From: a virus
Reading direction: 5' to 3' (one strand)
Length of the DNA stretch: 32,779 nucleotides
Virus record (IMG/VR): IMGVR_UViG_3300049893_000374
Span: 1-32,779 of that record
Shown: positions 1 to 32,779 of the stretch, piece after piece
How the letters are laid out: the number at the start of each line of letters is the position of its first letter
Position numbering within the stretch: position 1 is the stretch's first letter
The notes under the pieces: generated by a model
Database searches by the model: none
What the model saw: only the letters and a program-made list of their open reading frames with translations
Told to the model about the DNA's origin: nothing
Position numbers and translations under genes: made by a program

Positions 1-223
1 AACCAGCATAACATATGCAGGCGGCGGCGCAGGCGCTAGCGATAGACTTTTACCAGCACCTGTAACAGGCAACTATGGTGGTATAGGCGGCTTAGGCGGT
101 GGTGGTAATGTTGGTGTTGCCGGAACAAATGGATTAGGTGCTGGTGGTGGTGCTGGTGCAAGTGGTGGCACAGGCACAGTAATTGTAAAATATCTATCAA
201 ACGCACGCCGTTTCAGCATGTAA
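1..223 (+). CDS. C-terminal end of glycine-rich tail fibre (continues from 31224)
   Basis: Bases 2-223 are an open frame ending in TAA at 221-223, with base 1 completing a codon begun by the last two bases of the window. The translation is rich in Gly, Ala and Asn and closes with a short non-repetitive tail (TVIVKYLSNARRFSM), as in phage fibres whose glycine-rich tip ends in a TVIVKY-like strand. It has no start of its own. Read as the last 74 residues of the gene starting at 31224, it gives a 592-residue protein. The join assumes a circular or circularly permuted molecule, which the preserved frame and composition support. Confidence 0.8.
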   Translation, partial: TSITYAGGGAGASDRLLPAPVTGNYGGIGGLGGGGNVGVAGTNGLGAGGGAGASGGTGTVIVKYLSNARRFSM

Positions 224-253
224 TCTTAAGATTCTAATAAATAGTATAAAGCG

Positions 254-277
254 ACTAGTGAGCCTCAGCACACTAGT
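254..277 (+). other. intergenic hairpin before the 169-aa gene
   Basis: A perfect 7-bp inverted repeat (ACTAGTG / CACTAGT) with a 10-base loop lies between the fibre stop codon and the ribosome binding site of the next gene. It has no T-run, so it is more likely an mRNA processing or stability element than a terminator. Confidence 0.4.
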
Positions 278-300
278 AAGTTCCTTCAGGAGACGATCAT

Positions 301-810
301 ATGACAACCAGACTTTTAGATTTTGCGGACTATATTGGTGGTCCCGATACCATAGTTTTAGAAATGTTTCCGCGTATGCAGCGCAAATATACCTATAACT
401 TCAATACCAATATCAGTGCCTATCAATTCAGCGCAGACTATCAAAGTCTAGTTCTTAGTGACGTTACATATGATCGTGTTACTGGTGACCCAAGTTTTAC
501 AACCACAACAGTATTAGGCAGTTTCCCAACTGTAGCCAATGTAAGTAATAGTTTAATTACTGTTACAAATGCTAGCACAGGCCTAGTTGACTTAACTATT
601 CCAGAGAATCGTTACACAGGAAACATTATTCCTGATGCAAGAACCAAAGTGGTTGGCACAGTATTAACATTCCAATGGCAGACCAGCAGTTCAAGCACAG
701 CAATAAAAGATGCACATCGTTTCTTAATTTTAGAACGTTATGAACCTGGCGTGCCAATTGGTGATCCTACCACAAGCGGTTCATTCATCCCACTAGTAGT
801 TTCAGCATAA
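301..810 (+). CDS. virion-associated protein next to tail fibre (unknown function)
   Basis: A 169-residue protein with a good ribosome binding site (AGGAG about 9 bases before ATG). It is beta-rich and Thr/Ser/Asn-rich, with no signal peptide or membrane segment. The N-terminal stretch (residues 1-60, LLDFADYIGGPDTIVLEMFP) and the C-terminal RFLILERYEPG look like a compact beta fold of the kind that anchors fibres. It sits between two fibre genes, 10 bases before the 1405-aa fibre, and is surely co-transcribed with them. A role as fibre-attachment or baseplate accessory protein is inferred from position only. Confidence 0.7.
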   Translation: MTTRLLDFADYIGGPDTIVLEMFPRMQRKYTYNFNTNISAYQFSADYQSLVLSDVTYDRVTGDPSFTTTTVLGSFPTVANVSNSLITVTNASTGLVDLTIPENRYTGNIIPDARTKVVGTVLTFQWQTSSSSTAIKDAHRFLILERYEPGVPIGDPTTSGSFIPLVVSA

Positions 811-820
811 GGAGAGTAAC

Positions 821-3800
821 ATGGCAGACATTACTCTCTCAACTACCGAAAGTAACATTGTAGTTGATGCAAGCAATAACATTATTCAAGTTAGCAGCAC
901 ACCCACAACAATTGTTGTTGGTGAAGGATCAACAGTAGATAATGCACAAATTCGCGCTGCATTAAGCAATGTTGCACCTATTCTTTATGATGCTGGAACC
1001 GGTGTATTCAGTTTTGATGCAAATGCTACATTCAGCGGCAAGACCACAGATGATTTAGCAGAAGGCAATGTAAACTTATACTTTACTAATGCTAGATCTA
1101 GAGATGCAATTAGCACTTTAAATCAAGGTGTTGGTTATGGAACTTTAAGTTATAGCAATACAACTGGTGTAATAACTTATAACGTAGTTACAAATGCTAA
1201 TATTAGAGGTGCAATAAGTTATGCTGCTGGTAGTGCTGGTTACAACAGTTCAACTGGTGTAATTTCAATTCCAGCAACAACCACAAACCTTTCTGAAGGC
1301 ACAAACCTATACTTTACCGCTGCAAGAGCACGCGGCAATGTAAGTGCAACAGATGCAGGCGGCTTAGGTTCATTTTCCTATAATAATACCACAGGTGTGT
1401 TTACATATACAGGTCCTAGCGACAGCGATGTAAGAAGTTTAATTAGTGCTGCAAACACCACAACTGGTTATGGTAATATTACCTACAGCAGTTCAACAGG
1501 ACAAATTGTATTTGATCGTGTTACTAATTCACATATAAGAGGTGCAATTAGTATAACCGACACAGGTGGTGATGGTAGTTTAACTTATAACAATGGCACT
1601 GGCGTAATTACTTACACTGGACCAGATCAAACCGAAGCAAATACTAGAATTGCTGCTGCACCAAGTCAAGTTCGCGCACATCTAAGTGCTACAAATACTG
1701 GAACAGGATTTGGCGGTATTGCGTATGACAACTCAACTGGTGTAACAACTTATACACGAGTATCAAACGCAGACATTGCTAGTTCAATACTAAACAACAC
1801 CATTAAATTAAAAAATTACAGCGAAACTGCTGTTGATTATGGTAATGTTGCTGGTAATATTACTGTTGATCTAGGCCTAGGATCTATACATGAATATACA
1901 TTAGTAGGTAATGTAACATTTATTTCATTTGCAAATGCTGTTGCTGGAAGTAGTGCAACATTAATCTTTAAACAAGATGCTGTGGGTGGTCGTCAACTTG
2001 ATACTACTACACACACTTGGACAGGTTGGAAATTTGCTGGTAACAGTAAAACATTAACACTTGCTGCAAACAGCAAAGATGTAATGACAGTTATTATACC
2101 CGACACTGGAGACTATTATTCAAGTATTGTAAGTATGGAAGGAATGTTTATTCCTAACAGTCAACTTGCAAACAGCAACGTAATTGTAAATGGTGTCACA
2201 ATTGCACTAGGTTCTAGTGGTAACATAGATACATTTAACAGTAATGTTACAGTTAATGGTAACCTAAATGTTGCCGGTAATTTAAATTACCAAAACGTTA
2301 CTGACTTGTATGTAACTGATCAAAAGATTACACTAAACAGTAATGCTGCAACCAATGCCAATGTAGAAATTATTTCAAATCGTCCTACTGCAACTAATAC
2401 AATGTTGAAGTGGAACGAGCCTGCTACACGTTGGGAGTTTACCAATGATGGTAGCACATATTATCCTATTGCTACTAGCACATCAGATTTAGTAGAAGGC
2501 ACAAACCTATACTTTACCGCTGCAAGAGCACGCGGTAATATCAGTGCTGCTGAAAACATTACCTACAACAGTAGCACAGGTGTAATTGGATTAGCAAATA
2601 GCCTAGCCAATGTCAGCACCATTACTGCACAATCAGGTCAAAATCTTACACTTAATACTGCTAGTGGTTTAATTACAAAACAAAAATATAACAATGTTGA
2701 TGTATTCAGCGGCAATATCAGCAGTGATGGTTATGCATTGTTTAGTTCAAACGCATATGATGGTAGTTTAAATTACTTCAATTACACCGGCAATGCTAAT
2801 ATTGAAAACTTTATTGTTAATACCGGTAACACAACTGCTGGCTCAAACGCTATCACCAATGTTTCATTGTTAAATTATTTTGCTGATACAGCACAAAGCC
2901 TAAGCAGTTTACCTGTTGGCTTTTTCTTTAGCCGAGACGAGTTTGACTACTTGCCATTCCCAGTAGGCACTAGAGTAAGCAGCGTAGATAGTGCAAACAG
3001 TATTGTTTACATGAGTGCTAATGCAACAACCTCAACTGATCTAGGATTCCAGGGCGGTGTAGCACCAAATGGTGTATTTGGATTTAACTCTGCACTATAT
3101 GATAGCAATACTGGTTTAACTATTATTTTAATCAGTGATTATGATACGGGTGGCGCTGACAAAACCGTATTGGTCGCAACAAGTCCATATCCATCAAGCC
3201 GCTATGGTTATCCTGCAACAGGTCCTGCTATTACAGACTTTGACATTGTAACTGCTGGCACAATCAATGATTACAGTCTAGGCACAGAAAGCCTAGCACA
3301 GTTCATGATTGGCAGAAATAAATTAAGTTCACCAAAGAGTGTGCTACAAGCACCACGTGGTTTAATTGTTGGTGAAGGTGCTGACTTAACTAACCGCGCT
3401 GAAAATGACATGCTACCAAGTTTTGGTCTTAACGTTCTATGGGATGGCCAAAGCAACATTGATGATTATGGTGGCAATACCCCATTAACACAATTATTAA
3501 TTAAGAACTATACTGATAATAACCTTCAAGGTCAAGCCTTAAGAACTACATTTGGTCCTAGATTGTTCTTTACCGCAGCAGAAGGCAATTCAAGTCAACC
3601 TATCAGCGTAACATATCCTAAGAAAAACTTAGAACTAGGACGTATCAGTTGGTGGAGCACAAGTTCCACACAGGCTGGTTTAAGCACTGGTGGTCCTCCC
3701 GCTTGGATCAGCGGTGTAACTGGTCAAGACTGTGTAAGCACTAACAGTGGCTTAGGCATGTATTTTGGTATCAGTCCAAATACTGCAAACTTCAATAGAA

Positions 3801-5038
3801 GTTTGTATATGGCCAGCAGTTTGGGTAATACACTTATTGCAAGTGCTCAAGACAGCACTGGCACACATCGCCCAATTATCTTTGCACCATCACACTATGG
3901 TAGCAGTCAAGGTAACAGCGCATTACTGTATAATCAAACTATACTTGGTAATGAAACTATCACTGATACAATTCAAACCAGTGGCACACATTTTGCACAG
4001 ATCAACTATAACAATGCTACATCACTAACAGGTAGTAAAGTTGCTGTTACTAACGGTAATAACACAAACTCCACACGTGAAGGTAACATTGTTCTCAGCA
4101 TTGATAGAAACTATAACAGTGGTAATGCCAACGTTCGTGTAAGAACTGGTGGAACAAACTTCTATGGTGCTAATAACCCAGATCGCGTAAGATTTACATT
4201 TGCACCACAGGGCCTAGTAGATGGCACAGCAGTTACAATTAGAAACTTTGTTGCTGGTGCTGCTACCGGTTTGAATAATAATGTTTACTATGTAAAACGT
4301 AATGACAGTGGTGGTTACATTGGTTTTGACCTATACTATGACAGTGGTTTAACCAGTGGCGTAAACATTGGCACAACTAACCAAAGTGCTGGAGCCGGCA
4401 CATTTGAATACACTAGAAACAACGGTGTAACTGCTAAAGATTGGGCGTTTACATTACCACAAGGCAGTAACAACTTAATCCTCACAGAAGATGGTGTCAA
4501 CACAACAACATTTGAAAGTGGTGGTAACGTTAATGTTACAGGCAACATCAACCTAACTGGACGCTTGTTAGGCTATGACCGTGTATATGGTGAATTCTGC
4601 TATACCGCTGGTAACATTGTGCCAGCCGCAGCAGATACAGTCTATACATTCCCATTTGATACAACCAACATGGCCAGTGATGTAGTTGCTAACAACACTT
4701 CACGCATTAACATTGTTAAACCAGGTATCTTTAAACTCATAATGAGTTTGCAGGTTAAGAACAGCAATAACAGCGCAGATCATATCATGCGTTTCTGGTT
4801 GCGTAAAAATGGTGCGGATGTTGCTAACAGCGCAACATTGGTAACACCTCTTAAACTGCAAGAATCAGTGATTTCAATGGATTGGATGGTAGAAAGTGAT
4901 GGTGATGACTATTGGGAAATTGCTTATTATGTGAATAGCACAAACATATCATTCCCCAACTACACCAGTATTAGTAGTCCGGTAACTGCACCATCATGTC
5001 CGCCAATCATTGTTAACGTAATTCCAGTAGGAGCATAA
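821..5038 (+). CDS. long repetitive tail fibre with C1q-like tip
   Basis: A 1405-residue fibre, the largest gene here, with SD AAGGAG before ATG. Residues about 1-330 and 560-590 carry degenerate repeats of the type EGTNLYFTAARARGNVSA and SYNNTTGVFTYTG, a module common in cyanophage and marine-phage fibres. Residues about 340-440 (VDLGLGSIHEYTLVGNVTFI onward) form a frequent phage beta domain. From about 1250 the tip (YGEFCYTAGNIVPAAADTVY ... INIVKPGIFKLIMSLQVKN) resembles C1q/TNF-like jelly-roll receptor-binding domains. The expected role is host recognition by a trimeric fibre at the tail end. Family-level assignment is good; the receptor is unknown. Confidence 0.85.
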   Translation: MADITLSTTESNIVVDASNNIIQVSSTPTTIVVGEGSTVDNAQIRAALSNVAPILYDAGTGVFSFDANATFSGKTTDDLAEGNVNLYFTNARSRDAISTLNQGVGYGTLSYSNTTGVITYNVVTNANIRGAISYAAGSAGYNSSTGVISIPATTTNLSEGTNLYFTAARARGNVSATDAGGLGSFSYNNTTGVFTYTGPSDSDVRSLISAANTTTGYGNITYSSSTGQIVFDRVTNSHIRGAISITDTGGDGSLTYNNGTGVITYTGPDQTEANTRIAAAPSQVRAHLSATNTGTGFGGIAYDNSTGVTTYTRVSNADIASSILNNTIKLKNYSETAVDYGNVAGNITVDLGLGSIHEYTLVGNVTFISFANAVAGSSATLIFKQDAVGGRQLDTTTHTWTGWKFAGNSKTLTLAANSKDVMTVIIPDTGDYYSSIVSMEGMFIPNSQLANSNVIVNGVTIALGSSGNIDTFNSNVTVNGNLNVAGNLNYQNVTDLYVTDQKITLNSNAATNANVEIISNRPTATNTMLKWNEPATRWEFTNDGSTYYPIATSTSDLVEGTNLYFTAARARGNISAAENITYNSSTGVIGLANSLANVSTITAQSGQNLTLNTASGLITKQKYNNVDVFSGNISSDGYALFSSNAYDGSLNYFNYTGNANIENFIVNTGNTTAGSNAITNVSLLNYFADTAQSLSSLPVGFFFSRDEFDYLPFPVGTRVSSVDSANSIVYMSANATTSTDLGFQGGVAPNGVFGFNSALYDSNTGLTIILISDYDTGGADKTVLVATSPYPSSRYGYPATGPAITDFDIVTAGTINDYSLGTESLAQFMIGRNKLSSPKSVLQAPRGLIVGEGADLTNRAENDMLPSFGLNVLWDGQSNIDDYGGNTPLTQLLIKNYTDNNLQGQALRTTFGPRLFFTAAEGNSSQPISVTYPKKNLELGRISWWSTSSTQAGLSTGGPPAWISGVTGQDCVSTNSGLGMYFGISPNTANFNRSLYMASSLGNTLIASAQDSTGTHRPIIFAPSHYGSSQGNSALLYNQTILGNETITDTIQTSGTHFAQINYNNATSLTGSKVAVTNGNNTNSTREGNIVLSIDRNYNSGNANVRVRTGGTNFYGANNPDRVRFTFAPQGLVDGTAVTIRNFVAGAATGLNNNVYYVKRNDSGGYIGFDLYYDSGLTSGVNIGTTNQSAGAGTFEYTRNNGVTAKDWAFTLPQGSNNLILTEDGVNTTTFESGGNVNVTGNINLTGRLLGYDRVYGEFCYTAGNIVPAAADTVYTFPFDTTNMASDVVANNTSRINIVKPGIFKLIMSLQVKNSNNSADHIMRFWLRKNGADVANSATLVTPLKLQESVISMDWMVESDGDDYWEIAYYVNSTNISFPNYTSISSPVTAPSCPPIIVNVIPVGA
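1295..1335 (+). repeat. 41-bp exact direct repeat, copy 1 (within fibre gene)
   Basis: It encodes the repeat module EGTNLYFTAARARG and is identical base for base to 2495-2535, exactly 1200 bp downstream. Neighbouring modules differ in codons, so identity here points to recent duplication or gene conversion. Confidence 0.85.
2495..2535 (+). repeat. 41-bp exact direct repeat, copy 2 (within fibre gene)
   Basis: Second copy of the 1295-1335 repeat, in the same reading frame, 400 codons later. Recombination between the two would delete exactly 400 residues of fibre in frame. Confidence 0.85.
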
Positions 5039-5039
5039 C

Positions 5040-5183
5040 ATGCCTATACAAAGAACACCAGGCGGAAAGTATAAATGGGGTAGCAGTGGTAAAGAATATT
5101 CTACTCGCGCACAAGCAGCACGCCAAGCACGTGCAATCTTTGCAAGTGGTTATAAGAAAAATAATGAAGGAAAGAAGAAATGA
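5040..5183 (+). CDS. small basic conserved phage protein (47 aa)
   Basis: It starts one base after the fibre stop (TAACATG), with AGGAG overlapping the end of the fibre gene. The 47-residue product begins MPIQRTPGGKYKWGSSGKEY and continues with an Ala/Arg helix (TRAQAARQARAIFASGY) and a lysine-rich tail. Small proteins of this PxQRTPGGYxWG type recur next to fibre and lysis genes of marine phages, but their function is not known to me. Its strongly basic charge suggests nucleic-acid or protein contact in the virion. Its last codons overlap the next small gene. Confidence 0.7.
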   Translation: MPIQRTPGGKYKWGSSGKEYSTRAQAARQARAIFASGYKKNNEGKKK

Positions 5184-5236
5184 AAAAATACGGCAAGCCA
5201 AAACCACGTCCACGCCCACGTCCTAAAAAGTATTGA
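5180..5236 (+). CDS. very small basic proline-rich peptide (18 aa)
   Basis: An ATGA overlap with the preceding stop, with an upstream purine-rich stretch (GGAAAGAAGAA) acting as ribosome binding site, opens an 18-residue frame, MKKYGKPKPRPRPRPKKY. It consists of Lys/Arg-Pro repeats only. Translational coupling and position between two accepted small genes support expression. It is too short for family assignment and could be spurious. Confidence 0.4.
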   Translation: MKKYGKPKPRPRPRPKKY

Positions 5237-5244
5237 GGTGTAGT

Positions 5245-5382
5245 ATGACACTTATTGAAAAACTAACAATGAAGTTATCAGAAGAGCAGCGTGAGCGTTT
5301 CTTTGACTTAATTGAAGAACATCCTGATACAAATCCTATTGTATTGTTTAGACGTGTATTGAATCAACCAGAAGAAGAATAA
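5245..5382 (+). CDS. small acidic helical protein (45 aa)
   Basis: A 45-residue frame (MTLIEKLTMKLSEEQRERFF ... LNQPEEE) preceded by GAGGTG eight bases from GTATG-context ATG. It is predicted to be helical and acidic, with no cysteine, membrane segment or recognisable domain. It lies in the run of tiny genes between the fibre and the holin-like gene and ends one base before the next ATG (TAACATG), so it is coupled to it. The function is unknown; the tight spacing is the main reason to accept it. Confidence 0.6.
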   Translation: MTLIEKLTMKLSEEQRERFFDLIEEHPDTNPIVLFRRVLNQPEEE

Positions 5383-5383
5383 C

Positions 5384-5641
5384 ATGCCACGCCCACAGCC
5401 AAAGACCCATTTGAACATTGAACACCAAATTCAATTGAATGACTTACACAAAGAAATTGATTTGATTAAGAACAATCATCTTTACCACATGCAGTTAAGC
5501 ATGTCAAAATTAGAAGATGATATTAAAGAAACCAAAACAGAAATTAATCAACGTTTTGACAAGTTAGATGAGCGTCTTTGGGTCGTAATTGGTTTAGTAG
5601 TAACTACGCTGGTTGGTATTGTAGTATCGGGGATAATGTAA
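5384..5641 (+). CDS. holin-like coiled-coil protein with C-terminal membrane helix
   Basis: 85 residues. Residues 12-62 are a heptad-rich coiled coil (IKETKTEINQRFDKLDERLW), followed directly by one hydrophobic segment at about 65-84 (VVIGLVVTTLVGIVVSGIM) ending at the C terminus. This layout matches XhlA-type holin-associated proteins of lysis cassettes, which insert by a C-terminal transmembrane helix. There is no recognisable endolysin beside it, so the lysis role is an inference from architecture. A tail-anchored membrane adaptor is an alternative. Its stop overlaps the next start (TAATG). Confidence 0.6.
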   Translation: MPRPQPKTHLNIEHQIQLNDLHKEIDLIKNNHLYHMQLSMSKLEDDIKETKTEINQRFDKLDERLWVVIGLVVTTLVGIVVSGIM

Positions 5642-5949
5642 TGCCAGTTCCACCAAAGAGTGTGCAAGACGCAGCACAGCGTGCATTAGATGCAAGAGCA
5701 GAAGTTAGTCCTAGTGCTAGAGCCGGCACACCAGTTGGCATTGCAAGAGCACGTGATCTAGCACGTGGTGCAGACGTTAGTCAAAGCACACTAGAACGCA
5801 TGTATAGTTATTTGATGCGAGCCAAGTTTGATTACGACCAAGCACGCCAACAAGGCAAAGACATTAATAACAGCAAAGCAATTATGGCGTATTACTTATG
5901 GGGGGGTCCTAGTGCCCTAGCATGGGTGCGACGAGAACTAAACAAATAG
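5641..5949 (+). CDS. conserved phage protein of unknown function (102 aa)
   Basis: The start at 5641 (TAATG overlap with the upstream stop) gives 102 residues, MPVPPKSVQDAAQRALDARA ... WVRRELNK. The pattern GTPVGIARARDLARGADVSQ, then a helix with MYSYLMRAKFD, then YYLWGGPSALAWVRRE matches a small domain widespread in cyanophages and other marine phages. In those homologues a PPxSVxxxAxRGL start and a WLLWGGxAGxxWAxR end are typical. The biochemical role is not established to me. It is the last gene before a strong terminator and so closes the late operon. Confidence 0.75.
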   Translation: MPVPPKSVQDAAQRALDARAEVSPSARAGTPVGIARARDLARGADVSQSTLERMYSYLMRAKFDYDQARQQGKDINNSKAIMAYYLWGGPSALAWVRRELNK

Positions 5950-5972
5950 GTTTGGTTTGGTTTGGTTTGGTT
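5949..5972 (+). repeat. GGTTT pentanucleotide tandem repeat
   Basis: Four perfect GGTTT units plus GGTT begin on the last base of a stop codon. They are followed by a 16-bp perfect palindrome (5973-5988) and a second hairpin (5997-6012, GTTGCA/TGCAAC) before the terminator. Such G/T tracts are prone to slippage. Confidence 0.85.
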
Positions 5973-6015
5973 GTTGTTTTAAAACAACACAATTTTGTTG
6001 CATAAATGCAACACT

Positions 6016-6044
6016 AAAAAAGCCCCGTTTGGGGCTATTTTTTT
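6016..6044 (+). terminator. strong rho-independent terminator closing the late operon
   Basis: Stem AGCCCC/GGGGCT with a GTTT tetraloop, preceded by an A-run and followed by T after T (ATTTTTTT). It lies after the last fibre-side gene and immediately before a consensus promoter, so it separates late from early transcription. Confidence 0.9.
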
Positions 6045-6049
6045 AATGG

Positions 6050-6077
6050 TTGACATAAATAACTATTGTGTTATAAT
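6050..6077 (+). promoter_or_regulatory. consensus sigma70 promoter
   Basis: TTGACA (6050-6055), 16-base spacer, TATAAT (6072-6077); both boxes are perfect matches. The expected transcript begins near 6084 and puts the AUG at 6097 behind GGAGA. This rules out any start further upstream for the HTH gene and marks an early, host-polymerase-driven unit. Confidence 0.85.
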
Positions 6078-6096
6078 ACAACAATGGAGAATACAA

Positions 6097-6615
6097 ATGG
6101 CAAAAAAACCATATCCTTATATACCAACGGCTCCGCGCTCAAACACCAAGTTTGAACGCAAATGGGGCATAAGTGCAATTGACTTAGCCAAAGAAGAAGG
6201 TGTTACAGCATCGGCTATTCAGATGCGTATTATGAATTATGGTAATCCTTTTCAACGTAAAAAAGCACCTACAATGTGTGAAGTAATGACTGGCAAAACT
6301 TCAATTGAAATAGCCAAAGAGTTAAACATATCACCAGTCACAGTATATGAACGTTTGAAGAATCATGGTGATGCATACTATGAAAGTGAACACGGTGCTG
6401 GCGTAGCATTACGTGGCAGACAACGTGCAGCATATCACTGGACTGAAACCAAACAAGCCGGCACAAAGCCAGGTTGTAAAAATGGTTGGCTAAGTCCACG
6501 ACACGAGGACTATCACACATGGCGTTTTAAAATGATACAACAATATTGTCCTACAGCACATGATTATAACACTAAGGAGGCTAATAATGAATGTGAGAAC
6601 ACTGATAGTATTTGA
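6097..6615 (+). CDS. tandem helix-turn-helix DNA-binding protein, probable early regulator
   Basis: 172 residues. The start is fixed by the promoter at 6050-6077 and by GGAGA at 6086-6090. Two HTH-like units follow each other: residues about 25-53 (ISAIDLAKEEGVTASAIQMR, then NYGNPF) and about 65-95 (SIEIAKELNISPVTVYERLK, then NHGDAY). Both end in a matching N-[YH]-G-[ND] turn, suggesting an internal duplication. The C-terminal part has Trp/His/Cys residues without an obvious motif. The HTH pair resembles the sequence-reading units of phage regulators and of homing-endonuclease accessory domains. As the first gene after a perfect promoter it is a good candidate for a transcriptional regulator; its targets are unknown. 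Confidence 0.7.
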   Translation: MAKKPYPYIPTAPRSNTKFERKWGISAIDLAKEEGVTASAIQMRIMNYGNPFQRKKAPTMCEVMTGKTSIEIAKELNISPVTVYERLKNHGDAYYESEHGAGVALRGRQRAAYHWTETKQAGTKPGCKNGWLSPRHEDYHTWRFKMIQQYCPTAHDYNTKEANNECENTDSI

Positions 6616-6931
6616 TATACACGCAAGGCGCAACAAACATCGCGACGAGCGTTACTTTGAAATTGAAATGCTGGATGATGAAACTGGCGAATATTTAAAA
6701 ACTTATGCCAGTGAAGATAACTTTAACTTTGACAATTGGTATCCAGTAATTAAAACTTGGCAACCAAAAACGCTGTTAGCAATAACTGGCGTATTCAAAT
6801 TTAAGCGAGATCCAAAGACCAAAGAGTTTACTAATATTATCAACGCAGACTCAAAGCCACATGTTTATGAAACATATGACCAAAGTGTGCGTGACCAATA
6901 CTTGCAGATTTATGCGAAACGTTACTTGTAA
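6587..6931 (+). CDS. unknown protein, possible OB-fold
   Basis: 114 residues, started at ATG 6587 behind a near-perfect AAGGAGG (6574-6580). It overlaps the HTH gene by 29 bases, so the two are coupled. The middle part (WYPVIKTWQPKTLLAITGVF, then KFKRDPKTKEFTNIINADSK) alternates hydrophobic strands and basic loops, as small OB-fold nucleic-acid-binding proteins of phages do, and an NADSK-like ending is common in such phage proteins. This is a visual resemblance only. It has no cysteines and no membrane segment. Confidence 0.6.
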   Translation: MNVRTLIVFDIHARRNKHRDERYFEIEMLDDETGEYLKTYASEDNFNFDNWYPVIKTWQPKTLLAITGVFKFKRDPKTKEFTNIINADSKPHVYETYDQSVRDQYLQIYAKRYL

Positions 6932-6935
6932 AAAA

Positions 6936-6959
6936 AGCACTATGTTTTCACATAGTGCT
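6936..6959 (+). terminator. hairpin after the possible OB-fold gene
   Basis: A perfect 10-bp stem (AGCACTATGT/ACATAGTGCT) with a TTTC loop, flanked by six As on the left and only CTTT on the right. It is a weak rho-independent terminator on this strand, and the A-run would serve as a T-run for antisense transcription. Confidence 0.6.
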
Positions 6960-6994
6960 CTTTCATGCAAATATAATTTTAGAGGAAATTATAG

Positions 6995-7098
6995 TGTAGC
7001 AGCGAGAATAGATAGGTTTAGGAGGCTATCATTATAATACGCTTGGAGAACAATTATGCAACTTATGTTTGGCAACAGTAAGTGTTCTCGCTGCTACA
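6995..7098 (+). ncRNA. candidate structured RNA closed by a 14-bp stem
   Basis: 6995-7008 and 7085-7098 are perfect 14-base inverted repeats (TGTAGCAGCGAGAA / TTCTCGCTGCTACA), extendable by a G-U and an A-U pair. Inside lie a GATAG/CTATC hairpin (7011-7030) and an ATAAT/ATTAT pair. The stem sits between a hairpin terminator and the next gene. The 5' arm starts with GTAGC and the 3' arm ends with GCTAC, the same ends as the leader hairpins at 8108, 15891, 16263 and 16545. A TATAAT (7033-7038) and a 27-codon frame lie inside, so regulation of a mini-gene is the alternative. No match to a known RNA family is recognised. Confidence 0.4.
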
Positions 7099-7139
7099 AG
7101 TATTATTTATTAAAAATAGCAAATTTTTCTTTACTTTAA
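7056..7139 (+). CDS. possible 27-aa peptide with CxxC
   Basis: ATG at 7056 is preceded by GGAG at the right distance and by TATAAT at 7033-7038. The frame (MQLMFGNSKCSRCYKYYLLK, then IANFSLL) contains one CSRC pair. Its first half falls in the 3' arm of the inverted repeat at 6995-7098, so the codons may simply reflect RNA structure. No homolog is recognised. Confidence 0.25.
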   Translation: MQLMFGNSKCSRCYKYYLLKIANFSLL

Positions 7140-7157
7140 GAAAAAAATGTGTATAAT
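7130..7157 (+). promoter_or_regulatory. weak sigma70-like promoter
   Basis: TTTACT (7130-7135), 16-base spacer, perfect TATAAT (7152-7157). It lies just upstream of the AGGAGG of the 251-aa gene, in a very AT-rich stretch. Confidence 0.45.
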
Positions 7158-7175
7158 ACAATTATAGGAGGCTAT

Positions 7176-7931
7176 ATGACGAATAAACTAATTGAAATTG
7201 AAACGTCAGATGATTTTTTTTGTGACGACCCGCGAAATATATTTTATAATAGTAGTATAATAAAATATAAAAATACAAAATATATTTCGCGGCCTGACAT
7301 GCCACAAGAAATATCACTTGATCAGTTGGCGGAGCCAACGCCGTTGGCGCCTGCTTCGCAGAAAAATACTGCTAAGCCACGTAAAGAAAAAAAGAAAATG
7401 AGCGGCGCGGAACGCCGCGAAATGTATGAAAAAATTATGCGTGAAAACAGCGAGCGCATGTTAGCATATGCCAGTGAACTGTTTGTGCTCAAATTAAGTT
7501 TAAGCAAGCAAAAAAGCCCAGATAGAATTACCATAAACATGGACGTTATATTCAATCCAGGCGATCGTTATCCATTTAAACTAAGTGCTGATTGTGTTAA
7601 CAGAACACGCAGCAGAGAGTTATTGGGCAATGTCAAAGACCCCAACTACTGGGGCTATTTGCGCTGTTTAGAACGTGTTAAGCAAATGCCAACGGGACAA
7701 GCGTTTGTGGGCAAGTTTAAAAACAGAAGCCTTAAAAACTTTACAATACCCAGACGCATTGTCAGCAACACTTGTGCGCTAATTTATATCAACAATGGTA
7801 TGCTATACTGCGATGTATACATTGGTGATGTTATGCACACTATAGAACTTGAAGAAGAATTTAATTTAAATGCACTAAAACATTATACACACAGAGGAAT
7901 GTTTCAAAATGAACGTGATGAAAGTTGGTAA
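7176..7931 (+). CDS. unknown protein with palindrome-rich N-terminal third (251 aa)
   Basis: Start at ATG 7176 behind AGGAGG (7166-7171). Residues 1-45 are acidic and Asn/Tyr-rich. Residues 47-85 form a Pro/Ala/Lys linker (EPTPLAPASQ, KPRKEKKK). The rest (about 90-251) looks like a folded domain of alternating helices and strands, with no motif I recognise. The linker and the segment before it are encoded by perfect DNA palindromes (7230-7292, 7325-7361, 7402-7418), some GC-rich unlike the surroundings. This suggests inserted palindromic elements in a tolerant linker. The gene lies between early regulators and the zinc-ribbon/AAA+ pair, so a DNA-metabolism role is possible but unproven. Confidence 0.65.
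   Translation: MTNKLIEIETSDDFFCDDPRNIFYNSSIIKYKNTKYISRPDMPQEISLDQLAEPTPLAPASQKNTAKPRKEKKKMSGAERREMYEKIMRENSERMLAYASELFVLKLSLSKQKSPDRITINMDVIFNPGDRYPFKLSADCVNRTRSRELLGNVKDPNYWGYLRCLERVKQMPTGQAFVGKFKNRSLKNFTIPRRIVSNTCALIYINNGMLYCDVYIGDVMHTIELEEEFNLNALKHYTHRGMFQNERDESW
7230..7292 (+). repeat. 16-bp perfect inverted repeat inside coding sequence
   Basis: 7230-7245 and 7277-7292 are exact reverse complements (CCGCGAAATATATTTT and its complement) separated by 31 AT-rich bases. In the mRNA this gives a long hairpin starting about 54 bases after the start codon of the 251-aa gene. Confidence 0.85.
7325..7418 (+). repeat. cluster of short GC-rich palindromes in coding sequence
   Basis: GTTGGC-GGA-GCCAAC (7325-7339), CGCC-GTT-GGCG (7339-7349), CTGC-TTC-GCAG (7351-7361) and GCGGCG-CGGAA-CGCCGC (7402-7418) follow one another. 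They encode the Pro/Ala/Arg linker of the 251-aa protein. Density and GC content are unlike the flanks. Confidence 0.75.
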
Positions 7932-8103
7932 GAAAAAATACGAGCCCATTAAAACGCACCATGGACACAAATGGATACTAGAGCGTGGAACATGGGGTCC
8001 GCATACTGCAAAATACTTGTGTTTGGATTGTGGTGGCGTATTTGTTAAGTGGGCCAGCACTAAAAAAACGGTTGACAAACCGCGAAATGTATGTTACTAT
8101 TAA
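7909..8103 (+). CDS. small zinc-ribbon-like protein
   Basis: 64 residues, overlapping the preceding gene by 23 bases, with AGAGG upstream. Residues about 19-50 read HGHKWILERGTWGPHTAKYL, then CLDCGGVFVKWAS. A single CxxCG knuckle followed by VKW is the signature of a family of small phage proteins (usually HxxxLxCxxCGKxIKWL) found near single-strand-binding and recombination genes. Upstream His residues may complete the metal site. Family members usually end soon after KW. Here 13 extra codons (KKTVDKPRNVCYY) are read from the promoter cassette at 8064-8100, an unusual addition. Confidence 0.65.
   Translation: MNVMKVGKKKYEPIKTHHGHKWILERGTWGPHTAKYLCLDCGGVFVKWASTKKTVDKPRNVCYY
8064..8100 (+). 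promoter_or_regulatory. promoter cassette (copy D) for the AAA+ gene
   Basis: The shared 17-mer AAAAACGGTTGACAAAC (8064-8080) contains TTGACA (8072-8077). With a 17-base spacer it leads to TACTAT (8095-8100). The same 17-mer precedes the genes at 16300 and 16578. It overlaps the last codons of the zinc-ribbon gene. Confidence 0.7.
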
Positions 8104-8107
8104 TAAT

Positions 8108-8123
8108 GTAGCAATGTTGCTAC
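8108..8123 (+). promoter_or_regulatory. leader palindrome GTAGC...GCTAC
   Basis: A 16-bp perfect palindrome (GTAGCAA/TTGCTAC) right at the expected transcript start of the cassette D promoter, 20 bases before the ATG of the AAA+ gene. As RNA it would fold as GUAGC-AAUGUU-GCUAC. The same stem, with a five-base loop, occurs in the leaders at 15891, 16263 and 16545. Confidence 0.6.
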
Positions 8124-8142
8124 TAACTATGGGAAATTGAAT

Positions 8143-9003
8143 ATGGCATATACGACTACTCAAAAGAACTACATTGCGGAAGGTGCAAACCAAGACCGCA
8201 TGTTGCGTGACCACATACGACTGATGTTGGGCATTACACCCAGTAAGGTGCAAAGCAAGCGACATACAATTATCAGTGGTCCACCTGGCATTGGTAAAAG
8301 TTACAGCACAATGGACGAGATTCGCAACAGCGCGGCAAACTACATTCAGTTTGGTGCTGGCGCTACTGATAGTGCTATTGCACTTAAACTAGCATATCAC
8401 GTGAATCAACTTGGGCCAAATGATGAATTGATTGCACTATTTGATGACGCAGATGATGTTATCTTTCGCGACTATCAAACTGCAAACAAGTTTAAGTTTG
8501 CTATGGCAAAGGATGAGCCGTTTTACGCACAGGATGTAAACTTTTCAAATCAATTGGCACAATATGAAAAGCAAGGACGCACAGATATGGTAGAAGCAAT
8601 TCGTGCGTTTACACAACCTGGCAGCGTAGGCATACACATTCCTATGGACCAAGTGCGTTTTTACATTGTGTGTAACCGCAACTGTGAAGTGCAAAAGGAA
8701 TTTGGTCGTAAGGTTTATACGGCTGTTGAAGCAATTGTAGACCGCGTTAAATATAAGCGACTAGACTTTGAATGGAAGGTATGCTGGGGTTGGCTTGCAC
8801 ACATTTTAAATAACAGTCAACCATTTGAAGATCATCCACTCACTGATGAACAAAAGCAACAGTTGACAGATTGGATGTGGACCAAGTGGGAAGTTATGCG
8901 TAACCCCAGTTATCGTAGTGTGGAAGAAATGGCTGAATACATGATCAATGATCCAGACAACTATGATGACGTATGGGCCAGCACATTCCTCAAGCGAGGC
9001 TAA
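8143..9003 (+). CDS. AAA+ family ATPase
   Basis: 286 residues. The ATG at 8143 is chosen over TTG 8137 because GGGAA (8131-8135) is correctly spaced only for the former. Walker A is GPPGIGKS (residues 46-53), Walker B-like LIALFDDADD (96-105), a sensor-1-like FYIVCNRN (173-180), and a basic IVDRVKYKR at about 198-206 could be the arginine-finger/sensor-2 region. The family drives remodelling or loading of DNA or protein complexes. As the only ATPase besides terminase, and with no polymerase in the genome, it is the best candidate for a replication or recombination helper. It lies one base before the DNA-binding repeat protein and behind its own promoter. Confidence 0.85.
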   Translation: MAYTTTQKNYIAEGANQDRMLRDHIRLMLGITPSKVQSKRHTIISGPPGIGKSYSTMDEIRNSAANYIQFGAGATDSAIALKLAYHVNQLGPNDELIALFDDADDVIFRDYQTANKFKFAMAKDEPFYAQDVNFSNQLAQYEKQGRTDMVEAIRAFTQPGSVGIHIPMDQVRFYIVCNRNCEVQKEFGRKVYTAVEAIVDRVKYKRLDFEWKVCWGWLAHILNNSQPFEDHPLTDEQKQQLTDWMWTKWEVMRNPSYRSVEEMAEYMINDPDNYDDVWASTFLKRG

Positions 9004-9004
9004 C

Positions 9005-9805
9005 ATGAAACAGCGCATTACACCCCAACTCAGTGACAGTATATTTGAAGGTATTGAAATACCAGATGATCGTGTTGTAAGTAAACAGACACAAATTGCT
9101 AAACGTGAACTAAATGGCTGGTATGAAAAGAATAGTGCTAGACTTAAGGATGAAAAATATAGAGAAGAACAAGCAGAACGTATAAGAAACGCTGTTAAAA
9201 ACATAGATCGCGATTTATGGCATAAAAAACATATGGCAACAATTAATGATCCAGAATGGCGAAAAAAGAATAAACAAAGAACTAAAGAAAGATGGTCGGA
9301 CCCATTATGGGTTAAAAACTATTATGAAAATTTAGAGAAGTTAAAGGAAACACCTGAATTTAAAGAAAGCATTCAGCGAGCAAAAGAAACTAGAATTGCT
9401 AATGAAGAATGGCGTAAAAATATTGCAGAAGCAAGACGTAAACAGGCTAAAGATCCAAATTGGAAAGAAACTACATTTAAAGCATATCATGAGTTTTTTA
9501 ATTCACCAGAAGGCAAAAAACTACGTAAAGCAACCGGAGAAAAAAATAAAAACAATCCTCAATTTAAGCGCAACGTTCTCATTGGTAGAGGTGTTTTACC
9601 TTTTCATACTCCATGGGGGTATTATGAGGATGCAAACGTAGCAGCAGAAGATTCTAAAACTAAAAATACAGATTACTTTTTTGAAACTAGGTCAACTAAT
9701 AAAACTTATTGTTGTCCTGCTAAGGTCAGAAAATTGCTTAAGGATCCTAAAAATAAAGATTTTTACTTTATTTCCTGGGATGAATACGACAACTTTACTA
9801 AATAA
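9005..9805 (+). CDS. homing-endonuclease-like DNA-binding repeat protein (no catalytic motif)
   Basis: 266 residues, starting one base after the ATPase stop (TAACATG). Residues about 45-180 are charged helical repeats with recurring W and DP (INDPEWRKKNKQRTKERWSD, EWRKNIAEARRKQAKDPNWK), like the minor-groove-binding NUMOD-type repeats of phage homing endonucleases. Residues about 205-266 (HTPWGYYEDANVAAEDS ... FYFISWDEYD) resemble the C-terminal TPxGxFxSxxxAA helix-turn-helix modules that follow HNH or GIY-YIG cores. I see no HNH, GIY-YIG or LAGLIDADG core. It is probably a free-standing mobile gene remnant or a site-specific DNA-binding protein. It is more AT-rich and Lys-rich than its neighbours, suggesting separate transfer. 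Confidence 0.6.
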   Translation: MKQRITPQLSDSIFEGIEIPDDRVVSKQTQIAKRELNGWYEKNSARLKDEKYREEQAERIRNAVKNIDRDLWHKKHMATINDPEWRKKNKQRTKERWSDPLWVKNYYENLEKLKETPEFKESIQRAKETRIANEEWRKNIAEARRKQAKDPNWKETTFKAYHEFFNSPEGKKLRKATGEKNKNNPQFKRNVLIGRGVLPFHTPWGYYEDANVAAEDSKTKNTDYFFETRSTNKTYCCPAKVRKLLKDPKNKDFYFISWDEYDNFTK

Positions 9806-9806
9806 T

Positions 9807-9831
9807 ATTGTAAGTTTGCCATACTTACAAT
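9807..9831 (+). repeat. 9-bp inverted repeat behind the repeat-protein gene
   Basis: ATTGTAAGT / ACTTACAAT with a 7-base loop begins two bases after the stop codon. A degenerate copy (GTAAGTTCGTTATACTTG, 9846-9863) follows before the terminator. It may be a binding site or insertion footprint of the upstream mobile-looking gene. Confidence 0.6.
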
Positions 9832-9862
9832 TCCCATAATTAAAAGTAAGTTCGTTATACTT

Positions 9863-9899
9863 GCCCCTATATCATTAAAAAGGTATAGGGGCTTTTTTT
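9863..9899 (+). terminator. rho-independent terminator
   Basis: Stem GCCCCTATA/TATAGGGGC (9 bp) with a 12-base loop, followed by seven Ts. It ends the unit that runs from the AAA+ promoter. Confidence 0.9.
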
Positions 9900-9909
9900 C
9901 TTTTTAAAT

Positions 9910-10194
9910 ATGAGCATGACCGAATTACAAATTCTAGCACAAAAAAAATATAACAAAATTGTCATGGGCAATGGCAGTGATTTGCGTAACCTAAAACTTT
10001 TTAACGTTAGAGCAATATTAGACAAAGCCAACCTTACTGAAGATGATGTGCTATTGCTGCAACAATTTGTTGATGCATCTCGAGAACAAATTGATAAAAC
10101 TGCATATGTTGCTAATGCCGCAGTATATCCAACCAGTTGGAATCATAAAACTGTTCGTTTAACTGTTAAAACAACAAAAAATAACGAGTTTTAA
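9910..10194 (+). CDS. unknown small protein (94 aa)
   Basis: The frame of 94 residues begins just after a terminator T-run. ATG 9910 and ATG 9916 both lack a Shine-Dalgarno sequence, so the start is uncertain and leaderless translation is conceivable. The product is mainly helical (ILDKANLTEDDVLLLQQFVD) with a basic Thr/Lys C terminus. It has no cysteines, membrane segments or recognised domain. It sits alone between a terminator and the promoter of the ParB-glycosyltransferase gene, so how it is transcribed is unclear; readthrough of the terminator is possible. Confidence 0.5.
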   Translation: MSMTELQILAQKKYNKIVMGNGSDLRNLKLFNVRAILDKANLTEDDVLLLQQFVDASREQIDKTAYVANAAVYPTSWNHKTVRLTVKTTKNNEF

Positions 10195-10211
10195 TAAATA
10201 TAAATTTAACG

Positions 10212-10241
10212 TAGACACTGGCGAACAAACAGTGATATACT
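10212..10241 (+). promoter_or_regulatory. possible promoter for the ParB-glycosyltransferase gene
   Basis: TAGACA (10212-10217) and TATACT (10236-10241), each 5 of 6 to consensus, with an 18-base spacer. GGAGA (10246-10250) follows directly and leads into ATG 10255. Confidence 0.4.
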
Positions 10242-10254
10242 CATTGGAGATGAG

Positions 10255-12093
10255 ATGCAGATTGAACACCTTCCCTTGCACAAAATTACCCCATATGTGC
10301 GTAATCCTAGAAAAAATGATCCAGCAGTAGATGCAGTAGCAGAAAGCATCAGTAGATATGGATTTCAACAGCCAATTGTAGTAGACGCTGATCACGTGAT
10401 TGTGGTAGGCCACACACGCTACAAAGCAGCACGCAAACTAGGACTAACCACTGTGCCTGTGCTAGTAGCAAAGGATCTTGATAAAGATGCTGCGGCTGCA
10501 TACAGACTAGCAGACAACCGAACCAATCAATATGCCAAGTGGGATGACAGCCTACTAGCAGAAGAATTTCGACATTTATATGAAAATGTAAACAGTATCA
10601 GTGAACTCAGCGCAATGAGTGCATTCACTGAACTTGAAATTGATAGATTGTTGAATGGCAAGAATTATGGTGTTGATCCCAATGAACTAGCAAAAAATGC
10701 AGACAGAGTCTGCAACAAACGCATTGCACTACTAACACCTAAGAACAGTTATGTTAACAGAGGTGTAGCCACATACATCAATGGTTGGATTGAATGGGGC
10801 TTGCGTAATGGTGTGCAAGTAGATGTAATCAGCGATGACAACGAATTAAACAATAACCAGTTTGAACGCTACACACGTGTAAGCCAATGGGTTAGTCCAC
10901 CACAGCCAGTAAACATACCCAGCAAACTGCATGATGACAATTATATAGCAATGCGTAGTCCAGTGGTAAGACTACAAGACAGCGTTAACATTAGAACAGC
11001 ATTGTTACATGCCATGACACAGTATCATTATGATGCTATAATTTGCAATACCATTGAAACGCTGTTCACAGTAGTAAGCATGGGCTTGCACACCGAACAT
11101 CCTAACATTTACTATGCAACACACAGTTGGGTAGATGTTAACATGGGACAAAGCAACTATCAATATGATCTAACACGCAGCATCATTGCAAACAGCAATA
11201 TCAAACTATTGGTGCAAAGCGAATGGATGCGTGAACATGTGTTAAAAGGATATGGTGTCAGTGAAGATAGAATTACTGTTGCTGTGCCCATGTTAGGACA
11301 GCCAGAGTTTGTGGATAAAATTGACGCAGACTTTGAGGATCGCCGCGGAATACTATACATTGGACCTTTTGAAGATAGAAAAAATCCACAAGTGTATATT
11401 CAAGCACTAAAAAACAGTGGCTTGCCAGCATTGGTAATCACACCCAGTCAAACCAGTGCAGATAAATTTAAAAGAGAATTTTTAAAGTATAACATTGAAC
11501 ATGAGATTCATGTGGCATTAACAGGTTCAGCCAAAGTAGATGTAATGAGTCGTGCAGCACTGGCAATTATTCCCAGCAAGGACGAAACATTCTGCTACAC
11601 AGCATTTGAAGCAGCACATATTTGTAGAACAATTGTGCCTTCAAACAGAGGTTGGACCACAGCACATGATGCTTGGTGTATTAGAGTAGAAGAAGATCAA
11701 ATACCTTATGCTGTTGCAGATCATTACAATAAACCCAATGAAGAATCTGCTAAAGCAGCACTTAAACAACAATTTGCACACAGCGATAAACAAGGTTTAA
11801 AATTGATAGCAGCGCAAAGTGTAGAACCCCGAGGCAATAATGCTTTTACAAAATGGATGGAGCAAAAAGGTAAAACTACACTAAGAGACTTTTTTAACAG
11901 CAGACCTTCAAAAGTATTAGATGAAGTGTTTTATGTTGTTAGAGCACAACACAATACAGAATATGTATTTGAACACACACAAAATGATACAGTGGTAACA
12001 CAAGAAGGATATGTGCCCACTGCAGATATTACACAAGATGATATAAATGATAATTTAGCAAGAGAATTTGGATTGGAGACCATTAATGGCTAG
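10255..12093 (+). CDS. ParB-like nuclease domain fused to GT4 glycosyltransferase
   Basis: 612 residues in two parts. Residues 1-135 are a ParB/Srx-like domain: NPRKN (17-21), the GHTRYKAAR box (52-60) and ADNRTNQYAKWD (86-97). This is the version usually found at the front of phage DNA-methyltransferase fusions next to terminase. From about 155 a GT-B fold starts (RIALLTPKNSYVNRGVATY) and continues to about 500. It has an ILYIGPFEDRKNP acceptor-to-donor transition near 365 and a perfect EX7E donor-site motif, E444-TFCYTAF-E452. A nucleotide-sugar donor is expected from the GT4 fold. The acceptor is unknown: phage DNA bases, by analogy with ParB-methyltransferases, or a virion or host glycan. 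The gene overlaps terS by 8 bases, tying it to packaging. Confidence 0.85.
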   Translation: MQIEHLPLHKITPYVRNPRKNDPAVDAVAESISRYGFQQPIVVDADHVIVVGHTRYKAARKLGLTTVPVLVAKDLDKDAAAAYRLADNRTNQYAKWDDSLLAEEFRHLYENVNSISELSAMSAFTELEIDRLLNGKNYGVDPNELAKNADRVCNKRIALLTPKNSYVNRGVATYINGWIEWGLRNGVQVDVISDDNELNNNQFERYTRVSQWVSPPQPVNIPSKLHDDNYIAMRSPVVRLQDSVNIRTALLHAMTQYHYDAIICNTIETLFTVVSMGLHTEHPNIYYATHSWVDVNMGQSNYQYDLTRSIIANSNIKLLVQSEWMREHVLKGYGVSEDRITVAVPMLGQPEFVDKIDADFEDRRGILYIGPFEDRKNPQVYIQALKNSGLPALVITPSQTSADKFKREFLKYNIEHEIHVALTGSAKVDVMSRAALAIIPSKDETFCYTAFEAAHICRTIVPSNRGWTTAHDAWCIRVEEDQIPYAVADHYNKPNEESAKAALKQQFAHSDKQGLKLIAAQSVEPRGNNAFTKWMEQKGKTTLRDFFNSRPSKVLDEVFYVVRAQHNTEYVFEHTQNDTVVTQEGYVPTADITQDDINDNLAREFGLETING

Positions 12094-12481
12094 TCGTAAA
12101 CAACCCAAGATGGGAACCAAAACAGTTACTGGAGTAGTTGTGGGTAGAGAAAAAACTGTAATAGATCCAAATGAAATATATAAATTAGCACAACTAGGCT
12201 GCACCATTGAAGAAATGAGTGATTGGTTTGGTGTGCCACGTGAAACAATAAAATACAATTTTAGTGATTTTATTGCAAAAGGCCGCAGTGAAACTAAACA
12301 AGCACTAAGGCGTGCCCAAATTGCGTTAGCCCTTAAGGGCAATGCAGTAATGTTGATTTGGCTTGGTAAGAACATGCTGGGTCAAAGTGACAATCCATTA
12401 GAAACAGACAGCAGTCAAGTTTTACCATGGGTTGAATCAGAATTAACCAGAGAAGAAAATGAAGATAAACCAGTTGCGTAA
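12086..12481 (+). CDS. terS: terminase small subunit
   Basis: 131 residues from ATG 12086 (GGAG at 12075-12078); an upstream TTG in frame lacks a ribosome binding site. Residues about 28-65 contain an HTH (IYKLAQLGCTIEEMSDWFGV, PRETIKYNF). The following RRAQIALALKGNAVMLIWLG, then KNMLGQSDNP, is the classic small-terminase pattern. The protein recognises the packaging site on concatemeric DNA and hands it to TerL. It overlaps the ParB-glycosyltransferase gene. Unusually, terL does not follow directly: a structured stretch and a membrane-protein gene intervene. Confidence 0.85.
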   Translation: MASRKQPKMGTKTVTGVVVGREKTVIDPNEIYKLAQLGCTIEEMSDWFGVPRETIKYNFSDFIAKGRSETKQALRRAQIALALKGNAVMLIWLGKNMLGQSDNPLETDSSQVLPWVESELTREENEDKPVA

Positions 12482-12563
12482 GACGTGTGTCTAGAGTGTG
12501 CTACTGCACAACAGGGAGTATGTGCAGTAAATTAATCATATGATTCCGCTCTAGACACACGCA
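12482..12563 (+). ncRNA. candidate three-way-junction RNA or packaging-site structure
   Basis: 12484-12496 and 12549-12561 are perfect 13-bp inverted repeats (CGTGTGTCTAGAG and complement), extendable by a G-U and a G-C pair. Inside are a perfect 9-bp hairpin (TACTGCACA 12502-12510 / TGTGCAGTA 12521-12529, 10-base loop) and a 12-bp palindrome (AATCATATGATT, 12534-12545). Together they draw a closed three-helix junction filling the gap after terS. No T-run follows, so it is not a simple terminator. It could be an expressed RNA, a translation control element for the next gene, or a cos/pac element bound by TerS. Confidence 0.45.
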
Positions 12564-12586
12564 GCCTTTATTATGGAGATATAAGA

Positions 12587-12805
12587 ATGAAGTTACCAAA
12601 TACAGATATTTTTACACGTGAAGAAAGCAGCCACAACAGCGTGGGCTTAAACACTTTTGGCTTGTTAAGTGTAAGCCTACTATGGGGTCACATGCTGAGT
12701 CTAGTCAGTTGGTGGTGGTTGCCCGTTACAGTTATCCTAGCATTAGTAGGATATGGCACAGAAATTAGCAAACGCAAAGAGCCAGTTAACATCAAGTTTA
12801 AGTAA
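12587..12805 (+). CDS. two-helix membrane protein between terS and terL
   Basis: 72 residues with GGAGA nine bases before ATG. After a polar N terminus (1-20), residues about 21-42 (LNTFGLLSVSLLWGHMLSLV) and 44-60 (WWWLPVTVILALVGYGTEI) are hydrophobic. The C terminus is basic (SKRKEP). The size and two closely spaced transmembrane segments fit a class II holin or a superinfection/membrane protein, but the position between terminase genes is unusual for either. It overlaps the terL start (TAATG), so it is translated together with terminase. Confidence 0.65.
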   Translation: MKLPNTDIFTREESSHNSVGLNTFGLLSVSLLWGHMLSLVSWWWLPVTVILALVGYGTEISKRKEPVNIKFK

Positions 12806-14040
12806 TGCGTCTTACGGTGCCACAACAAACTATAAGTGCAAGCACAGCACGTTTCCGTTGCGTTAGTGCCGGCCGCCGTTTTGGCAAAAGTTTTCTTTCA
12901 ATTAATGAAATGGCTAAGTTTGCACGTCATCCTAAACAACGTGTAATGTATCTAGCAGTTACCCACCGTCAAGCAAAAACAGTGATATGGGAAGATTTGA
13001 AAACACAATTGATTGAACGCAATTGGGTAAAAAAAATTAATGAAAGTGAAATGCAGATATGGTTAGTTAATGGTTCAACTATAACTGTGCGTAGTGCTGA
13101 AACCAAAGACGCATTACGTGGTGGCAAGTATGACTTTATAGTGTTAGACGAAGTTGCAGACATGGACAAAGATGTTTGGTTCAGCATACTGCGTCCTACA
13201 CTAAGTGATAGACGAGGACATGCGCTGTTCATTGGCACACCCAAAGGTATGGGCAATTGGTTCTTTGATTTATGGAACAATGCTAAAACACAAACAGATT
13301 GGGCCAGTTGGCAATATACTACCATTGAAGGTGGTAATGTTCCACCAGAAGAAATTGAAGCAGCACGTCGAGACCTAGATGCTAAAACATTTGAACAAGA
13401 ATATGAAGCACAATTTGTAACATTTAGTGGACGTTGCTTTTACGCATACACTGAGGATAATTTAAAAGATCATCCAGGTATTAAAGAAGGCGAACCAGTC
13501 CATATTGGTTGCGATTTTAATACTTCACCAATCACAGCAGCATGTGCAACACGCACAGAAAAAGGACTGCACTTTTTTGATGAAATAGTCATTTATGGTT
13601 CAAACACCAATGAACTAGCAGAAGAAATACGCCGACGCTTTGGTTTTGGAAGAACAATTTTTGTTTATCCAGACAGCAGCGGTGGACGCAAGCAAACTAG
13701 TAGCGGCGGTTACAGCGATCACATTATTTTAAACAATGCCGGTTTCAAAGTAGTTGTAGATAGTATCAATCCTCCAGTTACAGAAAGTATTGCTAGCGTA
13801 AATAGTTTGCTGTGCAGCACTACTGGTGATAGACGTCTACTTATTGATAAAAACTGTAGACAAATACGCGAAAGTATGTTAAAGTATGTGTATAAGGAAG
13901 GAACACGTGTTCCCGACAAAGATTCAGGTTTTGATCACATGGCTGACTGCATACGTTATATAACACATAAACTATATCCAGTTAGACCAGTTGTATCTAA
14001 CAGTGGTAAGAGTTACAGACATACTGGTAAAATGTTATGA
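12805..14040 (+). CDS. terL: terminase large subunit
   Basis: 411 residues, the packaging motor ATPase and nuclease. The ATPase part shows Walker A SAGRRFGKS (residues 21-29), Walker B FIVLDE (111-116) and the coupling motif FIGTPKG (142-148). The RNase-H-like nuclease shows acidic residues in HIGCDFN (D237), VYPDSSG (D290) and DSGFDHMAD (D377, D381), giving a complete active site. The length is normal for a compact TerL. The start overlaps the upstream stop, and the stop overlaps the next gene (ATGA), so the packaging genes are tightly coupled. The packaging mode (cos or headful) cannot be told from the sequence. Confidence 0.95.
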   Translation: MRLTVPQQTISASTARFRCVSAGRRFGKSFLSINEMAKFARHPKQRVMYLAVTHRQAKTVIWEDLKTQLIERNWVKKINESEMQIWLVNGSTITVRSAETKDALRGGKYDFIVLDEVADMDKDVWFSILRPTLSDRRGHALFIGTPKGMGNWFFDLWNNAKTQTDWASWQYTTIEGGNVPPEEIEAARRDLDAKTFEQEYEAQFVTFSGRCFYAYTEDNLKDHPGIKEGEPVHIGCDFNTSPITAACATRTEKGLHFFDEIVIYGSNTNELAEEIRRRFGFGRTIFVYPDSSGGRKQTSSGGYSDHIILNNAGFKVVVDSINPPVTESIASVNSLLCSTTGDRRLLIDKNCRQIRESMLKYVYKEGTRVPDKDSGFDHMADCIRYITHKLYPVRPVVSNSGKSYRHTGKML

Positions 14041-14279
14041 GAAAACAAATTAAGATTTGGGTAATGATTGCAGATCCAGAAGGTGAAACACGCACAGTCC
14101 CTTTCACTGCACCCACCATTGAGAAGTGCATGTCATATCTACACAGTTATCTAGACACTTATACAAGCCCAGGCACAAGAGCAGAAGTTGTGCAATCAGG
14201 ATATATCTATACAGGAGCAAGTCATGGCGTTCAAAGGAAGAGTTCCAGAAAAAGGAACAACACAGTGGAAGCGGAATGA
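14037..14279 (+). CDS. unknown small protein (80 aa)
   Basis: An ATGA overlap with terL. The first 60 residues (MRKQIKIWVMIADPEGETRT, VPFTAPTIEKCMSYLHSYLD) look like a small beta-alpha-beta fold. The last 20 are basic and are shared in another frame with the start of the next gene (56-base overlap). No family is recognised. Coupling to terL suggests late or packaging expression. Confidence 0.6.
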   Translation: MRKQIKIWVMIADPEGETRTVPFTAPTIEKCMSYLHSYLDTYTSPGTRAEVVQSGYIYTGASHGVQRKSSRKRNNTVEAE

Positions 14280-14445
14280 ACGTGAGATAGCACGTAACCC
14301 AGTGTTACGACGAGCACGTGATATTTCAGAAGGATTTAGCGGTAACAGCACCAGCACCACAGGCAGCAGAGTAGGTGGCGCTAGTGAAGCCTACAAAGAT
14401 GGTTGGGACCGCATATTTGGTTCTAAAAAGGACAGCAATGAGTAA
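14224..14445 (+). CDS. small protein with C-terminal W-D-[RK]-I-F motif
   Basis: 73 residues from ATG 14224 with AGGAG at 14212-14216. The N terminus is basic (KGRVPEKGTTQWKRNEREIA) and the middle is low-complexity Ser/Thr/Gly. The C terminus EAYKDGWDRIFGSKKD matches the end of the next protein (FEDNWDKIFAPKEKK). The NWDRIFG ending is shared by many small phage proteins of unknown role. The two neighbours look like diverged paralogues. It overlaps genes on both sides. Confidence 0.6.
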   Translation: MAFKGRVPEKGTTQWKRNEREIARNPVLRRARDISEGFSGNSTSTTGSRVGGASEAYKDGWDRIFGSKKDSNE

Positions 14446-14596
14446 ATGGCATGGGGGCAAAGGCAGTAAGCCACGTCCCATTGAAGATCGCCGACAGTTT
14501 GAAGATAACTGGGACAAGATATTTGCCCCTAAGGAAAAGAAAAATGCAAAAGATAGTGATAGCAAAGTTCACACACCGCAACCCAAAGACAGGTAA
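14438..14596 (+). CDS. small conserved phage protein, SKGSKPRP...NWDRIF type
   Basis: 52 residues, ATG 14438 with AAGGA upstream, overlapping the preceding gene by 8 bases. MSKWHGGKGSKPRPIEDRRQ, then FEDNWDKIFAPK, is the recognisable pattern of a short protein common in tailed phages of several hosts. Its function is not established to my knowledge. The tail after residue 40 is charged and overlaps the next gene by 53 bases in another frame. Confidence 0.7.
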   Translation: MSKWHGGKGSKPRPIEDRRQFEDNWDKIFAPKEKKNAKDSDSKVHTPQPKDR

Positions 14597-14789
14597 AGAG
14601 TTTACGGTCCAAAAAGGTTGGCCCTGTAAAGATAAACAGGATGCTGAACATATTGTTAAGTATTATGGTATGAAGACGGGCGCATTAGAAGCCCAATGTG
14701 TTATGGAGGAAGTAAGCGATGAAGAAATCAAACAAGCAGCGTCAAGCACTACTGCAAAAGAAAAGAACCAAGCGCAACCAAAGTCGTAA
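14544..14789 (+). CDS. unknown small protein (81 aa)
   Basis: ATG 14544 is preceded by AAGGA. Residues 1-45 (MQKIVIAKFTHRNPKTGKEF, TVQKGWPCKDKQDAEHIVKY) look like a compact fold of strand, loop and helix. Residues 55-81 are acidic and then low-complexity. No known family. It overlaps both neighbours by 53 and 71 bases in other frames, an unusually dense arrangement. Confidence 0.6.
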   Translation: MQKIVIAKFTHRNPKTGKEFTVQKGWPCKDKQDAEHIVKYYGMKTGALEAQCVMEEVSDEEIKQAASSTTAKEKNQAQPKS

Positions 14790-14898
14790 AGGTGTTAAGT
14801 ATGATCCCGCAAAGTTGGAGCGTAGGGCACAGGCGCTTGTATCGGAAAGCCAGGCACCAATTAATAACAGAAATGGCGAGACAACACTTGTGCTTTGA
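14719..14898 (+). CDS. unknown basic protein (59 aa), nested overlap
   Basis: One of the best ribosome binding sites in this cluster (GGAGGA, 8 bases from ATG 14719) opens a 59-residue frame. It starts MKKSNKQRQALLQKKRTKRN and goes on to a helical PAKLERRAQALVSESQ. The N-terminal third is extremely basic, suggesting nucleic-acid contact. It overlaps the preceding gene by 71 and the following one by up to 98 bases, each in another frame. The strong SD argues for real translation. Confidence 0.5.
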   Translation: MKKSNKQRQALLQKKRTKRNQSRKGVKYDPAKLERRAQALVSESQAPINNRNGETTLVL

Positions 14899-15106
14899 TA
14901 ACGAAAACAATTGGGTGGATGGTGACAGGCCCGGAGACATCAAAGCCTACTGGGCTACACTTTCAGAAACCGAACGTGCATTTGAACGATTGCAAAACAC
15001 GGATGCGGCTTTGTATATGGCATTTTATGAAAAAATGCAACGCAGTATGCCAGAAGGCGTTAGTTTAACCCAAACGTCACCTATTGAGGTTAAACTCAAT
15101 AAATAA
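14801..15106 (+). CDS. unknown small protein (up to 101 aa)
   Basis: The frame is open from 14801 (ATG, weak AGGTG upstream); an internal ATG at 14873 would give 77 residues without a ribosome binding site, so the start is uncertain. The reliable part is the C-terminal 70 residues, IKAYWATLSETERAFERLQN, TDAALYMAFYEKMQRSM, a helical segment. No family is recognised. The first 98 bases overlap the 59-aa gene in another frame, which favours a later start. Confidence 0.55.
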   Translation: MIPQSWSVGHRRLYRKARHQLITEMARQHLCFDNENNWVDGDRPGDIKAYWATLSETERAFERLQNTDAALYMAFYEKMQRSMPEGVSLTQTSPIEVKLNK

Positions 15107-15111
15107 GATGC

Positions 15112-15261
15112 ATGACACCTTATGAAATACGATTAGAATTGCTAAAACTAGCATTTGATATTCTTAAAACGCAACAAACCAAGCCAGAGAATATGCCTTG
15201 TAGCGACGAAGTTGTTCTTCACGCAGAAAAACTAAACGTGTTTGTAAGTCAAAATAAATAA
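15112..15261 (+). CDS. small conserved helical protein (49 aa)
   Basis: 49 residues, MTPYEIRLELLKLAFDILKT ... EVVLHAEKLNVFVSQNK, starting at the second ATG after the preceding stop (the first ATG, 15109, stops after five codons). Short proteins with an EIRxExxKxAxxIL start and an AEKxNxFVS end are frequent in T4-like and other marine phages; their role is unknown. It is the last gene before a hairpin and a terminator, closing the packaging unit. Confidence 0.65.
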   Translation: MTPYEIRLELLKLAFDILKTQQTKPENMPCSDEVVLHAEKLNVFVSQNK

Positions 15262-15264
15262 AAA

Positions 15265-15293
15265 TGTGCTGCACACATGGTGTGTGCAACACA
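15265..15293 (+). other. hairpin between gene and terminator
   Basis: Stem TGCACACA/TGTGTGCA with a TGG loop, extended by TGTG/CACA after one mismatch. No T-run. It lies 20 bases before the true terminator and may protect the 3' end of the mRNA. Confidence 0.55.
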
Positions 15294-15312
15294 TTAACAA
15301 TTGTGTATCTGG

Positions 15313-15333
15313 CCCCTCAGCTGAGGGGTTTTT
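15313..15333 (+). terminator. rho-independent terminator between convergent genes
   Basis: The perfect palindrome CCCCTCAGCTGAGGGG is followed by TTTTT on the plus strand. It ends the packaging transcript three bases before the stop codon of the minus-strand gene. Confidence 0.9.
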
Positions 15334-15335
15334 CT

Positions 15336-15629
15336 TTAGTAAATTGTGCCTAGCACAAAGCGTGCTTCATTAAAGTAATGATCTGCTACGCTCTTAACTG
15401 TAAGTCGCGCACTCTTAGCAGCACTAGCAATACCATCTGGATGCATGTTGCTAACATAGTGATGTAGCAGAATAATCAACTTCTGCTTGTCTGTGCCGCC
15501 TAACTCGCCTGTGTCACCTAGCACACCCTTCCAGTGCGCTACAGCATCAGCAAAGTCATTGTTGTGTGTCTGCAACGTAGTAACAATTAAGTAATCACGT
15601 AGCCGTTGCTGTAAAGTAGAACGCTTCAT
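15336..15629 (-). CDS. only minus-strand gene, unknown protein (97 aa)
   Basis: On the minus strand GGAGGTGTAT precedes ATG at 15629, giving 97 residues, MKRSTLQQRLRDYLIVTTLQ ... ADHYFNEARFVLGTIY. The protein is helical and mildly basic. A segment near 65-95 (GIASAAKSARLTVKSVADHY) could be a helix-turn-helix but is not convincing. It is transcribed divergently from the early genes at 15927 by a promoter that mirrors theirs. A repressor or antagonist of the opposite unit is therefore a reasonable guess, but only from position. Confidence 0.65.
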   Translation of the reverse strand: MKRSTLQQRLRDYLIVTTLQTHNNDFADAVAHWKGVLGDTGELGGTDKQKLIILLHHYVSNMHPDGIASAAKSARLTVKSVADHYFNEARFVLGTIY

Positions 15630-15679
15630 ATACACCTCCAAGTAGTGTGTAACAAGCACTATTGCCTGCTACATTTACT

Positions 15680-15707
15680 ACTATACACGAAACTGCCCAA
15701 AGAGCAA
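15680..15707 (-). promoter_or_regulatory. minus-strand promoter (TTGCTC / TATAGT)
   Basis: Read on the minus strand: TTGCTC (15707-15702), 16-base spacer, TATAGT (15685-15680). Boxes and spacing are identical to the plus-strand promoter at 15856-15883, and both lie on the arms of a 14-bp inverted repeat. Confidence 0.65.
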
Positions 15708-15782
15708 GAACTTTTTTACATTTTTTTCGTTGTTTTTTCACTACAAATTTGTTGCTAAAATACAACAAAAAAGTTAGGCAGC

Positions 15783-15803
15783 GTAAGTCGTTGATTTATA
15801 TAG
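15783..15803 (+). repeat. 21-bp direct repeat, copy 1 (control region)
   Basis: Identical to 15823-15843 at a 40-bp interval (about four helical turns). It begins GTAAGTCG and ends TATATAG. Operator or replication iteron are both possible. Confidence 0.8.
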
Positions 15804-15822
15804 GCTTTTTTCTGCAGGTGCT

Positions 15823-15843
15823 GTAAGTCGTTGATTTATATAG
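15823..15843 (+). repeat. 21-bp direct repeat, copy 2 (control region)
   Basis: Exact second copy of 15783-15803, ending 12 bases before the -35 box of the plus-strand promoter, a typical operator position. Confidence 0.8.
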
Positions 15844-15855
15844 AAAAAATAGTTC

Positions 15856-15883
15856 TTGCTCTTTCTGTAAAAGAGCGTATAGT
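15856..15883 (+). promoter_or_regulatory. plus-strand promoter (TTGCTC / TATAGT)
   Basis: TTGCTC (15856-15861), 16-base spacer, TATAGT (15878-15883), then the leader hairpin at 15891-15905. It drives the gene at 15927. Confidence 0.65.
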
Positions 15884-15920
15884 TATAAATGTAGCGTGTT
15901 GCTACAGACACTTTGGAGAA
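15884..15920 (+). promoter_or_regulatory. leader cassette copy A (5' hairpin plus RBS)
   Basis: The leader contains TATAAATGTAGC, the hairpin GTAGC-GTGTT-GCTAC (15891-15905) and ACAGACACTTTGGAGAA. It is nearly identical to 16258-16292 and 16538-16573. The hairpin would be at the very 5' end of the mRNA and the GGAG supplies the ribosome binding site. Confidence 0.8.
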
Positions 15921-15926
15921 TGTAAT

Positions 15927-16220
15927 ATGTTTAATGTTAATGAAATTGACACTACTGGCGCTGACACTATTCCTAGCGTAGGCGTTTGCATTGCTATGCA
16001 GTTGAATGACAACGAGCAATTTGACGAAATGTTTACAAATGCAAAAAACGCTGACAAGTTGTGCGTTTTGGACATTTATAGGGACGGCGTAAAAATTGAT
16101 GTGCTTACTGTAAGTTTGAGCGATTTTGCTAAAACTTTTATTAAGTTTGGGCCTAACGATGCTAAAGCATACAAGTGGCTTAAGAAGCGTGTGCAAAAGC
16201 GCACAAGTTTAGCACATTAA
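15927..16220 (+). CDS. unknown small early protein (97 aa)
   Basis: The start at ATG 15927 is fixed by the promoter and by the GGAG of leader A. 97 residues: an acidic first half (MFNVNEIDTTGADTIPSVGV, then CIAMQLNDNEQFDEMF), then strands (CVLDIYRDGVKIDVLTVSLS) and a basic C terminus (WLKKRVQKRTS). No family is recognised. It is the first of a series of short genes each behind a similar leader, typical of phage early genes that act on the host, but no specific function can be given. Confidence 0.65.
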   Translation: MFNVNEIDTTGADTIPSVGVCIAMQLNDNEQFDEMFTNAKNADKLCVLDIYRDGVKIDVLTVSLSDFAKTFIKFGPNDAKAYKWLKKRVQKRTSLAH

Positions 16221-16256
16221 AAAAACGGTTGACAAACACGCTACATGTGCTATTAT
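16221..16256 (+). promoter_or_regulatory. promoter cassette copy B
   Basis: It starts directly after the preceding stop codon with AAAAACGGTTGACAAAC. TTGACA (16229-16234), 16-base spacer, TATTAT (16251-16256). Confidence 0.8.
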
Positions 16257-16257
16257 G

Positions 16258-16292
16258 TATATGTAGCGTGTTGCTACAGACACTTTGGAGAA
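16258..16292 (+). promoter_or_regulatory. leader cassette copy B (5' hairpin plus RBS)
   Basis: Same as copy A from ATGTAGC to GGAGAA, with the hairpin at 16263-16277 and GGAG at 16287-16290, eight to ten bases before ATG 16300. Confidence 0.8.
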
Positions 16293-16299
16293 CTTAAAT

Positions 16300-16503
16300 A
16301 TGCAAATTGGTAATGAACCCTCATACAGGGATTTGTATGTTGACTATACCCTACATTCAATGCGTTTGCATAGTATGCTAGCATCAGAAACAGATCACAC
16401 TACTAGATTAAGTATTGTTGCTAGTATTGCTGAATGCAACAGAATGTTAGATAATCTAATAGAACTTGCAGAAGCAGATGGCTGCTGTGTTAATGATGAA
16501 TAA
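16300..16503 (+). CDS. unknown small early protein (67 aa)
   Basis: 67 residues from ATG 16300, the start set by leader B. Helical throughout: DLYVDYTLHSMRLHSMLASE, RLSIVASIAECNRMLDNLIE. The acidic C terminus contains CC. It has no recognised family. It is a complete one-gene transcription cassette with its own promoter, leader hairpin and ribosome binding site. The next cassette begins right after its stop. Confidence 0.6.
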   Translation: MQIGNEPSYRDLYVDYTLHSMRLHSMLASETDHTTRLSIVASIAECNRMLDNLIELAEADGCCVNDE

Positions 16504-16537
16504 AAACGGTTGACAAACATACAAAAGATGCTATTAT
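16502..16537 (+). promoter_or_regulatory. promoter cassette copy C
   Basis: AAAAACGGTTGACAAAC overlaps the preceding stop codon. TTGACA (16510-16515), 16-base spacer, TATTAT (16532-16537). Confidence 0.8.
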
Positions 16538-16573
16538 TATAAATGTAGCGTGTTGCTACAGACACTTGGAGAA
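16538..16573 (+). promoter_or_regulatory. leader cassette copy C (5' hairpin plus RBS)
   Basis: TATAAATGTAGC with the hairpin GTAGC-GTGTT-GCTAC (16545-16559), then ACAGACACTTGGAGAA, which has one T fewer than copies A and B. Confidence 0.8.
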
Positions 16574-16577
16574 GACA

Positions 16578-16763
16578 ATGAGCAATTATTTTACAGAAGA
16601 TTTTAACAAACTACCCAATTGGCGCAAGATTGAAGTGCTTACTGACGCAGTATATCGCGAATATGTAACTGCTGGTGAGGACGCTGTTGATGACAACGAC
16701 CTTACAGAGATTGACATTGCAATTCGAACGTTGTTGGATTATAGGAGCAAACTAGATGCGTAA
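16578..16763 (+). CDS. unknown small early protein (61 aa)
   Basis: 61 acidic residues from ATG 16578 behind leader C: MSNYFTEDFNKLPNWRKIEV, LTDAVYREYVTAGEDAVDDN, then a helix. No cysteine or membrane segment and no recognised family. Its stop lies 8 bases inside the following gene, so the two are co-translated. Confidence 0.6.
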   Translation: MSNYFTEDFNKLPNWRKIEVLTDAVYREYVTAGEDAVDDNDLTEIDIAIRTLLDYRSKLDA

Positions 16764-17067
16764 CGCACAATTTGAAACTGTGATCTACAATACGTTAGAT
16801 GAACTTGCAACAGATGCAATTGTTTGGCAGCACACAGCAGAACAAATTGACAGAGACATCGATGTAGCATTTTTTACACTTGAGCATTGCTTTCCGCAAT
16901 ACAGCCTAGGTGATACAGTTACACGTGGTCTAGCAAAGAATTTGGTTTTTGAATTGCAATTGAAGTTTAAAGGCGAGCGCAAAAACTTTAGTGCAGTATG
17001 TGAATATGTTGAACAGCAACTCAACATTGAAGAATTGTTGCGTGATGTATACCAAGTATTGAGTTAA
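16756..17067 (+). CDS. unknown early protein (103 aa)
   Basis: ATG 16756 with AGGAG (16743-16747). 103 residues, mostly helical and slightly acidic (NTLDELATDAIVWQHTAEQI, DRDIDVAFFTLEHCF, VCEYVEQQLNIEELLRDVYQ). No domain is recognised. It shares the transcript of the preceding gene and is the last gene before two hairpins and the terminator that separate early genes from the late operon. Confidence 0.65.
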   Translation: MRNAQFETVIYNTLDELATDAIVWQHTAEQIDRDIDVAFFTLEHCFPQYSLGDTVTRGLAKNLVFELQLKFKGERKNFSAVCEYVEQQLNIEELLRDVYQVLS

Positions 17068-17089
17068 CCACACTCCAAGTGGCAGTTTA

Positions 17090-17112
17090 GAGGGTTCTGT
17101 GTAAAAACCCTC
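17090..17112 (+). other. hairpin before terminator
   Basis: GAGGGTT/AACCCTC, 7-bp stem with a 9-base loop, not followed by a T-run. It stands 24 bases before the true terminator. Confidence 0.55.
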
Positions 17113-17136
17113 AATCTACCTTTCTAAAACTTCAAA

Positions 17137-17162
17137 AGCACCTTTAACAGGTGCTTTTTTTT
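17137..17162 (+). terminator. rho-independent terminator between early and late genes
   Basis: AGCACC/GGTGCT with a 7-base loop, followed by eight Ts. It lies upstream of the portal start. A poor TTGACT/TATAAC pair (17161-17192, spacing too long) overlaps the end, so the late promoter is not clear. Confidence 0.85.
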
Positions 17163-17231
17163 GACTTCTGCATAAATAGTATTTGTTATAACACATATCT
17201 GCAGATATCTACATCTCGAGATGGAGAGGCC

Positions 17232-19055
17232 TTGGAAAATAATCCTTATATCGACTTTGTCGTAAACACTCATTCCCTTTATGGTCGTTATCATGACGAC
17301 TGGAAACTTTGCATCAACAGTTGGTATGGTGGGGTTGAATACAAGAATGCACAGTATCTACGTGCATACAGCGTAGACCTAGCAACGCCCGGTGAAACTG
17401 TTAACATGTATACCACTGACAGCGAAGGTAACTTCGTTGGTAAAAGCCGTGCCAAAATGCAGTGGGGCACTAGCAAATTTGAAACTGAACGTGGCGCTGA
17501 CTATGTGACCGGCAGTTTCTACAAAGAAAAACTAGACAATACACCATTATACAACTACGTTAAACTAATCGTAGCAGAGTATAATGCTATGCTGTTCCGC
17601 AATCCACCACAGCGTTATGTAGGCGAAGTGCCAGAAGCAGAACGCTTCTTAAGTGACGTGGATCAAGATGGTAACAGCATCAACGAATTTATGAGCCTTG
17701 TGGACGTTTACACCACTGTGTTTGGTGTGTGCCACGTAAGTTGCTTGAAGCCAATTGGATCAGACATTCCTAAATGGATGATTCACACTCCATTAGATAT
17801 CACTAACTGGGAATATGGCTATGACACACAAGGCAGTCTCAAGTTAAGAAAACTTGTAATCAAATTAGACGCAACCGCAGAACATACTGTGTATCGTTAT
17901 CTAACTGATAACACCATTGAAACAGTATTTGTAGGTGTAGACAAAGAAAATTATGCACCTCCAGTTGACAGCGAAGAATTAGAATTTTTAGGAGACGGGG
18001 TTTACAGAATAGTGCAGCCCAATGAACTAGGTTATATTCCAGTTCAAACATTTTATCAAAGCACTAAAATTTACAACAATGTAGGCACAACTGTTATTCA
18101 AGATGTCGCACAGATCCAGCGCAGCATCTATGGTGACATGGCTGAAATCTACAATGCTATTACCTATTCCGCTCACCCTACTTTGCTATGCGATGAGCAA
18201 ACGGATCAACTCAATGATGGTCAAGTAGGCGCAGAGCCAGGCAGCGTAGTTAAGGTGCAGAGCAGCGTTACTGGCACACCAAACTATGTATTTGAATTTA
18301 AGAGTCCACCACTGGATGCAATCACAGAAATACGTGAACTGGTGGACAACAAAGTGCAGAAACTAAGTCAGATCGCTATGTTGCGTAGTGAGGACTTGAT
18401 CAAAGCCGCCAACAGTGGCGCACAAATTGAAGTATTTGACGACAAACTAAGTGCAATGGTTCGCAGAAAAGCAACTAACTTAGAAAATGGTGAAAGCAAA
18501 CTGTGGGAGATTTGGTTTGATTGGTTGAATATGCCAATGCCAGAAGACTTCTCAGTAAGTTACAATCGTCAATACAATCGTAGAGCACTAGAGATTGAAC
18601 TCAAAGAAGTTGATCTCATGATGCAGACACTACAAAAGTATGAAGAATTAGTTGAAGGTCCACCAGAAGAAGAAGAGTCAAAGATGCCGGAAGAGTTACC
18701 AAACATTCCAGGTAGAACTTATGCAGATGGTGAACCAATCCCAGCCACACTACCAGCACTATACGTAGAAGCCGGCTTACCCGGCACAGGCCTAGGACAG
18801 AATTGCAGCAATTGCGGTTACTATGCTGGCGGCATGTGCGGTAAGTTCCAAGCACCAGTGCGTGAGAACTATTGGTGTGCCAAGTGGGAAGACGCTGCCG
18901 AAGATATGGCGGAAGAAGCAGCCGAAGAAAAAGTTGACATGGCCGAAGATAAGGCCGAACTGGAATATGAACAGTTCAAAACAGATATGCGTAACAAGAT
19001 TCGCGAGAGACTGGAGCAGTTGTTAAATGCGAGCACGACTGACAATGGTTTCTAA
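17232..19055 (+). CDS. portal protein with C-terminal Cys4 module
   Basis: The frame extends upstream into the terminator. The plausible start is TTG 17232 behind GGAGAG, giving 607 residues (MENNPYIDFVVNTHSLYGRY). The body (LYNYVKLIVAEYNAMLFRNP, DVAQIQRSIYGDMAEIYNAI, LSQIAMLRSEDLIKAANSGA) has the pattern of the dodecameric portal that forms the DNA entry vertex. Near the end four cysteines (C525, C528, C536, C549; CxxC-x7-C-x12-C, with YYAGGMCGKFQAPVRENYWC) resemble a HiPIP-like or zinc-binding module. An Ala/Glu coiled coil (about 555-605) follows. It is the first gene of the late operon. Confidence 0.85.
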   Translation: MENNPYIDFVVNTHSLYGRYHDDWKLCINSWYGGVEYKNAQYLRAYSVDLATPGETVNMYTTDSEGNFVGKSRAKMQWGTSKFETERGADYVTGSFYKEKLDNTPLYNYVKLIVAEYNAMLFRNPPQRYVGEVPEAERFLSDVDQDGNSINEFMSLVDVYTTVFGVCHVSCLKPIGSDIPKWMIHTPLDITNWEYGYDTQGSLKLRKLVIKLDATAEHTVYRYLTDNTIETVFVGVDKENYAPPVDSEELEFLGDGVYRIVQPNELGYIPVQTFYQSTKIYNNVGTTVIQDVAQIQRSIYGDMAEIYNAITYSAHPTLLCDEQTDQLNDGQVGAEPGSVVKVQSSVTGTPNYVFEFKSPPLDAITEIRELVDNKVQKLSQIAMLRSEDLIKAANSGAQIEVFDDKLSAMVRRKATNLENGESKLWEIWFDWLNMPMPEDFSVSYNRQYNRRALEIELKEVDLMMQTLQKYEELVEGPPEEEESKMPEELPNIPGRTYADGEPIPATLPALYVEAGLPGTGLGQNCSNCGYYAGGMCGKFQAPVRENYWCAKWEDAAEDMAEEAAEEKVDMAEDKAELEYEQFKTDMRNKIRERLEQLLNASTTDNGF

Positions 19056-19103
19056 ATATCTTGATTATACACCAACTCAGGGTGAAGGAAACGGAGAAAA
19101 AGT

Positions 19104-20006
19104 ATGAGTGAAGCACTCAAAGATACGCTTGTTGCCGGCGAAGATGTGCAACCAGTAACTACAGATGCTGATGCAACTATTGCAGGAAAATCTGAATCAG
19201 ATGCCACACCAAAGACTCCACATGTGGAGTATAAGGATGGTAAAGTTTATTCAATCGATGGCGTAAGAGTCTATACACGTGATGACGTAAACCGCATTGG
19301 TGCTAATGCTAAAAAGGAAACTGAGAGTCGCATACTCGGTGAACTAGAAGTAGATAGTTTCGATCAGGTTAAGACTGTTGTAAAGCAGTTGCGTAGTGTA
19401 AGTGACGATGAGCCAACTCTTAACGTAGCAAGTCTACGTGATGCAGTTAAAAAGAAAGAACAAACTGTGGAAGAACTACGTGCTGAACTACAGCGTGTTA
19501 AGACTGACATGGTGCTTAAAGACCACCTCGTAAATCTTAATACTGCTATGCCAGCAGGTTGGACACAGGATCAACGTAGTGCTGTTGTGGACTTGATGAA
19601 AGTTCGCGGCATGCTGCATTTAGAAGGTGACACTTTTGCAATTCGCAATGGTGACAGTTTCTTTACAGATGCAACTGGTGAAAGACCAGACTATGCTGCT
19701 GCTGTGCTTAGTGTTGGTAAAACACTGGGACTTCCAGTTGCCAAACAGGGTGTAGCAATATTTGACACACCTGAAAAGAAAGCAGACAATGCTGTGCCTA
19801 AGCAGTTAGATGACAAACGTCTACAGTCAGATGCAGCATATCGCAATGCTTATGTTCAGGTGCGAACCAGAAATCCGAACATGTTGCACAGTGACATCAC
19901 TGATGCAATGGTTCGTAAACAACTAGAAAGTGCAACAATGGGGTCAGTCAATGATAGACAACTTCGTTTAGCACCAAAAGCATCTAAAACAAATTCAAGG
20001 AGATAA
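19104..20006 (+). CDS. scaffolding protein
   Basis: 300 residues with SD GGAG nine bases before ATG. An acidic, disordered N terminus (1-45) is followed by YKDGKVYSIDGVRVYTRDDV and a coiled coil at about 110-140 (DAVKKKEQTVEELRAELQRV). The C terminus is basic (RLAPKASKTNSRR), as in capsid-binding ends of scaffolds. Its place between portal and major capsid, size and composition all fit a head scaffold that is lost on maturation. There is no protease motif, so a separate or host protease, or no cleavage, is expected. Confidence 0.8.
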   Translation: MSEALKDTLVAGEDVQPVTTDADATIAGKSESDATPKTPHVEYKDGKVYSIDGVRVYTRDDVNRIGANAKKETESRILGELEVDSFDQVKTVVKQLRSVSDDEPTLNVASLRDAVKKKEQTVEELRAELQRVKTDMVLKDHLVNLNTAMPAGWTQDQRSAVVDLMKVRGMLHLEGDTFAIRNGDSFFTDATGERPDYAAAVLSVGKTLGLPVAKQGVAIFDTPEKKADNAVPKQLDDKRLQSDAAYRNAYVQVRTRNPNMLHSDITDAMVRKQLESATMGSVNDRQLRLAPKASKTNSRR

Positions 20007-20009
20007 AAG

Positions 20010-20996
20010 ATGGCTGATACAACAAGTAGTTTAGTCAATGCCTTGTATGCAGATGTAGTTCAGAGCCTTGTTCCCTATGTGGACAATTTTGTTCTACTTC
20101 CTTCACCAGGCGTTCTAACATATTCATTTAACATTTCAGGTGGCACAGGCGATACCGTTAAGGTGCCTATCACCAACCTATGGTCACCAGGCGCAACAAT
20201 CAGCGAAGGTGCCAACGTTCTAGCAACAGATCGTTACTTCGATCCAGGTTCAGTTTCACTAACAGTAGTGAAGCGTGGCGCTGGTGCAACAGTAACAGAA
20301 GAAGCACTAGAAGATGGTGGCTTAGCCACAGTTCGTAACGCAACCCTACTACGTCTAAGCCGTGCAATTGCACAGGCCACAGACCGTGCAGGTTTTGCTG
20401 AACTAGCAGTAGGCGCAACATCTGTTGCAAATACTTCACAGTCAGGCATGCTAACAAATGACAGCAGCGCAAACCTTGCTGCAATCGTTAGCGCAGACAT
20501 TTCATTCGTAATGTCACCAGACGCAATGGCATATGCTGTTAAGCGTGAGCCAACAGTTAAGATGTGGAACGACGTAGCATTTGATCGCTATCAGATGGCT
20601 GCTACAATGCGTAACGGCTTCAAGCGTCTACCAATCGTTAACGAAAACGGCACCAACAGCACAACATTCCATGCACGTGCTCTAATTGGTCAAGGTAACA
20701 TTGCACTAGATACCAACACAATTGGTCTAGACGATGTAAGTAAGGCTGTTGCTAACCTCCGCGCTATCAACTCACCAACAGACGCTGCTGGCTTCTACCT
20801 ATCAGTAGTTTCACCAGCACACGAGTATCAACTCGCAGCCGCACTAAACGGCGTTGGTGCTACAGCAAACGGTTCAATTGGTTCAATTGCACAAGATCTA
20901 GCCAACCAAGCATTGCTTGAAGGCATGATCGGCCAAGCAGTTGGTTGCCGCTTCATCCGCAGCAACAACGTTCCACGCGGCCTAGCAGCATCTTAA
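20010..20996 (+). CDS. major capsid protein
   Basis: 328 residues with AAGGAGA eight bases before ATG and GC-richer, optimised codons, as in highly expressed capsid genes. The sequence (TVKVPITNLWSPGATISEGA, LTVVKRGAGATVTEEALEDG, LVNALYADVVQSLVPYVDNF) fits the HK97-fold coat proteins of the P22/N4-gp56-like type: a long N-terminal helix, E-loop and P-domain. The C terminus carries FIRSNNVPRGLAAS. The position directly after the scaffold and before connectors supports the call. Confidence 0.85.
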   Translation: MADTTSSLVNALYADVVQSLVPYVDNFVLLPSPGVLTYSFNISGGTGDTVKVPITNLWSPGATISEGANVLATDRYFDPGSVSLTVVKRGAGATVTEEALEDGGLATVRNATLLRLSRAIAQATDRAGFAELAVGATSVANTSQSGMLTNDSSANLAAIVSADISFVMSPDAMAYAVKREPTVKMWNDVAFDRYQMAATMRNGFKRLPIVNENGTNSTTFHARALIGQGNIALDTNTIGLDDVSKAVANLRAINSPTDAAGFYLSVVSPAHEYQLAAALNGVGATANGSIGSIAQDLANQALLEGMIGQAVGCRFIRSNNVPRGLAAS

Positions 20997-21021
20997 TTTA
21001 AAATAGTATAAGGAGCGGGAA

Positions 21022-21579
21022 ATGGCATTTATAGTTTCAGGTGGTAATGTAGTAAGTTACGCAGAGGCAGTGGACTTGCGTGATAAAGACCAACGTCTAT
21101 TCGAAGCCAATGAGTTTACACTTACAAACCTTCCTGATGCGCCACCCACTCTAAATGACTACATCGAGGATTTAACCACAAAGGCTACTGCACGTATCAA
21201 TCAAAAGATTCGTGCAAGTAGCCAGTGGTTAAAGTATTTGGGATACACAGGACAGGATTATGATACAACAAATATTCCAGCCTTCAATCCCAACTATATC
21301 CTCGCTCGAAAGAGTGACTTTACTGACATGTGTGCATACTACACACTTAAGGAATTCCTCCTACCACGTGTAGCAGACTTTGGAAATCCTGAAAGTGCCG
21401 AAGTGCAGAAGATAGAATATTATAGCCGTAAGTTTGATGACTTGTTCAACGAATTACTTGCTATGATGGACTGGTATGACTTTGATGGTAGTGGCACGCT
21501 AACAGACAAAGATAAACTAATCAGTGTGAGCCGTAGAAAGCGCACACGCAGCATTAGTGGTGTAGTGAGAGTTAGATAA
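21022..21579 (+). CDS. head-tail connector with EF-hand-like loop
   Basis: 185 residues, SD AAGGAG. Helical (YIEDLTTKATARINQKIRAS, DFTDMCAYYTLKEFLLPRVA, YYSRKFDDLFNELLAMM), as adaptor proteins that ring the portal are. Residues 153-164, DFDGSGTLTDKD, match a canonical EF-hand calcium loop, with ligands D153, D155, S157 and D164 in place. The C terminus is basic. Similar acidic loops occur in connectors of marine phages. The gene overlaps the next by TAATG. Confidence 0.75.
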   Translation: MAFIVSGGNVVSYAEAVDLRDKDQRLFEANEFTLTNLPDAPPTLNDYIEDLTTKATARINQKIRASSQWLKYLGYTGQDYDTTNIPAFNPNYILARKSDFTDMCAYYTLKEFLLPRVADFGNPESAEVQKIEYYSRKFDDLFNELLAMMDWYDFDGSGTLTDKDKLISVSRRKRTRSISGVVRVR

Positions 21580-21971
21580 TGGCAATCAGAGATACATTAT
21601 TAGCAAACCTAGCAGTAGCCCTAACACCTCATAGTGTTAGTGTTAGCAGTGAACTTCCGTTCACTGCGGCTGGGGTTGCACTCTACGACAAAAACATGAA
21701 AAAATTGTATTTGGATGTAGATCAAAATGCAACCACAGAATTGTTTTCTACATTAGATAACAATGATGTTTGGCAACAAGAGATAACCATTAATGGTTAC
21801 CTCAGTGTTGATGCTAAGAATCAACCCTCTGATATTGACGCTGTGGTAGGTCATGTGTTAAACAGCCGACTTAGCGTTGCTAATTGCTACTTACGTGAGT
21901 GTGAGGTAACAAATGATTATACCGAAGACCGCAACACTTATACATTTGAATTTAGATTTTTAACCATTTAA
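21579..21971 (+). CDS. tail terminator / tail completion protein
   Basis: 130 residues, alternating strands (KKLYLDVDQNATTELFSTLD, DVWQQEITINGYLSVDAKNQ, YTEDRNTYTFEFRFLTI) after a helical start. The size, beta-rich fold and place between connector and tube protein match the gpU-like terminators that cap the tube at the head end. Assigned by synteny plus pattern; no unique motif. Confidence 0.65.
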   Translation: MAIRDTLLANLAVALTPHSVSVSSELPFTAAGVALYDKNMKKLYLDVDQNATTELFSTLDNNDVWQQEITINGYLSVDAKNQPSDIDAVVGHVLNSRLSVANCYLRECEVTNDYTEDRNTYTFEFRFLTI

Positions 21972-21987
21972 ACCAAGGAGAAACCAA

Positions 21988-22485
21988 ATGGCAGATTTTA
22001 TTGCAGTTAATAGCACAGCAAACTTTGCAAACCTGGTTCTCAATGCCGATGGTGTAAATTACAACAGTAACGTTGACGTTGCTTTCGAAGGTGCAGGCGC
22101 AGCAAATGCTATGCCAGTTCCAGCACTACAGGAAATCACTGTTAACGCAACTCCAGGAACATTTAACTGGCAGCAGTTGGATGAACTAAGTGAAAAAGTT
22201 GTAACAACACCTAGCACAAATAGCATCAGTGTTACACTAGTGCTCGATCCAGTAACATTCTTTACTGGCCAGGGCAACACAGATGGTATTTTTGACATTG
22301 TGAACAGCAAGACAGAAACTTATTTCCGTCTTTATTGGCAAGGTAGCGGCACTGGCGACAGATACATTCAAGGTAAGGGTTACTTAAGTGCCCTAGCCCC
22401 AACAGTATCACCAGGATCACCGGTGTGGACCAGTCCACTAGAAATTCTAGTAACTGGCAGTTACGAATCCAAAACTAGGGACTAA
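21988..22485 (+). CDS. major tail (tube) protein
   Basis: 165 residues, SD AAGGAGA. Strongly beta (MADFIAVNSTANFANLVLNA, VNATPGTFNWQQLDELSEKV, SPVWTSPLEILVTGSYESKT), with the TFNWQQLDE and LEILVTGSYE segments typical of siphovirus tube subunits. Codons are favourable and an intrinsic terminator follows at once, which would raise its mRNA relative to downstream genes, as expected for the most abundant tail protein. Confidence 0.85.
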   Translation: MADFIAVNSTANFANLVLNADGVNYNSNVDVAFEGAGAANAMPVPALQEITVNATPGTFNWQQLDELSEKVVTTPSTNSISVTLVLDPVTFFTGQGNTDGIFDIVNSKTETYFRLYWQGSGTGDRYIQGKGYLSALAPTVSPGSPVWTSPLEILVTGSYESKTRD

Positions 22486-22498
22486 GTAATGCAGAATG

Positions 22499-22527
22499 GC
22501 CCACTGGGGAAACTCAGTGGGCTTTTT
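22499..22527 (+). terminator. terminator inside the late operon
   Basis: Stem GCCCACTG/CAGTGGGC with an 8-base loop and TTTTT. It follows the tube gene and is itself followed by AGGAG of the next gene. It probably lets part of the transcription through. Confidence 0.85.
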
Positions 22528-22541
22528 CTTAGGAGCGTAAA

Positions 22542-22799
22542 ATGAAAGATACACTAAAAGCATATCTAATTGAAAAGTCAAAAACTGGTGAATGGACTGG
22601 TAGAACTGAAAATGGTAAACCAGTAGTAATTACGCACGAAGGCACAGTAAGCGCAGAGCCATTTTTAAAGCAATTAGGTATCAAATTAAACAAATCAAAT
22701 AAATACACAGAGAGAGTTGAATATGCAGGTATGGGAGAAACTCAGTCTACCAGAGATACTGGAGACACTAGAGATGGAATTAGCCAAAGCCAAGAGTGA
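22542..22799 (+). CDS. unknown small protein (85 aa)
   Basis: AGGAG precedes ATG 22542. Residues 1-60 (DTLKAYLIEKSKTGEWTGRT, ITHEGTVSAEPFLKQLGIKL) look folded. The last 25 (THR/ASP/SER-rich) coincide with the start of the next gene in another frame and look unstructured. The gene lies just after the tube and before the tail chaperones. No family recognised. Confidence 0.6.
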   Translation: MKDTLKAYLIEKSKTGEWTGRTENGKPVVITHEGTVSAEPFLKQLGIKLNKSNKYTERVEYAGMGETQSTRDTGDTRDGISQSQE

Positions 22800-22899
22800 A
22801 ATGCTTTGTGCTGAAACAGATCTAAAAAAAGTAAAAGGTAGGATGGCTTTTATAATAACAGCCATTCATAATTTAAAACAACGTAATGAGGATATGTAG
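22723..22899 (+). CDS. small coiled-coil protein (58 aa)
   Basis: ATG 22723 with GAGAGAG upstream. MQVWEKLSLPEILETLEMEL, AKAKSEMLCAETDLKKVKGR is a regular heptad pattern through most of the 58 residues. It overlaps the preceding gene by 77 bases in the +1 frame and ends 2 bases before the tail chaperone start. No slippery sequence links it to the preceding frame, so it is probably a separate small protein. Confidence 0.55.
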   Translation: MQVWEKLSLPEILETLEMELAKAKSEMLCAETDLKKVKGRMAFIITAIHNLKQRNEDM

Positions 22900-22901
22900 A
22901 T

Positions 22902-23198
22902 ATGAAATTAAGTCAACTGGCAGCAAAGCCCACACTAATCAAACTAGAACTAGATGATGAGGACACCGTAAAAGAATATGGTGAGCCTCTAGAGTTTTGG
23001 GTATACGATCGTCAACCAATTGATACCTATGTGCGTATGGCCACAGTAGGTGAAAACGCACCAGGCGAAATGATTAAGATGATCAACAGCATGGTTATGG
23101 ATGAAAATGGAGAAGTCATTGCCAAAGATGGTATGGTTTTTCCAGGCAAAGTAATGACAAGAATTTTAACTAAGGTGGTTGAAACGCTGGGAAACTAA
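22902..23198 (+). CDS. tail assembly chaperone (gpG-like, short form)
   Basis: 98 residues, MKLSQLAAKPTLIKLELDDE, DTVKEYGEPLEFWVYDRQPI. The KxEL-LDDEDxVKEYGEPxEFxxYDRQ pattern and the place before the tape measure identify the chaperone that coats the tape measure during tail assembly. The frame ends at TAA 23196-23198 directly after the slippery heptamer GGGAAAC (23189-23195). A share of ribosomes should shift by -1 and produce a 191-residue G-T fusion. Confidence 0.85.
   Translation: MKLSQLAAKPTLIKLELDDEDTVKEYGEPLEFWVYDRQPIDTYVRMATVGENAPGEMIKMINSMVMDENGEVIAKDGMVFPGKVMTRILTKVVETLGN
23189..23195 (+). other. programmed -1 frameshift site GGGAAAC
   Basis: In the zero frame the heptamer is read G GGA AAC, followed immediately by UAA. 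A -1 slip re-pairs on GGG AAA and continues with CUA at 23195 into a frame open to 23476. Lambda uses GGGAAAG at the equivalent place in G-T. Confidence 0.85.
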
Positions 23199-23476
23199 CC
23201 AGCGAGCATCTGCCTGAACAAGGTGTTGAATTAACATTGATTTTAACAATTGATGCACTGGGAAAACGTTATGGTATGTTACCCAGTGAGGTTATGACAA
23301 AAGGTAGCACATGGGATATTTTTATAATGGATGCAGCATTAAGTTATGAACATCATAAACATGAGCAACACATGAAAAAATATGACAAAACACCTAGAAT
23401 AGCCGAAAACACACCAGTAACAGATGAAAAAATGTTGGCTGCATATAGAAAGTTTAAAGAAGGAAATAATGGCTAA
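23195..23476 (+). CDS. T-extension of tail assembly chaperone (reached by -1 frameshift)
   Basis: A 93-residue extension, LTSEHLPEQGVELTLILTID, ALGKRYGMLPSEVMTKGSTW, DIFIMDAALSYEHHK. It is open from just after a stop at 23180-23182 and has no ATG with a ribosome binding site at its beginning (the first in-frame start codon is TTG 23237), so it is made as a fusion to the 98-aa protein. MLPSEVMxK-DxxIMDxAxSYE is the typical T part, which contacts tape measure and tube protein. It overlaps the next gene by 8 bases. Confidence 0.8.
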   Translation, partial: LTSEHLPEQGVELTLILTIDALGKRYGMLPSEVMTKGSTWDIFIMDAALSYEHHKHEQHMKKYDKTPRIAENTPVTDEKMLAAYRKFKEGNNG

Positions 23477-23783
23477 GGTAACGTTTACAGTAAAAGATGG
23501 CGGTGTGCTAGACATGTTTGAAGAAAACATTAGGAAACTCACACCTCGTTTGCTGGACGATACCTACCGTTACTTTGTTAAGGCTACACCTATACGCAGT
23601 GGCAATGCTCGCAGAAACACACATCTAGATAAGCAAAACAATACTATTGAAGCAGATTATCCATACGCCGGTAGATTAAACACTGGATGGAGCCGTCAAG
23701 CACCAGATGGTATGGTTGAACCAACCATTGAATACATGAAACGTAGTGTTGGTAAACACCTTAAAGGCAGAGGAAAGATTTAA
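23469..23783 (+). CDS. minor tail protein, HK97 gp10-like
   Basis: 104 residues from ATG 23469 (AAGGAA upstream). MAKVTFTVKDGGVLDMFEEN, then VKATPIRSGNARRNTHLD and ADYPYAGRLNTGWSRQAPDG match the TPxxSGxxRxN / YAxxLDxGWSxQAPxGM signature of gp10-type tail or neck proteins. In most siphophages this gene lies before the tube gene; here it lies between chaperones and tape measure, a moved position. It ends two bases before the tape measure. Confidence 0.75.
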   Translation: MAKVTFTVKDGGVLDMFEENIRKLTPRLLDDTYRYFVKATPIRSGNARRNTHLDKQNNTIEADYPYAGRLNTGWSRQAPDGMVEPTIEYMKRSVGKHLKGRGKI

Positions 23784-23785
23784 TC

Positions 23786-26137
23786 ATGGCAGAAAACATT
23801 AGAGTCACACTGATAGTTGACAACAGAGAGTATATCGCCGACCTTAAGGCCGCCAGCAATGCTACTAAACAGTTGGGCAAAGATGCAGAACTTGGTGCAA
23901 AGCAAGCAGAAAGTGCTTTTAACCGACTAGGAAATACCACTGGCTTTTTAAATGACAAATTTACTGCACTAAAAGGTTTATTGTTAGGTGCTGCCTTTGT
24001 AGGTTTTGCACGTAATGCTGCTATGGCTGCAGATAGTGTAGTTGATCTTAGTGCTGCCACAGATATCAGCGTTGCTAAAATTATTGAATTACGCAATGCA
24101 TTACAGCAAAGTGGTGGCGACGCAGAAAATGCTGGACGTTTCATTACAGAATTCTACAAGAGCATTGAAGAAGCCGCTGGCGGCAGTGACAAAGCACAGC
24201 AAGCATTTGGCAAAGTTGGTGTAAGTTTACAAGAACTAGCAACATTAAGTGCCGATCAATTGTTTGAACAAACGTTGCAAGGTCTAGCAGGTATTGAAGA
24301 TCCTGCTACACGTGCTGCACTTGCTATACAAATGTTTGGTAAGGGCATGATGGGTGTTTCTGCACAAGACCTTATCGCACAGTTGGATAAGTTACGTGGC
24401 AAGTATGACGATCAAGCGCAAGGTGCTATTGAAGCCGCAAGAATGATTGACGAATACAATCTTGCAATGGCAAACTTGCAGATTGCATTCTTACAAACTA
24501 TTGCACCTCTCACACAGTTAATCAACAAGATGACTGAAAATGGAACTACCATTGACGAACTTATTCCAAAACTTCGCGCACTTGCTGTGGTAGTTGCTGC
24601 ACTAGCCAGCGCCGCCGGTTTCTTAGCCATTGTGCGTGTGGTTGGTATGCTAGGACGCGGTTTAGGTTCATTGATTTCAATGTTCCAAAAAGTTGAAGAA
24701 GGTGTTGTAAAATTAGGTGCTAGAATAGTCAAACACTTTAATCCAAATGGACAAGTAATGCGTGCTGTAAGAGCAGTTGCAGCAGTCGGCGGCGCAATTT
24801 TTGGTGGTGTAAGTGCGTTCTTAGGTTTCAGTGAAGAAGAACCTGCTGAAGGCAAACCCAAAGCAAAACCACCATCAACCGGCGGTGTGCCTAGGATTAT
24901 TGAACCCGGTGCAGAAGCCAAACGTGCTGCCGCAGAAGCCAAACGTGCTGATGATGAAGCCAAACGTAGACGTCAAGCAGTAGAAACAATTCAACGTCAA
25001 GCAGAAGCATATCGTAACAATACAGAAGAAGCAAGAAAGAACTTGCAAATTGGCTATGACATGATTGGCATGAGCGATGAACTAGTAAAAGTTCAAGAAG
25101 CAGGCACACGTGTAACTGAAGCAGCCACAAAAGAAATTGAAAGACTGCAAGAACAAAGACTACGTTTAACCTACGAAGAAAACAGCGCAGAGCAAATTGC
25201 TGCTATTGATGCTGCTATTGAGGCTATTAAAGCACAAACAGCAGCAGATCGTGCTGCTACAGAAGAAATTGTTCGCAATGGTGAGCGTAGAAAACTAGCA
25301 TACGAAACTGAAATGTCTGCACGTAAAAGTGTTATGGACATTGTTGCTGGTGGACTGGATTTCCGCAAACAATTTGAACAACAGCGACAACTTGCTGACG
25401 CAGAGAATGAATTAGTTCGCAAGAAATTAGAAATGCAGTTTGAAATGGAGCGTGCTAATCAGCAGGCCCTACTAGAACTACGCAAGAAGTATGTTGGACA
25501 AGAGATTCCAGCAGTAGAACTTGCTGCATTGGAGCAAGTTAAAGCAGCACGTCAAGCAGAATTAGAACTTAATCAACGTGCATTGCAAGAAGACTTTGAT
25601 CGCAGACGCACATTCATTTATGGTTGGACAGAAGCAGCCAAGCAAGCAATTAACAGTTTACAAGAAACTGTAGCAGATCAAGGTGCATATGCTAAACGCA
25701 TTTTTGACACTATCACCGGTGGCTTTACCAACAGCATCATGAAGTTTGTTGAAACAGGCAAACTAAGTTTCAAAGACTTGTTTAAGAGTCTAATGATGGA
25801 AATTATCAAGATGCAGATGAACAAACTGTTCTTAAGTATCTTTGGTAAAGGTGGCCCACTAGGCAGTATCTTTGCTGGATTGTTTGCTGATGGTGGATAC
25901 ATTCCAGGTGGCAAATATGGTATTGTTGGTGAGCGCGGTCCAGAACTAATCCGCGGTCCAGCCAGTGTAATTGGCACCGATGATACAGCCGCAATGTTAG
26001 GTGGTAGCGGAGGTATTACACAAGTTACCTATAACATTAGTGCAGTAGACAGTAGAAGTTTCAAAGACTTAGTAGCAAGCGATCCAGCGTTTATATACAA
26101 CGTAACACGTGCTGGTGCTAGGAGAATACCACGATGA
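23786..26137 (+). CDS. tape measure protein
   Basis: 783 residues. The N terminus (VTLIVDNREYIADLKAASNA, TKQLGKDAE) is a common tape-measure start. Hydrophobic stretches lie at about 66-88 (LLLGAAFVGFARNAAMAA) and 265-290 (LAVVVAALASAAGFLAIVRV). Long Ala/Glu/Lys/Arg coiled coils run from about 370 to 640. The C-terminal FADGGYIPGGKYGIVGERGP, ELIRGPASVIG is a hallmark of the family. The helix length suggests a tail of roughly 0.1 micrometre (about 0.15 nm per residue). The stop overlaps the next start (ATGA). Confidence 0.95.
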   Translation: MAENIRVTLIVDNREYIADLKAASNATKQLGKDAELGAKQAESAFNRLGNTTGFLNDKFTALKGLLLGAAFVGFARNAAMAADSVVDLSAATDISVAKIIELRNALQQSGGDAENAGRFITEFYKSIEEAAGGSDKAQQAFGKVGVSLQELATLSADQLFEQTLQGLAGIEDPATRAALAIQMFGKGMMGVSAQDLIAQLDKLRGKYDDQAQGAIEAARMIDEYNLAMANLQIAFLQTIAPLTQLINKMTENGTTIDELIPKLRALAVVVAALASAAGFLAIVRVVGMLGRGLGSLISMFQKVEEGVVKLGARIVKHFNPNGQVMRAVRAVAAVGGAIFGGVSAFLGFSEEEPAEGKPKAKPPSTGGVPRIIEPGAEAKRAAAEAKRADDEAKRRRQAVETIQRQAEAYRNNTEEARKNLQIGYDMIGMSDELVKVQEAGTRVTEAATKEIERLQEQRLRLTYEENSAEQIAAIDAAIEAIKAQTAADRAATEEIVRNGERRKLAYETEMSARKSVMDIVAGGLDFRKQFEQQRQLADAENELVRKKLEMQFEMERANQQALLELRKKYVGQEIPAVELAALEQVKAARQAELELNQRALQEDFDRRRTFIYGWTEAAKQAINSLQETVADQGAYAKRIFDTITGGFTNSIMKFVETGKLSFKDLFKSLMMEIIKMQMNKLFLSIFGKGGPLGSIFAGLFADGGYIPGGKYGIVGERGPELIRGPASVIGTDDTAAMLGGSGGITQVTYNISAVDSRSFKDLVASDPAFIYNVTRAGARRIPR

Positions 26138-26811
26138 GTTTACAAAAAATAATTAACAGCGCCGGCAGCATTACCATTGACAAGCGCAAAGTAACCAGCA
26201 GCGTGCTAACACGCAGCGGTGTGTTGAGAACATCAGCATTTTTAGGTCATCAGCCTTATTTCTTTACTGTTACGTTTACACCTAGTTTGAAATATAGTCA
26301 AAACAGAGACTTGTTGGAAGATATTGATACGCTTGATCGCACTACAGAAGAAGTTATTAACATTGGCAGCAGCAACTTAGGTTTAGAATATATTACACGC
26401 TATCAAGGCAATATGAGTGCAGGCGGCATTAACACAATTACTGTAAACAACGTAGCAGACTTTGGTAACTTATACTTAAATTGCAGCAGCATTGGCGCTG
26501 GCAGTGGTTACTTGTTTAAGAAGGGTGATTTTATTCAACCCAAAGGCAATACCAACGTGTATCGTTACACATATCAAGTTACCAGCGATGTTGCTTATAG
26601 CACAGGTGCAAACGTGCGTATACCAGTGCATCGTAGATTATTCGAACAACCGGGACAAACCTATATTGGTGGGGGTATCAAGGTAGGCAAAGATGTAACA
26701 TGGCCAGTTAAGATGTTACAAAAACCAAATTACACAATTCTGCCCTATGACAGAGTTGTGTTTGATGGTGAATTTCAATTAGTTGAAGTTATGCAGGATT
26801 TCGTAGGATGA
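26134..26811 (+). CDS. distal tail / minor tail protein
   Basis: 225 residues, overlapping the tape measure by 4 bases. Mixed beta fold with SSVLTRSGVLRTSAFLGHQP, YFFTVTFTPSLKYSQNRDLL at the front and VVFDGEFQLVEVMQDFVG at the end, as in proteins that form the ring at the tail tip below the tape measure. Assigned from order (tape measure, this, hub, tip) and size. Its stop overlaps the following start. Confidence 0.65.
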   Translation: MSLQKIINSAGSITIDKRKVTSSVLTRSGVLRTSAFLGHQPYFFTVTFTPSLKYSQNRDLLEDIDTLDRTTEEVINIGSSNLGLEYITRYQGNMSAGGINTITVNNVADFGNLYLNCSSIGAGSGYLFKKGDFIQPKGNTNVYRYTYQVTSDVAYSTGANVRIPVHRRLFEQPGQTYIGGGIKVGKDVTWPVKMLQKPNYTILPYDRVVFDGEFQLVEVMQDFVG

Positions 26812-27488
26812 GCACAGCAATAACACAAGTAGAAGATACAAACTATCTGCAACATGCGCTGTTTGTTATTCTAACACTGGATGATACAACCTATTACTTA
26901 ACCAGTAATAGACGTCCAATTGCATTTGGACCTATTACGTTCAATGCGTTGGGTTGGTTGCTACAGATCAGTGAAATACAAGATGACTTAAAAACCAACA
27001 ACGGTGATTTAAATCTAGCACTAAGTGGCATTCCAGAAGGATTGGTTGACACAGTATTAACAGCACCTATCAAAGGCGGCGAAGTAGTTGTGTTTAGAGG
27101 TTTGCAAAAAGGCGGTGATTTACAATTGTATCAACGTTACACTGGTATTATCACTAACTTTGCAATTGAAGAACAAGATGATTACTTGTCACGTGATAGA
27201 AATTATACTGTTACAATTACTTGTGCTAACATTAACACACTAATGGAAAACCGTGTAAGTGGACAGCGAACCAACGGCAGTGACCGTAAGAGATTCTATC
27301 CCGGTGATATCAGTTTTGACCGTTGTAAAGATTTACAAAACGTAAACTTTGACTTTGGTAAGAAATATACCGGTGGTAATGGTTATGGTGGTGCATACAG
27401 CCCAGGTGGCCCAGGTTACTATCCAGGCTTCCCAGGAGGCGGCGGTGGCCGCTTTGGTGAATTTGATTATAATATGCAGGAAAGATAA
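26808..27488 (+). CDS. tail hub protein, DUF2163-like
   Basis: 226 residues. LDDTTYYLTSNRRPIAFGPI, TFNALGWLLQISEIQDD and LNLALSGIPE are the N-terminal pattern of DUF2163-type tail proteins. VSGQRTNGSDRKRFYPGDIS, FDRCKDLQNVNFDFG matches the conserved GxRTNxxDxxxFxPGDxSFD core. The last 40 residues are Gly/Tyr/Pro-rich and flexible. In other siphophages the protein is part of the baseplate or tip hub. Overlaps on both sides (ATGA, TAATG). Confidence 0.75.
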   Translation: MSTAITQVEDTNYLQHALFVILTLDDTTYYLTSNRRPIAFGPITFNALGWLLQISEIQDDLKTNNGDLNLALSGIPEGLVDTVLTAPIKGGEVVVFRGLQKGGDLQLYQRYTGIITNFAIEEQDDYLSRDRNYTVTITCANINTLMENRVSGQRTNGSDRKRFYPGDISFDRCKDLQNVNFDFGKKYTGGNGYGGAYSPGGPGYYPGFPGGGGGRFGEFDYNMQER

Positions 27489-27946
27489 TGATTAGACGTG
27501 CAGGTGTGGATGATATTGATAGAATCATGGAGTTGTTGGAAAACTTTGCCAATGCTGCTCCAGTAGAATTTTATCATAATCCTAGATATAACACTCAACA
27601 TGTGGTGCGCCAACTAGGCGAAATACACAAGGCAGGTGTTATACTAGTAGGTGAAGTAGATGGTGTGATAGAAGGCATGATCATTGCTAAGACATGCAGT
27701 GATCCATGGTTGCCTCACATTAAGATCATGCGTGAGATGGCTTGGTGGGTTGAACCCAAGCACCGCATGGGCAGTTTAGGTTATAGACTACTAAAAGAAT
27801 ATCAAAGTATTTGTAAAGAGTTAGTAAAGAAAAGAAAAATTACAGCGTTTACAATTACAACATTAACAGAGTCGCCAATTAATGACATGAGTCGTTGGGG
27901 TTGGCGTCCAATAGAACAAAATTATATGTATGAGGAGGTAGCATAA
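27488..27946 (+). CDS. GNAT-fold acetyltransferase-like protein in tail operon
   Basis: 152 residues. A GNAT N terminus (MIRRAGVDDIDRIMELLENF), a central strand pair (VILVGEVDGVIEGMIIAK) and motif A, WWVEPKHRMGSLGYRLLKEY, with the acetyl-CoA pyrophosphate loop RxxGxxG. GNAT proteins in this place occur in many phages and may act as tip components or modify virion or host proteins. Overlaps with both neighbours (TAATG each) show co-translation with tail-tip genes. Catalytic activity is not certain. Confidence 0.75.
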   Translation: MIRRAGVDDIDRIMELLENFANAAPVEFYHNPRYNTQHVVRQLGEIHKAGVILVGEVDGVIEGMIIAKTCSDPWLPHIKIMREMAWWVEPKHRMGSLGYRLLKEYQSICKELVKKRKITAFTITTLTESPINDMSRWGWRPIEQNYMYEEVA

Positions 27947-30474
27947 TGGCAGTCTTTACAGCAATTGCAACTGCAATCGTAGGTGCTATTGGTATTACCG
28001 GCACACTGGCAACCATTGCTACTGCATTCGTTGCTACTGGTTTAGCATTAGGCACAGCAAAGATACTGGGTGTTATGGATGCACCCAAAGGACAAGATCC
28101 AGGTGTTAAGATACAGTTACCTCCAGCCACAGATAACAAAGTGCCGCGCCTGTATGGACGTAACTTTGCCGGCGGCACAATCATAGACGCAGAGATCAAG
28201 AATCAAAACAAGACCATGGCATATTGTGTAGTGCTCAGTGACATGAGTGATCTATACAATGAAACATGGACTATTAATGGTATCTATCGCGGTGATAGCC
28301 AACTTTACTTTAGCGATTATAATGTTATAAGTCAGATGGATCCCAACGGCACCAGCAGTCCTAACATTGCAAATAAAATTCGTGTGCGTGTTTATGCCGG
28401 TGGTAGTGGTAGTGCTAAACAAATCTTTCCAGTGGGTAGTGCAGCCAATGCATACGGTGGCACATCAACAAGTAAAACCTGTCAGTTTGTGAATTGGACT
28501 AGTGCAAATGCAATGACCAAATTGGTGTTTGCTATCATTGAAATTGACTATGACGCAGAAAATGATCTAATGGGTTTGGGTGCGTTTACGTTTGATATTA
28601 GTTGTAATTTGACCAATCCAGGATTAGTGTTGTTGGATTACTTAAACAATGAACGCTATGGTATGGGCAATACAAATTTCCCAGTAAGTATTGTTAACAG
28701 CCAACCAGTTCCACACAATATCAGCACAGCAGATCTCAATGAATGGATTACATTTGCAGCAGCCAACAACACATATATCAATGGTGGTCTCAGCACATTT
28801 GACACTATCAAAACTAACGTAAGCAAAATTTGCATGAGCGGTGGTGCATTCTTTACCTACAATAACAAAACAGGTAGTTTTGGTGTTGTGGTTAACCGTG
28901 CTGCTAGCAATGCAGAATTAGCCAACGCATTTGTGCTCAGTGATGATAACTTGGTAGGCGCACTAACAGTAACCAGTGCAGATTTGTTCTCAATGTATAA
29001 CCAAATGGAAGTAGAATTTCCCAGTGTTATACAAAAAGACCAAACAGATACTGTATTCCTAGAAACACCTGATGCACAACGCAATGCCAATGAACCAGAC
29101 AATAAACTAAATGTGCGTTTTGACCTAACCAATGACAGAGAAGTTGCTATCAACTTGGCTAACATTGACCTACGTCAAGGACGTTATACTACAGTGGTAA
29201 CTGCCAAAGGTGACTTTACAACATTACCTCTAGATGTTGGTGATGTAGTCAAACTTACCAATGATACATTCAATTGGAGCAATAAGTTATTCCGTGTAAT
29301 GCAGACTAAGGAAGTTGAAACCGCTGACAGTATGCTCTACAATGAATTAACATTGTTAGAATATAACGCAAACGTATATACATGGACGGATGAAGCACCA
29401 AGTGCAAACATTGACCCACCTGGCATTGATAACTTCTTAATCTTTAACAGCAACACAGAAATTGCTATGGGTTATGTATATGTTAATGATAATCCATTGG
29501 GTAGTTCCAACAGCAAGATTGTAAACCCAGACACCGGTGGCGTTGTAGGCACTATTAGCACAGCATCACTAATAAGCAATGCTGAAATCAGTGTGGGTAA
29601 CGCAAGTCCATTTATTGCTTTCCCATTTACTATTCCAGCAAATACAACATTTGACACTATTGAGGTAGTGTATACTGGCGAAAACAGCAGTTGCGCTGAC
29701 GTATTAGCCAACAGCGTGCTTATGGATACCATGACTCCAGCAGTAGGCAGTTACTTTGAGCCTGATCAAGTGTATTGGTATAGTCGAAGTATTGATGACT
29801 TACGTTTTAGACGCGGTGATTTTAACTTTCCAGGAACTACCGGTGATTATGAAACACCATATTTCTTAAACATCAAATATGTAGACAGTAAAACTGGTGT
29901 TAGAAGTGATTTTTATGATACCAGCACTATTCCAGTAAACATTACTAATACGCAAGATACCAAACAAATTGCACAGTATGGTGCCGGTGTTCAAACAGAA
30001 AATTATGATGATATAACAGCCCCTCTTGCAAACAGTAATGTGTATACAACTATTATTACACCAGTTACCTATGATTTAAAAGGTATTGACGTATCAAATC
30101 AATTTAGTCTAGAAGCAACTGCAAGCCCATTTGGTAGTTATACAGGAACCCACGAAATAGGTTTACGAGGTAGAGCAAACGTAACATTTGCAAATGCATA
30201 TGGAACAGTAGGCACAATTAATTACAATACCACCGGTGGTGTTTATGCAACAACTACCAGCATTATTCCTCAAATGCAGGATAGTTTAGCAATTAGTCTA
30301 GATCCTGTTTTTATAAACAGTATTAATCCTGCTTTCCCAATTGATGCTACACCTGTAAGAGCAAACGTATGGGCTGAAGGTTATAGCACACTAAGCAATA
30401 CTGTGATAGCACGCACTTTTGGTGATGTTAAATCCAGTATACTTAAACTGAATAAAAACGAGGAGATTGTATAA
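27946..30474 (+). CDS. tail-tip / host-specificity protein (gpJ-like)
   Basis: 842 residues. A hydrophobic start (residues 1-40, ATAIVGAIGITGTLATIATA) is followed by LPPATDNKVPRLYGRNFAGG and a core typical of central tail-tip proteins: YNETWTINGIYRGDSQLYFS, LGAFTFDISCNLTNPGLVLL, DYLNNERYGMG and VRFDLTNDREVAINLANIDL. The last third is beta-rich and fibre-like. The role is to plug the tail tube and contact the host surface. The following gene starts on its stop (TAATG). Confidence 0.85.
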   Translation: MAVFTAIATAIVGAIGITGTLATIATAFVATGLALGTAKILGVMDAPKGQDPGVKIQLPPATDNKVPRLYGRNFAGGTIIDAEIKNQNKTMAYCVVLSDMSDLYNETWTINGIYRGDSQLYFSDYNVISQMDPNGTSSPNIANKIRVRVYAGGSGSAKQIFPVGSAANAYGGTSTSKTCQFVNWTSANAMTKLVFAIIEIDYDAENDLMGLGAFTFDISCNLTNPGLVLLDYLNNERYGMGNTNFPVSIVNSQPVPHNISTADLNEWITFAAANNTYINGGLSTFDTIKTNVSKICMSGGAFFTYNNKTGSFGVVVNRAASNAELANAFVLSDDNLVGALTVTSADLFSMYNQMEVEFPSVIQKDQTDTVFLETPDAQRNANEPDNKLNVRFDLTNDREVAINLANIDLRQGRYTTVVTAKGDFTTLPLDVGDVVKLTNDTFNWSNKLFRVMQTKEVETADSMLYNELTLLEYNANVYTWTDEAPSANIDPPGIDNFLIFNSNTEIAMGYVYVNDNPLGSSNSKIVNPDTGGVVGTISTASLISNAEISVGNASPFIAFPFTIPANTTFDTIEVVYTGENSSCADVLANSVLMDTMTPAVGSYFEPDQVYWYSRSIDDLRFRRGDFNFPGTTGDYETPYFLNIKYVDSKTGVRSDFYDTSTIPVNITNTQDTKQIAQYGAGVQTENYDDITAPLANSNVYTTIITPVTYDLKGIDVSNQFSLEATASPFGSYTGTHEIGLRGRANVTFANAYGTVGTINYNTTGGVYATTTSIIPQMQDSLAISLDPVFINSINPAFPIDATPVRANVWAEGYSTLSNTVIARTFGDVKSSILKLNKNEEIV

Positions 30475-30863
30475 TGTATAGAACAATATATGATAATACC
30501 TCAGGCAAAATTATTAGATGTTTGCGTATCAGTGAACAAGCAGCACAGAAAATCTGTAGTGAAAACGCCAATTGGAGTTATCTAAATCGTGCCACAGACA
30601 GCACTGGCAAACGCAGAGTAAATTTAGAAACATTACAGTTAGAACTTATACCAGTGGAACAGCCCAGTGTAGCAGCATTAATCAGAGAACGTCGTAGATT
30701 TTTATTGCAATTAAGTGATTGGACACAAACTACTGATAGTCCTCTCAGTGAAGCCAAACGTGCCGAATGGGCTGCATATAGACAAGCCTTGAGAGATCTA
30801 CCTGATGAGCAAGGCGGAGTAAATAGTATTGATGATGTAGTGTGGCCCTCACAGCCACAATGA
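30474..30863 (+). CDS. tail fibre assembly chaperone (Phage_tail_APC-like)
   Basis: 129 residues. The C-terminal half, ALIRERRRFLLQLSDWTQTT, DSPLSEAKRAEWAAYRQALR, DLPDEQGG...VVWPSQP, is the textbook pattern of this chaperone family (RxxRxxLLxxxDWTQ-LSxxxxxxWxxYRQxLRDLP-WPxxP). These proteins help fibres fold or attach and lie next to them. Here the fibre genes follow after two small genes. Confidence 0.9.
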   Translation: MYRTIYDNTSGKIIRCLRISEQAAQKICSENANWSYLNRATDSTGKRRVNLETLQLELIPVEQPSVAALIRERRRFLLQLSDWTQTTDSPLSEAKRAEWAAYRQALRDLPDEQGGVNSIDDVVWPSQPQ

Positions 30864-30876
30864 TATGGAGATATAA

Positions 30877-31041
30877 ATGTTATATGAAATTTACGCAAGA
30901 TTTAATTTTGTAAATCTTTCAATTGATCAATTTTATAAAGGTGCTGATCGTGCAGAATGCATTGCAAACATAGAATCAGCATTTAATCAAAGCCTGGCAG
31001 AAAGTTGGGAAATACTAAGCGAGGGTCCAATCAATGGTTGA
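30877..31041 (+). CDS. unknown small protein (54 aa)
   Basis: ATG 30877 behind GGAGA (30867-30871). 54 residues, MLYEIYARFNFVNLSIDQFY, KGADRAECIANIESAFNQSL. Alpha/beta, no membrane segment, no recognised family. It lies between the fibre chaperone and another small gene, overlapping the latter by 8 bases. Confidence 0.6.
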   Translation: MLYEIYARFNFVNLSIDQFYKGADRAECIANIESAFNQSLAESWEILSEGPING

Positions 31042-31213
31042 AGAAAATAATCAATCACAAAATGAAAACACCACTCCACAGCAAGATCCTGTGGAAACTG
31101 CACGCGAGCGCGGCTTGCGTAAATTGCGTGAACTGCAACAACCACTGTTTGAAGCAGCATCATTCAATCAAGAAATGCATCCGTTACATGGTGCGTTTGG
31201 CAAAGAACTATAA
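31034..31213 (+). CDS. unknown small polar protein (59 aa)
   Basis: ATG 31034 with GAGGG upstream. 59 residues: a disordered Gln/Asn-rich start (MVEENNQSQNENTTPQQDPV), then a helix (ARERGLRKLRELQQPLFEAA) and a short end with HPLHGAFGKEL. No family recognised. It sits directly before the Gly-rich fibre and may help its assembly, a guess from position. Confidence 0.6.
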   Translation: MVEENNQSQNENTTPQQDPVETARERGLRKLRELQQPLFEAASFNQEMHPLHGAFGKEL

Positions 31214-31223
31214 GTGAGACAAT

Positions 31224-32779
31224 ATGCCTACATCTGCAAAAATTGGTTTTTTTAAAACAGGACTGCAAAATGCAGAAGCCGTAACACCTTACGTTCAATA
31301 TAATGTAAGTGCCAATGTTGCACAGGTAGGCAATACTATAACCTATACAGTTACAGGTGATTATCCATCTAATATACCTATCTATTGGGATTTGACCAGT
31401 GTAAATGGTAATGTTATTACCAGCAATTATTTTACAGGTAATACTACTGTTAGTGGTTCTTTTAATCTAACAGGATCTCCCATCAATATTGTTAAAACTA
31501 CCGTTCCATACAATGCATTTGATGAAACATTGATTTTAAATATACGTCCAGGTGCAGCAATTGCTGATGTAAAAGCAAATGTAGTTGGTGGTGTAACACA
31601 AAAAGCAAATATTGCACTAGCAGTAACAATGCCATATGCAAATACAGTTACATTTACAGTAACAACTAACATGGCAAATGGCACACCACTGTATTGGGAT
31701 CTAGTAGGTAACGCCAGTGTTGGCGACTTTACTGATAGTTTTGGTTTAGGTAATACAATTACTGTTGCTGGAAATACTGCAATTGTAACTAAAGTTCTTA
31801 AGGTATTAGGAAATAAAGATGTTACTAAAACATTCTATGCTGATTTTAGATCTACCAGTGCAATGACTGCGTTTGATACAAAATCAAGTAATATTAATAT
31901 TGTTGCAGCAAATACAATTGTTGCTACTGGCGGCACAATTACTTCAAATGTTGATTTATATTATACCACACATGCTTTCAGCAGTAATTCTACATTCAAT
32001 GTAACATTTGCTAGTGCAAATACTACATTTGATGGTAACGTTAATAATGTTCAATATCTAATTGTTGGTGGTGGTGGTGCAGGCGGCATGAGTGATATAT
32101 TAGGTGTTGCTAACTCATGTAGTTCAAACATAGATTTAAATGTAAGAACATACAGTCCTTATAATCAATGGAACTTTATAGCCAACGCATATAGAAACAA
32201 ATATTGGGGAGCCGGCGGCGGAGGCGGCGGAGGCATGCTAACTGGTAATACAACTATCAGCAATGTAGCATATCCAGTGGCTGTGGGCCGCGGCGGTGTG
32301 TTCCCTGGTTATCCAGCAGATAATTCAGCATTATCTAAAACTGCTAATATTTGGAATCAAATCAATAGAATTGATGTTGATGGAGCAAACAGTAGCATAT
32401 TTGGTTTGACTGCAATTGGCGGCGGCCATGGTGGTAGCAGTTCAGAACTTAACCAAAGTGAAAATGGTAGCCTTCCTGTAAGCAGTGAAGATCAACTTAA
32501 ATTATTTGGTGGCGGCAATGTTAGTGGCTTTGGCAGTTTACCAAGAGTTGCTGGTAGCGGTGGTGGTGCTGGCACATGGTATGGAACTTCCGATAGACAA
32601 TTTGGTGGCGGCGCCGGCACAGCAGGACAAGGTTTTGCCGGTGGTGGAGATTACGGTAACGCTGTAGTTCTTGCAGGATCTGGCGGTGGTGGTGCTGGCC
32701 AAGCAGGTTTTGGCCCAACAGCAAACGCAAACGTTCTTGGTCAGCCTAAGTATATTGGCGGTAATGGCGGTAATGGTGC
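31224..32779 (+). CDS. glycine-rich tail fibre with two Ig/Calx-beta-like repeats (runs off the window)
   Basis: Open from ATG 31224 to the last base without a stop, then in frame from base 1 to TAA 223, for 592 residues. Residues about 30-115 and 130-220 are related beta repeats (ITYTVTGDYPSNIPIYWDLT and VTFTVTTNMANGTPLYWDLV), as in Ig-like or Calx-beta modules of marine-phage virion proteins. Residues about 260-590 are Gly-rich blocks (LIVGGGGAGG, GAGGGGGGGM) that probably form a polyglycine-type sandwich tip, a common receptor-binding fold. The start has only a weak purine-rich site (GTGAGA), so coupling from upstream is likely. Confidence 0.85.
   Translation, partial: MPTSAKIGFFKTGLQNAEAVTPYVQYNVSANVAQVGNTITYTVTGDYPSNIPIYWDLTSVNGNVITSNYFTGNTTVSGSFNLTGSPINIVKTTVPYNAFDETLILNIRPGAAIADVKANVVGGVTQKANIALAVTMPYANTVTFTVTTNMANGTPLYWDLVGNASVGDFTDSFGLGNTITVAGNTAIVTKVLKVLGNKDVTKTFYADFRSTSAMTAFDTKSSNINIVAANTIVATGGTITSNVDLYYTTHAFSSNSTFNVTFASANTTFDGNVNNVQYLIVGGGGAGGMSDILGVANSCSSNIDLNVRTYSPYNQWNFIANAYRNKYWGAGGGGGGGMLTGNTTISNVAYPVAVGRGGVFPGYPADNSALSKTANIWNQINRIDVDGANSSIFGLTAIGGGHGGSSSELNQSENGSLPVSSEDQLKLFGGGNVSGFGSLPRVAGSGGGAGTWYGTSDRQFGGGAGTAGQGFAGGGDYGNAVVLAGSGGGGAGQAGFGPTANANVLGQPKYIGGNGGNG

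Follow-up and report, generated by a model that had tools for sequence, protein, structure and literature searches.

A ParB-GT4 glycosyltransferase fusion encoded beside phage terminase genes, with phage DNA as its probable acceptor

What does a phage glycosylate with an enzyme that is fused to a ParB-like domain and encoded directly beside its terminase genes? We analyzed the gene that raises this question in a viral sequence of 32,779 nucleotides (IMG/VR record IMGVR_UViG_3300049893_000374; hereafter the window). The ORF at 10255..12093 (+), preceded by a GGAG ribosome-binding site at 10246..10249 (+) ahead of its ATG, encodes a single protein of 612 residues, and the coordinates and length given in a preliminary description were exact. 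The phage-type ParB_N domain (10255..10671, +) matched Pfam PF02195 over residues 2-87 with an E-value of 1.2e-9 and 38.6 bits, above the curated cut-off of 26.3, which makes the protein a member of the ParB_N superfamily. It also matched phrog_620, a phage ParB family, over residues 1-139 (E 2e-43). The domain contains a GHTR motif (10408-10419, +) and an ADN motif (10510-10518, +); of 87 related ParB proteins, 70 had GHTR and 84 had DN-x. The glycosyltransferase (GT), identified by Pfam, alignments, a structural model and structure comparison, has a predicted GT-B fold and occupies residues 153-523 (10711..11823, +). Glycos_transf_1 matched residues 360-464 (E 2.4e-8; 34.2 bits, cut-off 26.4), and the N-terminal GT half matched Glyco_transf_4 over residues 170-342 slightly under the curated cut-off (E 5.9e-6). 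The catalytic residues H290 (11122-11124, +), K376 (11380-11382, +), E444 (11584-11586, +) and E452 (11608-11610, +) were invariant across an 18-sequence GT alignment and in 3 out of 3 fusions, so the EX7E motif (E444/E452) is intact, as had been proposed. The predicted GT-B fold, the EX7E motif and a donor-binding K/R would together place this half of the protein in GT4.

The AlphaFold2 model of the fusion protein had a pLDDT of 84 and a pTM of 0.70. Its GT-B domain was compared with the PDB and, in the best 50 matches listed, the neighbors were sugar, lipid, thiol and pterin GTs, including BshA, WlaC, TarM and tetrahydrobiopterin glucosyltransferase. Since Z-scores were tied at 25-27 across these varied enzymes, the fold comparison does not reveal the acceptor. 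No DNA glycosyltransferase was among the best 50 fold matches listed, which leaves room for such a relation. The remaining C-terminal module (11824..12090, +) is common to the stand-alone relatives of the GT and is suggestive of a winged helix. When the C-terminal 92 residues were folded alone (pLDDT 75, pTM 0.56), the order of elements was that of a winged helix, and nearly all the neighbors listed were winged-helix proteins (best Z 7.4; Foldseek E 0.06 or worse). These predictions give a hint that the module may be a second DNA-binding module. The GT domain is not basic and ParB-methyltransferases are likewise acidic; net charge was thus uninformative as an indicator of DNA binding and was discarded.

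A profile search of IMG/VR for the two-domain architecture identified two further full-length fusions, one of 610 aa with 54% identity (L120:4001-5833) and one of 607 aa with 52% identity (L121:542-2365), each followed directly by terS and then terL as in the window. The occurrence of full-length fusions on two independent contigs from other metagenomes argues against chance and rules out an assembly chimaera. Two scans with ParB profiles and one with a GT-only profile found no fusions beyond these two, and a P0001-only search likewise gave no additional fusion. The 50,697 deposited phage records included none with a match spanning 80% of the fusion protein. Because close or near-identical records may be missed, the fusions number at least three. 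HCTV-2 gene 11, a candidate whose match extended beyond ParB, turned out to be a ParB-methyltransferase. In bacterial genomes the sole match was a 5'-truncated GT relative on a contig of Sphingobium sp. AS12 (L199:1-1098), which is followed after 1.8 kb by a small terminase gene of the Sf6 type (2911-3480); no fusion was found in 385 genomes of the same class.

The terminase genes lie immediately downstream of the fusion gene. The small subunit gene terS (12086..12481, +) matched phrog_309 weakly and is conserved before terL in relatives, and its likely start, chosen by the ribosome site, is ATG 12086 with its own GGAG at 12075-12078. With this start, terS shares 8 bases with the end of the fusion gene (ATGGCTAG), in line with the overlap noted earlier. 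The large subunit gene terL (12805..14040, +) matched Pfam Terminase_6N (E 5.8e-16) and phrog_2. TerL of this 32.8-kb genome was 41-44% identical to its counterparts in DSL-LC06 and Pelagibacter siphophages and 49-76% identical to those of metagenomic phages. On the left, the slot is bordered by a conserved small gene (9910..10194, +), which in five of the nearest metagenomic relatives (L088, L089, L091, L092 and L096) is directly followed by terS; the fusion gene is therefore absent there. That absence from the closest TerL relatives indicates that the gene is dispensable and would fit a fusion that is inactive or decaying. We consider this highly unlikely, since all catalytic residues are kept in three diverged full-length copies of ~53% identity.

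Several other features of the window were noted. The small-gene block after terL (window 14037-15106) is inverted in L089:8683-10774 (-), L091:4174-5846 (-) and L096:9692-10963 (-), and in L089 and L091 a regulator-like gene (window 5995-6615) has been relocated into the inverted block. A 1405-aa protein encoded at 821-5038, without a Pfam or PHROG match and possibly a receptor-binding protein, has C-terminal 200 residues that are ~75% identical in L089 and L096, the remainder being less conserved. A GNAT-type acetyltransferase gene (27488-27946) lies within the tail module, and in DSL-LC06 an N-acetyltransferase is annotated at the corresponding position.

We then surveyed what else occupies the slot before terS. 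In L097 it holds a 439-aa CcrM-like ParB-methyltransferase that overlaps terS. Counted over non-identical ParB proteins, there were 47 ParB-methyltransferase fusions with a terminase gene ≤1.3 kb downstream, 17 cases of a short ParB gene followed by a TAGT gene (usually with a few-base overlap) and then terS, and the ParB-GT4 fusions before terminase (two plus that of the window). Across the five ParB+TAGT loci scanned, E-values for TAGT (PF20691) ran from 5e-46 to 3e-15, and this profile had no match in the window or the other fusion contigs. In the Streptococcus prophage Javan291 the order is a ParB-like gene, a TAGT homologue, a small gene and terminase. Examples of this two-gene parallel to the fusion are L145:2799-3677, L161:2421-3143, L160:1270-2157 and Javan291 15397-16158. 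In L183:1113-2405 and L187:4001-5293, a ParB-methyltransferase fusion whose methyltransferase motifs are in an unusual order lies ~420 bases before terS. In a tree of 79 ParB domains, built on a short alignment that left many forks unresolved, the three GT4 fusions formed one clade (SH-aLRT 98) nested with 23 methyltransferase fusions (95). A fixed slot that holds a methyltransferase, a TAGT or a GT4 enzyme, together with the ParB tree, indicates that the effector has been exchanged in place. The TAGT neighbors in the slot also support the reading of the slot as one for DNA glycosylation.

The same evidence bears on two other acceptors. The GT could modify a host surface glycan or lipid, for superinfection exclusion or a receptor change, with ParB as a passive or regulatory leftover of a methyltransferase fusion. 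Consistent with this, the fold neighbors among the best 50 listed are mostly GT4 enzymes of such a kind, DSL-LC06, a distant relative of the phage group, has several surface-type GTs elsewhere in its genome, and cyanophage GT clusters have been assigned to surface glycans (PMC7824862). However, ParB is retained with conserved motifs, all three fusions precede terS, and TAGT enzymes and methyltransferases share the slot; we therefore regard a surface acceptor as unlikely. The GT could also modify RNA, such as queuosine-like tRNA bases, or a protein, for instance a component of the terminase or the capsid. Animals have a GT4-type tRNA-queuosine mannosyltransferase, and coupling of the gene to packaging genes would suit a protein target. 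On the other hand, the ParB partners in the slot are DNA methyltransferases and Pfam revealed no RNA-binding domain in the fusion protein, which makes an RNA or protein acceptor very improbable.

If DNA is the acceptor, the base that receives the sugar has to be accounted for. The preliminary description had reported no hydroxymethylase or other hypermodification gene, and our searches of the window likewise found no member of the thymidylate-synthase/hydroxymethylase, C5-methylase, TGT/DpdA-like, TAGT or que-type families. PF00303, the dCMP hydroxymethylase family, had no window match while its positive controls were detected. Thymidylate-synthase/hydroxymethylase-type and C5-methylase families were also absent from the two other fusion contigs, which are partial, as were TGT/DpdA-like genes, the contigs being possibly incomplete. 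A search with PF12851 (TET/JBP) gave no match, but its positive control was equally silent. In the ParB+TAGT contigs searched, hydroxymethylase and C5-methylase families were likewise absent. Since the window lacks an end repeat, its completeness as a genome is not proven. With no acceptor-making gene found, the acceptor would be a host-made base, an ordinary base or group, or the product of an unrecognized pathway.

A further clue came from the proteins most closely related to the GT half. These are stand-alone phage proteins of ~450 aa, from Synechococcus phage BUCT-ZZ01 and 80 IMG/VR loci, that fall into several clusters at 70% identity. Among these loci, queE was present in 76, mostly upstream of the GT, queD in 54 and folE in 42. 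A family typified by L002:7286-8536 has a TGT-like HADSGG motif, and its match to Pfam TGT is weak (one member reached E 0.0046). The representative in Xanthomonas phage X1 lies beside QueE and GTP cyclohydrolase and is annotated as queuine tRNA-ribosyltransferase; on these grounds we named the family DpdA-like. Thirty loci carry the DpdA-like gene, and in 28 of them its start lies directly at the stop of the GT gene. In phage X1 itself a GT relative lies ~39 kb from the DpdA-like gene, which lends some independent support to the linkage between the GT and 7-deazaguanine. For several large records that contain both the GT and queE we found no DpdA-like gene, and no que gene was found near the GT in a 465-kb record (L015). 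In L002:3173-8536, L064:2442-7624 and L017, the GT gene overlaps folE and/or the DpdA-like gene, and genes for a GalE-like epimerase and another GT are often nearby, so that glycosylated 7-deazaguanine DNA is possible in these viruses. The stand-alone relatives thus point to 7-deazaguanine bases as a candidate acceptor context, with the qualification that most of the linked loci come from related large, cyanophage-like viruses and that the linked relatives are 20-27% identical to the fusion.

The position of folE, queD and queE next to stand-alone relatives could also mean that the GT has a small molecule or nucleotide in free form, rather than polymer DNA, as its substrate, for example a 7-deazaguanine or pterin precursor. 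In keeping with such a substrate, the structural neighbors with tied scores include cyanobacterial tetrahydrobiopterin glucosyltransferases. Yet those ties do not discriminate, the precursor genes were not found in the window, and fusion to ParB and a position at terminase would hardly make sense for a soluble substrate. We hold this explanation to be rather improbable.

Taken with these observations, DNA is the most likely acceptor (a probability of roughly 60% by our estimate), and the fusion protein would be a modification enzyme of the ParB-TLS locus; the genome context favors glycosylation of the phage's own DNA. We propose that the GT-B domain, by putative retaining GT4 chemistry, would move a sugar from a host nucleotide-sugar to a base in phage DNA. 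The ParB domain, perhaps aided by the winged-helix-like module, would bring the enzyme to DNA late in infection, a timing suggested by the overlap of the fusion gene with terS and its probable co-translation with packaging genes. The sugar may then shield the phage DNA from host restriction. The main options for the acceptor would be a modified base made by the host and a normal one, attacked for example at an exocyclic amine like that used by the N6/N4 methyltransferases that the GT replaces.

PMC6536676 describes the ParB-TLS locus, reported by Iyer et al. 2013, in which a methyltransferase and other DNA-modifying genes lie between the genes for ParB and the large terminase subunit, and cites a proposal in which DNA modification is directed by ParB during packaging. 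ParBc is often fused to DNA methyltransferases in a role that is unknown (PMC12783734). By its position and its ParB domain the fusion locus appears to be of the ParB-TLS type, with the GT as its presumed DNA-modifying gene. The earlier proposal of a new DNA-modification system thus stands in part: the locus type had been described, and the ParB pairing and the occurrence of GTs in the slot are either known or recurrent, but the fused GT-B effector appears to be new. No ParB-GT4 fusion was found in the literature searched, in which Iyer et al. 2013 was represented by the paper citing it. The related claim, that a DNA-modifying GT replaces the methyltransferase of a ParB fusion, is supported by the sharing of one slot by ParB-methyltransferase, ParB+TAGT and ParB-GT4 and by the GT relatives in 7-deazaguanine clusters, its functional part being drawn from context.

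Comparison with known systems defines what is particular to the fusion. The ParB-N6/N4 methyltransferase fusions (phrog_498) have the same ParB domain (~50-55% identity) and also lie upstream of and overlap terS, whereas the effector in the window is a GT-B glycosyltransferase. The ParB+TAGT pairs (L145, L161 and Javan291) similarly place ParB beside a GT ahead of terS, and the contigs searched yielded no gene for making a hydroxymethyl group, but they consist of two overlapping genes and TAGT is a different GT family. In T6-like phages, TAGT likely adds a second glucose to glucosylated hydroxymethylcytosine (PMC13390438). The stand-alone GT4-like enzymes (BUCT-ZZ01 UTS52035.1 and L008-L087) are homologous across the GT and the C-terminal module; unlike the fusion, they are without ParB and occur in large phages with 7-deazaguanine genes. 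The T4 alpha- and beta-glucosyltransferases share the proposed type of reaction, a sugar placed onto phage DNA, but they act on hydroxymethylcytosine, no sequence match between them and the fusion was found, and no hydroxymethylcytosine pathway was found here.

To our knowledge, phage DNA glycosylation depends on dedicated acceptor pathways. Phages of the 30-kb class seemingly carry the GT alone, which would imply host-made acceptors or a new direct chemistry. It is a tentative possibility that the fusion is a single-polypeptide, ParB-guided DNA glycosyltransferase that places sugar directly on an ordinary or host-modified base without a hydroxyl handle made by the phage, with parallel ParB+TAGT versions in many small phages; if true, DNA glycosylation of this form would have no known counterpart in T4-type systems. 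The fused GT joins the swappable enzymes of the ParB-TLS locus, where ParB has repeatedly been paired with unrelated GTs, and the linkage of a phage GT family to 7-deazaguanine clusters suggests that glycosylated deazaguanines may exist in DNA.

Follow-up and report, generated by a model that had tools for sequence, protein, structure and literature searches.

On comparative sequence evidence, an RNA fold at the junction between the small and large terminase genes, terS and terL, of an uncultured phage is real: it is conserved, covarying and evolutionarily maintained. The window, by which we mean the whole stretch of DNA that was analysed, spans the 32,779 bases of one IMG/VR virus record. The original prediction had offered three roles for a fold at this site, namely a packaging RNA functionally like the pRNA of phi29-type phages, a pac or cos site bound by TerS, and a leader controlling the unit formed by a small membrane-protein gene and terL. 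A cis-acting intergenic RNA around that unit fits best of the three. With somewhat less than even confidence, we favor a model in which a cis-acting structured element of the late mRNA ends or insulates the terS segment and separates terS expression from the membrane-protein/terL unit. We consider an mRNA element acting in cis the best explanation because the element lies after a stop codon, is indifferent to the next gene and folds on the coding strand.

The gap (~100 bases) between the terS stop (12481) and the start of the next gene (12587) contains the fold, and the UAA stop of terS itself (12479-12481) lies within a conserved internal loop of the RNA. Folded as RNA, positions 12470-12575 have a minimum free energy of -39.9 kcal/mol compared with -24.4 +/- 3.3 for dinucleotide shuffles (z -4.75), none of 200 shuffles being as low. 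The architecture is a three-way junction in which a 15-bp closing stem (P1) encloses a 9-bp hairpin (P2) and a short third hairpin (P3) (Table 1). Each helical part that had been predicted exists: the closing stem of 13-15 bp, with a perfect 13-bp core (12484-12496/12549-12561), the perfect 9-bp hairpin and the 12-bp palindrome AATCATATGATT, which forms a 4-bp hairpin. The predicted limits, 12482-12563, do enclose a fold and are slightly too narrow, since the conserved part runs from GC-GTAAGA (12476-12483, which includes the terS stop codon) to CA-GC (12562-12565). By eye, a pseudoknot between GGGA of the P2 loop and UCC before the 3' strand of P1 appears possible, but we do not propose one. 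The reverse complement of 12470-12575 folds almost as well (-38.4 kcal/mol, z -5.46), so the strand must be decided by comparative data.

Table 1. Features of the terS-terL junction in the window, in order of position.
Feature	Positions	Strand	Evidence or remark
terS, small terminase subunit, 131 aa	12086..12481	+	position next to TerL conserved
Whole structured RNA element, P0 to P0'	12476..12565	+	limits from comparison; covariance model R1 match 12472-12567, 99.1 bits; covariation
P0 5' strand GC, pairs with 12564-12565	12476..12477	+	inner pair, next to the loop, covaries: CG, AU, UG, UA or GC in 23/25 elements
GUAAGA, 5' side of the internal loop (consensus RUAAGW)	12478..12483	+	UAAG in 25/25 elements; kept even with earlier terS stop
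P1 5' strand, 15-bp closing stem	12484..12498	+	compensatory changes in 13/15 pairs
P2 5' strand UACUGCACA	12502..12510	+	compensatory changes in 4/9 pairs
P2 loop, purine-rich AGGGAG	12511..12520	+	GGAG-like in 5/7 three-way members (alignments)
P2 3' strand UGUGCAGUA	12521..12529	+	covariation
P3, palindrome AAUCAUAUGAUU, 4-bp hairpin	12534..12545	+	2/4 pairs compensatory, 82% of cells paired; least certain helix
P1 3' strand	12547..12561	+	covariation
CA, 3' side of the internal loop (consensus CR)	12562..12563	+	C in 25/25, A in 22/25 elements
P0 3' strand GC	12564..12565	+	P0 covariation
A/U-rich linker with the next gene's ribosome-binding site (GGAG, 12575-12578)	12566..12586	+	outside fold; sequence, compared across relatives
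Small membrane protein, 72 aa	12587..12805	+	usual but not constant downstream neighbor
terL, large terminase subunit	12805..14040	+	PHROG phrog_2, E 5.7e-52

A search with TerL yielded loci at 49-76% identity over most of the protein, and the same three-way junction is present downstream of terS in six relatives (L002, L003, L005, L006, L010 and, from a later search, L037) whose stem sequences are largely different. Together with the window these make seven distinct sequences on fragmentary contigs, L003 and L010 being close to each other. A covariance model, R1, built from five of them (the window, L002, L005, L006 and L037) finds the remaining two, L003 at 47.3 bits (E 3.5e-9) and L010 at 39.8 bits (E 3e-7), all its other matches having E values of 0.059 or worse. 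In a model-free MAFFT alignment of the five sequences, both sides have changed in 18 of 30 pairs and 91% of cells pair, compared with means of 7.3 pairs and 70% for shuffles and at most 7 pairs for structures slid along the alignment. When all seven are included, compensatory changes are found in 20 of 30 pairs and the covariation score is 0.678, as against 0.245 for shuffles (0/500 as high) and 0.186 for the best slid version, in an alignment that was made to the R1 model and hence leans toward the structure. Because the sequences are few and related, the shuffle figures are not probabilities, and the slid controls and the compensatory changes along P1 are the stronger points. Across the seven members G:U pairs outnumber A:C pairs 13 to 2, which indicates that the plus strand is the one that folds, and the junction residues of the three-way interior are conserved within this sub-clade. 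An absence of compensatory changes in relatives, which would have counted against the functional RNA fold originally proposed, was not observed, and the covariation lends that fold strong support.

These data bear on two other readings. That the inverted repeats arose by chance or from coding constraint and have no function is scarcely credible: AT-rich phage DNA does contain other hairpins, but such an origin is contradicted by the covariation, by retention across the clade and by motif enrichment, and a chance fold was ruled out by the shuffle energies, the seven-sequence covariation and the covariation of the base motif described below. A DNA pac or cohesive-end (cos) site bound by TerS would account for the position beside terS, for the palindromic parts and for the HNH-like genes that lie beside the element in some relatives; in some cos phages HNH proteins act as partners in packaging. 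A duplex site, however, predicts conserved sequence, whereas here most stem positions vary by compensation and G:U is favored over A:C on one strand, so that the helix covariation and the G:U bias are left unexplained; a single-stranded DNA role is compatible with the counts. Inspection by eye for clustering of contig ends at the element, as a cos site would produce, gave nothing clear. We regard a TerS-bound DNA site as improbable.

Outside the three-way sub-clade it is the interior of the element that differs; the stem keeps a constant foot, a near-invariant 6x2 internal loop with the consensus RUAAGW/CR. Throughout 25 elements a C-G pair opens the closing stem after RUAAGW (once RUAAGC) and the stem ends before CR. 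On the 3' side of the loop R is A in 22 elements and G in 3, and UAAG and C are invariant, partly by construction, because the 25 were gathered in part by a finder that demanded UAAG, a stem and a following C; the seven three-way members, gathered by gene order, show the same invariance. The helices on either side of the loop both covary: the first five P1 pairs are standard in 120 of 125 cases compared with 87 expected by shuffling, and the first three P0 pairs in 48 of 75 compared with 35 (0/2000 shuffles as high for either), P0 being often unpaired past its first pair. The span between the ends of P1 ranges from 41 to 92 nt across the family and many members have no three-way junction. A fixed base with a free interior is as expected if the base is the recognised part. 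In about half of the terS-adjacent elements the loop UAA is the terS stop; in the others terS stops earlier and the loop is still kept. Stop-codon read-through was considered and rejected: a further in-frame stop lies just upstream in several members, and the loop is retained when its UAA is not the stop codon or is out of frame. The position after stop codons also brought an integron attC-like site into consideration, which was dropped on the basis of the R-box consensus.

The loop is reminiscent of a kink-turn: it is an asymmetric internal loop at the base of a stem, its long strand carries purines and a G faces an A. It differs in its 6x2 dimensions, in having C rather than G at the second pair and in having G instead of A in 3 of 25 elements. 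The 3-nt bulge and tandem G.A/A.G pairs of a kink-turn were not found in the loop, where at the second pair C faces A or U (once C); tandem sheared G.A pairs are impossible in RUAAGW/CR. The compact fold and the nearly invariant loop could also be read as those of a self-cleaving ribozyme of a new kind, which would cut the message after terS. Rfam 15 returned no family, ribozymes and riboswitches included, at the gathering threshold for the window and 20 relatives, which would fit a new class, but the invariant loop residues are few, the interior is free and the sequences contain no apparent known catalytic core, and we think catalysis very unlikely.

The motif is found mostly in one group of phages. 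Across 1.48 Mb of relatives the finder gave 33 matches compared with 4 in shuffled sequence; among the 22 distinct matches listed, 17 are no more than 15 nt from the end of terS, L003 is split from terS by an inserted gene, L033 is unrelated, and L071, L078 and L109 sit 2.7-4.3 kb downstream of terS. An IMG/VR scan that used no protein information, with the pattern GTAAGWCCTGN30-60CAGGCAACC, gave 22 stretches, of which 18 belong to this phage group and follow either terS (9) or one other gene (9), the latter assignments being confirmed by a TerL match or the upstream gene for most and by near-identity of the element for the rest; the other four are unrelated and have a P1 of only 4-5 bp. This second placement of the motif follows the gene for a protein of ~80 aa downstream of terL (L071:5885, L078:3579, L109:3208, L400, L403, L404, L411, L414, L416 and L420), and in L071 and L109 terminator-like hairpins come next. 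Two further IMG/VR patterns were less productive. The twin GTAAGACCTA..TAGGCAGC (CCTA/TAGGCAGC) gave 9 matches, none near TerS or TerL, and among the matches listed and examined for the DNA pattern GTAAGACCT..GCTACGG only the two known loci were real, the others looking like one coding stretch shared by chance.

We placed the elements on a quick IQ-TREE phylogeny of 154 TerL proteins with SH-aLRT support only, setting classes by regular expression and by hand and tying classes II and III to class I by position rather than by alignment. A clade of 36 rows (support 99) has a class I or II element directly after terS in 30, counting L003, where it sits behind the inserted gene. Since the other six (L008, L043, L046, L049, L051 and L213) are without it, the element is not indispensable. 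The 22-row sister clade has other gap sequences (class III, GTTGCCAAAC-like) or none, and in the remaining 96 rows terS mostly abuts or overlaps the next gene. The class II group nests beside L040 and L042, in which the ends are class I and the interior resembles class II, which implies that the shape of the family changes quickly. Class II elements (L053, L055, L056, L057, L061, L088 and L137) have ACCGGAAUAAUGUGU or AAGGAGGAAACUGUU interiors and long, differing stems, and a conserved GTTGCCAAAC-like core follows terS in the class III loci L012, L071, L078, L081, L091, L109, L168, L216, L217 and L219.

The surroundings of the element vary. Upstream lies the terS stop or an inserted gene, an HNH-like gene in L003 and a small ORF in L412, where the element lies 115 nt after the terS stop. 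Downstream is the membrane protein in most members, TerL in L040, L042 and L214, HNH-like or other genes in L038, L044, L045 and L410, and terminator-like sequence in L408. Across relatives the ribosome-binding site of the next gene lies outside the fold, and an A/U-rich linker follows most copies. The HNH-like genes directly before or after the element (L003 2239-2658; L038, L044, L045 and L410), whose HNH character was read by eye from the sequence, suggest that the junction is a homing target.

In the cis-acting model that we favor, the RNA would fold from the coding strand of the late mRNA directly after the terS stop codon and would end or insulate the terS part of the message. It might protect the 3' end of terS once the message is cut in the A/U-rich linker, its RUAAGW/CR loop might be recognised by an RNA-binding protein or a nuclease of the host or the phage, or it might act as a partial terminator in members where a U-run follows. 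By any of these routes terS expression could be set separately from that of the membrane-protein/terL unit. The model is consistent with a fold that is kept through most of the clade while the neighboring gene varies, and with the second placement, which is again at the 3' end of a gene and before sequence with terminator-like hairpins. Three observations count against it: the three-way interior is conserved within the sub-clade, which a mere stability hairpin would not need, the minus strand folds nearly as well, and six of the 36 clade members do without the element. The RNase III processing hairpins and intercistronic stabilisers of T7 are similar in being intercistronic, in having a long paired stem on the gene strand and in the irrelevance of the next gene's identity. 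They differ from the element in that it has a sequence-conserved RUAAGW/CR loop and a conserved three-way core. As an RNase III-type stem P1 varies in length, with 15 bp in the window and 6-7 uninterrupted bp in L007, L036 and L044.

Two readings concern transcription itself. The first, that the element is an attenuator or a partial intrinsic terminator placed between the two terminase genes, has in its favor a stable stem after a stop codon and the U-run that directly follows P0/P1 in L037, L044, L052 and L086. The window, however, has only UUUAUUAU after the stem, a scan found no terminator-like site on the plus strand at 12484-12570, and the large structured loop and the conserved RUAAGW/CR internal loop are not terminator features. 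The earlier statement that terminator features are absent holds for the element in the window, although those four relatives do have the U-run; the combination of GC-rich stem, short loop and direct U-run was not found at the element, U-runs being confined to a minority of relatives. We think attenuation unlikely. Processive antitermination or polymerase pausing, through which transcription would pass downstream terminators in the manner of the HK022 put RNAs, is suggested by the terminator-like hairpins that follow the element in L039, L408 and the second placement (L071, L109). Judged by description only, the element resembles the put RNAs as a cis-acting phage RNA that in some members has terminator-like hairpins downstream, but it usually lies inside a gene cluster rather than at a transcript start, and in most members ordinary genes, not terminators, come at once. 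This reading too strikes us as rather unlikely.

The remaining candidate is a trans-acting packaging RNA that would be released from the late transcript and join the TerS/TerL/portal machine or guide TerS. Like the phi29-type pRNA, the element is phage-encoded, ~100 nt long and located among packaging genes, between terS and terL across the clade, and in the sub-clade of the window it forms a three-way junction with conserved junction residues. The base loop is fixed and the interior differs, as if one part docked and another gave specificity. The likeness is nonetheless generic: the three-way junction is confined to seven distinct loci, the fold is not constant in the family, and a search of 12400-12650 against Rfam 15 at E values up to 10 gave chance matches only and no pRNA. 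Moreover, the element lies in mRNA 3' of terS, no promoter-like site was found upstream of it on the plus strand within the region scanned, the same motif also occurs after a gene away from terS, and the element is missing in relatives that have both TerS and TerL. The phages that use a pRNA, such as phi29, are not known to have a TerS, whereas these phages possess it, which we count against this reading. Apart from the generic junction nothing supports the phi29-like candidate of the original prediction, and we assign a trans-acting packaging RNA a low probability. A related idea is that such an RNA, its docking loop RUAAGW/CR constant and its interior specific to the lineage, works with TerS and TerL in a pRNA-like role outside the phi29 group; this seems to us equally doubtful.

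The element represents a structured RNA family of uncultured phages that has not been described before and for which a few sequences already give strong covariation. A literature search, which covered mainly open-access work and is weak evidence of novelty, found no structured RNA described at a terS/terL junction. The near-invariant internal loop is a sharp target for mutation. Should the proportion of small and large terminase be set by the element, packaging-motor stoichiometry would be under dedicated RNA control, and were the element to act in trans, packaging RNAs would extend beyond the phi29 group.

By TerL the nearest phage isolates are only ~44% identical, a sensitive nucleotide search of phage records with 12400-12650 found nothing related, and a TerL scan of cellular genomes gave only matches at 27% identity, which do not identify a host. 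TerS shares 42-60% identity with the ORFs that lie upstream of terL in relatives. Between the window (12587-12802) and L002 (2783-2998) the membrane protein is 92% identical, whereas TerS and TerL of the same two phages are 54% and 76% identical, which suggests recombination near the RNA element. Directly upstream of terS, the ORF at 10255-12093 has a ParB-like domain at its N terminus, fused to a glycosyltransferase-like region, and two direct copies of GTAAGTCGTTGATTTATATAG at 15780-15850 are possibly operators. The same phage has a second large RNA-like structured element at 6988-7106, present also in the L002, L003 and L010 records. Its long stem shows compensatory changes in two pairs, and its conserved interior GGAGAACAA and 5' arm GAGAAC are potential competitors for one and the same GUUCUC, an arrangement that looks switch-like.
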